This document shows positions 1-64,000 of a DNA stretch of 64,000 nucleotides, piece by piece. The DNA comes from Terebella lapidaria. Taxonomy: Eukaryota > Annelida > Polychaeta > Terebellida > Terebellidae. The notes beneath the pieces were generated by a model that was not told the DNA's origin, ran no database searches, and was given only the letters and a program-made list of their open reading frames with translations. Both the position numbers and the translations under genes were made by a program. How positions within the stretch are numbered: position 1 is the first letter of the stretch; every line of letters starts with the position of its first letter. Location of the stretch: positions 10,664,001 to 10,728,000 of the forward strand of contig OX424564.1 in NCBI GenBank assembly GCA_949152475.1. Reading direction: 5' to 3'.

Positions 1-760
1 CGAGGTTTATATGGTACCAAATGTGAATGTTTTTGCCAGGAATAACCAGGGGTATGCATGTATTTACAACAAAATTCACTAAATCTCTTTATTGAAGAGT
101 GGAAGGGCAACTGCTGTGGAATGCAGTGATTTATGACCATTTCGAATTTATAACTATGCACATGTATATTTAATGCACCTTTCCATTGCTTCCCAGGTCC
201 ATTATATTTAATAAGGACTTCTGAAGAGGTCTTTATTTAACCCAGGAGGTCTTTATCTAACGTAGAGGTCTTTATTAATATGGTAAAGAAATGCATTATA
301 TAGGTCATGCTTCTATTGCCTCTTGAAATGAAACAAAACACGTACGAGTTACTTTATACTGGTTTATTATAGAAATAACAGTTATTGATTTTTTCTATTT
401 CTATTTGGTTCATGATATAATCCGCCAGCCGTACAGACATCAAGTGAGAAAGGTATCTTGTATATATATTCCGGATATTTGATATTCCTGCGATATTCCC
501 TGCATACATCCAGTGAAAAGTGTCCTGTATATTCTGGATATTTGATATTCCTGGGATATTCCCTGCATACATCCAGTGAAAAGTATCCTGTATATTCCGG
601 ATATTTTGATATTCCCGATATATTCCTGATATGCACAACTATGGAGGAGCTATCCAGACCACATCCAGAAGCATTTTGCACATTCTCTGCAAATATAAAA
701 GGAATATATAAGCATAACAACAGTATACAAGTTGGACACTTTTATATGCAACATATGGTA
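1..760. repeat. 760-bp direct repeat, copy 1
   Basis: This segment is repeated at 4901-5660 with an offset of exactly 4900 bases and only a handful of substitutions (for example near 43-52 and 472). Similarity stops at 760, where the two copies continue into unrelated sequence. The left limit cannot be seen because the window begins inside or at the start of the repeat. No recognisable coding sequence was found; open frames on both strands come from the internal 63-bp tandem repeat. Confidence 0.93.
458..640. repeat. 63-bp tandem repeat (about 3 units) inside the direct repeat
   Basis: Units run 458-520, 521-583 and a diverged partial 584-640. Each holds the motifs GATATTCCTG, GATATTCCCTGCATACATCC and AGTGAAAAG. 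Because 63 is a multiple of three, the array stays open in several frames and gives repetitive short ORFs that are not evidence of a gene. The same array recurs at 5358-5540 in the second copy. Confidence 0.85.
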
Positions 761-2690
761 TGACCAGTCTGACTCGGATTCAAACGAAGGATGAATCAAC
801 GTATAGCGAATCTGATCTGATTCATGTATATAATTTGTCTTTATAGAGTGTGTGTAATGGGACAATTCTGCGGAAGTCTTCACAAAACATAATAATGCAT
901 TGATACGGGTGCATATATGTAGTGATAAAAATCTAGCAAAATCGCACAATTTTCAAATCATATACCTTTGATAAATATTTCATACTTTATTCGCAAAGCT
1001 CATGCTGATTTCTAGATTGCTATCAGTAGTAGGTAAATTATGCATTGATATTGGATACGTCACAGTTATGTTATGTTATTATTATACTCTAGAACAGACA
1101 TGGGTGCACGTATAATTATTTGTAAAAATATCAAAGCAGTATGTAAGTTTTATGTACTTCAGGTGTTAATGGGATGCATTATGTTATTTATTACTTTATA
1201 TATATAATACCTGTTTTGTGAAAAGAAACGTTTTTAATATTGTTATGCTGGATGTGGAGATTAAATTATGCGAGCCGACTGGTTTCTTAATTATATCCTC
1301 TTAAAATATATGTGACAAATCTCAAAGATACCATGTAACCAATATCCTATAGGTTTCACCAGGCATGTGTCTACATAGGTACAGCAGTAGATGAATGCAC
1401 TGGTCCAGTTTGCACTTGCAAGTCTTATTTTATAATTCGAGTTTATCACCTCAAAAATATTCACAGATTTTTATGACCACTCATACATCAGAAGTTTGAC
1501 CCCATTACTACTGGTATCTTTATTGAAGCGTCAGGAAGCATTCTGGGTGAATTGCTAGAGTTCTGGCCTCGAATGCTTTAAAAATGGTTATGAACATGTT
1601 ACCACACTTACCATTACAACGAACAGCAGAACTATGAATAAAAGGCTGTTAGATACATTCATTGGATAACATATATCTGTGTGAATGAATTACGAGAATA
1701 ATTGAAGCTGTCAGCCAAATACAGTCATGTATTTCACATACAGTGATGCCCATTAACCATTACACAAGTTGGGCCTAATATTGCTTTTGTAACTTATCAT
1801 AACTCGATTTCTGTAACTCACAATCAAATTACACTATGGGATGCATGCTTGTATACAGTATATGACATGCAACTAGGTCAACTTGATTAATTAGCGTAGG
1901 ATGTTATGCTCCAAATTTGTCACAACCCATTTAGTACAATCAATACCAATACCATTGAATATATGCAAATATGCTTACAGTTACCATAGCAACCATATAT
2001 TATTCATGAAAAAATAGAACTGGGCCTTGAAATCTACACACATTTGAACCATGTAAGAGACCTATCATATGAAATTACAAACTAAACAAATATGTGCATG
2101 CTAAGAATGAAAACAATACTACCCGTACTACATGTTGTGACGTACATGTGTAAAGCAATAATGCTATGTTGGTGCAAATGTTTAATTTAACTCGATTTTT
2201 AAAACCCAGGATTGAAAATGAAATCCAAGATAATATACACGTCAAGTAATATTTATTTCTGTGATGATTTGTGATGATAAACAATAACGTGCAGTATATT
2301 TATGTTACATTTTGCCAAATAAGGCATTTCCAACTCAATAAATAGCTATTTTTCAAGATATGTGTGGTTACTATGGCAACGGTTGCCATGGAACATATAT
2401 TTAAATATTATGCGAATATCATATACAAGTCATACTTACCATATGCCAAGTATGAAAACAATACCATTGAATGTTTTGTGATAAGCCTGCATTTGTGTTA
2501 TTTCGACATTTGTTTACATCAATCTGGGTGGTTGTCATGGTAACGACAATTTCACCCTGAAGCTACAACATTTCAGGTGTTTCATGATCATTTTCAAAAA
2601 GTAGACAATTTTACCTTTCCAGTGATATATTATGGTGCTGTTACCGCATGGGAACCACGAAAATCCATTTTTAGGGGTCTTTTGAGATTT
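761..2690. other. gene-free AT-rich stretch with X-box-like palindromes
   Basis: I see no gene here. The notable content is a set of 14-bp imperfect palindromes of the form GTTACCATAGCAAC (about 1980-1993), GTTACTATGGCAAC (about 2367-2380) and GTTGTCATGGTAAC (about 2531-2544). These resemble the RFX-factor X-box consensus. Confidence 0.5.
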
Positions 2691-3680
2691 GGCTCCTAGA
2701 CTATGTCAGAGTATAGCCAGTTCTTTTGTTCCGGTTTCTGCTCTGGTTTTGATTAATTATGTCAAACTAGACATCACTTCGTTTGATTCCCTCTTCGCCA
2801 CAAATTCTGGCCACATGTAGCAGAAGCCATCATGAGATCCTGGGTCGTAGACTGAAAGATTGTATGTGGCTAACTTTCTTTTGTAATAGAGCAGTCCTAC
2901 TTCAGCATGGGGGCATTCGAGTACCTGTTCCAGGTCAAAACAATCAGCACTGAACTGGTGATCAGAAATGAGCCTCTCTTTGTCTTGTGCCTTGATGGAA
3001 CGTACTTTATCTTGGTTGACCAGGTGGAGATCTATCAGGGGCTGCTCTTCGGCTTTTTCAGCATCGGTTGGAGCCTAGAAATGAATGGTGTACTGCCTGG
3101 TGAACACACGTCTGTAGACGTGTTCTGGCACAGGTTGCTCAACATCAGCACAGTACAGCCGGAACATTTTCACAATGTTGAGGTTTCTGGAGAGATATTG
3201 ACGGTTAGACCGTTTTCTGCAATAATTACTTGCAGAAAACGTTGGAAAGGACGCAATGTGGGTTTTCACTTTCTGAAGTTTTCTGTCTGATGTCTGCTTC
3301 ATGTTCGTGTTCGACAAGTTCGTGGAAGAGTGATCACTCCGTGCATACTCATTTCACTGACAATATTCTGAATCATTTTGTCACTGATGGCCAGTGTGTG
3401 CAGAAAAAAAGTTTTGCACACCCTCATGGTTTGATTTCTTCTCTTGAAACTGTATGTGTTGGTTCTTTTTCTCCGGCTGTTGGCGCCATTTTCAGCTGCT
3501 GGAGTGGTTTGTCTTTTTTTATCTTTCGTGTCAACTATTCTTGCAATAAACTCTCTATGCTGTAGTCGGTTTCCCATGGCCCAGAATTCGTTAAAGACTG
3601 CTGCTCTATCTTCTTCCCGGAATGACTGGTGACATTGAAATTTGCATTTCAAACCACACCCATTTTTAATTTTTCTGGCT
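2690..3680 (-). pseudogene. broken body of an uncharacterised invertebrate (likely transposon-derived) protein gene
   Basis: Read on the minus strand from 3680 down, the sequence encodes blocks I recognise from a large unnamed protein family common in invertebrate genomes. First comes a Cys-rich segment with FNEFWAMGNRLQHREFI (about 3610-3560). Next is RVCKTFFLHTLAISD (about 3430-3385), then HIASFP with RQYLSRNLNIVKMFRLY (about 3250-3140), and finally YYKRKLATYNLSVYD followed by GFCYMWPE (about 2885-2800). The family's function is not known to me; the order and spacing fit a DDE-like or domesticated transposon protein, which is inference. Breaks: a one-base frame change near 3318-3340, an in-frame TAG at 3077-3075, an apparent loss of the Cys-pair linker after it, and a TAA near 2760-2758. 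The 5' coding part lies beyond an inserted MITE (3685-4099) at 4293-4100. Confidence 0.75.
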
Positions 3681-3684
3681 TTAA

Positions 3685-4099
3685 CGTAGTACGCTACAAA
3701 CAGGGAGGTAATGAATTGTCAAAATTTAGGAGTTATATCTTGAATATTATCTCTTCAAAATAACATATTTTATAGAGTAACTGATCAGCTTTCTAATACT
3801 GAAAAGAAAATAGGGGGTCACCGTGCTGGTTTCTTCGACATATTTGATCAAAAATCACAAACATTTACTAAAATGACTTAATTTATGGTATTTTTACACA
3901 TTTTTTTGCCCATATTCACATCTTGCATCTTGTTTCCCAAGAGAACGGATACGGTGACCTCCTATTTTCTTTTCAGTTTAGGATGCTGATCAGTTACTCT
4001 ATAAAATATGTCATTTTGAAGCTCTAGATTTTGTTAATACAGTCATTTGTTTTGAAAAACTCTTCGACCCCCTCCCCTCACTGCTTGGAGCGGACTACC
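3685..4099. mobile_element. TTAA-flanked MITE, copy 1 (415 bp)
   Basis: Both ends are bounded by TTAA (3681-3684 and 4100-4103). The outermost bases form an imperfect inverted repeat, CGTAGTACGCTACAAACAGG on the left and the complement of GGTAGTCCGCTCCAAGCAGT on the right. The palindrome extends inward, including GGGGGTCACCGT matched by ACGGTGACCTCC. There is no coding capacity. A TTAA duplication is typical of piggyBac and Kolobok superfamilies; the termini do not let me choose. A second copy in inverted orientation is at 33940-34355. This copy splits the coding sequence of the minus-strand gene at 4293-2690. Confidence 0.88.
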
Positions 4100-4293
4100 T
4101 TAACCTGTTTTCCTTTCGCAGAGTTGTAACTATTGCCTTCATTTCGTCGCCTTTCCCTGACATTCTCAACATTACAAGACCGTTTTCTGCCTCTTGACAC
4201 AACGTAATCTATTTCATCTGATTGGGATAGCAGAGAATCTGGATTAAAAGCAGCTGCTGGCATTGCAGGTTCCGGAGCTCCAGGGTCCGCCAT
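4100..4293 (-). pseudogene. N-terminal coding part of the MITE-interrupted gene
   Basis: The frame starts at ATG 4293-4291 (MADPGAPEPAMPAAA) and contains a basic block RGRKRSCNVENVRERRR and then SAKGKQVK, matching the N-terminal layout of the same family as 3680-2690. The open frame then runs into the MITE and meets a stop inside it. If one TTAA and the MITE are ignored, the reading continues as KQVK then ARKIKNGCGLKC without loss or gain of a base. This shows the two pieces were one exon. Upstream (above 4293) no further coding sequence was recognised. Confidence 0.75.
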
Positions 4294-4589
4294 TGCAGCC
4301 CCTAAGTAAGACAGTGCAGTTCCTGTAACGGGGTTGATATAAATTTGATTGAAATTATTCTTTACCAGAGCAAGGTTAGTTACAATAAGATTATCTTCAA
4401 AATGTGTACATTAACACCATAAAAATATAGCATTACCTGATTATATTGTTGATACTATTAATTTCTTCTAACATAAGTTGATTTTGGTATTAGCATATGC
4501 ACGCATATAAACATATCCAGGAATCTGAAATGGTTGTGTGTCATAGAGCGAAGGTTTTGAATATTCCAATAAGCTGTACAAACTCGTGT

Positions 4590-4897
4590 ACCTGGAGGCG
4601 CTGCTAGTGGTGTCAAGCCAGACATGTGGAGCCTTGCTGCTGAAGGCGCAGCTGGCGGTGTCAGGCCAGTGTCAGGCCAGACACGGGTAGTCCTACTGCT
4701 GGCAACGTAGCTGGTGGTGTCAGGCCAGACACTGGCGGCGCTGTTGGCAGTGTCAGGCCAGACACGGGTAGTCCTGCTGCTAGCAGCATTGCTGGTGGTG
4801 TCAGGCCAGACACGGGGAGTCCTGCCGCTGGTGGTGTTTGGTCAGACACGGGGAATCATGCTGTTGGCGGTGTCAGGCCAGACACGGGGAAGTCCTA
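4590..4897. repeat. GC-rich minisatellite, core GTGTCAGGCCAGACACGG
   Basis: The core GTCAGGCCAGACACGGG recurs roughly every 30-60 bases, alternating with GCTGCTGGCGG-like spacers. The units lack constant length. Frames on both strands stay open (for example SGLTPPA-type repeats on minus), but no start, domain or splice pattern supports a gene. It ends just before the second 760-bp direct repeat. Confidence 0.8.
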
Positions 4898-4900
4898 TGC

Positions 4901-5660
4901 CGAGGTTTATATGGTACCAAATGTGAATGTTTTTGCCAGGAATTTCCAGGAGTATGCATGTATTTACAACAAAATTCACTAAATCTCTTTATTGAAGAGT
5001 GGAAGGGCAACTGCTGTGGAATGCAGTGATTTATGACCATTTCGAATTTATAACTATGCACATGTATATTTAATGCACCTTTCCATTGCTTCCCAGGTCC
5101 ATTATATTTAATAAGGACTTCTGAAGAGGTCTTTATTTAACCCAGGAGGTCTTTATCTAACGTAGAGGTCTTTATTAATATGGTAAAGAAATGCATTATA
5201 TAGGTCATGCTTCTATTGCCTCTTGAAATGAAACAAAACACGTACGAGTTACTTTATACTGGTTTATTATAGAAATAACAGTTATTGATTTTTTCTATTT
5301 CTATTTGGTTCATGATATAATCCGCCAGCCGTACAGACATCAAGTGAGAAAGGTATCTTGTATATATATTCCGAATATTTGATATTCCTGCGATATTCCC
5401 TGCATACATCCAGTGAAAAGTGTCCTGTATATTCTGGATATTTGATATTCCTGGGATATTCCCTGCATACATCCAGTGAAAAGTATCCTGTATATTCCGG
5501 ATATTTTGATATTCCCGATATATTCCTGATATGCACAACTATGGAGGAGCTATCCAGACCACATCCAGAAGCATTTTGCACATTCTCTGCAAATATAAAA
5601 GGAATATATAAGCATAACAACAGTATACAAGTTGGACACTTTTATATGCAACATATGGTA
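4901..5660. repeat. 760-bp direct repeat, copy 2
   Basis: Near-identical to 1-760 and in the same orientation. After 5660 the sequence diverges completely from what follows 760. The pair flanks 4.1 kb that includes a pseudogene, a MITE and a minisatellite, but I saw no primer-binding site, polypurine tract or pol gene, so an LTR retrotransposon is not supported. Confidence 0.93.
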
Positions 5661-6365
5661 TAGTTTATTTACGATTTTGAACATAATGTGTCCGTAGGCC
5701 TAATGCACATTAGTGCAAAAACACTTATCGTACTGTAACATATCGTAAATTGAGATCTTTTTAGCCATACACGTGTTCTGTGGTTCACCCGGGAATCTGT
5801 AATCCATAAATAGTTTTCTTTATTTCCAAAGTAATTGAGCAATGGAGGGCTTTCTTCTGGACTTAGAACACCACTATCAAGGTCATTGCAAAATGGAACA
5901 GAATCATAATTTTGTTCGAATAAAACGAAATAGGTTTTGTGAAAATAACTCACCTGTTCATCGGTCTCTTGCCGATATCTGTTGACAACGTAATTTAGGT
6001 TATCCAAATGGGCGGCGTTTTGTGATGTTACTCAGTCTGTATTGCAGTTTTAGGTTATGATAATTCAGAGATCCCATGCATCACAATGCATCCGCTTTGA
6101 GATCCAGTAGTAGTATCCAACTGCTACGTTCGTACATGTACATCACACGAAAGTTATCACGGAGCTTTCTGTGGCAAAAGAGAGCGCATCTGTTGCCGCG
6201 TTTCCCTTTATACTGCCTCATTCGAGTGATACTCACAAACAACTTACTGTGGAAGAAAACAACTCAAACACACACGGCGAATCAACTATAAATATATTGA
6301 ATCCGGACAGTCTGAACGATAGGGCCGATAGTCATAACAACAGAATGCCGAGTGTCAAGTTGAGC
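5661..6365. other. unclassified stretch with a minus-strand open frame (6007-5669)
   Basis: A 112-codon frame on the minus strand starts at ATG 6007 (MDNLNYVVNRYRQETDEQ) and ends at 5669. I do not recognise it, it has no repeat structure, and no splice partner was identified. It may be a chance frame or a first exon. Nothing else in this stretch is classifiable. Confidence 0.3.
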
Positions 6366-6368
6366 TTA

Positions 6369-6573
6369 GTCTTGTAAATATCTGAGTTCATTCCCCTGCA
6401 TGGCATAATGGGGGCCACTCTGCACTCGTCACCTGCTATTGGTTGCCTTTGAAAGTATTTGGGAGTAAAGTTTAGTCTTGTAAATATCAGAGTTCAGTCC
6501 CCTGCATGGCATAATGGGGGCCACTCTGCACCTGCTATTGGTTGCCTTTGAAAGTATTTGGGAGTAAAGTTTA
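6369..6573. repeat. tandem duplication, about 100-bp unit, 2 copies
   Basis: Unit 1 is 6369-6474 and unit 2 is 6475-6573. They are nearly identical, except that unit 2 lacks about seven bases around the CACTCGTCACC of unit 1. Each contains TGCATGGCATAATGGGGG and CTATTGGTTGCC, the latter an inverted CCAAT-like motif. Confidence 0.9.
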
Positions 6574-6725
6574 GCAAATCGCATTACAAGCATTGCTCAC
6601 TTTCAAAATTGTGTACGGCGACATGAGGTTAAAAGTCTTGGTCATGGAAAATCAACCATGCGAAACGGTCGCCGGCGTGCGACTATAAATACGGTGTTCT
6701 GAGTAGGAGGCGGGGTGCATTAAAT

Positions 6726-6829
6726 AGGATAAGGTACTCGGCGTACGGTCTTTGGCAATAATAAAAACCTCGACGCTTCGCGTCTCGGTTTTTATTATTG
6801 CCAAAGACCTACGCCTCGTACCTTATCCA
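6726..6829. repeat. long hairpin (about 43-bp stem)
   Basis: GGATAAGGTAC at 6727-6737 is mirrored by GTACCTTATCC at 6818-6828. Inside, GTCTTTGGCAATAATAAAAA pairs with its complement TTTTTATTATTGCCAAAGAC. The loop is TCGACGCTTCGCGTCTC. No coding capacity. This looks like a small foldback or MITE-type element. A TATAAATA box lies just upstream at 6684-6691, but no transcript is implied. Confidence 0.85.
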
Positions 6830-6906
6830 ATATATAGTGCTTGTACCTTAAATACATTTTTCAATCGTAATGCTCAGGGGTATTCTCTTTCGAACATCGC
6901 TTTTTT

Positions 6907-7004
6907 GCATGTGTATACAAATTTATGAGAGTTAGAGCATTTCTAAAAGCTGTCAATCATGTCAATCGTAAACAAAATTAATCTACTATCTATTCCGATG
7001 AACT
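6907..7004. repeat. dispersed 90-bp repeat, copy 1
   Basis: The block containing CATTTCTAAAAGCTGTCAATC and GTCAATCGTAAACAAAATTA recurs almost unchanged at 25103-25192 in the same orientation. It is non-coding and its class is unknown. Confidence 0.8.
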
Positions 7005-7027
7005 GTACGAACACTGGGTAGCTGGCT

Positions 7028-7602
7028 TCACGGTTGTGAGTCTTGTGGTTGAACATGACAGTGCAAGTTGTTGCATCCCACGTTTTTCGAGTCGTTCTCG
7101 CTCTGACCCTTTCTTTTTTTCTTCTTCTTGGTAGATATACGAGGCTGTCGCTTTAATAGTGACAGTGGGATGTCATCATCACTAAATGATATTCGGTGCC
7201 TTTTCAATTTTAGCTCCGATAACGGAACGTCTGAGTCCCCTTCATATAGGTCAGCTTCGTCTTTGTTGGGCAAATAATCACTGCCACTGGTGTCAACATA
7301 CATCTCGCTCTCACTTGATGACAACTGCTTCAAGATTTTTTTTTTCGGGTCAAGTGTCGAGCTGGTCTGTGACATAGATCTACTTTGATGTTGGGTGTTT
7401 CAGCAGTGGAGCTATCGGTACTTGTACTCTTGCCTCCACTGGCATCAGTCTCACTATCATCAGTGAACCTATCTGCTGCCAGGGTTTTCTGCAGCTTCTG
7501 CTGATATGCTTCATTCAGCATGTTCATCCTACAGTTGTTCCCATCCTCGCTGATACCAATCGCATCAGACTCGGAACCTTCGAATGCACTGCTTCCAAGC
7601 AT
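7028..7602 (-). pseudogene. acidic/lysine-rich ORF of unknown function, split by a frameshift in an A-run
   Basis: Two minus-strand frames overlap at 7375-7330. The first starts at ATG 7602 (MLGSSAFEGSESD) and is acidic and Ser/Thr rich. The second continues to a stop at 7028 and contains DYLPNKDEADLYEGD, then two IPLS/VPLS-x-L-K segments and a KKKKKRK basic block. The frames swap at a nine-residue A run (forward 7337-7345), so a one-base homopolymer error or indel explains the split. The composition resembles low-complexity N-terminal tails of transposon-derived or chromatin proteins, but I recognise no domain. It could be an exon of a longer gene or a relic. I place no function on it. Confidence 0.45.
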
Positions 7603-7840
7603 GACTCCAAGTATAAAGACTGACTTTCGTTAAAATATACACTAGATTTACTTCTACGTTGAGCATTTACTGTGCTCTATCAAATGTGCATACCAAGTGT
7701 GTGTTTTGCAGCAAGGCTTGCATTTAGATCTGCTTGCAGCACTGATTGCAACGATCATTTGTATGGGAATCAGTGTTTGTTTAACGGTTTCCATGGAAAC
7801 TTATTGTTAACTTCAGTGCAATAAAGACGTATTCGCATAA

Positions 7841-7900
7841 GTGTACAACAAGAGACGACTGCAGAACTTGATATGCAACCACCTGGCTGACCTGGCGAAT
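7841..7900 (+). pseudogene. 5' fragment of an uncharacterised gene interrupted by the Harbinger element
   Basis: The frame VYNKRRLQNLICNHLADLAN ends exactly at the AAT that forms the left target duplication of the Harbinger element (7898-7900). After the element it continues without a base lost as NTHDTELVYSVGSQC at 16494. The segment matches the part of the family usually found just before the Asp/Glu-rich EADT motif. A TAA precedes it at 7838-7840, so the true exon start, possibly behind an acceptor, is unresolved. The rest of the N-terminal half was not found in the window. Confidence 0.65.
7898..7900. other. Harbinger target-site duplication, left (AAT)
   Basis: AAT precedes the left terminus AGGGACCTTTAGCATC and recurs at 16491-16493 directly after the right terminus. 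A 3-bp duplication is the hallmark length for PIF/Harbinger. Confidence 0.75.
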
Positions 7901-8179
7901 AGGGACCTTTAGCATCAGCCGAGCTAAACGCTAACCTAAACGTAAACATAAAACGAGATTACGTTTCGCGGTACCGTAACGTCCCACTGCAAAAGACCTT
8001 TAGCAAATGGACCAAATACGGTATTTTGTCCATGGTGAATGCAAGCATAATCCACTGGTCTCTCGATGTGAGTATTGTCGATATCCACTATGGTATTAGC
8101 AATTGTTCATTTGAGCAAGTATATATAAGTTCATTATCAGTATTTAATAAAGTGTTTTACTTGATGACATGTTTTTCAG

Positions 8180-9247
8180 ATGTTTAGAAGAATGAGAAAG
8201 CTCGATCCCTTGGAGGCTATGTTCGTAGATGAACTGGACGACGAAGAATTCTTGGCATACATGGAACAAGTTGAATCTCCAGGCCATTTGCGATGGGCGC
8301 CATTCAACATGGCTAACTTCTCGGAGGAAGAATGCTTCACTAATTTTAGATTCGGGAGGGCTGATGTTGAGCGACTCAGCAGAGCCCTGGAGCTGCCGGA
8401 CACCACGACAGGGCCTAACAGAATTCGGTGGTCAAGCGCGGAGGGGATTTGTGTCTTGCTGCGCAGACTGGCAAACCCAGGACGACTGGCAGATTTAGTG
8501 CCATTGTTTGAGAGACACGAGACAGAACTATCGGTGATCTTCAATGATGTTCTGAAGAAAATACACGACAGATTCGGATACCTGTTGACGGATACAGAGC
8601 AGTCGTGGTTATCCGTTGATCGTCTCCGCGAGTTTGCGGCCGCTACCCACCGCAAGGGTCTTCCCTTGACGAGCTGCTGGGGATTCATCGACGGCACCGT
8701 GATGCCCATATGCAGACCACAACAACACCAGAAAGAGGTGTACAACGGGCACAAACGCGTGCATGCGCTGAAGTATCAGTCGGTAGTCACCCCGAATGGG
8801 ATGATCGCGAACAATCATGTTCGGGCCGATGGAAGGACGGCGGCACGACGCGGCTCTGTTAGCTGAGAGTGGCATCCTACACAAATTCCAGTTCTTTGCG
8901 GCGAACAACACCCCACTTTGTCTGTATGGAGATAGTGCGTACCCTCTGAGTGATCATCTCATCGGCCCCTACAAGGGAGCGAATCGCACACCTGAGCAAG
9001 ACGCCTTCAACAAAGAGATGAGCTCAGGCAGGGAGTCGGTGGAATGGACATTTGGGAAAATCGTTCAAAATTTCGCTTTTGTAGAGACTTCAAGAAAAAT
9101 TTGAAACTTTATCTACAACCTGTAGCCAAGTATTATCGCGTTTCAGCCCTGTTAACTAACTGTCACACCTGCATGTACGGTAGTCAAACTAGTCTTTACT
9201 TTGAAGTTGGTCCTCCTTCATTGGAAGAATACCTCGGGCACGTATGA
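8180..9247 (+). pseudogene. PIF/Harbinger transposase (HARBI1-like), two frameshifts
   Basis: Three consecutive frames together cover a normal-length Harbinger transposase of about 350 residues. The N-terminal part from ATG 8180 has the FRFGRADVERLSRAL helix region and LLRRLANPGRLADLVPLF. The first catalytic Asp is in GFIDGT (residue 171, 8690-8692), followed by YNGHKRVHALKYQSVV. The second Asp is in YGDSAYP (8931-8933), and the catalytic Glu is in SVEWTFG (9042-9044). The C-terminus keeps FKKNL and ALLTNCHTCMYG, ending at TGA 9245-9247. A four-base insertion (8813-8816) separates frame 1 from frame 2, and a two-base GA insertion (within 9084-9087) separates frame 2 from frame 3. All catalytic residues are still encoded, so the decay looks recent. 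TTTTTCAG directly before ATG 8180 could be a splice acceptor, so an upstream exon is possible. The family's known role is cut-and-paste transposition together with the Myb-like partner. Confidence 0.93.
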
Positions 9248-9594
9248 ATGGCATGATTCCATTATATTCAAGCTAAATGCAAACACTAGTAGTTAAATGA
9301 CCATCTGTACACAATTTATGTGTGACTATTTATTGCATTCACCTTTATTGTATACTGACATACATGTACTTACAGAAAAAAGACAACAAGGTTTCACATT
9401 ATTGATTGCGTTCTTATGAGATCTAGTTCTACATACCGGCATGTATTCAACAACACGAGAAAATGTGTGTGCGAGACACTAACATTCACTAACAAGTCAC
9501 TAATTGAAGTTTTGCTTGTAATATTGACAACGTCGAAATACTGCATCGACAACATCGACTAAACAATAACATAATGTGAGTGATTTATTAGTAA

Positions 9595-12471
9595 TTATTT
9601 GGTTGCAAGTTTCTGCAGCAGCTCGATCATCGCCATCTTCTCTCGCCTGTCTAACTCCATCCTTTGTTCGCGCTCGCGTGCTTCACGGTCGTACTGTGCT
9701 TTTTTAAAATCCAATTCTGCCTTTCTTAGCTCTAATTCTTTTTCTTGAATTTCCGTTTTTTGTTTCAAGTATTCCATCATGCCAGTGTTCTTTCCAGAAT
9801 TGGAGCGCATCCTTTTAGCCGTTGGTCGCGTGCCTATTGAATAGGAGGATAGTATTATTATCAACAACACATACACAATTGATCTGATTTATTACAATTG
9901 ATTTGATATATCTTCAATTGCCAGTGTGGGCATAATTCACTTTTAGAATTGTTCGTACAAAACATCAATTGTTTATGACACCTGTATCACTTGTTCCAGC
10001 TTCTTCATCGTCACTCACAGAACCTGAAACACCGGTAGAAAGTACAGATAAGACGAAAGATAATCGGATTTACAAAATATAATAACTATACTGTATACCC
10101 CATAGATACTATAAACAAAAACTTACCTGACAGCGTTTCCATGGCTCGCTTTCGAATGTCGGTCTTTTTTTCCTCTTTTTTATCAGCCTTTGGTGCCTGG
10201 TCACTCCGCTGCCGCTCTCTATACAGGTCACTGACTTCCTGTAACAGGGCCTCACGCTCCCCATAGTCTTCATCAGTTCCTACGGTGCCCCTGATAGGAC
10301 ATGATGAAAAAAATACTACTTCGTTCGCACGAAGTACTAAGTCGTTTGCACGAAGTACTACTTCGTTTGCACGAACTACTACTTCGTTTGAATGAAGTAC
10401 TACTTCGTTTGCATGAAGTACTAAGTCGTTTGCACGAATTACTACTTCGTTTGAACGAAGTAGTACTTCGTTTGCACGAAGTACTAAGTCGTTTGCACGA
10501 AGTACTAAGTCGTTTGCACGAAGTACTACTTCGTTTGAACGAAGTATTAAGTCGTTTGCACGAAGTACTACTTCATTTGAACGAAGTACTACTTCGTGCA
10601 TAAGTCGTTTGCACGAAGTATTAGTTCGTTTGCACGAATTACTACTTCGTTTGAACGAAGTACTACTGTACTAATGTTACATAGTTGACAAAACCCTCTA
10701 CTTCATCTTACCCCATTAAATAACAAGCGCTACATGGCGCTCCACATGGTGCTCCAAATTTGGTGCCTTATATCTCCATAAGCACCACATGGTCCTCTAA
10801 ATCATCCATACTTCCCCTAGCAAAAATGTGGTCATTTTAAACTAAAAAAACTTGATCAAATAGATATTACTGAATATAATCTTCTGCTATTATTTGAGGT
10901 AAATTTATATGTATCGATGGACTATTCATTATTCTATGAGTTGATTAATAAATGTAAATAGCGGTATCCAGATTAGGACATAGGGAGGACCCTGAAAATT
11001 GACTATGGTAATTAAAGGGTTAATTGGTAACACCAGGATCAATCATTTCATAGGCTTATTACAATGTTCGAATACCATGTATGGATATGTGAATGACTTA
11101 TTATTTCATGCGAACGACTTAGTACTTCGTGCAAATGACTTATTATTTCATGCCAACGACTTAGTACTTCGTGCAAACGACTTAGTATTTCGTGCAAACG
11201 ACTTAGTACTTCGTGCAAACGAAGTAGTACTTCGTGCAAACGAAGTAGTACTTCGTGCAAATGACTTAGTACTCCGTGCAAACGAAGTAGTACTTCGTGC
11301 AAACGACTTAGTACTTCATGCGAACGAAGTAGTACTTCGTGCGAACGAAGTAGGGCTTTCATCATGTCCTATCACGGGCACCGTAAGTTCCAGATCTACG
11401 CAAGAGAAAAAAAAAAAAAAAAAAAACAAGTAAGCAATATCAATAATAATTGCATTAAATAACAAGCGCTACATGGCGCTCCACATGGTGCTCCAAATTT
11501 GGTGCCTTATATCTCCATAAGCACCACATGGTGCTCTAAATCATCCATACTTCCCCTAGCAAAAATGTGGTCATTTTAAACTAAAAAAACTTGATCAAAT
11601 AGATATTACTGAATATAATCTTCTGCTATTATTTGAGGTAAATTTATATGACTATCGATGGACTATTCATTATTCTATGAGTTGATTAATAAATGTAAAT
11701 AGCGGTATCCAGATTAGGACATAGGGAGGACCCTGAAAATTGACTATGGTAATTAAAGGGTTAATTGGTAACACCAGGATCAATCATTTCATAGGCTTAT
11801 TACAATGTTCGAATACCATGTATGGATATGTGAATGACTTATTATTTCATGCGAACGACTTAGTACTTCGTGCAAATGACTTATTATTTCATGCCAACGA
11901 CTTAGTACTTCGTGCAAACGACTTAGTATTTCGTGCAAACGACTTAGTACTTCGTGCAAACGAAGTAGTACTTCGTGCAAACGAAGTAGTACTTCGTGCA
12001 AATGACTTAGTACTCCGTGCAAACGAAGTAGTACTTCGTGCAAACGACTTAGTACTTCATGCGAACGAAGTAGTACTTCGTGCGAACGAAGTAGGGCTTT
12101 CATCATGTCCTATCACGGGTACCGTAAGTTCCAGATCTACGCAAGAGAAAAAAAAACAAAAACAAAACAAGTAAGCAATATCAATAATAATTGCATTTCC
12201 TTATGATATGTCTAAACAAAAATCACACTAACTTATTTAGGCGCTCGAGGTCTTCCTTTCGGAAGTACCCTATCAAGAGCACGGTCCTCTCTTTGCAGGC
12301 TCGAGCACCAGGTTTGAAGTTTTCCTCCTCGATTTTGCTGGCGACCTCACCCCAATTGTTGTCGGCGAATGCATTGCAACTCACTACTTCCTTCAACAGG
12401 TTTATGTCACGCAGGACACTAAACCTAAAGCGCTTGAGTTCTTTTTTGGGAGGGATATCTGCGGTTGTCAT
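9595..12471 (-). CDS. Myb/SANT-like partner protein of the Harbinger element (4 exons, intact)
   Basis: Four exons on the minus strand join in frame to about 227 residues. Exon 1 (12471-12233) encodes a Myb/SANT/MADF-type DNA-binding domain with FSVLRDINLLKEVV, NNWGEVASKI and CKERTVLLIGYF. Exon 2 (10290-10127) has TDEDYGEREALLQEVSDLY. Exon 3 (10023-9982) encodes SVSDDEEAGTSDT. Exon 4 (9833-9595) encodes a charged coiled coil from KQKTEIQEKELELRKAEL to LLQKLATK. Junctions: GTTAGT donor and CTATCAG acceptor; CAG then GTAAGT with TTTCAG; ACAG then GTGTCA with CAATAG. All phases agree. In this superfamily the protein binds the element's ends and brings the transposase to DNA and the nucleus. Intron 1 (12232-10291) carries the 21-bp arrays and a 740-bp duplication. 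Unlike the transposase, I see no break. Confidence 0.85.
10310..10672. repeat. 21-bp palindromic minisatellite, array 1 (intron 1 of the Myb-like gene)
   Basis: About 17 units, each built on TACTTCGTTTGCACGAAGTA, an inverted repeat with 7-bp arms (TACTTCG and CGAAGTA). Variant units replace TACTTCG with TAAGTCG. Because 21 bp is seven codons, both strands carry long repetitive frames (for example NEVVLRA on minus), which are not genes. This array is in opposite orientation to the arrays at 11086-11350 and 11827-12092. Confidence 0.93.
10715..12196. repeat. 740-bp tandem duplication containing 21-bp arrays 2 and 3
   Basis: Copy A is 10715-11453 and copy B is 11454-12196. They share start TTAAATAACAAGCGCTACAT and end CAATAATAATTGCATT, and differ only by a few substitutions, a short indel (ATGACTATCG) and the A-run length near 11408 and 12147. 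Each copy contains a 21-bp array (11086-11350; 11827-12092), followed by TCATCATGTCCTATCAC, which is the mirror image of the exon 2 acceptor region of the Myb-like gene. The duplication is young and lies within intron 1. Confidence 0.93.
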
Positions 12472-12618
12472 GTTTATTCTAGAAAGAAAATTATCAAAAA
12501 CAACAAATAGATCTAGGAGCCTACACCGTAAAATTATATGTTGCTGTCGAAGAAGAAAGATTATCCGTATTTAGGGCATATCCTACACAGAGAGACAAGT
12601 CTGTATATAGGTTTGTAC

Positions 12619-12619
<1 letters not shown>

Positions 12620-12653
<34 letters not shown>

Positions 12654-12682
12654 TAATAATAATAATAATAATAACAATAATT
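12620..12682. repeat. (AAT)n microsatellite
   Basis: A run of ATA/AAT triplets of about 60 bases with two AAC interruptions. The poly-Leu frame it produces on the minus strand is an artefact. Confidence 0.95.
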
Positions 12683-12689
12683 GTGGGGG

Positions 12690-13035
12690 TATGTACGACA
12701 GATTATCTTGAACTACCCCATGGTCTCCAAGTAAGGGCCGCACATACCCCACCCATGAGGGTACATGAAGGTCGGGCATGCCCCACACGAAAGTCATATA
12801 TACCCCTGACAAGGCAGGATATACCCCATCGGAGGGTCAGACATACCCTTCTCAAGACAGACATACCACCATTGAAGGCATGACATGCCCATTTCAGGGC
12901 CCGACATACCCCTTCGAAAGTTAGAGATACCCCATACAAGGAGATACATACCCCCTTTGAAAGCCTGACATACCCATCGGAGGGTGCTACATACCCCTAC
13001 TGAGGGTACTACTTACCCATCGAAAGTAACTGATA
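12690..13035. repeat. degenerate minisatellite, core ACATACCCC
   Basis: Around 12 units of about 28-32 bases share a core GACATACCCC followed by a short GAGGGT or GAAAGT motif. Related cores (TTACATACCCC) reappear at 15345-15550 elsewhere in the same Harbinger element, so the two are probably diverged parts of one repeat family. Confidence 0.8.
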
Positions 13036-13218
13036 TACTTAATTGGGAAGACCAAAGCAAACCAACTGAGCTCGAATCGCAGGCTACGATTAACATACAA
13101 ACCAACTCTAACCACATTACTAGTTGTATGTACTGGTTAGGCCTACTGGAAAGAGATTAATTTGTGTCATGTCCCTAATTCTCTTCTGTATTACGGTGAA
13201 TGAATGATGCAGAATGAA

Positions 13219-13837
13219 GGGACATTTCGACTTACCACTTACTACTTACTGAATAGACGTTATATGGCCTAACGATTTACCACTTACTGTTAACTTACCA
13301 CCTACTACTTACCACTTACGACTTACTATGTACTACTTACCACTTACGACTTACTATGTACTACTTACCACTTACGACTTACTACGTACTACTTGCCACT
13401 TACGACTTACTACGTACTACTTACCACTTACACTACCTGACAAAAGTATTATGACGCTAGTGAAACCACATGTTTTAAGTCTCAATGAAAGTGGCATGCT
13501 GTGCTTAGGAATGTCACATCTGGGTACAAGAAAGCAAGGACCAGATGAAGGATGATTAACCTTTGGCTATAAAGTGCTGAAACTATTTGCATATATGACA
13601 TACTCAAGTAATTACTGATTCGCACATTACCAAAGTGTCCTACTTTTGACAGGTAGTGTACAAGTATACTCTACTACTAGCCTAGTCATAAGTGGAAAGT
13701 AGTAAGTGGTAAGTTACTGTAGTAAATGGTAAGTAGTAATGAGTAAGTAGTAAGTGGTAAGTTACAGCAAAGTAGCAAGTGGTAAACCGTTATATATATA
13801 TAATGTTCATTCAGTAAGTAGTAAGTCTTAATGTCCC
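13219..13837. mobile_element. nested foldback/MITE-like element with TTACCACTTAC repeats in its arms
   Basis: The left end GGGACATTTCGACTTACCAC is mirrored at the right by GTAAGTCTTAATGTCCC, with about 100 bp of imperfect inverted similarity including ACTTACTGAAT and its complement ATTCAGTAAGT. Left arm 13225-13435 is an ACTACTTACCACTTACG tandem array of about 28-bp units, and right arm 13670-13835 is the same motif reversed. The 230-bp centre is unrelated. I could not find a clear target duplication. Confidence 0.7.
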
Positions 13838-14285
13838 ATACGAGATTTCCATACGATATTTATTTTGGTGTTTTTTTTCCTCGCTGCCAAAAACATCGTC
13901 TAGCAAAATGTGACTTTTTACAGTACTGTACCTTGCACTTTCTTTATCCATTTCAAAACATTGTCATGTTCATCTACTTTTCCAATGAATTTGTTTGTTT
14001 GGTGATTTGTATTGAAAACAAACTGTTCAGCCCACCTGGAGTCGAACCTAATACAAAACATTTTATTTATCTTTCTATCACTAATCAATCAGACTTGAAC
14101 ACTAATTACGTCAATCACCATGGATATATGTGCAGTCCTGCTGCTTCTACCTGGGGTGGTCCATATTACACACCGGTCCATATTACACGTCTCTCCCCTA
14201 CATGGAGATGATATGCTTCTTTCCATTGATGCCCTGACACAGCAGGCACACTTGGGACTTACATATCCCATCATCCCTAGGAACA

Positions 14286-14390
14286 TTAAAGCTGCCGTAG
14301 CCGTATATAAGGGGAGGCGACCCCCAGCCCATGCTCTGCAGTGGGCGGAGGGAGGGCCCCCCTTATATACGGCTCCGTCAGCTTTAAATC
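14286..14390. repeat. hairpin, about 100 bp
   Basis: AAAGCTGCCGTAGCCGTATA near 14289 is mirrored by TATACGGCTCCGTCAGCTTT near 14388, with the stem continuing through AAGGGGAGGC and GGCCCCCCTT. The loop is GC rich. Likely a small foldback element. Confidence 0.8.
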
Positions 14391-14519
14391 TGGTTGTCTA
14401 GGCATGTAGTCTAATGTATGTATATATTCATTAACGCGCCTGAAAAGTTGGTCTTACCACCTCCAGGTCATATAATCCACTAGCATATTTTAATCTATTT
14501 TACTCACTTTTGTGTTATT

Positions 14520-14637
14520 TAATAATGTTTTGTACACTTTTGTGTTGTTCAACTTGTGGTTTTATTGTTAAGCGCATCGAGAATTTTAATTTGTATGCGC
14601 TATATAAAAATAAAGTATTATTATTATTATTATATAT
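14520..14637 (+). mobile_element. 3' tail of a LINE or SINE
   Basis: TTAAGCGCATCGAGAATTTT followed by TATGCGCTATATAAAAATAAA and an (ATT)n tail ending near 14633 is the characteristic 3' terminus of L2/CR1-type elements and their SINEs. The GCGC pair forms a short stem. No coding sequence upstream was recognised. Confidence 0.6.
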
Positions 14638-14849
14638 GCCAATACACCTCCTTAGGCTGGCTTAGATATCCCGTCATCCCAACTTAGGCCTACTAGTCCA
14701 CTATTTTTCATAATATCAGATGCACCCAAGAGTTTAGGATCATTAAATCTGCTTGTCTAGGCATGTATTAACGTATGTCTATATCCATTTACGTGCTTGA
14801 AGTGTCGATCTTCCCACCTTTCAGGTCATACATACCAATGCCAATCCTT

Positions 14850-15330
14850 ATGCCGGCTTACATATTGGTCACCTCCTTACGCATCCTTATACGCATGGGT
14901 CACCTCCTGTCCTTAGGCCTCCTGAGGCATGGGTCACCTATCCACCTTAAGCCTCCTTAGGCATGGGTCACGTTCCCACCTTAGGCCTGCTTAGGCATGG
15001 GTCACGTCCCCACCTTAGGCCTCCTTAGGCATGGGTCACCTCCCCACCTTAGGCCTCCTTAGGCATGGGTCACCTCCCCACCTTAGGCCTCCTTAAGCAT
15101 TGGTCACCCCCACCTTATGCCTCCTTAGGCATGTGTCACCTCCCCTCCTTAGGCCTCCTTAAGCATGGGTCACCTCCCCACCTTAGGCCTCCTTAGGCAT
15201 GGGTCACCTCCACGCCTTAGGCTTCCTTAGGCATGGGTCACCTCCCCACCTTAGGCCTCCTTAGGCATGGGTCAACTCCAATACTTAGGCCTCCTGGCAT
15301 GGGTCAACTACCCTCCTTAGCAGCTATACA
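14850..15330. repeat. 34-bp minisatellite, core CCTTAGGCCTCCTTAGGCAT
   Basis: About 13 units carry CCTTAGGCCTCCTTAGGCAT followed by GGGTCACCTCCCCA, with small indels. The CCTTAGG core is palindromic. Flanking blocks containing TAAATCTGCTTGTCT and GTATATATTAATTTACGTGC recur at about 14390, 14745, 15395 and 15640, so the minisatellite belongs to a larger higher-order repeat. Confidence 0.9.
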
Positions 15331-15689
15331 CTTCCTTGGGCTGGCTTACATACCCCTGCCGAGGGGGCATGGTATTAAATGCAAGGGTCTAGGGTCATTA
15401 AATCTGCTTGTCTTGTAATGTGTTGTATGTATATATTAATTTACGTGCACGAAATGTCGATCTTCCCTTCTTGTTCCATGTCATACATGCCAATATCCCT
15501 CCTCAGGCGGGCTTACATACCCCTTCCGAGGCTGGTTTACATACCCCGCCTGCGGCTGGAATCCTGTACCCATTTTCCAAACATGCAGATTTTAATGATG
15601 TTAATGAACCCAAGTGCCTATGATCATCATTACCGCTTCTCTAGGTATGGAACATATGTATATACTCACTCATGTGCATGAAAAGTGAA

Positions 15690-16470
15690 TCGGTCAAGGG
15701 TAAATAGATGTCTTTGTTCTAAACAACATTTGCGTGTCAACGGAAGCTTTCGAGTGTGATTCAAATACTACCCCGGAACCGCATGTTCTCAAATTCGGAA
15801 ATTTCAACTTTTTTCCTGCTGTAGATAATGAGGAATGCTGTTAATGAAAATTATTGACACCCAAATAATGCTTCTATGCTGAAATATATTTGAAACCCGC
15901 ACATCACAAAGGTATTTCATCACAATGCATGACATGCCCCGTTTCGTAAGACTTTTTGAGAGTTATCTCAGAAACTCCAAAAATGAAAACAAGTTTGAAC
16001 CAGTAGCCATCTAAAACTATGCAAGAACAATAATATATGTCATATTTGTTGACAAATTTTACAATCTGAGGGAGTTATAACAATTTTTAGGAGAGGTCGC
16101 CTTTTATGGGTACGATCCTTATTATAATAATAATAATAATAATAATAGTAACTTATTTATATTTATATAATTTTCATGTAGGCCATTAGATTTATATATT
16201 TTGCATGTAGATCTATGATTAAGGGCTCACCTTTCCTGGTGGGTTTAAGCCTAGGTCAGTAGGTGTACAGTGTCAGTTAAATGTTGAGTTGTTTGTATGT
16301 AAGACCGCAAGTGACCTTTATCGATGAACTTTAGCGTGAAACAGATCCGCTAAACTCAGAGTTTACCGTAGACCACGAACGCTAACGCTATTACAGTTGA
16401 CGGAGAAGAACAGAAAGTGATGACGTAATGCACATACTTTCAACCTTTACGTTACCGTTCGACATAGCGT
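15690..16470. other. non-coding right part of the Harbinger element
   Basis: No gene. There is an (AAT)n microsatellite at about 16122-16148. Toward the right end, GACCTTTATCGATG and ACTTTAGCG (about 16313-16335) echo the GACCTTTAGC of the terminal repeat, as does GACCTTTAGCAAATGG at about 7995-8010 inside the left end. These are candidate subterminal protein-binding motifs. Confidence 0.5.
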
Positions 16471-16490
16471 AAGCGATGCTAAAGGTCCCT

Positions 16491-17164
16491 AATAACACTC
16501 ATGATACGGAACTTGTTTACTCAGTGGGTTCCCAGTGTACCAATCTGTCTACCCAACAACCGATGCCAGAATACTGCTTCGACCACTCAGAGGCTGACAC
16601 CGTGTTCTTCTCAACGTATGCAGTCCTACGCAAGTCAGGTTACAGTGGACCTGTTGTCATTGATGCAGTTGATACAGATGTCTATGTCGCAGCAGCATTC
16701 ATCGCAAAGCAGATTCCGGGTAGGCTCTATATCAAGAGAAAGAAGGAGACGATCATTTGCAATACAGTGTTGACTGATGAGATGGCCGAATGCATTGTTC
16801 ACCTGCACTGCATGACGGGATGTGATGCTAATTCTGGCTAATAGGAATGCTAATAGGGGAAAAAGCCAGTGTTTGAGGAGGTTTCACCCGACGTGTGGTG
16901 TATGGCGACCAAAAGAACGGTACCATGGCTATAGCTCGTGCTGCAAAATGGAAGATTATGAAGACCAAATCCTTCAGTCGTCTTCCACCAGATGCGGATA
17001 GCCTTCGCAAACACTGTGTCCCCTCCCTCACACATCACCCGTCACCACTGGGACATGGTTGTCATCTGGTTGATGGTCGCTGTCGGCCTGTACGTCACAC
17101 TCGGCCTGCTCTCCCAGAACATCTTGACACGGCAATGCCAGCAGGAGGTGATGACAGCGAGGGG

Positions 17165-17165
<1 letters not shown>
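16491..17165 (+). pseudogene. middle part of an uncharacterised invertebrate gene interrupted by Harbinger and SINE
   Basis: From 16491 the frame reads NNTHDTELVYSVGSQCTNLS, then EADTVFFSTYAVL, VVIDAVDTDVYVAAAF, LYIKRKKETI and HCMTGCDANSG. I recognise this order from a widespread family of unnamed invertebrate proteins; the alternating acidic residues suggest a nuclease-like fold, but that is inference. After GCDANSG the sequence has four stops in two GCTAATAGG repeats (16836-16858). It then reads GKKPVFEEV, loses about 30 residues with a frame change, and continues as VVYGDQKNGTMAIARAAKW, RLPPDADSLRKHC and HHPSPLGHG with RCRPVRHTRPALP. About 15 residues are missing before HHPSPLGHG. It ends in DDSEG at the SINE target site. 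The gene is dead at this locus. Confidence 0.8.
17153..17165. other. SINE target-site duplication, left
   Basis: GACAGCGAGGGGG at 17153-17165 is repeated exactly at 17648-17660 on the other side of the SINE. Confidence 0.95.
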
Positions 17166-17200
<35 letters not shown>

Positions 17201-17647
17201 ATACTGACGTAACCCTGTAAGGGAACTTGCCTTACCACCATCCGACCAACTTTGGTCCGCGATATTTGGTGGCGCGTCGCCGCTGTGCAGCGCCTGGCAT
17301 ATTTTTTGGTTCCCGTGTATGTATGTAGTGTATGGACGGGATTTTCTGGTGTACTGCATTGATGGGTATTTGTATCGCGGCCCATGACAGATCCGGGTAC
17401 GCCTAGTGAACTAGGTTTCTGCCCCTTCACCACCGCCGATACACTGAGTACAGCAGTCTACGATGTATCACCTGGTCACCATATTAGTGTCCGCTCCAGG
17501 CCGATGGACTGAGAAGTGAGGGTAACCCTTGATCCGCTGAGTGAATTTTGATCGCCGAGAGCGGGGCTCGAACCCGCCGACGACGAACATTGAATTCCCT
17601 TCAGCAGCGGGCGAACGACTTAGTGCGTTGCGCCACGGCCACTCCAC
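17166..17647 (-). mobile_element. tRNA-derived SINE (482 bp, minus strand)
   Basis: Read on the minus strand the element begins with GTGGCCGTGGCGCAACGCAC, which includes a box A-like stretch, followed by GGCGGGTTCGAGCCCCGCTC, where GGTTCGAGCCC fits the box B consensus. An unrelated body of about 350 bp follows, and the 3' end is a short (AATC)n repeat (forward (GATT)n at 17166-17200). Exact 13-bp target duplications flank it. It interrupts the C-terminal coding region of the same gene that the Harbinger element splits. Confidence 0.93.
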
Positions 17648-17660
17648 GACAGCGAGGGGG

Positions 17661-17725
17661 AACTGCTTCCCAGGATCACAGACTCATCTGGCTCAGAATC
17701 GAGTGATGCTTCTGATACAGAGTGA
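17661..17725 (+). pseudogene. C-terminal fragment of the interrupted gene
   Basis: Skipping the SINE and one copy of the target duplication, the frame DDSEG at 17153 continues in phase as ELLPRITDSSGSESSDASD and stops at TGA 17723-17725. The acidic Ser-rich tail is a plausible C-terminus. Confidence 0.75.
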
Positions 17726-18280
17726 ACATCAAGAAGTGAGGAATCAATTGAGACAGCCTCTGTGGACTTTGGACCGAATTAGCCTATATCGTATTGGTCA
17801 GTTCATAATCGGTCATGCTGAGTAAATCTGTGGACTGATAATTTTTCCTTTTGATCAGCTGGTAATCTCTTCATTCAAATGTAATTACTAGTGTACAGGG
17901 GTGAGGTTTTGCTTGAAACACTCGAATAAAGTTTCGTTCAAGCCATCCTGTATTGTGTGGATCAAAATGTCATAAAAATGTGAAAATAATGTGAGAATCA
18001 GATTCTTCATTAAAAGTTTACCTGAAAAATGTATTTACACATGTATGTTAGTGCTCCGATTGATTCTTTCCGTGATCATGCTGGCAACCATTTTGGATTT
18101 CAGAAGGCATGGGGTTCATTCTTTTGTATATTGGGCCTATTAAGTCCAATCATGGTCATCCAAGTGGTTTATAATCATATGAATAGAAATCGTTTATTTT
18201 GTTTGCAAAAGTTCTATTTTTCATCGTTTGAGGGCAGCCATATTGGATTTATGGGTCAAAAGGATGTAAAAATAACATTA
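17726..18280. other. gene-free stretch with a 100-bp repeat also present at 18765-18870
   Basis: A block around 18017-18110 (CCTGAAAAATGTATTTACAC, GTGCTCCG, CATTTTGGATTTC) recurs in diverged form at 18770-18865 on the other side of the MITE. No gene was seen. Confidence 0.5.
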
Positions 18281-18750
18281 TAATGGACCATTTCACAGGG
18301 ACTATTTCTGAAGTCTGGAAACGTAAACATTTTTGGACCAATCAGAAGCGAGAGGCTTTGAATCAGTTTCAACCGTTTTGTGCGCAACTTCAAATGATAA
18401 TTTTGCACATATATACACCACATTTACATCAAATAAGGCTATTACTCGACTCGAATGGCCTGAATAAATGATACAAACACAAACGTTTCTGTAAAATGTA
18501 ACATTTTGTTGTACATGTCCATTTCTTCACTCTCAACGGTTTTTCAGCATATAACCATGTCGCATGACTGCTTGTGCGTGCACGCGGCCGAACACGCGCA
18601 TGCAGCTAAAGATACTTCGGAATCTCGTGTGTGGTTTTACGCTGCCATGTTCTGCCCTCAGTAGACATTGGTTCGTTTTGAATTACGGAAATTACCGAGC
18701 AATGCCAGATATTCATGAGATCCGAGGGGGCCCTGTGAAATGGTCCATTA
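18281..18750. mobile_element. MITE with perfect 20-bp terminal inverted repeats and TA ends, copy 1 (470 bp)
   Basis: TAATGGACCATTTCACAGGG at 18281-18300 is mirrored exactly by CCCTGTGAAATGGTCCATTA at 18731-18750. The outermost TA pair fits a TA target as in Tc1/mariner relatives. It is non-coding. A second copy lacking the left end and an internal 60 bp lies at 28138-28487. Confidence 0.88.
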
Positions 18751-18952
18751 GAATCCCCGTGTCAAATTAACCTGAAAAAGTATATTTACACTTGTGTGTA
18801 GGTGCTCTGGTTCAAAAGTTAATTTTTGCCAGATCGCGTCTGCGGCCATCTTGGATTTCGCTCTCTAGAAAAAAATGCCGGGATTTTCAGAGGGGCCTGG
18901 GGGCTAAATTTTTTATAAATGGTTTCTGCAAGTCAATTCAATCGTCAAACCT

Positions 18953-21900
18953 TAGTCCATGAGCCCAGGGGGTCCACCGTGCACCCCCCCCCCCCCCCCA
19001 GGACTCTCCGCGAGGGGTGTCATTTTGTTCAGGGGACCCTTGAGCTTCAGAATCCACTTGTTAACACTCGATATCCTGGGATGAACTATCCAATATGGCG
19101 GCTTTTCAAAATGGCCACCATCAAAACCGAGACATTTCTTGAAACACAACTTTGTATTTTTCTTCGCCCCTAATTGTGCTAGAGACACGATTTTGGTACC
19201 AAAGCATATGTTTTAGAGGTCAAGGAATGCAATAAAAATATTTTCAACTACTTCAGCCTATCCCTTCAGCATGAAATCCAAGATGGCGGCCATCAAAATT
19301 GCATATTTTGTCATATTTTTTCTAAAACTTTAATATTTTAAGGAACTGTGTGGCCATTATTGACAATTATGTGCCCTAATACATTCTAATGGTACTTGAT
19401 AACATCAGTGGCAAAAATAACACTGTCCCCAATGCCTTAATTGCTGAAAAATGCGTTGAATTTGGCAATAAACACATTCGCGGCGAAACCGAATTCAATT
19501 AACAATAAACACAAAGTTGTACATATCGTTGCCCCTAATTGTGCTAGAGACACAAAGTTAGTACCTGAACATATGTTTTTGATGGCAAGGAATGCAATAA
19601 AAATAATTTCAACTACTTCAGCATACCCCTTCTGCATGAAATCCAAGATGGCGACCATCAGAATCGCATATTTTTTCATATTTTTTCCTAAAACTTTAAT
19701 ATTTTAAGGAACTCTGTGGAGATTATCAACAATTTTGTGCCTTAATACATGCTATTGGTACTTGATAACATCAGTGGCAATGATAACAATGTCCCCAATG
19801 CCTAAAATGCTAAAAAAATTACCTTCAATTGGCAATAAACAGAATTGTGACAAAACCGAATTTAATCAACAATAAACAAAATTGCATAAATTTTTGCTAC
19901 TAATTGTGCTAGAGACACAAACTTGGTATCTAAACTTACGTTCTAGAGGTCAAGGAATGCAATGAAATTGTTTTCAACTACTTTAGCATAGCGCTCCGGC
20001 ATGAAATCCAAGATGGCGTCCATCATAATTGCATATTTTTTCATATTTTGTTCATGAAACTTTGATATTTTAAACAAATGTGTGGTCATTATCACCAATT
20101 ATGTGCTCCAATACAAGCTACTGGTACTTAAAAACATCAGTGGTAGAACTAACAATGTCTCCTATGCCTTAATTTGCTCAAGAATATGTTGACTTTGGCA
20201 ATAAACACAATCGCGACAAGACCGAAATCGATCAATGATAAGCACAAAATTGCATACATGTATATCTTTTACCCTAATTGTGCGAACTTTGTACCTAATT
20301 ATATGTGTTAGAGTTTAGGAAATGCAATAATATTGTTTTCAACTACTTTAGCATACTCCATTAGCATGAAATCCAAGATGGCAGCCACCAGAATGGCATA
20401 TTTTATCATACTTTTTCTAAAACTCTAATATTTTAAAACAAATGTGTAGACATTATCACCAATTTTGTGCCTTAATTACATGCTGATGGTGCTTAACAAC
20501 ATCAGTGGTTAAAATAACAATGTCCCCAATGCCTCAACTGCTAAAAGATATATTGACTTTGGCAATAAACACAATTGCAGCAATATTGAATTAGAACACA
20601 ATCAATAGTTAAAGTCATGTAATGTGCATAAACGTGACATTAAATGTCATTAAGTTAGTTCATTTATCTGAAATATACACATGTACATGTACATTACAAA
20701 AGCCATTTCCAACAAACAAAGCATTCATCATGGGAAAAATCCAAGATGGCCACAATTATGCATAGCTGAACGAACATAATGTACTCTCTTCACCGATATT
20801 TGGTCCAGATTTTGGTTTATTCTTATATTTCCATGTATCATGTGTATGTAGATTTCAAATATGTACTTAATTTGGCATGAAATGAACTACTCCTCTTGCA
20901 AAAGAACATATAAGGTCAAAGTGGTTCTGTGAAATGCCAAATCCAGGTACATATATTGTAATATGCCAGTGAATGTTTGTTATATGATAACGACTAATAT
21001 GTCCATTGCTAAGTTTTTACACATGCAGGATATAACGACACACATGTATTGGCAAATGTCTTTATCATTGTGTCAGAAGTCAGGTTTACAACATTAAGTC
21101 ATCCACATTCACTCCGTTCACACCATTGAGTCATCAGTAGTCAATCAGTCAATAAATATGTCATCAGTTATCACTCAGGTAAGAACATTACGTTACCAAC
21201 ATTCGCTCAAATACCAACATTACCATAAGTATTCTGTGACCACATATTACTCAATTTAACAATATTAAGTCAGACAAAGTCTCTTTTTTGTATGATCTTG
21301 ATTTCACTCAACGATGTCACCAGTTTTCAGCAACTGTTCAGATAACAACATATTCAGTGGTATGTGGTAAAAGATTACTTACGGTAGTATTGATATGTGA
21401 GTAGATGTTGGAGAAATGATGTTCTTACCGGAATGATAACTGATGACATTTATTGACTGATTGACTACTGGTGACTCAATGGTGTGAACTGAATGATTGT
21501 GGATGACTTGATGTTGTAAACCTGAGTTCTGAAACAGTGATAAAGATTTTCTTTTTTGCCAATACAATGTGTGTCGTTATATCCTGCATGTGTGAAAACT
21601 TAGCTATGGACATATTAGGCATCATTCTAAAACAAACATTCACTGAAATATTACAATGTAATTTACCTGGATTTGGCATTCCATAGAACCACTTTGACCT
21701 TATATGTTCTTTTGCAAGAGGAGTAGTTCATTTCATGCCAAATTAAGTACATATATATTTGAAATCTACATACATGGAAATATAAGAATAAACCAAATTC
21801 TAGACCAAATATCGGTGAAGAGAGTACATTATCTTCGTTCAGCTATGCAAAATTGTGGCCATCTTGGATTTTTCCCATGATGAATGCTTTGCTTCTTGGA

Positions 21901-23646
21901 AATGGCTTTTTTAATGTACATGTACATGTGTATATTTCAGATAAATGAACTAACTTAATGACATTTAATGTCACGTTTATGCACATTACATGACTTTCAC
22001 TATTGATTGTGTTCTAATTCAATATTGCTGCAATTGTGTTTATTGTCAAATTCAATATATCTTTTAGCAGTTGAGGCATTGGGGACACTGTTATTTTAAC
22101 CACTGATGTCGTTAAGCACCATCAGCATGTAATTAAGGCACAAAATTGGTGATAATGGCTACACATTCGATTTAAAATATTAGAGTTTTAGAAAAAGTAT
22201 GATAAAATATGCCATTCTGGTGGCTGCCATCTTAGATTTCATGCTAATGGAGTATGCTAAAGTAGTTGAAAACAATATTATTGCATCTCCTAAACTCTAA
22301 CACATATGTTTAGGTACAAAGTTCGCACAATTAGGGTAAAAGGTGTACATGTATGCAATTTTGTGCTTATCATTGACCAATTTCGGTCTTGTCGCGATTG
22401 TGTTTATTGCCAAAGTCAACATATTCTTGAGCAATTAGGGCATAGGGGACATTGTTAGTTCTACCACTGATGTTTTGAAATACCAGTAGCATGTATTGGA
22501 GCACATAATTGGTGATAATGACCACACTTTTGTTTAAAATATCAAAGTTTCATAACAAAATATGAAAAAATATGCAATTATGATGGACGCCATCTTGGAT
22601 TTCATGCCGGAGCGCTATGCTAAAGTAGTTGAAAACAATTTCATTGCATTCCTTGACCTCTAAAACGTAAGTTTAGGTACCAAGTTTGTGTGTCTAGCAC
22701 AATTAGTAGCAAAAATTTATGCAATTTTGTTTATTGTTGATTAAATTCGGTTTTGTCGCAATTCTGTTTATTGCCAATTCAAGGTATTTTTTTTAGCATT
22801 TAAGGCATTGGGGACATTGTTATCATTGCCACTGATGTTATCAAGTACCAATAGCATGTATTAAGGCACAAAATTGTTGATAATCTCCACAGAGTTCCTT
22901 AAAATATTAAAGTTTTAGGAAAAAATATGAAAAAATATGCGATTCTGATGGTCGCCATCTTGGATTTCATGCAGAAGGGGTATGCTGAAGTAGTTGAAAT
23001 TATTTTTATTGCATTCCTTGCCATCAAAAACATATGTTCAGGTACTAACTTTGTGTCTCTAGCACAATTAGGGGCAAAGATATGTACAACTTTGTGTTTA
23101 TTGTTAATCGAATTCGGTTTCGCCGCGAATGTGTTTATTGCCAAATTCAACGCATTTTTCAGCAATTAAGGCATTGGGGACAGTGTTATTTTTGCCACTG
23201 ATGTTATCAAGTACCAATAGCATGTATTAGGGCACATAATTGTCAATAATGGCCACACAGTTCCTTAAAATATTAAAGTTTTAGAAAAAATATGACAAAA
23301 TATGCGATTTTGATGGCCGCCATCTTGGATTTCATGCTGAAGGGATAGGCTGAAGTAGTTGAAAATATTTTTATTGCATTCCTTGACCTCTAAAACATAT
23401 GCTTAGGTACCAAAATCGTGTCTCTAGCACAATTAGGGGCGAAGAAAAATACAAAGTTGTGTTTCAAGAAATGTCTCGGTTTTGATGGCGGCCATTTTGA
23501 AAAGCCGCCATATTGGATAGTTCATCCCAGGATATCGAGTGTTAACAAGTGGATTCTGAAGCTCAAGGGTCCCCTGAACAAAATGACACCCCTCGCGGAG
23601 AGTCCTGGGGGGGGGTGCACGGTGGACCCCCTGGGCTCATGGACTA
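18953..23646. mobile_element. 4.7-kb foldback element with tandem-repeat arms
   Basis: TAGTCCATGAGCCCAGGGGG at the left end is mirrored by CCCCCTGGGCTCATGGACTA at the right end. The left arm (18953 to about 21195) and right arm (about 21418 to 23646) are inverted copies over roughly 2.2 kb with few differences; the poly-C near the ends is 17 versus 9 long. The unpaired centre is about 220 bp. Each arm consists largely of 365-bp tandem units. No protein gene was found; all ORFs appear in mirrored pairs. Structurally it resembles foldback transposons (FB/Galileo type), with long arms made of tandem repeats. Confidence 0.9.
19200..20760. repeat. 365-bp tandem repeat in the left arm (4-5 units; mirrored at about 21840-23400)
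   Basis: The landmark AAATCCAAGATGGC recurs with starts of CCAAGATGG at 19278, 19643, 20008, 20373 and 20741. Each unit also has CTAATTGTGCTAGAGACAC, GGAATGCAATAAA, TAACATCAGTGGC and GTCCCCAATGCC. Units differ by roughly 10-20 percent from one another, more than the two arms differ at matching positions. Confidence 0.9.
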
Positions 23647-23769
23647 TTAGTAGCAACAAAGTGGTCACGGGATTGAGATTTATGACCCAACTATAACAAG
23701 CACCCACAGAAATATTTTTGTATACATTCGGCGAACAGCAGCATCAATCTGATAGATATTTCTTTATTT

Positions 23770-23806
23770 TAGACACTTTGATTATTACCCCCCCCCCCCC
23801 CCGCAC
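23770..23806. repeat. poly-C tract
   Basis: An uninterrupted run of about 16 C residues just right of the foldback element. Confidence 0.9.
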
Positions 23807-23902
23807 ATTAAAGCATTTAGACGATTTCGTGAAAGATTTGATCCACCGATCCTGAATAGGCTACTCAACTCACAGCATTATGTCTGATATAATGTACATT
23901 TT

Positions 23903-24906
23903 TAGGCCATCGTCTTTTTATTAATTGTTTTACAAACTTTTTGGCTTCAAAAATTTCAAGTCGGTCGGTAGGAAGGAATAAAAATAAAAGTTGCTGAAAA
24001 TATGTGGTCGGGCCAATAAAAAAAAGTGTAACTATGAAAAATTTATCATTTCGCACACGTTAATTTACCAGCGTGTTTGTGCACATAAACTCGCATGTGC
24101 ATTGATATGCAGCCCGGAAATACCCCTTATCATGAACATATAGTCAAAACTCACCTTTAATATGGGCATAGAGATGAAAAAAAAAAATTCACAATCGTTA
24201 CCAGTCCCCTCGCAACCCAACTAAGACAGGATTTGCCAAATTTTCAGCTTGATTTCAATGACTGCATTCAGGTGAGTAAAAAATACAACTCTCTATGTAT
24301 TGAAATTAATACAATGCGATAACATCAGGCAACGACATCATACTCCAACACATTGCAGTTTGTTATTTTGATAAAGAGCAACGAACATCTCATCACATTT
24401 CATCTCCTGAATCATTTCAGTATTTCATCACGTACTTGCCACAAAATTCTTGATAATTCATGTGTAAATGTTAAAGAATACATGAGGGCTTTTTGGAGAT
24501 CCACCTATGAAAGTATACATATAAATGATACTTGTAACGAAACTGATCATTGAATAATCTAAGTATATGGATCACCACATCAACAGTTATAATAAAATGG
24601 GACATGTCAGTAATACATGGAGAGAACTATGAGCAAGTTATTGTAGAAGAACCATAGTCAAGCACAGACAGACAACCAGACATACAGACAGATATGGAGA
24701 GTGAGACATACAATCAGTTTGAATTAGTGAAAGGACCATGAAAACAAAAAACCGATCGTTTTGATGCTGTAAATTTTTATCAGGGCATCATTTTCCAGTC
24801 GGTGGGTGAAATAAAAATAAAAACAGGAACTGTTGATTTTATTTCTTATCGGCAAATTTTATGTGGAGTCGGCGGGTTTGTAAATCAATCATTCAAAAAA
24901 TAATGG
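23903..24906. other. 1-kb segment with weak terminal inverted similarity
   Basis: GGCCATCGTCTTTTTATTAA with TTTTACAAAC at the left, and GTTTGTAAATCAATC with ATAATGGCC at the right, are approximate inverted copies, as are the AAATAAAAATAAAA-containing blocks inside them. This could be an old DNA element, but no target duplication was identified. No gene is present. Confidence 0.35.
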
Positions 24907-24909
24907 CCT

Positions 24910-27210
24910 TATTTCTGACGTCCGCCTCTGATCATGAAATAATACCAATCACAAGACCAGAGAGATTCCTGTTTCGTGGTATGTGAATGTCTTGAGCACT
25001 ATAGATCGACGATTTGCAGATTTGAAGTTATCAGAAATATTATCAATGACTCGTTGTTTCTGGTTCAACTGTCTTGTTTGTACCATTTATCAAATTGTAC
25101 AAACATGTGCATACAAATTTATGAGAGAGCATTTCTAAAAGCTGTCAATCATGTCAATCGTAAACAAAATTAATCTACTATCTATACCAACTAACTGTGT
25201 GTAATTGGCCTTCCCGATAAGATCCGTGGTCCGGCGTAGAATTGCACGAGTGCTTCCAGTTAGAACATAACACGATACGCACCTTGGCATATTCATGTAC
25301 AGGCCAGGTTCACACAAACTGGTATATCCTGGAGGTATATGACATGTGTGTTTGGTTGGAGAAAAAAAAACTCGGCAGTGGCGAATCAGACCAATGGTGC
25401 CATTAGTTTCCCAGTTTCTTTCCAAACGGCATTGGACACAGGGAAGTTTATGGCAAAGGTTTCATGACATTTACACGAGGTGTGAATATGAATGTGTACT
25501 GTCAAGTAGTAATGTCGGGGAAAACTGATTTGTGATTTGTTCAGATGAACCAAACAACAAGCGAGATATCATAAATCATAAACTAGCTATGTATGTGTGA
25601 TACTTACAAAAAACGGAGTACTTTGTCTGCATTAACCCGAAACAATATTCACATTTATCATTAACTGTACATGATGATCATTCGGCCAGACTGAATCCAT
25701 CCGACATGGTTAAATTCTGCAAGACATGTTGAATGATTATTACTTACACGGTTAATAACTGCTCGTTTTGTTAGTCTTCAATCGCATTTCTCACCAATTA
25801 TCCTCCCACTAATCGCGAAGAGGTATTCATTTTTTTCAAATCTGGTACACGATTATGAATAATGTGTCTTCATTTTTTACAGACATTAATGTCTACAGCA
25901 GCTGTTCCAAGCTCAGTATTACCCTTAAAATAGAGTTCTTTTAGCACTATCAGGTTACTGTATATGAAAGTAACAATCCTTGTTTCTCGTTGAGCAACAA
26001 CGAGACAGGGTCGGGATGTGGGTTGGAATTCAGAACAAGGCGTGTAGATGAAATGTGCCAGTTTTTGGACATTAAAGCAGTCATCGCGTTATATTTGCAA
26101 CCAACAGTATGGGTTAGTTATTCACAATTGCATATAATGATCCCAGTAAACGTTGTGAATATTTTGATTACTCCTATTACAGTATAATTCTCATTGCTTT
26201 GATGCGTGGATAAAATATTCATGAGAACGTCTGAGTTGCCGACCCCTATAATGACGGGAACACTTCAGTATCAGTAACATTTCGATAAAAAAAATCAGTA
26301 ATATCTTTCAACCTGAGTAGTTACCCCAACGCATAATTGTCGAACATTTAAGGGTAATGTCATTAAATTATTGGGAACATATTTCGTTTTCTCCCAGCAC
26401 ATGTGGCATTCCTTAATTAGCTATATCAAAGCAACCGACTCATTCTCAGACACAAGCTACTCTATGGCAATTACAACTTCTTTGCCCCTTTCTACGGTCC
26501 TTGAAAATGTCAAGGTGAATGGACACCTGGGTAAATCGCAATATCCTGTAAACAATTACCTGTAACTAAATATAGCTAGTGTATGCACTCGGTGTTGTCT
26601 CGTCCTTTCACTCGTTTCTATCCGTCCCACGCATTTGGGCTGCACCACTCTAACTTAAAGAAGGTGGGTTGTAATGCATGTGTAAATCACAGAATTCTAA
26701 AGATTCCGGCTTCTGTGTGCAAACATTTGCGATAAAACGCCCCAACTAAAACTGTTAGTTCTGTATTGAAGATACACCGGGGTGTTGTGGTTTTTTGGGT
26801 CAAGCGTAAAGATACGGATTACTTTTTCTGTAAGATTCTTCAGTATGATACCCTCAAGGCATAGAGACACAGTTGACACAGTTATCCCCTATAATAATAG
26901 GAGTTATTCATTCAAAAAGTGCGAAGGCTCAAGGGCACAAAGTGGAAAGGATTCATAGAATAATTATCGTAATCATTCATGTATGAAACGAAGCCAAATT
27001 TGATCAGTACACCTTAGCTATCAACATAAGCAAGCTAGATAAACAGTATAGATAAAGATATATATTTGATTGACATAGATCATACATGGCAAGGATATAT
27101 GAGTGCAAGGGTAAGGCCTTGAAAAGGCGACAACATATATTATATCAATGTCCAAGTTAAGTAAAGAGACGATATACAGCTGTATATGTATTCCCGCGCA
27201 CCTGACATAT
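24910..27210. other. unclassified gene-free stretch
   Basis: Apart from the dispersed 90-bp repeat at 25103-25192 (second copy of 6907-7004), I see nothing classifiable. Open frames are short and lack domains or splice support. Confidence 0.4.
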
Positions 27211-27216
27211 TATGTA

Positions 27217-27528
27217 TTAATTATGACTTTCATTACCATTGCACAAATTGGGTATGTTGTGGACATATTTAAAAAGATTTGTTAGGTACTTCTCACTAAA
27301 CAGTTCATTCACAGTGTAACAAGAGATGGACATTTGGTGTCGTAGTTGGTATGATAGTGGGCATCTGATCAGGACGTATCCCTCAGACTGAATATCCTGT
27401 CCACACTGCCATGTTCGAATGTTTTGAGGGATTCGCTTTCCTCCCTGCCTCGATAAGAAGTGGGAACCCAGTCGTCTCCTGGTGAAGGATATCCGGTGTC
27501 TTTCTTCTCTCTGGGGCAACATTGTCAT
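27217..27528 (-). pseudogene. LINE ORF2 C-terminal remnant (zinc-knuckle-like)
   Basis: A minus-strand frame contains RTWQCGQDIQSEGYVLIRCP, then LSYQLRHQM and TVNELFSEKY. The C...E...C-P-L spacing is typical of the Cys/His segment after the reverse-transcriptase domain of several non-LTR elements. The expected His is replaced by Tyr and no RT domain was seen upstream, so it is a relic. Stop near 27217. Confidence 0.45.
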
Positions 27529-28137
27529 AGGGCAGGACTTGTGCGCAGATGTGGGTATGTTATGCCAGTTACCTTTATTTGGTTACTGTGTGAGTAGGAC
27601 AGTGAGAGAAGCTCCTCTCGGCGCGGATAACCACCGTCAGTAAATGTGTGAACGTCCATGTCCAAACTGCGTCTGTCGATTTCCACGGGTTCCTTCATGT
27701 TCGTGGCTCAGACGATAGGCGGCAGCACTTGATGAATAGGGAAGCTGCTGTCGAATCACCATGGGGACAGCAACAGCTACTACTTTCAGTTTACTCATTG
27801 GGGAACAGTACCAGCCAGGTACTTTCATAACATAAAAAGTATATGATTCAAACATAAAAGTGCAATATATTACTATAACTTTATTAAAAAGACACTAATG
27901 AAATATACCATACCTTAGTTATATGACATGAAGGATCCCTGATAGACAGTGATTACTTTCACTCATTGAGATGCCCGGAAACAACTTAAATGTTTCATTA
28001 ATCAGGATTTTAAAGGGATAGAAATACCCAAAGTCGGTAGCAGGTGTAAGCAAACTGAATTACTTGTAAGTGTCTCATCGTGAGATAAATACCACACACA
28101 ACAACCAAACCAGTAATATTTACAAAACGAACTTCAG

Positions 28138-28487
28138 CCAATCGATATCAGCGAGGGGCTTTGAATCAGTTTCAACCGTTTTGTGCATAACTTCAAATAA
28201 TAATTACGCACATATGTACATTGAATGGACATCAAATAAAACTAGTAAGGCCAAAATATACGATACAAACACAAATGAATCTGTAAAATATCATTTTGTC
28301 GGTACATGTCCATTCTTTCATTCTCAACGGGTTTTTCAGCATATAACCATATCGCATGACTGCTTGAGCACGTACGCGGCCGAGCATGCTAATACAACTA
28401 AAGACACTCTCGAAATTCCGAATTACGGAAATTACCGAGTAACCCCAGATATTCATGAGCTCCATCGGGGCCCTGTGAGATGGTCCA
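28138..28487. mobile_element. TA-flanked MITE, copy 2 (left end lost)
   Basis: GGCTTTGAATCAGTTTCAAC near 28157 through CCCTGTGAGATGGTCCA at 28471-28487 matches 18355-18747. It lacks about 50 bp at the left and an internal 60 bp. The shared landmarks include TTCTCAACGG, CATATCGCATGACTGCTTG and AATTACGGAAATTACCGAG. Confidence 0.85.
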
Positions 28488-28489
28488 AT

Positions 28490-29385
28490 GTTGCCTCTCT
28501 TGACGACCGTACTAACAAAATTTACATATAAATCAGTCACAGTTCCATGTCTGCTGTACATATAAATCAATCACAGTGTACCTGTCATTCGAATACCGCA
28601 TTGACACCATGCTCGGGGAGTTATTTTCTCTCTCGGAGTATTGAATTAAACGCTATCTGCTTTGGATAGCATTCTGTAATTTGACGATTTATCAAGCTAT
28701 GTAAACAGGCTGTAAAAATCACCACATTATCCTCACCTGTGAATGCGTACAGTCCTCTCTGTATTTATGGTCCTAAAAATGGCAAATTCGTGGAAAGTTG
28801 CTGTCCTCGGGAGAGTAATAACGGGCCCACCGCGCTTTGCAGGTGTCTCTATACTGTCATGGTGTTACTCCATTTAGTGTGAAAAGATTAAGTTTGTGAG
28901 ATGATTTGTTACATAAATATGCTTGTTTATTACTGCAATGTTTTTGCTAAAACTGGCCATGTAGTTTTCTCGATTTATGGTCCGCTTTCTATGTTGCCAT
29001 GTCAACATGACATATTACGTGGGACTCGGAACCATCCATTGTATTTGAACAACCCCGGATAAAGCACAAATAGATGCATTCTCCGCTGAAGATATCAAAC
29101 ATAATCATAATGTGTATATTCATCTTTGAATAATACGAAACTTATACTGACACACTCTTGATTCGTCAGCTGTGTCAACTCATTTATTGGTACAATACTG
29201 AAAATCACTTTGTCAGTTCATTTACTTGTATAAAATGTGTTATGAAATATATATGGAATATATACGTTATAAAATCACGAAACATGCCATTGAATGATCT
29301 ATCTATCGATATTGATTAATTAAATACTGTACATATAAATATTTTGAACTAACTATATTATAGGGTTATTGCACAATATGGGGTT
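28490..29385. other. unclassified gene-free stretch
   Basis: No supported gene, RNA or repeat was recognised. Confidence 0.4.
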
Positions 29386-29389
29386 TTAA

Positions 29390-29458
29390 GCCCGAGGGCC
29401 AAGTCTTTGAGAAGCCCAACGCGAAGCGGAGGGCTTCTTAAAGACTTGGCCCGAGGGC
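29390..29458. repeat. hairpin with 20-bp stem
   Basis: GCCAAGTCTTTGAGAAGCCC (29398-29417) pairs with GGGCTTCTTAAAGACTTGGC (29431-29450) around a loop CAACGCGAAGCGGA-like. The loop motif GCGAAGCG is the complement-type counterpart of the GACGCTTCGCG loop of the hairpin at 6726-6829. Confidence 0.85.
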
Positions 29459-29537
29459 ATGAAACGTAAATATGTGGGAAAAACGTCATACAAAACGGAA
29501 TCGGGCCATGAGAGCGACCATGTGCTTTTGTTTACCC

Positions 29538-29576
29538 ATAGACATAAAAGCTCTTCTATGTCTATGATATGTCTAT
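29538..29576. mobile_element. 39-bp remnant with ATAGACATA/TATGTCTAT ends and 9-bp target duplication
   Basis: ATAGACATA at the left and ATGTCTAT at the right are flanked by TGTTTACCC (29529-29537) and GGTTTACCC (29577-29585), a nine-base duplication with one mismatch. The termini match those of the 308-bp MITE at 55806-56113. Confidence 0.65.
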
Positions 29577-30184
29577 GGTTTACCCTTCAGAAAAATGACG
29601 TTTTTTTTTAACTGGGAGCTGCCCGGGCAAGTATGGAATTTACAGCCCGCCGGGCAGAAATTGTTGCATGTGCCAGTTTAATGTATTTTCAGAAATTCTT
29701 CAATTCTCAACTGCAGTGTCATTATTTTCGTTGTGAAAACAATTCATTTGCACATCACGCAATGGCAGAATAATATTCCCAATCGCATTCTTCTTCAATT
29801 GAATATAATTTATCATCGCATTGATTTGCAATACAATGGTTCATTTACATTCCATCAGTGGTGCTCCCATTTTCAAGCTTTGGAGCAATCAAAACGACTA
29901 GTGATGCTTGGATAACTTTCTGGCATGTTTCGAAGTTCTGGTGTGTCCTGCATGTCACGAATATGAATTTGAATCAAACTGACATTTGGAAAAAAAACAT
30001 GTGCGATGGGTTGTATACAAGGAGGAGGTTAAACCGTATACAACTCGGCACGCTTCATCGCTGACAGTGCAGAAATGATGTAGATATGATACCACTGAAT
30101 TCTGGCCTCTGTCAATTTGACTACTGATTATTTTGAATGTCTCAAAACCGTTGAGTGATTTTACAATGTCTTTAAACTTCAAAG

Positions 30185-31200
30185 GGATATCTGTTCGCGA
30201 TTTTTTTTTTCATTTCATGACAAATGTCATGTCATAATGTTCATCAGGTGTCAAAATATCGGCGATAAAAATGCAAAGCAAGGCAAAATGCTCAACAGAT
30301 TGGACTACGGAGTGGATCAGCAAAAGTCATTCCGGTAACGAAGTTGATACGGAGAGGACAGAATAAAACAATGGAATATTTTCAAATGTCAGATTCAGCA
30401 AACGGACAATGAACAAACCTAAAATGACAAATGTGAAATATATATTTGTGAAATCACTGCATTTCGAGGCTTGTGATTCCTATTATATAAAAAAATCAGA
30501 ATGTTAAGTTTTTTTTTTTATGTTTTCTTTGTGTTTTTTTTTTTTTTTTACAAAATTCCAAAACTCACGAATTAATTTTGAAGTTCTTCTCGTCGTAAAG
30601 GTACTGTGTAGATACAAATATAACCCTGCCGGGAACAATGATGGTCATAAGATTGCTTGACATCCTTCCGTTTAATTATCAACACGGTATTTGTTTTTTT
30701 GCCCTATTGCACGAGGTGTATGAACGTTTCTTATTTGTTCAGAGAATGCAGTGAAAAGCCAAGGATCGTCGCTTGCCAGCTTTGGTTGCTCACATCGATG
30801 ACAATCCTACCGACTGCACTATTATACAGTTTCTCAGTTCAGTTTCAATGCAAATATAAACACGTATGAGTGGCCTGGGAAACCCAACTGTGTTATTTGG
30901 AAATATGTTTCCTTGGTAAAATCATTTATCAGAGAACAAAAATGCTATGTTTCAGAACTGTGATGAGATCAAAATTATGGTCCTGATGCAAAAATAATAT
31001 TAGTTCATATTTGGGTACTTTGGAGAACATTGGAGAATCAATTGAAATCATCACGTGAATGATGCTCTTGCTTTCCCTGCCTTCCCACTCATGCATAGCT
31101 GAGTTAGTGATGATGACACATTGTGGATACTTTACTGGTCAGTTCTAATAAATATTGATTATATTGACGAGCTCGTGATTAGAACATCTGTATATCATGT
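30185..31200. repeat. diverged segmental duplication, copy 1
   Basis: Blocks such as TTCGCGATTTTT, AAAGTCATTCCG, TTCAAATGTCAGATTCA and TTGCACGAGGT occur in the same order at 32525-33260. Identity is perhaps 75 percent with many indels. No coding sequence is conserved between the copies. Confidence 0.7.
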
Positions 31201-31271
31201 ATATGGTAGCTCGACTTTATATATTGATTTGTAACTTAATAGATAAAGTACCCATTCATGATACTACTGTG

Positions 31272-32087
31272 AATACCCCGTTGAGTTTTGACGTGTATAG
31301 TTCATATTTAATATCGACAACTGTGATGTAAGGTTAGACAAGATAATGACATAGTTACATGCAAACATCACATTTCCTAACTGTTAGAACGGAGTGATAT
31401 GACCACTCTTACTTGACAAGTTTAATGGTGTACCATTGTCACACAATGGATGTTGAAAGCAGAAATTCATTTGCATGCAGTCAATACCCCGTTGAGTTTT
31501 GACGTGTATAGTTCATATTTAATATCGACAACTGTGATGTAAGGTTAGACAAGATAATGACATAGTTACATGCAAACATCACATTTCCTAACTGTTAGAA
31601 CGGAGTGATATGACCACTCTTACTTGACAAGTTTAATGGTGTACCATTGTCACACAATGGATGTTGAAAGCAGAAATTCATTTGCATGCAGTCAATACCC
31701 CCGTTGAGTTTTGACGTGTATAGTTCATATTTAATATCGACAACTGTGATGTAAGGTTAGACAAGATAATGACATAGTTACATGCAAACATCACATTTCC
31801 TAACTGTTAGAACGGAGTGATATGACCACTCTTACTTGACAAGTTTAATGGTGTACCATTGTCACACAATGGATGTTGAAAGCAGAAATTCATTTGCATG
31901 CAGTCAATACCCCGTTGAGTTTTGACGTGTATAGTTCATATTTAATATCGACAACTGTGATGTAAGGTTAGACAAAATAATGACATAGTTACATGCAAAC
32001 ATCACATTTCCTTACTGTTAGAACGGAGTGATATGACCACTCTTACTTGACAAGTTTAAAGGTGTACCATTGTCACACATGCAGTCA
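31272..32087. repeat. 211-bp tandem repeat, 4 copies
   Basis: Units begin at AATACCCCGTTGAGTTTTGA: 31272, 31483, 31694 and 31906; the last is truncated near 32087. The copies are nearly identical (single C insertion in unit 3, a few substitutions in unit 4), so the expansion is recent. The array lies between the two copies of the 30.2/32.5-kb duplication. Confidence 0.95.
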
Positions 32088-32514
32088 GTCCATAACATTT
32101 AAGTCATTGGACATTTTATAAGACGTCGCGAATGTGGTACTGCAATTATGGTACAGGTAATTTACAACGCTATGAAAATACTACCAATTGGAATTTGAGG
32201 ATGAGGGGAAGTGAGTTTAAGATTAAAATAGGTATTTGCTTGAAGATATGTAGACGTATTGATTCCAACTATAACTGTCTAATTACAACCCCTTAGTGGT
32301 GCTGATGGTTTCGCAGTTACGTAGCAATAGCAACAGTATTTCCATGCATCAGTGTTACTCGGACAGAGGTGGGATCCCCTTCTCCTTTAATACTAATAAC
32401 TGGTATGTGCCAGTACTGTTTTGTGTCAGTACTGTTTCATTCATTGTAGCCCTCACATCTTGCTACTCGGACACACACTTTGGATGTCGCAATACCGTGA
32501 AGTGATTGATGATA

Positions 32515-33260
32515 ATTTGGCTCTATTCGCGATTTTTGTTATTTTCTGACAAATGTAATGTCATGGTTTTCACCGGATGTAAAAACTGCTATGGAGATTA
32601 CCAGGCTGCAAAGTAAAGGACAATGATCAATAGATTGGACCATGCAATGGATTTGCGAAAGTCATTCCGATAATGGAGTTGGTAAGGAGATGACAGAAAT
32701 CAAACAAAATGAAATGTATTCAAATGTCAGATTCACCAGCCGAGCAATGAACATGACTAATGTGAAATAAACTCGTATATGCGAAATTGCTTCATTTAGA
32801 GGCCTAGTGACTTCCTTTTGTATAAACACTATTCAATGATCCCTAGTGACATCTCATGTAATAATATATCCAAAATGTTCGACTTGAACACAAATTACCC
32901 TTGCGAATAAAACTGTTGACCATAAGGTCCTTCCTCTCAGTGATCGGTAGCACAGTATATGTGATTTTGCACGAGGTATTTAAACATTTTCTATTTGTTC
33001 AGACAATGCAGTGAAGAAAAACTGCCTTATTTATTAGAGAACAATACCGTTGTGTTCCAGAACTTTGATAGAGATGATGGAAAACGATGTTATTTCTTAC
33101 AGAGGATATTCGACCTTGGTGAATCGATTGGAGCCATCCTGTAAATGTCATTCTTGCTTTTACTGCCCCCTCTTGGAGAAACCATTCACATATAGCTAAA
33201 AATTGTGGACACACTACTGGTGATGAATATTGATCGATGTGTTCACGTCTGTCGAGCTGC
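32515..33260. repeat. diverged segmental duplication, copy 2
   Basis: Same order of blocks as 30185-31200, including TGACAAATGTAATGTCATGG, CATTCCGATAATG and CAGACAATGCAGTGAAG. Non-coding. Confidence 0.7.
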
Positions 33261-33935
33261 GGATAAACAGACCAGGTTCTGGATTACGTTGAAGTATGAC
33301 CAAGTCCTTGATAATATCGAGTTCGTGTGGACTAAGACGAACAAAGTGTGAGTGCTGATGAAGAAGTGCAAAATGAATTTGTCCAGCGATGCACTGATAG
33401 TGTGAAATGGTCAAATAAATGACATTATGCTGGAATGCTCATGTGGAAACAATACTTCTGAAACATTCACAATGAAGACTTTAAAGACCAAATAAACAAG
33501 AATTTTCGATAACACATGTTATCATGTGAGCTTCCGTGCACATCAATGAGTCAAGTTCTGTTATATAATGGGCGGTATGGTATAGCATACGAACATGGGG
33601 AAATGTTTATTATGTCACTAGATACGGTTACTTGGCCAGGGACCGGTGATCTAGGCTAGAGGCACTTATAATGACAAGAGACATCGGCATTATAGACCGT
33701 TGGTGTAATGTTTTATGCATGTGATACATTTTGTTTTATGACATCCACCACATGCCATACCTCCTGAAAATATCAGAGAGACATAACAAGACTGCACTTA
33801 CACTGTATTCATGGTATATGATGTTGGTATATATTGATATGCAAATCACAACTGAAGGCGAGACATGAGGGTAACCACCAGTATTATAAATCATGAAGAG
33901 GATCGCGGGCCAGAATTTCTATGTATGTTCAGTTC
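33261..33935. other. unclassified gene-free stretch
   Basis: Nothing recognisable beyond short chance ORFs. Confidence 0.4.
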
Positions 33936-33939
33936 TTAA

Positions 33940-34355
33940 GGTAGTCCGCTCCAAACAGTGAGGGGAGGGGGTCAAAGAGTTTTGTAAAAAACATAACTGT
34001 GTCAACATAATCTAGAGCTTCAAAATAATATATGTTATAGAGTAACTGTTCAGCATCATAAAACTGAAAAGAAAATAGGGGGTCACCGTATCCGTTCTCA
34101 TGGAAAACACGATGCAAGATGTGAATATGGACGAAAAAATTTGCAAAAAGGCCAGAATTTATGTCACTTTAGGTAAATATGTGTGATTTTGATCGAATAT
34201 GTAGAAGAAACGAGCACGGTGACCCCCTATTTTCTTTTCAGTATTAGAATGCTGATCATCTACTCTATAAAAAATGACATTTTGAAGAGATAATATTCAA
34301 GAAAAGACTTTTAAATTTTGACTCTCCGTTACCTCCATGTTTGTAGCGGACTACG
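33940..34355. mobile_element. TTAA-flanked MITE, copy 2 (416 bp, inverted relative to copy 1)
   Basis: TTAA at 33936-33939 and 34356-34359 flank GGTAGTCCGCTCCAAACAGT on the left and the mirror of CGTAGTCCGCTACAAACATG on the right. The internal palindrome ATAGGGGGTCACCGT / ACGGTGACCCCCTAT-like is conserved with the copy at 3685-4099. No coding sequence. Confidence 0.9.
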
Positions 34356-34359
34356 TTAA

Positions 34360-36640
34360 CGTCGGTTATTTTTTTCAAAGGTTGAAATGTATATTTTTCG
34401 GACCCACTCGCTGATATCACAGGCTGTACGCCATGTTCCCTGCGGCTTTCTATTATGTAGCATTATGACGTGGTGGGGCTACACGAGCAGTAACACCACG
34501 GCTATTGTGCACAGATATAGACAGTTTTCGGTGACCGAAGACACTCGGTGACACTCTTGCTGATCATCGATGTCGTCTCCAATGCTCAGGAAACGGACAG
34601 TGAAGCATTTCTACTCGTTTTTGTGCGTTGACACCTGAAATTGTGACCTTATTTTTCATGCATTCGGAGAACAAGATATAGAGGAAGCTTTCCTTCTTGT
34701 ATCAATACACGTATGCCTACGTCTGGCTCAACATATCTTTTTGCATATCTTATGATTTTCTATTCACAGTAACAAAAGCCCTGATGTACATACCCATGTA
34801 ACGAATATCCTAATGAGGATGTGAAGCTGCACAGCGTCTGGTCTGATTTTTGAAGCAGTAAACAGGAGGACCTACAACCCTGTTAATGCGCTACATGGGG
34901 AATATCTCAGATAAGTAAAGTACTGTCTACCCGGCTTAGTCTGAACGACCATTATTGAAGACGTGTATAATTAGGTTGGATTAGCATTGTCAATGTAGCT
35001 GTGCATATAAAACCTCTTCGTGGCTTTCACGACATTCCCACTCGACACGGTGCGTCATCGCCCGCATTGAAATGGTCAGTGTTAATCTCCAAACAGACAT
35101 AAAAAGACATAAAGTCTCAGAAAGGTCATAAACAGAAATTCTATCTGCCCCACTAATAGCAGTACTATTTCCATGTGGATCACACCGAATGAGGTTTGAT
35201 CCACATCTGAGTTAATGTTATCAACTGGTATGGTCTAGTCTAGATTTTTTATGTTACATAATGCTTATCATTCACAAATGAGGATCGAGTTGCTATGAAA
35301 TAGTGCATATGGAATTATGTTTCATATAAAAAAAATAGTTGCTTGCAGCCTGAGTCACAACATCGACGCCATTTGCTTCGTCAATGATATTTGTATGGAG
35401 AAAATATATCGAATTGAATATTAATAATATCATTTGACGGCGAGTAGCAGTTGAATTATTGCAGCGAAATAAACTAAGGATATCAGAATTAATTTGGACA
35501 CCGTTGTCTGCTTAAGTTCACCCAACACCCCCTCCCCCTCCCCAGCATCCCCATGATTGAAATGAATGGGGGTTCCACCATCAGACCGTTTAGACATATT
35601 TAGTTTTGAGGAAGCTCTACTCTCCGTATATTGCCATGTTCAGGAAAATCAACAAGTTGTTCACACAGGGTAAAAAAATCGGCTCCCACAGACATCACGT
35701 ACATGTTGTGGCACAAATCTCATGTGTCCGATATCACCAGCTCAGTGTTTTGTACGTAATTTTCAGACGCCCCAGTCGGTGATATGTCAGTTTACCTACA
35801 GGAAATGGTGCCATTAAATCATACAGTGTCGGGTGCATAACATGACAAAAACGGGGAGAATTCAGTGAGCGGTCTCTGTAACATATTACTCAATGTCAAT
35901 ACTGCAAATGATCTATGAATGTCTCGAGAGTATTCACCCTTCTATACTTGACAGTGTGCTTTTAAAAAGCTATGGAATTGCTCATAATTCCGAGTAAGAG
36001 TTCGGCCATGTTGACTGGTGCTGATGCGTTAGAAGCTTGTTTTAGCATTCCTATGCTTTTGTATCTCAAATAATCAGTTGTGAGAATGATAATATCGCTC
36101 TGCCATAATTATATGACAAAAACATATGGAGCCAAATTAACTTGAAACAGATTTATAGCTGTCCTTCAAATATAATCCTTCGTCCACATCGCTGTCTTCC
36201 AAACGTTTCGCCACTATTTCTGCTGGTTTGCAGGGGGGTTTTTTATAACACGTGTTGACCGCCTGTGCTCAGAGGTAAACAGATCCGAGCCGCACCAAAC
36301 GCCATGTAAAGAGGTCAATTGATCATTTGACCATTTTATGAGTCAGTTCAACCTTGGTGATTGAAATATATTATTCGATGTGATTATTTTAACAGGCTTG
36401 TGATGTGTGCAAGGTTTCATCCAGCGCAAAATATATCTATGAGCAAAATAATGAAATTAAATGTAGATTTTATGGCTTTGATCCGTTGATCTCCGAGTCG
36501 TTCAATTTGACCTTCAAGAACCATGAAAGGACAAAACAACCACTTTTGGTGAAAAACGGTCAATTTCGTACTTCCGTGGTGATTTTTCCAAACAATGGAT
36601 GACCAATTTTGAGATTGTTCTTCTCAAATTATTCAACATA
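34360..36640. other. unclassified gene-free stretch
   Basis: No gene or repeat was recognised, apart from a C-rich tract near 35520-35545. Confidence 0.4.
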
Positions 36641-36899
36641 TCTACCTTTGTCATGCATAAGTTATGTTGCCCTTATCTGATCAGTTTTGAATGTGATATT
36701 GCATCAGCAGGTGTACCAGCTTAAATTCCCCATAAGACCCGATAGATACATGTAGGGCAGAAGGGCCCAAAAAAGGTATGACATGCATAAATTGGCCTCT
36801 AGGACCACAACGCTTGCACGTAGATGACCTTTTGGTGACATTCGACGTGAATAAAGTGAATTGACCGAAGCAGATAGAATGCTTGTAGATGAAGCTCAG
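36640..36899. repeat. diverged member of the GACCTTGAA repeat family
   Basis: TAAATTGGCCTCTAGGACC and ACGCTTGCACGTAGATGACC resemble TAAATTGGCCTCAGAGAC and ACGCTTGCATCTAGAGG at about 56657-56700. This places the left flank of the triplicated unit in the same large repeat family. Confidence 0.5.
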
Positions 36900-39252
36900 A
36901 TTTGTATTATGAGCATATACTGTAGGAGGCCACCTTGGGTGATTCTTTTGGTGAACTTGAATTTGATCTTTAGTGGATTTATTATGTCGAAACAGCAACT
37001 TTACTGAAAAAGAGGATGCCTGACACTACATTTCTCCGTAGCCCTTCTAGCCCTTGCGCTATTTTTTGAAGTGGCAATATCTAAGTTCTATCTTGAAGCA
37101 TTGTATACGTACAGTTGTGACAGTTCCCCTTATGAAGGAATATTGTACTGAAAATGTCCAACAAATGGAGAGCTTTTCGGCTGGAAATGGTTCAAAACGA
37201 ATAGTAATGTGATTCCTGCCAAAATGTTGTTGTGATCCGTCAAATACATCAAATTGGCCGACACACGCAGTCCGACTGTTCAAGAGCAATGAAACTTATA
37301 CACATCACACAGGTACATAAGGGGAATCTTTTGCAAAAATTTTGATAAAATGGCTGATTTGTAGTTTTTTCACCTTTCAACCAAAATGATTTGATCCACT
37401 GAAGCCCAGATTACTTCAACGTTATAAACTGCCAGTACCACTAATCGAATGCAAATGAACCTTGCTATTCTAGATCGATACATTCATGTGCCGATTGATC
37501 ATCACCTTAAAACAAGCACCACAATTCAAGATCAATGGAAATACACCAAAATGTAGAATAATACAAAAATGTGTTTGTGAAAAATGAGTGAGGATTAGTA
37601 TTTTGCACTACAGCCAAGCACATTATGCAATATTATTATGACAATGGCTACCGGTTTTTTTACGTATCCGTCCGGTTTGGCTGATTTGTATTATGAGCAT
37701 ATACTGTAGGAGGCCACCTTGGGTGATTCTTTTGGTGAACTTGAATTTGATCTTTAGTGGATTTATTATGTCGAAACAGCAACTTTACTGAAAAAGAGGG
37801 TGCCTGACACTACATTTCTCCGTAGCCCTTCTAGCCCTTGCGCTATTTTTTGAAGTGGCAATATCTAAGTTCTATCTTGAAGCATTGTATACGTACAGTT
37901 GTGACAGTTCCCCTTATGAAGGAATATTGTACTGAAAATGTCCAACAAATGGAGAGCTTTTCGGCTGGAAATGGTTCAAAACGAATAGTAATGTGATTCC
38001 TGCCAAAATGTTGTTGTGATCCGTCAAATACATCAAATTGGCCGACACACGCAGTCCGACTGTTCAAGAGCAATGAAACTTATACACATCACACAGGTAC
38101 ATAAGGGGAATCTTTTGCAAAAATTTTGATAAAATGGCTGATTTGTAGTTTTTTCACCTTTCAACCAAAATGATTTGATCCACTGAAGCCCAGATTACTT
38201 CAACGTTATAAACTGCCAGTACCACTAATCGAATGCAAATGAACCTTGCTATTCTAGATCGATACATTCATGTGCCGATTGATCATCACCTTAAAACAAG
38301 CACCACAATTCAAGATCAATGGAAATACACCAAAATGTAGAATAATACAAAAATGTGTTTGTGAAAAATGAGTGAGGATTAGTATTTTGCACTACAGCCA
38401 AGCACATTATGCAATATTATTATGACAATGGCTACCGGTTTTTTTTACGTATCCGTCCGGTTTGGCTGATTTGTATTATGAGCATATACTGTAGGAGGCC
38501 ACCTTGGGTGATTCTTTTGGTGAACTTGAATTTGATCTTTAGTGGATTTATTATGTCGAAACAGCAACTTTACTGAAAAAGAGGATGCCTGACACTACAT
38601 TTCTCCGTAGCCCTTCTAGCCCTTGCGCTATTTTTTGAAGTGGCAATATCTAAGTTCTATCTTGAAGCATTGTATACGTACAGTTGTGACAGTTCCCCTT
38701 ATGAAGGAATATTGTACTGAAAATGTCCAACAAATGGAGAGCTTTTCGGCTGGAAATGGTTCAAAACGAATAGTAATGTGATTCCTGCCAAAATGTTGTT
38801 GTGATCCGTCAAATACATCAAATTGGCCGACACACGCAGTCCGACTGTTCAAGAGCAATGAAACTTATACACATCACACAGGTACATAAGGGGAATCTTT
38901 TGCAAAAATTTTGATAAAATGGCTGATTTGTAGTTTTTTCACCTTTCAACCAAAATGATTTGATCCACTGAAGCCCAGATTACTTCAACGTTATAAACTG
39001 CCAGTACCACTAATCGAATGCAAATGAACCTTGCTATTCTAGATCGATACATTCATGTGCCGATTGATCATCACCTTAAAACAAGCACCACAATTCAAGA
39101 TCAATGGAAATACACCAAAATGTAGAATAATACAAAAATGTGTTTGTGAAAAATGAGTGAGGATTAGTATTTTGCACTACAGCCAAGCACATTATGCAAT
39201 ATTATTATGACAATGGCTACCGGTTTTTTTACGTATCCGTCCGGTTTGGCTG
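36900..39252. repeat. 785-bp tandem triplication
   Basis: Units start at ATTTGTATTATGAGCATATA: 36900-37683, 37684-38468 and 38469-39252. They are almost identical (one T indel in the CGGTTTTTTTACG tract, GGATGCC versus GGGTGCC). A 76-codon minus-strand frame recurs in each unit (37289-37059, 38073-37843, 38858-38628), but it has no recognisable domain and its identity only mirrors the DNA identity. The right part of the unit (from AGATTACTTCAACG) is paralogous to 53318-53710. Confidence 0.95.
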
Positions 39253-39885
39253 AATGAAACGGAAGAGAGAAAATCCGTGCACATTCATAATGATGTGAGT
39301 CAGCATATTCATGTATGATCGTGAAACTTATAGATATGTATATCTTGTGCAATCTTCAAAGATGATAATATATTATAGGGGGGTTCACAGATGATAATGT
39401 ATTGTATATCTCATGTATTTTGGTAAGATTTCTCCCGAGGGGTTGACAGATGGGGAAGAATGTTGCTGTCTGATATAATGTATACATGTTTTTTTGTGGT
39501 AGCCTGAAGTTCTACTCTAAAGCAGCATTGTTATGAAACAAACCATCATTTATATTCATCCATGAATACTCTTCTCGTCTTTTGACAGACACACTATTTT
39601 ATTGGGCCAGCAACATAGTCCATCAGTCCATGGTAATGTCATTAGATCATCATTTGCTTACTTCGTGGATATTGTTGTAAATGCTGATGAGATTCGTCCA
39701 TTGCGTGACATCGCACATGAAGCAGCAAACTTGATGTGTGACATAAAACAGTGTATTTCCTGGCTGTGACACCAAGCGACTTTTACGCATACGACTCTCG
39801 TGGGTGAATAGTGATACATGGTTATACCTCTGAGAGTGCCAGTTTTTATCTGTAAAATTTCATCCGTGTAAACAAAGTTTTTTTT
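39253..39885. repeat. left flank of the A/B segmental duplication (copy A)
   Basis: From GCTGAATGAAACGGAAGA to CTGAGAGTGCCAGTTTT this stretch is paralogous to about 53705-54540, including CACACTATTTTATTGGGCC, ACATGAAGCAGCAAA and the CTGTGACACCAAGCGACTTTTACG block. In copy A the homology is interrupted at 39886 and resumes at 46397. Confidence 0.85.
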
Positions 39886-40379
39886 AGGTTCCCGGCCCTT
39901 TGGTCCGATAATCTATTGCCGTGGCGTTGCGTCCGTCGTCGTCGTCGTCGTTGTCCATCTACATGTTTACTGTCGAATCCTTCTGAAATTTTTCACAAAA
40001 ATACCTATAAATATTTCAAGAGGGAGGTATTTTTTCGTTTTTAGACTTTCGCAACTTTCTCAAAATGGCGGACATTTTTTCAAGAAAATTAAAATGGCCA
40101 ATTTTGGACTTTGGCAGCCATTTTCTCAAAAACTGTCTGACCACTTTGGAGATTTTTGATTCAAAAGATTCCCCTCATACACCTGTGACGCATATAAGTT
40201 TGATTGCCCTTGAATGCCGATCCGCGTGTGGCAGCCATTTTGATTCTTTTCGACGGGTCCCAAATGGGACTTTCCCATGTTAAATTCTCCTATGCTTTAT
40301 GATGGGAAACATTTTTCCTGATATCTCACTTAATGTTGAGATTAGCGATTAGGAATCAATTGTGAACATGTAGGAAATG

Positions 40380-41830
40380 ATATATGCCGAATATTCTCGC
40401 GACCTTGAATTTGACCTGTGACCTAATTTTCAAGGTCATAGCACAAAATAGCTAATATATCGCTTATTATCAATTTTACAGCTTAGGAATCAATTGTTGA
40501 TGTAGAGCAAATGATGCAGGCTTAATATTGTCATGACCTGGAACTTGATCTTTGACCTCATTTTCAAGGTCAGAGAACAAAATGGCTAATATATCGCTTA
40601 TTATCGACTTTACAGCTTAGGAATCAATTTTAAGCATATAGGCAATGATGTATGCTGAATATTTTGATGACCTTGAATTTGACCTCTGCCCTCATTTTCA
40701 AGGTCAAACGGCAAAATGGCTAATATCTCGCCTATTATCGATTTCACAGCTTAGGAATCAACTGTGGATCTATAGGAAATGATACATGCTGAATATTCTC
40801 GCGACCTTGAATTTGACCTTTGACCTAATTTTCAAGGTCATAGCACAAAATGGCTAATATCTCGCTTATTATCAATTTAGACTTGATTGGGAAACACATA
40901 GGAATTCCAAGCTTTAGACTTTTTATGGGTTATGGATCCCGTTGTAGTGCCAGTGGAATGTTTGCTGAAAACAATATTGATTCTTTTAGTACATTGAAGC
41001 GAAAATATACTCATAGGTTTTTAAACAGACTAAGAGTCTCCACTAATACTATTATACAGTGCCTGCTATCATATGGTCAATATGTACAATTGCCTTCGAC
41101 TACAGAATGGAGTGTATCCATTTATGCAAACCATTTACTCGGTAACCTGTCACTGTCATGTTAATATGTCCTTTTTTCATATGTTTTTATACACTTATAT
41201 CTTGTTATTTTTATATGGACTGCGAGTCTGAAATAAAATGGAGAAAAAATATATATATATTGTCATGACCTTGAATTTGACCTTCGATCTCATTTTCAAG
41301 GTCAGAGCACAAAATGGCTAATAGCTCACTTAATATCAGCTTAACAGGTTAGGAATCAACTGTGAACACATAGGAAATGATATATGCCAATATTCTCCTG
41401 ATTTTGAATTCCTTGACCTCATTTTCAATGTCACGGAAGAAATGGTTATTATCTTGCTTATCATTGACTTCACAGCTAGGGAATCAATTGTGAACACATA
41501 GGAAATGATATATGCTGAATATTGTTATGACCTTGAACTTGACATTGTTTTCGAAGGCAGAGCACAAAATGACTAATATCTTGCTGATTGTTGACTCTAC
41601 AGTTTGTGAACCGATTGTGTACATATAGGAATTGATATAAGCTGAATATCCTCATCAACTTGAATTTGACCTCTGACATTATTTTTGAGGTCAGAGCACA
41701 AAATGGCTAATATCTTGTTTGTTAGCAACTTTATGGCTTAAGAATCAATTGTGTACATATGAAATGATATATGGTGAATATTGTTATGACCTTGAATTTG
41801 ACTTTTGACCTCATTCTTCTTTCAAAATGA
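40380..41830. repeat. 134-bp satellite, left block (interrupted by a LINE 3' end)
   Basis: Units of about 130-140 bp follow the pattern GACCTTGAATTTGACC, TCATTTTCAAGGTCA, AAAATGGCTAATATCTCGC, TTAGGAATCAATTGTG and GAAATGATATATGCTGAATA. This block is more diverged than the right block at 45340-46320. Confidence 0.9.
40879..41258 (+). mobile_element. 5'-truncated LINE 3' end
   Basis: The frame ending at TAA near 41162 contains RCSASGMFAENNIDSFSTLK and LNRLRVSTNTIIQCLL, the typical last segment of CR1/Jockey-clade reverse-transcriptase proteins. A short AT-rich 3' untranslated region with GGACTGCGAGTCTGAAATAA follows, and the element ends in (TA)n at 41250-41258. It sits inside one satellite unit: the satellite reads ATTATCAATTTA before it and TGTCATGACCTTGAA after it. 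Upstream parts of the LINE are absent. Confidence 0.75.
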
Positions 41831-41950
41831 TAACTGTATGGAGTGAACTCCTAGAACATTTCAAGATCAATACGACAATTTCGATGAAACAAATTGTTTT
41901 AAAACTAAACATTTTCCTGGTAACCTTTTTTAGTCCTTGGGCTAATTTTT

Positions 41951-42665
41951 AGGTTACCGGACCTATGGTCCGTAACCTATTGGCATGGCGATGCGTCCGG
42001 CGTCGTCGTCCGTCGTCCGTCGTCGTCGTCGTCGTCGTCGTCGTCCGTCAACAATTTTATCTTTAAAGTTTACGATCGAATTTTTCTGAAATTTTGCAAA
42101 AAAATGCCTAAAATTATTTCGAGAGGGAGGTATTTTTTAGTTTTTTTATTTTCGCATTTTTTTCAAAATGGCGGCCGTTTTCGACGAAAAATGCCTGATT
42201 TTGGACTTTGGCGGCCATTTTCTCAAAATCTGTTCAGTAACTTTTTTTTTATAGATGCATAACACTCCTCATATGTACCCCTGTGACATGTATAAATTTC
42301 GTTGCGCTTGAATCGCTCGAAGTGGGCCATTTTGGGCCCAAACTCGGCCCAAATGGGACTTTCCCATGTTAAATTCTTCTATGCTTTATAATGGGACACA
42401 TTAAAGCCTAATATATCACTTAATATTGAGATTAGAGACTAGGAATCAATTGTGGACATATAGGAAATGATATATGCTGAATATTGTCGTGACCTTGAAT
42501 TTGACCTCTGACCTTGGTTTCAAGGTCAGAGCGGCCGTTTTCGTCGAAAAATGGCCAATTTTGGACTTCGACGGTCGTTTTCTCAAAACCTGTTCAGTAA
42601 CTTTTTAGGTTACCGGACCTATGGTCCGTAACCTATTGGCATGGCGATGCGTCCGGCGTCGTCGT

Positions 42666-42697
<32 letters not shown>

Positions 42698-45180
42698 TGT
42701 CAACAATTTTATCTTTAAAGTTTACGATCGAATTTTTGTGAAATTTTGCACAAAAATGCCTAAAAATATTTCTAGAGGGTAGTATTTTTTAGTTTTTTTA
42801 TTTTCGCATTTTTTTCAAAATGGCGGCCGTTTTCGACGAAAAATGCCTGATTTTGGACTTTGGCGGCCATTTTCTCAAAATCTGTTCAGTAACTTTTTTT
42901 TTTATTGATGCATAACACTCCTCATATGTACCCCTGTGACATGTATAAATTTCGTTGCGCTTGAATCGCTCGAAGTGGGCCATTTTGGGCCCAAACTCGG
43001 CCCAAATGGGACTTTCCCATGTTAAATTCTCCTATGCTTTATAATGGGACACATTAAAGCCTAATATATCACTTAATATTGAGATTAGAGACTAGGAATC
43101 AATTGTGGACATATAGGAAATGATATATGCTGAATATTGTCGTGACCTTGAATTTGACCTCTGACCTTGGTTTCAAGGTCACAGCGGCCATTTTCGTCGA
43201 AAAATGGCCAATTTTGGACTTCGACGGTCGTTTTCTCAAAATCTGTTCCGTAACTTTTTAGGTTACCGGACCTATGGTCCGTAACCTATTGGCATGGCGA
43301 TGCGTCCGGCGTCGTCGTCCGTCGTCGTCGTTGTCCGTCAACAATTTTATCTTTAAAGTTTACGATCGAATTTTTCTGAAATTTTGCACAAAAGTGCCTA
43401 AAAATATTTCTAGAGAGTAGTATTTTTTAGTTTTTTTATTTTCGCATTTTTTTCAAAATGGCGGCCGTTTTCGACGAAAAATGCCTGATTTTGGACTTTG
43501 GCGGCCATTTTCTCAAAATCTGTTCAGTAACTTTTTTTTTATAGATGCATAACACTCCTCATATGTACCCCTGTGACATGTATAAATTTCGTTGCGCTTG
43601 AATCGCTCGAAGTGGGCCATTTTGGGCCCAAACTCGGCCCAAATGGGACTTTCCCATGTTAAATTCTTCTATGCTTTATAATGGGACACATTAAAGCCTA
43701 ATATATCACTTAATATAGAGATTAGAGACTAGGAATCAATTGTGGACATATAGGAAATGATATATGCTGAATATTGTCGTGACCTTGAATTTGACCTCTG
43801 ACCTTGGTTTCAAGGTCAGAGCGGCCGTTTTCGTCGAAAAATGGCCAATTTTGGACTTCGACGGTCGTTTTCTCAAAACCTGTTCAGTAACTTTTTAGGT
43901 TACCGGACCTATGGTCCGTAACCTATTGGCATGGCGATGCGTCCGGCGTCGTCGTCCGTCGTCGTCGTCGTCGTCGTCTGTCAACAATTTTATCTTTAAA
44001 GTTTACGATCGAATTTTTGTGAAATTTTGCACAAAAATGCCTAAAAATATTTCTAGAGGGTAGTATTTTTTAGTTTTTTTATTTTCGCATTTTTTCCAAA
44101 ATGGCGGCCGTTTTCGACGAAAAATGCCTGATTTTGGACTTTGGCGGCCATTTTCTCAAAATCTGTTCAGTAACTTTTTTTTTTATTGATGCATAACACT
44201 CCTCATATGTACCCCTGTGACATGTATAAATTTCGTTGCGCTTGAATCGCTCGAAGTGGGCCATTTTGGGCCCAAACTCGGCCCAAATGGGACTTTCCCA
44301 TGTTAAATTCTCCTATGCTTTATAATGGGACACATTAAAGCCTAATATATCACTTAATATTGAGATTAGAGACTAGGAATCAATTGTGGACATATAGGAA
44401 ATGATATATGCTGAATATTGTCGTGACCTTGAATTTGACCTCTGACCTTGGTTTCAAGGTCACAGCGGCCATTTTCGTCGAAGAATGGCCAATTTTGGAC
44501 TTCGACGGTCGTTTTCTCAAAATCTGTTCAGTAACTTTTTAGGTTACCGGACCTATGGTCCGTAACCTATTGGCATGGCGATGCGTCCGGCGTCGTCGTC
44601 CGTCGTCGTCGTCGTCGTTGTCCGTCAACAATTTTATCTTTAAAGTTTACGATCGAATTTTTCTGAAATTTTGCACAAAAGTGCCTAAAAATATTTCTAG
44701 AGAGTAGTATTTTTTAGTTTTTTGATTTTCGCATTTTTTTCAAAATGGCGGCCGTTTTCGACGAAAAATGCCTGATTTTGGACTTTGGCGGCCATTTTCT
44801 CAAAATCTGTTCAGTAACTTTTTTTTTATTGATGCATAACACTCCTCATATGTACCCCTGTGACATGTATAAATTTCGTTGCGCTTGAATCGCTCAAAGT
44901 GGGCCATTTTGGGCTCAAACTCGGCCCAAATGGGACTTTAACATGTTAAATTCTCCTATGCTTTATAATGTGACACATTAAAGCCTAATATATCACTTAA
45001 TATTGAGATTAGAGACTAGGAATCAATTGTGGACATATAGGAAATGATATATGCTGAATATTGTCGTGACCTTGAATTTGACCTCTGACCTTGGTTTCAA
45101 GGTCACAGCGGCCGTTTTCGTCGAAAAATGGCCAATTTTGGACTTCGACGGTCATTTTCTCAAAATCTGTTCAGTAACTT
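41951..45180. repeat. 645-bp tandem repeat, 5 units
   Basis: Units begin with AGGTTACCGGACCTATGGTC at 41951, 42607, 43260, 43897 and 44541, giving spacings 656, 653, 637 and 644. Each has the head hairpin, a (GTC)n tract of variable length, ATGGCGGCCGTTTTCGACG, CCCAAACTCGGCCCAAATGG and a single GACCTTGAATTTGACC block. Near identity shows recent amplification. Alternating units share variants (for example TTTTTTATTGATGC in 42.9, 44.2 and 44.8 kb against TTTTATAGATGC in 42.2 and 43.5 kb), suggesting two-unit duplication steps. Short minus-strand ORFs at 42983-42798 and 44264-44079 are repeat artefacts. Confidence 0.95.
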
Positions 45181-45339
45181 TTTTTTCTTATTGATGAAAA
45201 ACACTCCTCATATGTACCCCTGTGACATGTATAAATTTCGTTGCGCTTGAATCGCTTGAAGTGGGCCATTTTGGGCCCAAACTCGGCCCAAATGTGACTT
45301 TCCCATGTTAAATTTTCCTATGCTTTATAATGGCACACA

Positions 45340-46320
45340 TTAAGCCTAATATCTCACTTAATATTGAAATTAGAGACTAGGAATGAATTGTGGACATATA
45401 GGAAATGATATATGCTGAATATTCTCGTGACCTGGAATTTGACTTTTGACCTCATTTTCAAGCTCACAGGACAAAATGGCTAATATCTCGCTTATTATCG
45501 ACTTTACAGCTTAGGAATCAGTTGTGAACATATAGGAAACGATATATGCTGAATATTCTTGTGACCTTGAATTTGACCTTTGACCTCATTTTCAAGGTCA
45601 CATGACAAAATGGCTAATATCTCGCTTATTATCGACTTTACAGCTTAGGAATCAATTGTGAACATATAGGAAATGATATATGCTGAATATTCTCATGACC
45701 TTGAATTTGACCTTTGACCTCATTTCCAAGGTCACAGGACAAAATTGCTAATATCTCGCTTATTATCGACTTTACAGCTTAGGAATCAATTGTGAACATA
45801 TAGGAAATGATATATGCTGAATATTCTCATGACCTTGAATTTGACCTTTGACCTCATTTTCAAGGTCACAGGACAAAATGGCCAATATCTTGCTTATTAG
45901 CGCCTTTACAGCTAGAAATCAATTGTGAACATATAGGAAATGATATATGCTGAATATTCTAGTGACCTTGAATTTGACTTTTGACCTCATTTTCAAGGTC
46001 AACAGGACAAAATGGCTAATATCTCGCTTATTATCGACTTTACAGCTTAGGAATCAATTGTGAACATATAGGAAATGATATATTCTGAATATTTTAATGA
46101 TATTGAATTTGACCTTTGACCTAAATTTCAAGGTCAGTCATTTTATTTTCAAAGTCAGATTACAAAATGGCTTATATCTCGCTTATTATCAAATTTACAG
46201 CTTAGGGGTCCATAGTGAACATATAGGAAATGATGTATGCTGAATAGTTTGGTGATCTAGAATTTAACCTTTGATCCCATTTTCAAGGTTAGAGATATGG
46301 CGATTTCAGTGGTCACCTTG
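45340..46320. repeat. 134-bp satellite, right block
   Basis: About seven units; GACCTTGAATTTGACC starts at 45563, 45697, 45831 and 45963 and at further diverged positions, giving a 132-134 bp period. Perfect TGACCTTTGACCT occurs at 45574-45586, 45708-45720, 45842-45854 and 46112-46124. Confidence 0.93.
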
Positions 46321-46396
46321 AATTTGACCTTCAACTTTCTCGGCTTAACTCTGTATATTTCTCCGGTAACCTTTCTAGCCCATTGGGCTAATTTTT

Positions 46397-46805
46397 AGTA
46401 TATTGTTGACGTCATTTTCCACACCAAAAGTTTTAAACGATGAAAAAACAGTGCTTCTGTTTTAATTCAATTGCGTCATAATTGTTGATTTATCAGGAAC
46501 ACAGTTCACATTTCTTCAGAATACAACAATGAAAGCGGTAAACCTACATGTACCGGACTAACGTGTAACAGTCTGTTATGTTCCACAAAAATAGTATTGA
46601 ATCGAGTCAAGGAAAGAATGCCTCAACAACGACTGTCATAATGAATGAACCCAAATAAAACATCGAACGCAGTCAGGCTGCTCTTGACATCAGTAAGTAA
46701 TGAAAATGATCACCGAAATGGGTCGTATAGCAAAATATCATTATTCCCAAACCACAGTGGGTATAATGTGTTGTTTGCGTGAACGCCTGCCATAAATGTT
46801 CTCCA
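46397..46805. repeat. right flank of the A/B segmental duplication (copy A)
   Basis: AGTATATTGTTGACGTC through CGTGAACGCCTGCCATAAAT is paralogous to 54544-54970 with the same block order (CTGTTTTAATTCAA, AGAATACAACAATGAA, ATCGAGTCAAGGAAAGAATG, GGGTCGTATAGCAAAA). Confidence 0.85.
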
Positions 46806-47365
46806 AACCTGGTGAGACGGCTGCATAAAAAGTGATACTCCATGCAAGAACGATTTATTTGGATAGGATGTGGCGGTGTCCCTGTGTACAAAAAAATGAC
46901 AACTGAAAGTTCATTTCTCTAAAGTTAGCAATTTATTATTGTTGTTCCATAGTTGCTTTTTACTCCTATTTTCAGGGGATAGGGTGCAATTCCCGTCGGA
47001 ATCTGAGACATTTATCTTCAGCCTTGACGCAGTGACCACAATTCCCAACCGATTTTAACCTGCAGATTTTTAAAGACAAATAGCCCGATGAGGCCTCTGT
47101 ATATTATCTGGTTCCCTGATGGCACACGTGACCTTCATATTCAGCACTCAAAGTCATCTATAGTTATCATCCAAACCTCCTGCAGATATACGATACATGA
47201 CTTCTCACATACTCATAATACAAAACAAAACCATATCCGTAATAGATCTAGTTTTATTTGCTAACGTCAATTCACATATTTAGGAGGTTAGGGCGTGACC
47301 TTGATATTTACAATGTTTTAAGGTATACAAGCTAATATATATACGTTCTCAACATCTCCTAATGC
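46806..47365. other. unclassified gene-free stretch
   Basis: No gene or repeat was recognised; GCGTGACCTTGATATTTAC near 47293 is a weak echo of the GACCTTGAA repeat family. Confidence 0.35.
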
Positions 47366-47378
47366 ACATTGAAATACG

Positions 47379-48803
47379 TTTGGGAGATTCAAACGAGCGC
47401 TCACAAACCCGGGCAGTACTTGGAAAATTATTTTGGACGAAATCATAAACATACCTTTCGATTATATTATACAGTGCAGAAGTAATTGTGTTATCAAAAA
47501 CATGCCTACTTTTTACCAAGAAATATTGACCACTCTACATCAATTAAGCTATCTAAATTATGGTAGGGGACTCGAGTTGAACGAACTAAATCTCTGGTAT
47601 AACCCAAACATAATACTCGACAAGCAATCTATATACTGGAAGAAATGGTTTGATGCAGGTATTCGCATAATGGGCGACCTCTTAGATGAGACCAACAATT
47701 TCCTAACCCTCGAAAAATTTAAACATAAATACAATATAAAATGCAACTTTCTTGACTACGTGCGTCTCCTTGATGCAATACCCAGAGCCTGGCGTAAAAA
47801 ACTAACGTGTAAACCAGATGAGTCTAAACTAGACCCAACAGCATCCTCAGCTGATAAATCAACGAATAACAATATCGTCGACCCCTTACTAACTAAATCA
47901 AGAGAATTGTACTGGGCAATTATCAAGGGGAAAACACTTGCAACAGAGCCAACGTGCATCTCCAGGTGGAATAGATTATATGACATAACATCAGAATCTT
48001 GGCCATCAATCTTCCAAACAGCTTTCCTATCATGTCGAGAAACTTATTTACAGTCATTCCAGTATCGAGTAATTCACAGAATAATCCCCTGTAACGAAAC
48101 ATTATACAACATGAAGGTAGCCAGCACGAACATTTGTACATATAAGCTATGTCATCAAAACGTCACTGACAGTATCCAACACCACCTAGTCACATGTCCA
48201 CCTGTCAAAACTTTCTGGAATACTTTCACCCAGTGGTGGGATAACCTACATCAAAATAAAACTTTGAACATCAGCGAACAAGAAATAATATTAGGTAAAC
48301 CATGTGTCAGTGATGAAGACTATATTGTCAATTTTTGTATTATTCTGGCAAAAAATTACATTCATAACTGTAAACTTAAGGAAACAGATATATTATTCAT
48401 GTCTTTTTTAGCGATATTGAAATGTAAGCTAAGTACAGAAAAAGAGATACACGTTAATCTAGGTAAAGAGTCAATTTTCTATAATCGCTGGGGCCACCTT
48501 TATGACAACTTATAGGTTGACATTCTATATTACCGTATCATGAACCTATCGTATGCCTGCTTATCAGCTCCATGTCGTAGCCTGTATTATTTAGTAATTT
48601 ACTGCTTGGTATAATCGTACACCGCCTACATTTCATATCCTATGATGCTGTATCCCATGATGACATTCCTGTATGCATTTATGTAAAGTTGTACGCCTTG
48701 TAACACAAAATGTATGTATTATGTATGTATGTATGTATGTATGTATGTATGATGTGAAACAAATAAAGGATGCTCGATTTAAAAAAAAAAAAAAAAAAAA
48801 AAA
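47379..48803 (+). mobile_element. 5'-truncated L1/Tx1-like LINE with poly-A tail
   Basis: The element consists of the C-terminal ORF2 portion, a 3' untranslated region with a (GTAT)n tract at 48711-48750, an AATAAA signal near 48764 and a 23-base A tail at 48781-48803. TTTGGGAAATTCA after the tail closely matches TTTGGGAGATTCA at 47380-47392, a probable target duplication with one mismatch. The element starts directly after that. Flanking sequence on the right (48804-49140) belongs to the GACCTTGAA repeat family. Confidence 0.8.
47433..48515 (+). pseudogene. LINE ORF2 C-terminal domain (360 codons, open)
   Basis: The frame is open from at least 47370 to TAG at 48513-48515 and lacks the endonuclease and RT domains because the copy is truncated. 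It contains WPSIFQTAFLSCRETYLQSF, FQYRVIHRIIPCNETL, and a zinc-binding pattern CTYKLCHQNVTDSIQHHLVT followed by CPPVKTFWNTFTQWWDNL. This C-x4-C...H-x-x-x-x-C type arrangement is the RVT-associated zinc finger of L1/Tx1-like elements. Upstream in-frame FGRFKRALTNPGSTWKIILD shows the ATG at 47433 is internal and not a real start. No stop or frameshift interrupts the preserved part, so insertion was fairly recent. Confidence 0.8.
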
Positions 48804-49220
48804 TGTTTGGGAAATTCACCCAATTTTCCCTTCATAATGGGAGCTGTGTGGAGTATAGTAAACTCATAAAACACTTCAAGATAGAGCCAAAATATTGACA
48901 CATTCAAATGGGAAATCATATATTGCAGTTTGAATGAGGACCTTGAAAGATTTTGGAAGGTCAAAGCGACCTTATTTTGTGGCAAGAATCAATTATTTTT
49001 GTCTTTGGCAGCCATTTCCTCAAAATCCATTCAGATAATTTCCCTCAAAATGCATGAGATTCTCCTAAGTGATGTGTATATGTTTCGTTGCCTTTGAATC
49101 GACATATTTATGAACATGTTTTGACAATAGAGTTTAAGATCAGCGTAACAATTTATATTTTGGAAAATCAATACTATGTGCAATTCTCATGATCTGCCGG
49201 TAAGCTACAGTACCTTTGGT
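48804..49220. repeat. diverged member of the GACCTTGAA composite repeat family
   Basis: AGGACCTTGAAAGATTTTGG, TTTGGCAGCCATTTCCTCAA and GTTTCGTTGCCTTTGAATCG match the order of landmarks in the 645-bp units. Confidence 0.6.
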
Positions 49221-51180
49221 GCTATGTTTTTAATACTTAGTCCTCAATATGTCTGTGTACGAAATGACTAATCGATAAGACTTATTGTTGAGCATTATCC
49301 AGTTTATGCTGGTACGGTGACGTTTACATCTGTTCATACATCATCTTGTGTCATGCCATAAATCGTTCGAATGGACAACTGTTGTAGGGTTCCACTGAAC
49401 CTTGCCCTGTCTCTCGGACATATTATGAAACACACAACTGACACACACCCGAAACGGGGATTTTGTGGGAACATACAGACTTGAGACGTATCCAAGCTCG
49501 AAGATAGACGCCAAAATGAACCAGTTTGGACACATAACACGTAGCTTGTATGCTGCTTATGACCCTTCCGAGATTCTGTGTAGCTTTTTATTCCTGTTCG
49601 GAGATTAACACTAACCATTTCAGTGCGGCAGTGTCTAGTGTAAATTGCAATGTCCCAGACGTTTTATATGCAGAACTACTATGGCACTGGTATCCACTCC
49701 AGTTATACACGTCTACCGTAATGGTCGTTTAGACATGATGTGATAGACTATCCTTTACTTTTATGTGGTATTTTCCATGCAGCGGATTAACAGTGTTATG
49801 AGTCCTTCTGTGTTGCACAATTCAGACTTACATTGTGCAGTCTGGCACTTGCATTGATAGATTGTTACTTTGGTTATTACATCGGGGGTATGCAATTGCA
49901 AATATAAACTTTTAACAATGAAAAATATATCAATTGTATAAACATACGAAAAGGACATTGACTTCATGTCTTTTCATCAGCGTGCATCTCATAGAATGAA
50001 TTCCAGTTCACGATAGTGTCCTTTTCGTGAGCACTGCAAACCACATAAATTACTTTGATCAACAGAAAGTCGAAACTGAAAGTATTTCGTTCATGGGGAT
50101 AGCTGGTAACATGACATACCGGGTACAGAAATCTCCAGGAAAACCTTGGATAAACACTGTCTGTACATCAAAATGCTGGTCCTTTGATTTCCTTGCAGTG
50201 TACATTACTGATGACAGCCTTCATGTCTCGCCCTCAGCGGTGATTTGCATTTCCCAATAGAGCGTAATCATTTACTTTGAGTGAAGCAGAGGTGTGATAT
50301 GGCGATATCTCTTTCATCTTTTGGGGAAATATAGATAGAATACGTTATAAATAAAAGGTGTCATAAATTTATTTCATGCATAAACCATAACACCAGTGGA
50401 CTGCAATGCAGATGTCTGGTGTCATTATAACTAATGGTAGCCTTGCAGCTGTGTCTGGGGAGATAATATCTGTTTTTCATGCGCATGTGATAAACCAGTG
50501 TGTGACAATAGCAACTACAGTCACCTAAATCTATGACAGAACATGAAAATGTCATATCGATGAAACACAAAATCACACATGATGAGGTACGTTCTCACAG
50601 ATATGTGCTTTTGTTGTACTTAGAGTAAATTGCTAGTTGTAATATTTTTGAGTAGTGGTCTTCCTGCACAATCATTCTTGTATAAAACTGAATCGAACCA
50701 TTCCACCCTATGTGTCCATGTATTGACTGGAACATTGGTGGATAAATTCTCAATGCACTTCTTCAACAAAACTCTCGGCTTTATTCTCACTCACACCGGC
50801 CCGTTTTGTTTGATAATTCATAATCAAGCCTGGTCATGGGGTCTATCTGCTGACAAGGTTTTGCCCACAAGTCAGATTGAGGTAGAGTGATAGTATGAGT
50901 CAAAGTATGAGTCAAGTTTATTCTAGAATAATAAATCCATCGCCTAATTGGAGACGATGAAATTTAATTCAATAGACAAGTATGATACCAAACACCAAGC
51001 AATCCGCAAGACTAAACTCAAAATCCATGGACAAAATTTACACAATCGGTATGTTAAGAATGGACAAAAAATCAAAATTGGTGATCAAGGTCCGAGCAAT
51101 TTGAATATCACAGACATCACAGACATCCGGCGAATGTGAGATCAGGTGTACCAGTAAGAGTAAGCTTCTCTTGCCTCGCA
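49221..51180. other. unclassified gene-free stretch
   Basis: The only structure seen is a 12-bp inverted repeat, ACGAAAAGGACA near 49947 and TGTCCTTTTCGT near 50017. ORFs here show no recognisable domain. Confidence 0.4.
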
Positions 51181-51265
51181 TGCGACACCCACTGTGATAT
51201 CCAAAATAAATGCCATCGAGATGAAGGACATAGTTAGGTTATAATAACGACTCTATAAGTACCAA

Positions 51266-51790
51266 TCAACATGATGTGATTATATCTCCCATCATCTGAG
51301 TTACAGACAGACCGAAATGGTCTATTAATTCCTGATGACGACCATAAAACTTCTTAAAGGTCGACTGCAATCTAGGTCTCGAATAGCCCTGCTTTAATAA
51401 CTTATCAGTTAGCATTTCGGCTCTGCCTAGAAAATCTTGGTAATTGGAACATGCTCTAGCATATCGAATGAGTTGAAACACATAGACGCCATACGCAGTA
51501 GCTGCTGGTATGTTACTACTCAGTACTGGGAAATTTACGATGGGAAAATTGAAGTCATCACGTGTGTCATATAATCTGGTACATAGATTGTCATTTTTGT
51601 CTATTTCGAGGTATAGGTCAAGATATGCTGCAGACTTGGAGGAGTCCGTGGTGTCTTTAATTTCCAGTTCATCCGGATATATGAGATGTAAATAATCACT
51701 GAACTTTGGATTGTTCAATGTTAGGACACACTTTGTATATTTGTATCTAATATTTGTATGGGCTCTATTGCTATTGAACCAAATCGACAT
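51266..51790 (-). pseudogene. reverse-transcriptase-derived retroelement fragment
   Basis: The minus-strand frame contains LTLNNPKFSDYLHLIYPDEL, EIKDTTDSSKSAAYLDLYL, LYDTRDDFNFPIVNFPVLS, then PAATAYGVYVFQLIRYARAC and KKFYGRHQELIDHFG. I recognise this as the segment after the catalytic YxDD motif in a retroelement family abundant in marine invertebrates. The position where the YIDD-like motif would lie reads YTKC, so the catalytic pair is gone, and nothing upstream resembles the rest of the RT. The clade (Penelope-like or other) cannot be fixed from this piece. The stop is at 51266 and there is no internal break over 174 codons. Confidence 0.75.
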
Positions 51791-53310
51791 TTCTCTTTAT
51801 CTCATATTTAGCGGCTGTGCTCCATTATGCATTTTATATCTGTATGTAATTTCATGTCCTGCTTTGAATCAGGATCCTCAACAGAACTTACACATCACGC
51901 ACTAGACGCTCAAACATTCCCATGATCAGAAATAATGTAGTAGTAGCCATTACATAGGTACCTATAAGGATCCAAGCATGGCAAACTCTCATCCTCTGTT
52001 TGTTTATCTACATGTATCAATGATAGTACGACAGCATGCCGACCACACTGTCGCGTCAAAAACTATCATCCGAAAGGACACGCAGATAACGACATGAAAG
52101 ATTCGACGGAACTCGAGCAAGGACGTTACGAGCCGTGAAATGACCAGTTCAAAAACTGCAAAAGCCATCAATACCACTAATGGATTGTAAATGGACCGTT
52201 ATATTGGAAATCAATACTTCCACGTATCTGAACTTGCTTTCGTTCCTCTTCGAAATGCAATTGTTATCATTTTATTTTAGTCCAACTCTATCATGGTTTC
52301 TGAAAGAGAGTGCTATTGTTCTTTAATATCTGTAATAAAATAACACTGGAGTTCTCATACCACAAAAACTCACGCATGTGTGCGTGCTTGCATTGAAATT
52401 GAACCAAGAAAGTGCATCACAGTTCGGTTGGTAAGATTTTCATCAGGGTGAGCAATCCAATTAGCAATCAGTGATGGTGGTGTTTTTTGTACTTTCCTGA
52501 ACGAACTAAACAGTATAAAAGCTCATGCAGAAGAGGAAACAAGTTCAACCCTTAACAGTGAAGTGGGTCGTCAAAAACTGCAATACCCAATATTGCGAGA
52601 ACGCGCCATCCAAACATGTTCGATTTTGGTCTGATGTTGTGATCATTTGTTTATATTGACATTCCGTGAAAGTGCCAAAAACGTGAATAACGCACGGATC
52701 ACGTTCAATCGGAGAGTCTACACTCTCTGGTTCAATTCACACCCAGAAAAAACGTATGCTGATAAGATGGGTCGGCCGAAGGTGTCATACCCCCCCCCCA
52801 ATCCCCCCCCCCTCCCAAATCGTTTGATGTTACTCTACCTGTGGTAGAGTAAATCAATTTTTTTTCCTGTAGTAAAGGGCATATCGAAGTACAATTTTAC
52901 CTATCAGTGTTTGGTGGCATGGAATAAAATTCCTCTATCTGTCAAAGGAGCAAATAAAACTTGTTTATACGTTAAACTGAAACATTCCTTGCAGAATGCA
53001 CCTTTAGGGAGCTCTCTCGCTATGAATATGTTTGATTTATACAAGTCCACGATATTGTATATTTCTTGTCACCAAATTTCAACGTCAAGCCAATAGGGTA
53101 TCGGACCAAAAGTTCGCTATTTTAACGGGCATGGCTTGTGCATATATACATTACATATGTGATTAACATAATTTTATTTCTGTCGTTCAAGGATGCTTCT
53201 TTTACATGACACATGAGTGTAATCCTAACTTGAAAAACAAGTTACACTTGCAGTGTCAATCAACACACTATTTGCATTTTTTCTGGTTTCAATTTTTGGT
53301 TTGATATTCC
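51791..53310. other. mostly unclassified stretch with C-runs and a possible LINE tail
   Basis: Poly-C tracts occur at 52791-52816. A plus-strand frame at 52890-53096 contains YQCLVAWNKIPLSVKGANKT and LKHSLQN, which faintly resembles the WNxLP...F+xxLK end of many LINE proteins; confidence in that is low. A short paralogue of the 785-bp unit (GCCATCAATACCACTAATGG) lies near 52167. Confidence 0.35.
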
Positions 53311-53317
53311 ATTTAAG

Positions 53318-54970
53318 TCCAGATTACTTCAACGCTATAAGCTGCCAGTACCACTGATGGAGTGCAGATGAACCTTGCTATTCTAGATCGATACAGTCAT
53401 GTACCATCACACAGATACTGATTTGATCTTATGGTCGACATTAACTACATACACTAATCAATTCCATGCTTCAAACTAGTTCATGGTCTTTCTCTGCATG
53501 CCACTTAAATGGATGTGGCTCGATTGCTCATCGCCTTAAAACAAGCTTCAACATTCAAGATCAATGGAAAGACGCCAAAATGCAAATAAATACAGAAATT
53601 TGTTTGAGAATAATAAGTGAGTATAAGTCTTTTACACTACTGCGAAGCACAATATGCAATATTGTTATGGCAATGGCTACCGGTGTTTGTACGTATCCGT
53701 CCAGTTTGGCTGAATGAAACGGAAGATAAAGTATCCGTGGCATTCATCTCGGAGATAATGTTGTAAGTCAACTTTATCCAGGATCTGTGGATTAATTCAT
53801 TCCCATCTCCATAACGTTTATAAATATTTATAGGATTTATGTTTGTACTTGTCGAATCTGCCCTCTCAAGTCTACTCGAAAAAAAACACATGTATGATCA
53901 TGTAACTTATAAATATCTATATCTTTTGCAATCTTCAAAGATGATAATGTACTGTATATTTTATCTCATGTATTTTGGAAAGATTTCTCCCAAGGGGGTT
54001 TCAAGACAGTGTGCCTCAGACTTGCCTTGTTTGTCTGAATGGTGGGCAGCAATAATTTGTATATATATATTCATCGACTGTCTGAAATTACAATTGGATA
54101 ATAATTTGACCGATGGATGTTGCTGTTTGATATAATAGATATAGGGTTTTTGTGGTAGCCTGAAGTTCTGCTTCCAAGCAGCATTGTTATGAAACAAACC
54201 ATCATTTATACTCATCCATGAATACTCTTCTCTCCTGACAGACGCACTATTTTATGGGCCCAGCAACATACTGTAGTCCATCAGTCCGTGGTAACTTCAT
54301 TAGAGCATCATTCGTTCACTGTGGATACTGTTGTATATGCTGATGGGATTCGTCGATTGCGTGGCATTACACATGAAGCAGCAAAATTGATGTGTGACAC
54401 AAAACAGTGTATTTCCTGACTGTGACAACAAGCGACTTTTACGTAAATGACCCTCGTGGGTGAATATTGATACACGCACATGGATAAACCTCTGAGAGTG
54501 CCAGTTTTCATCCGTAAATTCCATGCGTGTAAAACACTTTTTTAGTATATGGTTCACACCAATTTTCACAACAAACATTTTAATGCGTAAACTAAAAGCA
54601 GTGCTCCTGTTTTAATTCAACTGTTTGGAACAAGAATATCATAATTGTTTTCCAGGAACCGATTTCATATTGATTCAGAATACAACAATGAACGTGATAA
54701 ACCTACGTGTACCAGACCAATGATAGCAGTCGATATAGTTCCACAGAAAATAGTATTGAATCGAGTCAAAGAAAGAATGCCTTAATAAAAAGTCACGATT
54801 GTCACACTTAATGAATCCAAATAAAACATCGAGCACAGTCAGGCGGCTCTTGACCTCAGAGAGCCACTAATATTATCACCGAAATAGGTCGTATAGCAAA
54901 ACATCACTACTCCCAAACCACTGTGGGTATAACGCGCTATTTGCGTGAACGCCTGCCATACATTAGTTCC
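53318..54970. repeat. A/B segmental duplication, copy B (without the 6.5-kb insertion)
   Basis: Paralogous to 38970-39885 plus 46397-46805. At the junction the sequence reads GTGTAAAACACTTTTTTAGT, continuous through the point where copy A carries the composite element. Copy B has about 110 bp extra near 53405-53515 and other small indels. It has only one unit where copy A has the 785-bp triplication. Confidence 0.85.
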
Positions 54971-54973
54971 AAC

Positions 54974-55003
54974 GAAACTGGGTGACTGACCGTACCCAGT
55001 TTC
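54974..55003. repeat. 10-bp stem hairpin
   Basis: GAAACTGGGT pairs perfectly with ACCCAGTTTC across the 10-base loop GACTGACCGT. It is an isolated hairpin of unknown role. Confidence 0.7.
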
Positions 55004-55560
55004 ATCGCTGAATGCCGTTTTACCGTTAGCAGCCTTCCGACGTGGTTTTACATCGGAAGCGAAATATCGAGGGGTGCCCTATTTCAGCAGCCATTTACTG
55101 ATATAAGATGTCAGAGAAAGACTTACACAAGTATGGAATTAGAATGATAAATAATATACTGAGCAGAATCCGACAACAAAACACATGAATAATGCTGATA
55201 ACAAAAACAATAACATATTTTGCATTGGATATCGCCAATATGAACAACCACTGCAGCCGTGGAGCTCGCACAATACGGATTCACGACCAGTAAAGCGACG
55301 GCAGCCCCTGACGAGAGGCTCACATACCTTACGATCGTACATGTAGTTTGACTATTGGAAACGCGAACTTTTCAACTTGAACAATTAAATCAGAGAGAAA
55401 AAAACTATTAACTAGCAAAAAATATTGTATTCAAGTAAAATTATGGAATGGTTTGATTCGAGTATCACAAAAAGTCATTTCAAACTTGTGATTTGGAAAA
55501 TGCTAGGCCTGGATCAAATATACCTGGATGTACGATGTATATATACTGGGAGACCGAATA
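55004..55560. other. unclassified gene-free stretch
   Basis: Nothing recognisable; short minus-strand frames near 55342-55123 are unsupported. Confidence 0.35.
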
Positions 55561-55566
55561 TAATAA

Positions 55567-56830
55567 TTTTTAGGTTACCTATGGTCCGATAACCTATTGT
55601 TGTGGCGTTGTGTCTGTCGCCCGTTCACATCTTTATCTTCAAAGTTTACAATCCAATCTTTCTGAAAATATGAGAGAAGATAACTTAGAAAAAATTGAAG
55701 ACGTATTTTTTTAGTTAAACTTCTTTTTTCAGTTCTTAATATTTCTCAAAAAGGCGGCCGTTTTCGTCGAAAAATGCTCAATTTTGAACTTTGGTAGCCA
55801 TTTTCATAGACATAGAACAGAGATGGGCTGCCAACTCGTACTCTGTGACCTTGAGCTTGCGTCCAGAGGAAGAGGGGTACTTTATTTCCGGTTTGGCGTT
55901 TTCATGGAAAATTGAATTGTCAAAATGCGTCAAATATCGTACGTGACATCACTCAGAAGATCGTCAAGATTGAACAATGGCAATACGACGTTATAGGTTA
56001 ACAACGGAAGTGTAACTACCCTCTTCCTCTGACCTTTTGTGACCTCAAGTTCAATAACTACAAACAGAGAGATTGATATCAGAGTTGGCAGTCCATCTCT
56101 GTTCTATGTCTATGCCATTTTCAAAAAAATTATCAGTTTTGAAATTTTTGTTTCAAAAGATTTACCTTATGTACCTTTTTGACGTGTATGAATATTGTTG
56201 CCCTTGAATTGCCGGTCTTCGTATGGTGGCCATTTCATGCCCCAAATCGCATTACTATCCATTTTGAGTCATTTCTAGGCAAACAAAATTTCCCCCTTTC
56301 AAAAAAATGTGGGATGTAGAAAACTTTCACCACTTTTTCCTTTCATGAATGGGAACTCCAACAACTCTACTCATTGAACGTCTGGAGATGAGAGCTTAGA
56401 TATTGGCACTTTTGAATGAGAAGTCATTTATGGCGATTCGTGTGGTGACCATTAATTTGACCCTCGATGACCTTGAAAAGTAAATACAGCCATTTTTGGA
56501 TACAAAATGCCCAAATTTGCCTCTACAGACAACCCGCATGTGAATAAGGCTTATGTTTGCATTGCGAGCATATATGAATTCGTGTATGGCATAATTAACG
56601 TTGACCTTGAATTTGACCTTGGATGACCTTGAGTGCTAAATGTCCGACATGAAATGTGTAAATTGGCCTCAGAGACTTAAACGCTTGCATCTAGAGGTGA
56701 GGATTGTAAGCTTATAAGAAGTCATATTTTTTTTACACGAGTCATACATATATATTTTGACACATCTTTTGGTGACCTCGAACTTGACCATCGACGACCT
56801 TGAAGGCTAAATCTTGCTTGTGTTCTCAAT
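55567..56830. mobile_element. composite-repeat family copy with a nested MITE
   Basis: It begins TTTTTAGGTTACCTATGGTC with CGATAACCTATTGTTGTGGC, the same head as at 41951. The order TTTATCTTCAAAGTTTAC, AAGGCGGCCGTTTTCGTCG and TGTTGCCCTTGAATTGCCG follows. The right part has TTGACCTTGAATTTGACC and GATGACCTTGAG repeats. The TTGGGCTAATTTTT tail was not found, so the right end is uncertain. Confidence 0.75.
55806..56113. mobile_element. 308-bp MITE with 9-bp target duplication (Mutator-like)
   Basis: ATAGACATAGAACAGAGATG at the left is exactly mirrored at the right (CATCTCTGTTCTATGTCTAT), with further imperfect pairing such as CTGCCAACTC with GAGTTGGCAG and CAGAGGAAGAGGG with CCCTCTTCCTCTG. GCCATTTTC at 55797-55805 is duplicated at 56114-56122. 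A nine-base duplication is the usual length for Mutator-type elements. Removing the MITE restores the TAGCCATTTTC-AAAAA order seen in other copies of the host repeat. Confidence 0.88.
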
Positions 56831-57014
56831 AGAAATATCGTTGATGTCACTGTAATACTATTTTGGCGAATTTGCCCAGGATTGCAACAGGAGTTTGGCC
56901 TTCTCCATACACCTGACCGTTTTGGCTGCTTCACGTTCGAAGCTCGTGTGACGATTTGCGACGCGTTGTCATTCATCGATCCACTGCACTGTTTCTTTGG
57001 ACTGTGACGTCACC

Positions 57015-57240
57015 CCTGGGATGGTGAGTATAAGCTCTGGCAGACCGTCGGGCTATCCGGGGTTCTATCCCCGGGGTGGATATCCCCGGCCAGCATAGGT
57101 AAGTAAGCACGACACCCGCCGTGACTGTGCCCAAGGTGCGGGGCACTTAAGCCTTGCGCCCTAGGTAGCGCATCAAACTTTACATCAAACTTTACACCAA
57201 TATGTAAATAGGATAAAAAGCACAAAACTACACACACATT
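57015..57240 (+). mobile_element. possible tRNA-derived SINE
   Basis: TGGTGAGTATAAGCTCTGGC resembles a tRNA D-arm with box A, followed by a 14-base stem-like segment. CCGGGGTTCTATCCCCGG forms a T-arm-like hairpin with an imperfect box B (GGTTCTATCC). No target duplication was confirmed, so the call is tentative. Confidence 0.4.
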
Positions 57241-57259
57241 CAATCTTTTTACATTATAA

Positions 57260-57427
57260 TTACTGTAAAAATAATTTTGGCGGCTATTAGGTATGGTGGT
57301 TGTGAGCCCCACGTTATTTGGCGGTTTCAAAATCACTTATATTTCTTAACATATCTAGTTAGTTTGTCTCCCCTACCGCCAAATCCAAAAAATAAATCGC
57401 CCGCCAAAATTAGTTGTTTTATAGTAA
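57260..57427. mobile_element. 168-bp MITE, ends TTACTGTAAAA
   Basis: TTACTGTAAAAATAATTTTG with GCGG at the left is mirrored at the right by CCGCCAAAATTAGTTG and TTTTATAGTAA. The stem also includes GGCGG/CCGCC pairs. Target duplication is not clear. Confidence 0.75.
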
Positions 57428-57429
57428 TG

Positions 57430-59250
57430 CTACAGTCACAGTGACTTTATCAACAACAAAACAACAACATGAAGTTGTGATTCATTTTTCAACTAAATCA
57501 CTTGGCACATCCCTGCTTCAATGTTTGTGTATGCAGCCATGAAAGCCTGGAAATATGTAGTATTCATGTTCGTTTTTAGGAAACAACAAAGAAAAAACAT
57601 TATCAACTAAAATTTTACGAACATAATTTTGCATTATCTTTGCAATAAATTTCTGCAGCAAACTCAGTTATTTCATTTACATTCAACATAAATTAATTTA
57701 CATGTTCCATCGTTGTTTTTGGCAATTTCTGTTTGCAACTGATCACATATCATAAAGAAAAACATACTTGTTATCTGTTCGTACGTGTACTAGTAGTACT
57801 AGTATTACATTACGTGCAGCTGCATTGCTTAGATAGATCTCGTCCGCGTCACAGCACGCCGGGTTGAGAATTCGTATTGTGGAAAATTGGCCAGAATCAT
57901 GATGGCGGCTTCCTCGATTCTAACTGCCGCTTCGATGGCGATTATTCGCGGAATTCTTGACTAATTCACGCGTAACCAATTTTACATCCCTTTTGATCAT
58001 TATTCTTATATTTTGTTGAGTTTTAGATGGATTCTACATCCATACGTCACACCTTATAGTAATAATGAGCAAAATCAGGTTGCTAACGGCAATTCGCATT
58101 CAACGATGCAACGCTGGGGCATTGACATTCTGGTACCTCTGTGCCCACTGAAGTCTGTTGTGCCATTTGAATGTTATCACAAAACAAAGGGAATTCATAT
58201 TATTGATACATCAATCAAAATATTGAAACCATTCATAATTTGAACACTTCCGGAAATGATCCATAAGTTGAGTAGAATAGCGTAGCCTGCATGATCTGCG
58301 TGACGCATGTGCGTACGTATCAAGGTCATCACTGACTCTCAGCTCTTACAAAAAGTGATTTACTTCACGCTAACTTGACACTGATTGCAGTCTATCGTGG
58401 TCACATGACATATTATCTTGCCTAATGAAAGACACGAAACGTTGTAAGTCATGTCGTGGCTGAGATGATTGAAGATGATTGTAAGAATCAATCTATTACC
58501 ACCAATATAGCTAAATTTTGATGATTCCAATAACAAACATGAAATACAACATTTTGCAATAGAAACGAAGCCCGACCAAATACTTTATCAAAAGACACAC
58601 TGGCGACGATAATTCCTCAGTATAGTGGAGGACCTAGCTGAGGTATGTATGCACATAATTTAGGAGAGAATAACTCAACTGTTTTAGGCTAATATGATAC
58701 CAGTGAACAACTTGGATATGTGCCAAATGCATTACACGGGGCGAACAGTCCGAAAATAGTCCATGAGCCCACACCAGGAAATTGTGATTTCGCTGCACCC
58801 CAGAAGGGACCAACATTTATTGGTATCGTTGGAAAGCTATGACTCCCTAGTTTACTAATCTGGTACTTTTGACTCCGTGGGCTTGATCGTTACCATGGCA
58901 ACGGTTACTAATTAACATATACTAGACAATGGCTAATTATTAAGAAAATAATGCATAATCTGCAATAAAATACATATTCTGTTTTCTTCACAGCTGTTCA
59001 GGCAATGAACATCATTTTCAACTTGCGGAATCAGTATCGACATAGTTATTAATGAGGCATGAGTGTTGGTTGAAATTCGACCTGGCAGTTGTCAAGGTGA
59101 CATAATTATATGTGATACCAAGTATTTTCTGAGATCCCAAAATTTACATCAGATTTTTTACTAATGTTTTTGATACATGTCGTTAATTACCTGATTGAAG
59201 AACATAATAACACAGTTATGAAATATATACAATGTACAACGGATGTGCCC
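57430..59250. other. unclassified gene-free stretch with one X-box-like palindrome
   Basis: GTTACCATGGCAAC near 58891 matches the RFX X-box form. The flanks resemble the AT-rich context of the motifs at 1.98-2.54 kb only in general composition. No gene was seen. Confidence 0.4.
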
Positions 59251-59252
59251 AG

Positions 59253-59720
59253 TATTAGAGATTTCTACCTCTCGGTTGTCATGGTAACAGCCCCGGAATA
59301 TAATAAGAAAAAAATGGTTACACTCAACATCTGGTTGTCAAATTCGCTTATGAAAACGCATAGTGTAATATAGTACGTTTTTTCGCTTCATTGTGCTAGC
59401 AAAAAAGTTTGCATTAGGTTTTAAAATATGATTAGTTAAAAACGTAAATAATGTGACGTCATAATCCAATATGGCCGTAGAAATCTCTAATCTTCTATTA
59501 GAGATTTCTACCTCTCGGTTGTCATGGTAACAGCCCCGGAATATAATAAGAAAAAAATGGTTACACTCAACTTCTGGTTGTCAAATTCGCTTATGAAAAC
59601 GCATAGTGTAATATAGTACGTTTTTTCGCTTCATTATGCTAGCAAAGAAGTTTGCATTAGGTTTTAAAATATGATTAGTTAAAAACGTAAATAATGTGAC
59701 GTCATAATCCAATATGGCCG
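59253..59720. repeat. 243-bp tandem duplication with palindromic junction
   Basis: Copy 1 (59253-59478) and copy 2 (59496-59718) share TATTAGAGATTTCTACCTCT, the X-box-like GTTGTCATGGTAAC, and GTGACGTCATAATCCAATAT. Between them TAGAAATCTCTAAT and ATTAGAGATTTCTA form a perfect 14-bp inverted repeat around TCTTC. The copies differ at only a few bases. Confidence 0.93.
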
Positions 59721-60244
59721 CCGTTAGTGTCGTCTGTCGTCAAATGTATTTTTGTCAATATCTCAACCTCTACCTACTGTACAACGACGATATCAGTGTC
59801 TGTACCCATGTTTTCAGGGGCAGTGATTCCGATAAACGCATTATTAGAAGCTATTCGTGAACCGGTTTCCTGACAAACGAAATTAATCTTTAACCATCCT
59901 GGCATTTCGACAGCTATACCTTTATGGTTTTTGCTGAATCTTGCCTTTTTTCTTCCTCCACCGTTTTGGTTTAAGGACGATAACTCTAGTCTACCTTAAT
60001 GTATCCTTTCCAAAATGTCACCTCTGGTCACAAATGATATGAGGAAGAACCAAATAGTTTTTGAGCCGCCACTTAGGTCCGTCAGGATAATATCGAGGGT
60101 GATTTTGAGACATGATTTCTGGACGATAACTCAAAAATTATTCAGACAATGACTGCATAACCTTGCATGGAGGTTAGTATACCACCAGGGAAGAACCCTA
60201 TATTGAAGAAAGAATTTTTGATCGAAAGAATTTTTTGCTAGTTC

Positions 60245-60580
60245 ATCCTTGAGGCTTCCTGTATATCTCGGAAACGCTGCGATATGGAGCGAACTGAGAT
60301 TATTTTCGGCCTCGCCGCTCTAGACTGGCATGTCTCAGGGGTAATGGTATTAGGGATGATTACTGAATCCGCATTTTACATTTTGGTCAAAATCTCGGAA
60401 ACGGTGCGTCGTAGAGAGAAATATGCGTTATGGTGCCCCTAAACAAACATATCTTAGTAATATAAAGGATGAACTTTAACCCTGACCTAATTTTTTTCAA
60501 TGAGTCAGCATATTTGATCTTCGTTTGATATTTCAGAAACGGTGTGTCATAGAGCAAAACGAATGTTATTTTTGGACTGA
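60245..60580. repeat. degenerate 130-140 bp repeat, about 3 units
   Basis: CTCGGAAACGCTGCGATATG (about 60265), CTCGGAAACGGTGCGTCGTA (about 60393) and TTCAGAAACGGTGTGTCATA (about 60532) each head a unit ending with a TTATTTTTGG- or TTATGGTGCC-like block. Strongly diverged. Confidence 0.55.
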
Positions 60581-60609
60581 TCACAGGAGGCAAACATGTT
60601 AATGATACT

Positions 60610-60836
60610 AAATAATAATAATAATCAGATTTGTTCAACTATGATCCATGGTGATAGGTAATTTCGCATGTTTTCTCCCATCCCCCGTCGAGTGACAATA
60701 TAGAAAAGACATTCGATGGAGTTGCCAGGATGAAAACTCCATCTGTTTGTGCCGGTGACGGAGTTCGAACCCTCGTCACCTACCGCCTCTAAGCTTCGTT
60801 TCCACCAGTCCTATTCACTCAGCCACAGAGGCGGTT
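60610..60836 (-). mobile_element. tRNA-derived SINE (Ser/Leu-like head), minus strand
   Basis: On the minus strand CCTCTGTGGCTGAGTGAATA carries a good box A (TGGCTGAGTG), and GACGAGGGTTCGAACTCCG carries box B (GGTTCGAACTC). The long segment between them fits a class II tRNA. A 100-bp body and an (ATT)n tail (forward 60611-60625) complete it. Target duplication is uncertain. Confidence 0.8.
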
Positions 60837-61099
60837 AAGATGGGGTATACGTTATAAAGGAGATATAACTTAGTCTTTCATCGAAATGTCTCCAAGGCAT
60901 ATATAGGCCTTGACGTCTAGATTAGTGTATGAACAGCCTTGAATCAATATCTCTCAATATAGTATATGTAAAGTATATAATAGTGTTTTTACAGCCGTAT
61001 TAGGCTTAACATAAATGAGAATATTGTTACTGTCACAAATCGCTGAATGCTCTGTTCAAATGTAAATGCACAGAAAAGCAGAAACTATATGCACCACAT

Positions 61100-61340
61100 T
61101 ATAACATTATTGTTAGCTCCCGGGGGGGTATGTATGCATATAGTTGGGGCAGGGACGTGCCGCTGGGATGGGTGTCTTTTTCACGTTTTTGTTACCTGGA
61201 TGGGTCGATACAAAGTCACTGACAAGTACGCCTATGGCCCGAAATTTACACAGATTGGTACCCGGATGGGTCGGTTTGCATTTCAGGTTGGAAAAAAAAT
61301 TATATCGTTAATAATTTTCTGTGATCTAAGCTATTTTACG
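61100..61340. other. unclassified block with repeated GGATGGGTCG
   Basis: GGGATGGGTGTC, CTGGATGGGTCGA and CCGGATGGGTCGG occur at about 61166, 61197 and 61262. This may be an old dispersed repeat. No gene was recognised. Confidence 0.35.
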
Positions 61341-61508
61341 TCTGACAGTTTCCACTGAACGATCGTTAGTTCGTACTTATTCTGTCATGAAAGTCTCTTG
61401 TCGAGCATTCACGAAAGCCAATGTCGCCTCATGAATTCCATACATTCCCTGCTTGAAGTGATGAGAGCGCCACCTGGCGAATGACTAGATGCGCCAACCT
61501 GAGCAAAA

Positions 61509-63221
61509 ATGGAAGACGCGCTCGCGCGCTTTGTGGCTGAAAACCGTCTTGAAGCCTATGCTGCCCGCTTCGAAGGTAAACATATTGAGTGCATACGATT
61601 TTTGAATATCCAAATAATCATTTAGTTCCCAGAAACCAGCCCCTCTTTACTCATGATCATTCTGTTACACAATCTAAAGTAGCACTTTTAAAGTTAGATT
61701 CTGTTGCCAAGTGCAGATATGGAGAACCTAGTGCAACATCCATTTTCACTGTCCCCGCTGCGGGGCGGGATCAAACAAAACATCCATAAATCTATGAGAT
61801 GAATGAAAGCATTGGTTGATATTTATTGATACATTTATTGAAGGGTGAAAAAAATGGTAAAATGGTTTTGATTTCAAATTTTGTAGAGGAGGAAATGGAT
61901 ATGGACTCCTTGCTTGAGTGTACCGAAGTTGACCTTCATTAATTGATTCCAAAGATGGGGCCATGTAAACGTGCACTGAAGGCACTGAACATGTTGAAAG
62001 CACTCCAAGAACGCAGTGCAAGTGTCGCCTCCGTTGCCTCTGTCAGCATGTCCGAATCTGACACCCAATGTGACCATCCACAGATAGATCACACCACAAC
62101 TAATCAGGTATTTTCAGGCATACTAGACTGTATATTTAACAGGCTATTTATTCAAAATATATGTATAACCCAATACTTTAATTGAGTAAGAATCTTCAAC
62201 AAGAGGCAGATTATCTCTTCCAATTTAAAAAAAAAACTGTGTCTTTGGTCCAGTAACCTATTGGCATGGCGTTGCGTCGGGCGTCCCTCCATCGTCCGTC
62301 CACATTTTTATCTTCAAGGGTTGTGGTCGAATTTTTCTGAAATTTTGCACATAAAATATTTTGCCTCTATAGATGAAATGCTTGCAGATCTATAGAGCTT
62401 ATGTTTGCATTGTAAACATATAGAAAGACATATATGGCACAACTAATGATGACCTTGAACTTGACCTCGGATGACCTTGAGTGTCAATTGTCTGACTCGG
62501 AATGTTTAAATTGGCCTGAGCGGCCTATACGTTTGCACCCAGATATATCTTTGTATTATGAAATATAGAAAATCAAATGCCGCACACATACATGTAATGG
62601 TGACATTTAAGTTCACATGGATGACCTTGATTGGTAAATCTCAAGGTCATATGTTCAAACTGATAACCTTGATTGGTAAAAAAATAACAGGTCTGTTACC
62701 TGCCATTATCCAAACCAAAATTGTCCAGTAACCTACCTTAGCCCCTTAGCCTTTGGGCTAATTTTTTTCACATCTTCATATATTCAGTATCGTGTTGCTA
62801 TGTAGAAATAAATTTCAGTGCATTAAAAAAAATGTTCATGACATTCAGTTGACAAAAAAAACATGTACATGTACCTAATTTTTCACACATGCATGTATGT
62901 GCACCTAACATCATGAACATAATAAATAAATTGACTTGCCATGATGAAACCATTTTCAATGAATGGACTTGGTACCTATCTAATGAGTTCTACTTGTTTT
63001 GTATTTTGTACCTATCTACTCATTTTGTATATGGGATTACTAGTATTTTATATGTTGACCATGATAAATGTAAGAACTCAACTAATCGAATAATTGAACT
63101 TAAATTTCATTATATGTATTTCCAAACACAGGAACAGCCATGTGAACAAACAGTCGAGATATTTCAAGAACATGATGAGAACAACAATGATGATCAGTCT
63201 CAATGTTCCAAGACATATGAG
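61509..63221 (+). CDS. SAM-domain gene, exons 1-3 (continues right; one in-frame stop)
   Basis: Exon 1 (61509-61575) starts at an ATG in good context (AAAAATGGAAG) and encodes MEDALARFVAENRLEAYAAR. Its donor is GAAG then GTAAAC. Exon 2 (61887-62107) follows TTTTGTAG and ends CAG before GTATTTT. Joined in phase they give a SAM-like fold: a first helix with LEAYAARFE, then EEEMDMDSLLECTEVDLH, then LIPKMGPCKRALKALNML, the positions expected for helices 2-5. Exon 3 (63132-63221) follows CCAAACACAG, is 90 bp in phase 0 and encodes EQPCEQTVEIFQEHDENNND and DQSQCSKTYE, with donor GAG then GTTTGT. SAM domains mediate protein-protein or RNA interaction. A TAA at 61940-61942 replaces the usual residue before LIPKMGP, so this allele may be truncated, erroneous or decaying. 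Intron 2 holds a composite-repeat copy. Confidence 0.65.
62246..62766. mobile_element. short composite-repeat family copy inside intron 2 of the SAM gene
   Basis: It starts GTCCAGTAACCTATTGGCAT with GGCGTTGCGTCGGGCG and ends with CCAGTAACCTACC and TTTGGGCTAATTTTTT, matching both ends of the 39886-46396 element. The interior has TGACCTTGAACTTGACC and GATGACCTTGAG but no tandem expansion. Confidence 0.75.
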
Positions 63222-64000
63222 GTTTGTTATTACCGTCCTGCTATAGATCTAAGCTATCAGAGTATTAGCGAAAATATTCCATACCAAAATAGCCACCTCT
63301 GGGCAAAAACATGGGAACAAATCACCCTAGTGGTAGAACTAGTTTCACTGTCATAATAATAAGTTTTCATTATATGTATTTCCAAACACAGGAACAGCCA
63401 AGTGAACAAACAGTCGAGATATTTCAAGAACATGATGAGAACAACAATGATGATCAGTCTCAATGTTCCAAGACATATGAGGTTTGTTATTACCGTCCTG
63501 CTATAGATCTAAGATATCAGAGTATTAGCGAAAATATTCCATACCAAAATAGCCACCTCTGGGCAAAAACATGGGAACAAATCACCCTAGTGGTAGAACT
63601 AGTTTCACTGTCATAATAATAAGTTTTCATTATATGTATTTCCAAACACAGGAACAGCCAAGTGAACAAACAGTCGAGATATTTCAAGAACATGATGAGA
63701 ACAACAATGATGATCAGTCTCAATGTTCCAAGACATATGAGGTTTGTTATTACCGTCCTGCTATAGATCTAAGATATCAGAGTATTAGCGAAAATATTCC
63801 ATACCAAAATAGCCACCTCTGGGCAAAAACATGGGAACAAATCACCCTAGTGGTAGAACTAGTTTCACTGTCATAATAATAAGTTTTCATTATATGTATT
63901 TCCAAACACAGGAACAGCCAAGTGAACAAACAGTCGAGATATTTCAAGAACATGATGAGAACAACAATGATGATCAGTCTCGAGGTTCCAAGACATCTGA
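63104..64000 (+). repeat. 260-bp tandem exon-plus-intron array of the SAM gene (at least 4 units)
   Basis: Each unit has a branch/acceptor region (TTTCATTATATGTATTTCC then AAACACAG), a 90-bp exon and about 170 bp of intron with ACCAAAATAGCCACC. Exons are at 63132-63221, 63392-63481, 63652-63741 and 63912 to the window edge. Acceptors and GAG-GTTTGT donors are preserved in all visible copies. Exon changes are few: CCATGT in the first against CCAAGT in the others. The fourth copy has CGAGGT for CAATGT and CATCTGA for CATATGA. All exons are phase 0-0, so any number can be joined in frame. If the donor is skipped, the frame continues VCYYRPAIDL and stops after about 45 residues, a possible alternative end. 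Confidence 0.85.

What the first reader, a model, noticed from the sequence alone, without database searches (positions are those of the whole stretch)
61509..64000. Tandem array of in-phase 90-bp exons in a SAM-domain gene
Exon 3 and its flanking intron are repeated as a 260-bp unit at least four times, still running at the window edge. Splice sites are kept in each visible copy and the exon is a multiple of three in phase 0, so inclusion of any number would lengthen an acidic Glu/Asn/Asp-rich segment in steps of 30 residues. A locus that could vary protein length by exon copy number or alternative splicing is unusual. The near identity of introns and exons shows recent expansion.
Basis: partly seen in the sequence, partly recalled or inferred. 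Interest (0 to 1): 0.78.

Follow-up and report, generated by a model that had tools for sequence, protein, structure and literature searches.

The report
Fourfold exon inside a broken transposon
Four near-identical copies of a short exon-like segment sit in a gene that turns out to be carried by a jumping DNA element and has two stop signals in its reading frame, so the array is real, but it is probably a relic of exon duplication and not a working protein-length dial.

Summary
The array is real. A 90-bp candidate exon (phase 0-0, same splice signals each time) plus about 170 bp of intron occurs four times: 63132, 63392, 63652 and 63912. It is not open-ended: it stops about 128 bp past the window edge, in a fourth copy whose intron has diverged.

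Two things change the reading. First, the gene has in-frame stops: TAA (61940-61942) inside the SAM domain, upstream of the array, and TGA after the zinc-finger exon. The TAA remains with 0 to 4 exon copies. Second, the gene lies inside an 11.7-kb DNA transposon, 61119 to 72853, with short inverted ends and a perfect 8-bp target-site duplication. Both ends recur elsewhere in the genome; of four other loci with both ends, two have perfect 8-bp duplications. It is the only gene-bearing copy found, apart from one relic of its 3' part.

Best reading: ordinary tandem exon duplication in a decayed transposon gene, with two age layers. Variable protein length is not excluded but unsupported. The SAM + zinc-finger + unclassified 824-aa protein is the more interesting by-product.

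The parts
61111..61118 (.). left 8-bp target-site duplication TGTTAGCT (partner at 72854-72861 in extended window coordinates, L004 1854-1861)
61119..61129 (+). left terminal inverted repeat CCCGGGGGGGT of the transposon (partner ends at 72853)
   Evidence: 4 of 9 other genomic matches start exactly here
61166..61271 (+). subterminal region with the window's only three GGATGGGT words
   Evidence: 3 of 3 matches lie here; the count itself is not above chance, 22 of 100 shuffles have 3 or more
61509..61575 (+). exon 1, start of SAM domain (67 bp)
61887..62107 (+). exon 2, rest of SAM domain (221 bp), ends in phase 0
61940..61942 (+). in-frame TAA inside the SAM domain
   Evidence: SAM_1 match rises from 26.4 to 32.3 bits when the piece behind the stop is included with X at the stop
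63105..64000 (+). whole 260-bp array within the window (ends about 64128)
63132..63221 (+). exon 3 copy 1 (EQPCEQTVEIFQEHDENNNDDQSQCSKTYE)
63269..63357 (.). truncated left part of a dispersed inverted-repeat element (MITE-like) in the intron of unit 1; right edge approximate
63392..63481 (+). exon 3 copy 2
63529..63617 (.). same MITE-like fragment, unit 2; right edge approximate
63652..63741 (+). exon 3 copy 3 (identical to copy 2)
63789..63877 (.). same MITE-like fragment, unit 3; right edge approximate
   Evidence: unit 3 identical to unit 2
63912..64000 (+). exon 3 copy 4 (last; ends at 64001, 3 coding differences near its 3' end)

Best explanation
The array is a tandem exon duplication inside a gene carried by an 11.7-kb DNA transposon (61119 to 72853; 11-bp inverted ends, 8-bp target-site duplication). 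The gene reads SAM domain (exons 1-2), four copies of a 90-bp acidic linker exon, an exon with two Cys/His zinc-finger-like motifs (by eye), then an 824-codon frame that is presumably the transposase core. SHOWN: array, phases, ends, target-site duplication, related ends elsewhere, in-frame stops. INFERRED: an early duplication of exon 3 with its intron, after a small MITE-like element had landed in that intron; later unequal exchange or gene conversion made units 1-3 near identical and overwrote the first half of unit 4; this copy acquired two nonsense codons. In this allele the array most likely has no protein-length output. If transcribed, translation should stop after 40 codons, or restart downstream to give at most a truncated linker-plus-zinc-finger product.
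For: Array and phases. The unit is 260 bp, not a multiple of 3, so it only works as a coding repeat if spliced. Stops. Transposon: TGTTAGCT | CCCGGGGGGGT ... ACCCCCCCGGG | TGTTAGCT. 0 of 300 shuffles of the flanks hold a pair as good (8-bp direct + 11-bp inverted), against 3 real pairs; the 2 other real pairs come from inverted copies of one repeat with a palindromic word. Right end: 10 genomic matches, 9 besides itself, of which 6 stop within query 149-155 where the element ends at 154; the other 3 stop at 127-142. Left end: 10 matches, 9 besides itself, 4 starting exactly at the first TIR base, 7 within 5 bases of it, the other 2 further inside. Of 4 other loci with both ends in order, 2 (C7, C2) show perfect 8-bp duplications (in C2 after moving the boundary by one base); the other 2 have degraded ends that I could not resolve. 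Single gene-bearing copy found: (search counts are lower bounds). Relic of the 3' part on C8, with its right end. Two age layers.
Against: The 824-codon frame is fully open, and its last 344 codons or so differ from the C8 relic with a mild excess of third-position changes (16, 14, 26 of 343 at positions 1, 2, 3; 16 synonymous against 26 non-synonymous single-change codons); that would fit some recent constraint and so a not-quite-dead gene. The two ends share only 11 bp, which alone is weak (BLAST E 0.09). The core has no Pfam match at E up to 1 as a whole and only sub-cut-off ones in pieces (RnlA_toxin E 0.056, MBR1 0.063, Phage-MuB_C 0.21), no PDB match at E up to 1 and no relative in viral contigs, so 'transposase' rests on position inside the element. 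The exon status of the 90-bp unit has no RNA support; its splice sites are middling (donor 93rd, acceptor 87.5th percentile of all GT/AG scored).
Confidence: 0.8

Rival explanations
1. A functional gene with a length-variable acidic linker: exon copy number or splicing changes protein length in 30-residue steps; the stops are assembly errors or rare alleles.
For: Phase-0 exons in every copy and frame kept for 0-4 copies apart from the TAA; open 824-codon core; mild third-position excess against the C8 relic.
Against: Two in-frame stops; gene sits in a TIR/TSD-bounded element; all 4 coding differences among the copies change the amino acid, which shows no sign of constraint, though 4 is too few to test.
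Confidence: 0.08
2. Intronic tandem duplication only: the 90-bp unit is not an exon, and the array is a minisatellite-like repeat in the intron between exon 2 and the zinc-finger exon.
For: Other near-identical arrays of similar unit size lie in the same window, with no exon known to me in them: 31272-32079, 211 bp x 3.8, 99%; 59253-59720, 243 bp x 1.9, 98%. Without splice-score demands, 407 of 500 shuffles of the unit hold some open AG..GT cassette.
Against: With splice-score demands only 14 of 1000 shuffles do; phase fits both neighbours.
Confidence: 0.2
3. A truncated product with function: translation restarts at the ATG at 61955 and ends at the TGA, giving a 337-aa linker-plus-zinc-finger protein without the core, which could bind the subterminal region and repress transposition, as shortened transposases do in other elements (recalled analogy).
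For: That frame is open through all four exon copies and the zinc-finger exon.
Against: No expression data; an open stretch between two stops is expected by construction; no second copy of the zinc-finger exon was found with which to judge constraint.
Confidence: 0.05

Closest known systems
Tandem exon duplication (PMC9013439, introduction and results read)
   Same: Symmetric exon with flanking intron repeated head to tail; splice signals copied with it.
   Different: Sits in a transposon gene with in-frame stops; near-identical introns; no RNA evidence of mutually exclusive or multiple inclusion.
LPA kringle IV-2 copy-number repeat (PMC6314250, passages seen; unit of 5.6 kb with 2 exons, 1 to >40 copies)
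   Same: Exon plus intron repeated as a unit, so copy number would change protein length.
   Different: There the repeat varies between people and yields many isoforms; here 4 copies in one assembly, unit 260 bp, upstream stop codon, no population data.
Cut-and-paste DNA transposons with 8-bp target-site duplications (hAT usually, Zisupton; TSD lengths from passages of PMC12730594)
   Same: 8-bp duplication, short terminal inverted repeats, a multi-exon gene with zinc-finger-like motifs; other copies with both ends but without this gene.
   Different: No hAT or KDZ profile among the Pfam matches of the core; N-terminal SAM domain; ends CCCGGGGGGGT; internal tandem arrays.

Membership tests
Tandem exon duplication | adjacent homologous copies of one exon in the same gene and orientation | tested here: met
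   (given that the unit is an exon)
Tandem exon duplication | splice sites retained and frame-compatible (symmetric phase) | tested here: met
Tandem exon duplication | copies are spliced into RNA | not testable with these tools
   no RNA data
Coding exon VNTR (LPA KIV-2 type) | copy number varies between alleles | not testable with these tools
   one assembly; only one locus with the array found
Coding exon VNTR (LPA KIV-2 type) | open reading frame through the repeat from the start codon | tested here: not met
   TAA at codon 41 for 0-4 copies
Cut-and-paste DNA transposon | terminal inverted repeats with flanking target-site duplication | tested here: met
   2 of 4 other loci with both ends
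Cut-and-paste DNA transposon | dispersed copies sharing the same termini | tested here: met
Cut-and-paste DNA transposon | recognisable transposase domain | tested here: inconclusive
   only sub-cut-off Pfam matches and no PDB match for the core; zf-BED 15.5 bits against a cut-off of 20.6 for the finger exon
hAT / KDZ superfamilies | transposase of that superfamily | tested here: inconclusive
   no such family among Pfam matches of the whole core (E up to 1) or its three pieces (E up to 10); a distant member could be missed
SAM-domain protein | SAM_1 above the curated cut-off | tested here: met
   32.3 bits against 23, with X at the stop; PDB matches to USH1G and ANKS4B SAM domains; broken by TAA

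The most novel reading that the evidence does not exclude
The element represents an undescribed DNA-transposon lineage whose transposase has a SAM domain and a linker of repeated exons, so that exon copy number sets the spacing between a self-associating SAM domain and DNA-binding zinc fingers; intact relatives in other species would use it, and this copy is a decayed example.
Probability: 0.12. Interest if true: 0.6.

Novelty: new member of a known kind. Interest (0 to 1): 0.33.

Why it matters
The case shows that an apparently striking exon array in a 'host gene' can be cargo of a mobile element with stop codons, so such arrays need end-to-end reading before a protein-length mechanism is proposed. 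If the lineage proves new, a SAM + zinc-finger + unclassified core protein in an 8-bp-TSD element adds a domain combination to transposon biology.

Tried and rejected
Open-ended array: rejected; it ends about 64128. A second gene copy to compare exon 3: none found. The DNA search with the SAM-exon region gave 6 matches, itself and 5 of 35-54 bp, all within intron 1; the array gave itself and one other; zinc-finger exon and SAM searches gave only this locus; the C8 relic covers only the 3' part. The C2:28688585 match to the array is not an exon but part of a dispersed inverted-repeat element in the intron. Alternative splicing around the TAA: skipping exon 2 breaks the frame. Family of the core: Pfam gave only sub-cut-off matches, PDB and viral contigs nothing. 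Related element C11:36035767-36043429: longest stop-to-stop frame 121 aa, much of the rest repeats by eye. In one search one row (the donor behind the core) carried a wrong coordinate of mine and is not used. Literature for SAM-domain DNA transposons: 10 of 446 papers listed, 'sterile alpha motif' absent from all 10; 5 of 5; 2 of 2; no listed title or abstract start describes one; I opened none of these for it, and the library lacks most subscription papers and Repbase. The organism was not identified.

Full report
Observation. The window is G000:C11:10664001-10728000 of a 761.6-Mb genome in 438 contigs. I fetched 30 kb that overlap the window's last 3 kb and run on to its right (L003 position = window position minus 61000; L004 position = window position minus 71000). 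The 260-bp array runs from 63105 to about 64128. Exon copies start at 63132, 63392, 63652 and 63912, 90 bp each. Copies 2 and 3 are identical over 260 bp, copy 1 differs at 2 positions (one exonic, Cys/Ser), and copy 4 has 3 exonic differences, all changing the amino acid. Exon 1 (67 bp) and exon 2 (221 bp) together end in phase 0; the exon after the array (67727 on) starts in phase 0; zero to four copies keep the same frame.

Is the 90-bp unit an exon? The unit length (260) is not a multiple of three, so it cannot be a continuous coding repeat. With a recalled splice-site matrix, a cassette at least as good as exon 3 occurs in 14 of 1000 dinucleotide shuffles; without score demands 407 of 500 shuffles have some open AG..GT cassette. 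The thresholds were taken from the observed exon, so 14 of 1000 is optimistic. I consider it likely but unproven that it is or was an exon.

The gene is broken in this assembly. Exon 1 plus the start of exon 2 matches Pfam SAM_1 at 26.4 bits; with the piece behind the stop included, X at the stop, the match spans residues 5-60 at 32.3 bits, and PDB SAM domains of USH1G and ANKS4B match. So the frame is right and the TAA at 61940-61942 falls inside the domain. The zinc-finger exon (two Cys/His motifs by eye; zf-BED only below its cut-off) ends in TGA at 68225-68227, directly followed in the same frame by an open stretch of 824 codons. All tested copy numbers (0 to 4) carry the TAA at codon 41, and skipping exon 2 breaks the frame.

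The gene is cargo of a DNA transposon. TGTTAGCT lies at 61111-61118 and 72854-72861, the only two places beyond window position 58000 in the stretch scanned by that call (to about 81000), and immediately inside are CCCGGGGGGGT and ACCCCCCCGGG; the ends share no more than these 11 bp, which alone would be weak (BLAST E 0.09). In about 6.5 kb of flank on each side, three real pairs fit an 8-bp direct plus 11-bp inverted match, against 0 of 300 shuffles; the two others are inverted copies of one repeat with a palindromic TGACGTCA. A genome search with the right end gave 10 matches, 9 elsewhere, 6 of which stop at query 149-155 (the element ends at 154) and 3 at 127-142. The left end gave 10 matches, 9 elsewhere, 4 starting exactly at the first base of the inverted repeat, 7 within 5 bases, 2 further inside. 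These counts are lower bounds by the tool's own statement. Four other loci have both ends in order. In two of them, C7:42265194-42267997 and C2:36061460-36064258, the 8 bases outside the two ends agree perfectly (GCGTAAGC; GTGGTTTG, the latter after moving the left boundary by one base); the other two have degraded ends that I could not resolve. In 16 loci examined, these relatives share with this element about 70-200 terminal bases (one, L047, about 400) and, in 4 of them, fragments of dispersed repeats, not the gene. The C8 relic matches core residues 481-824 with several stops and an insertion, and what lies behind, and also reaches the element's right end.

History of the array. The intron of each unit contains part of a dispersed element of roughly 260 bp with inverted ends. 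Copy 4's intron is identical to the others up to the edge of that element and then differs at 18 of 78 aligned bases, while the two versions share, by eye, changes relative to the dispersed copies. I infer one insertion, an old duplication, later homogenisation of the exon and its near intron, and recent multiplication of units 1-3. The coincidence between the homogenised tract's end and the element's edge remains unexplained.

Function. The 824-aa frame has only sub-cut-off Pfam matches (RnlA_toxin E 0.056, MBR1 0.063, Phage-MuB_C 0.21, each in a piece of it; none at E up to 1 for the whole), no PDB match and no viral relative in these searches, so calling it a transposase rests on its position in the element. 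Against the C8 relic 56 of 1029 aligned bases of the core differ, 16, 14 and 26 at codon positions 1, 2 and 3: a weak sign of past constraint. The most likely state is a decayed autonomous transposon. A length-tuned protein is not excluded for intact relatives but has no support here.

Literature. PMC9013439 (introduction and results read) cites a 2002 study for about 10% of animal genes with tandemly duplicated exons. PMC6314250 (passages) describes the LPA repeat. PMC12730594 (passages) gives 8-bp duplications for Zisupton and usually for hAT. Searches for SAM-domain transposons (10 of 446 listed, 5 of 5, 2 of 2) listed no paper that its title or abstract start shows to describe one.

Noticed in passing
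window 31272-32079: Another near-identical tandem array, 211 bp x 3.8 copies at 99%; not examined for genes.
   Followed up: no
window 59253-59720 and extended window about 77377-77730 (L004 6377-6730): A 243-bp unit x 1.9 (98%) whose inverted relative lies about 18 kb to the right, on the other side of the transposon.
   Followed up: partly
extended window 71458-72184 (L004 458-1184): A second tandem array, 92 bp x 7.9 copies, inside the same transposon behind the gene; the C8 relic also carries it.
   Followed up: partly
extended window 64276 to about 67570 (L003): The intron behind the array is filled by dispersed repeats with 134-bp internal tandem units; similar arrays (periods 127-155) at window 40349-41802 and 45346-46289, and a relative on C2.
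   Followed up: partly
unit position 138/139 of the array, e.g. window 63269: The identical part of copy 4 ends within a base or two of the edge of the MITE-like insert; why a homogenised tract should stop there is unexplained.
   Followed up: partly
C8 relic, L012+L013 reverse complement 17890-18390: Two right ends of the transposon face each other about 270 bp apart, with inverted copies of the flanking word GTTGGCGTT.
   Followed up: no
window 8168-8863 and 47373-48512: Stop-to-stop frames of 232 and 380 aa that look like remnants of other mobile elements (label recalled, not tested).
   Followed up: no
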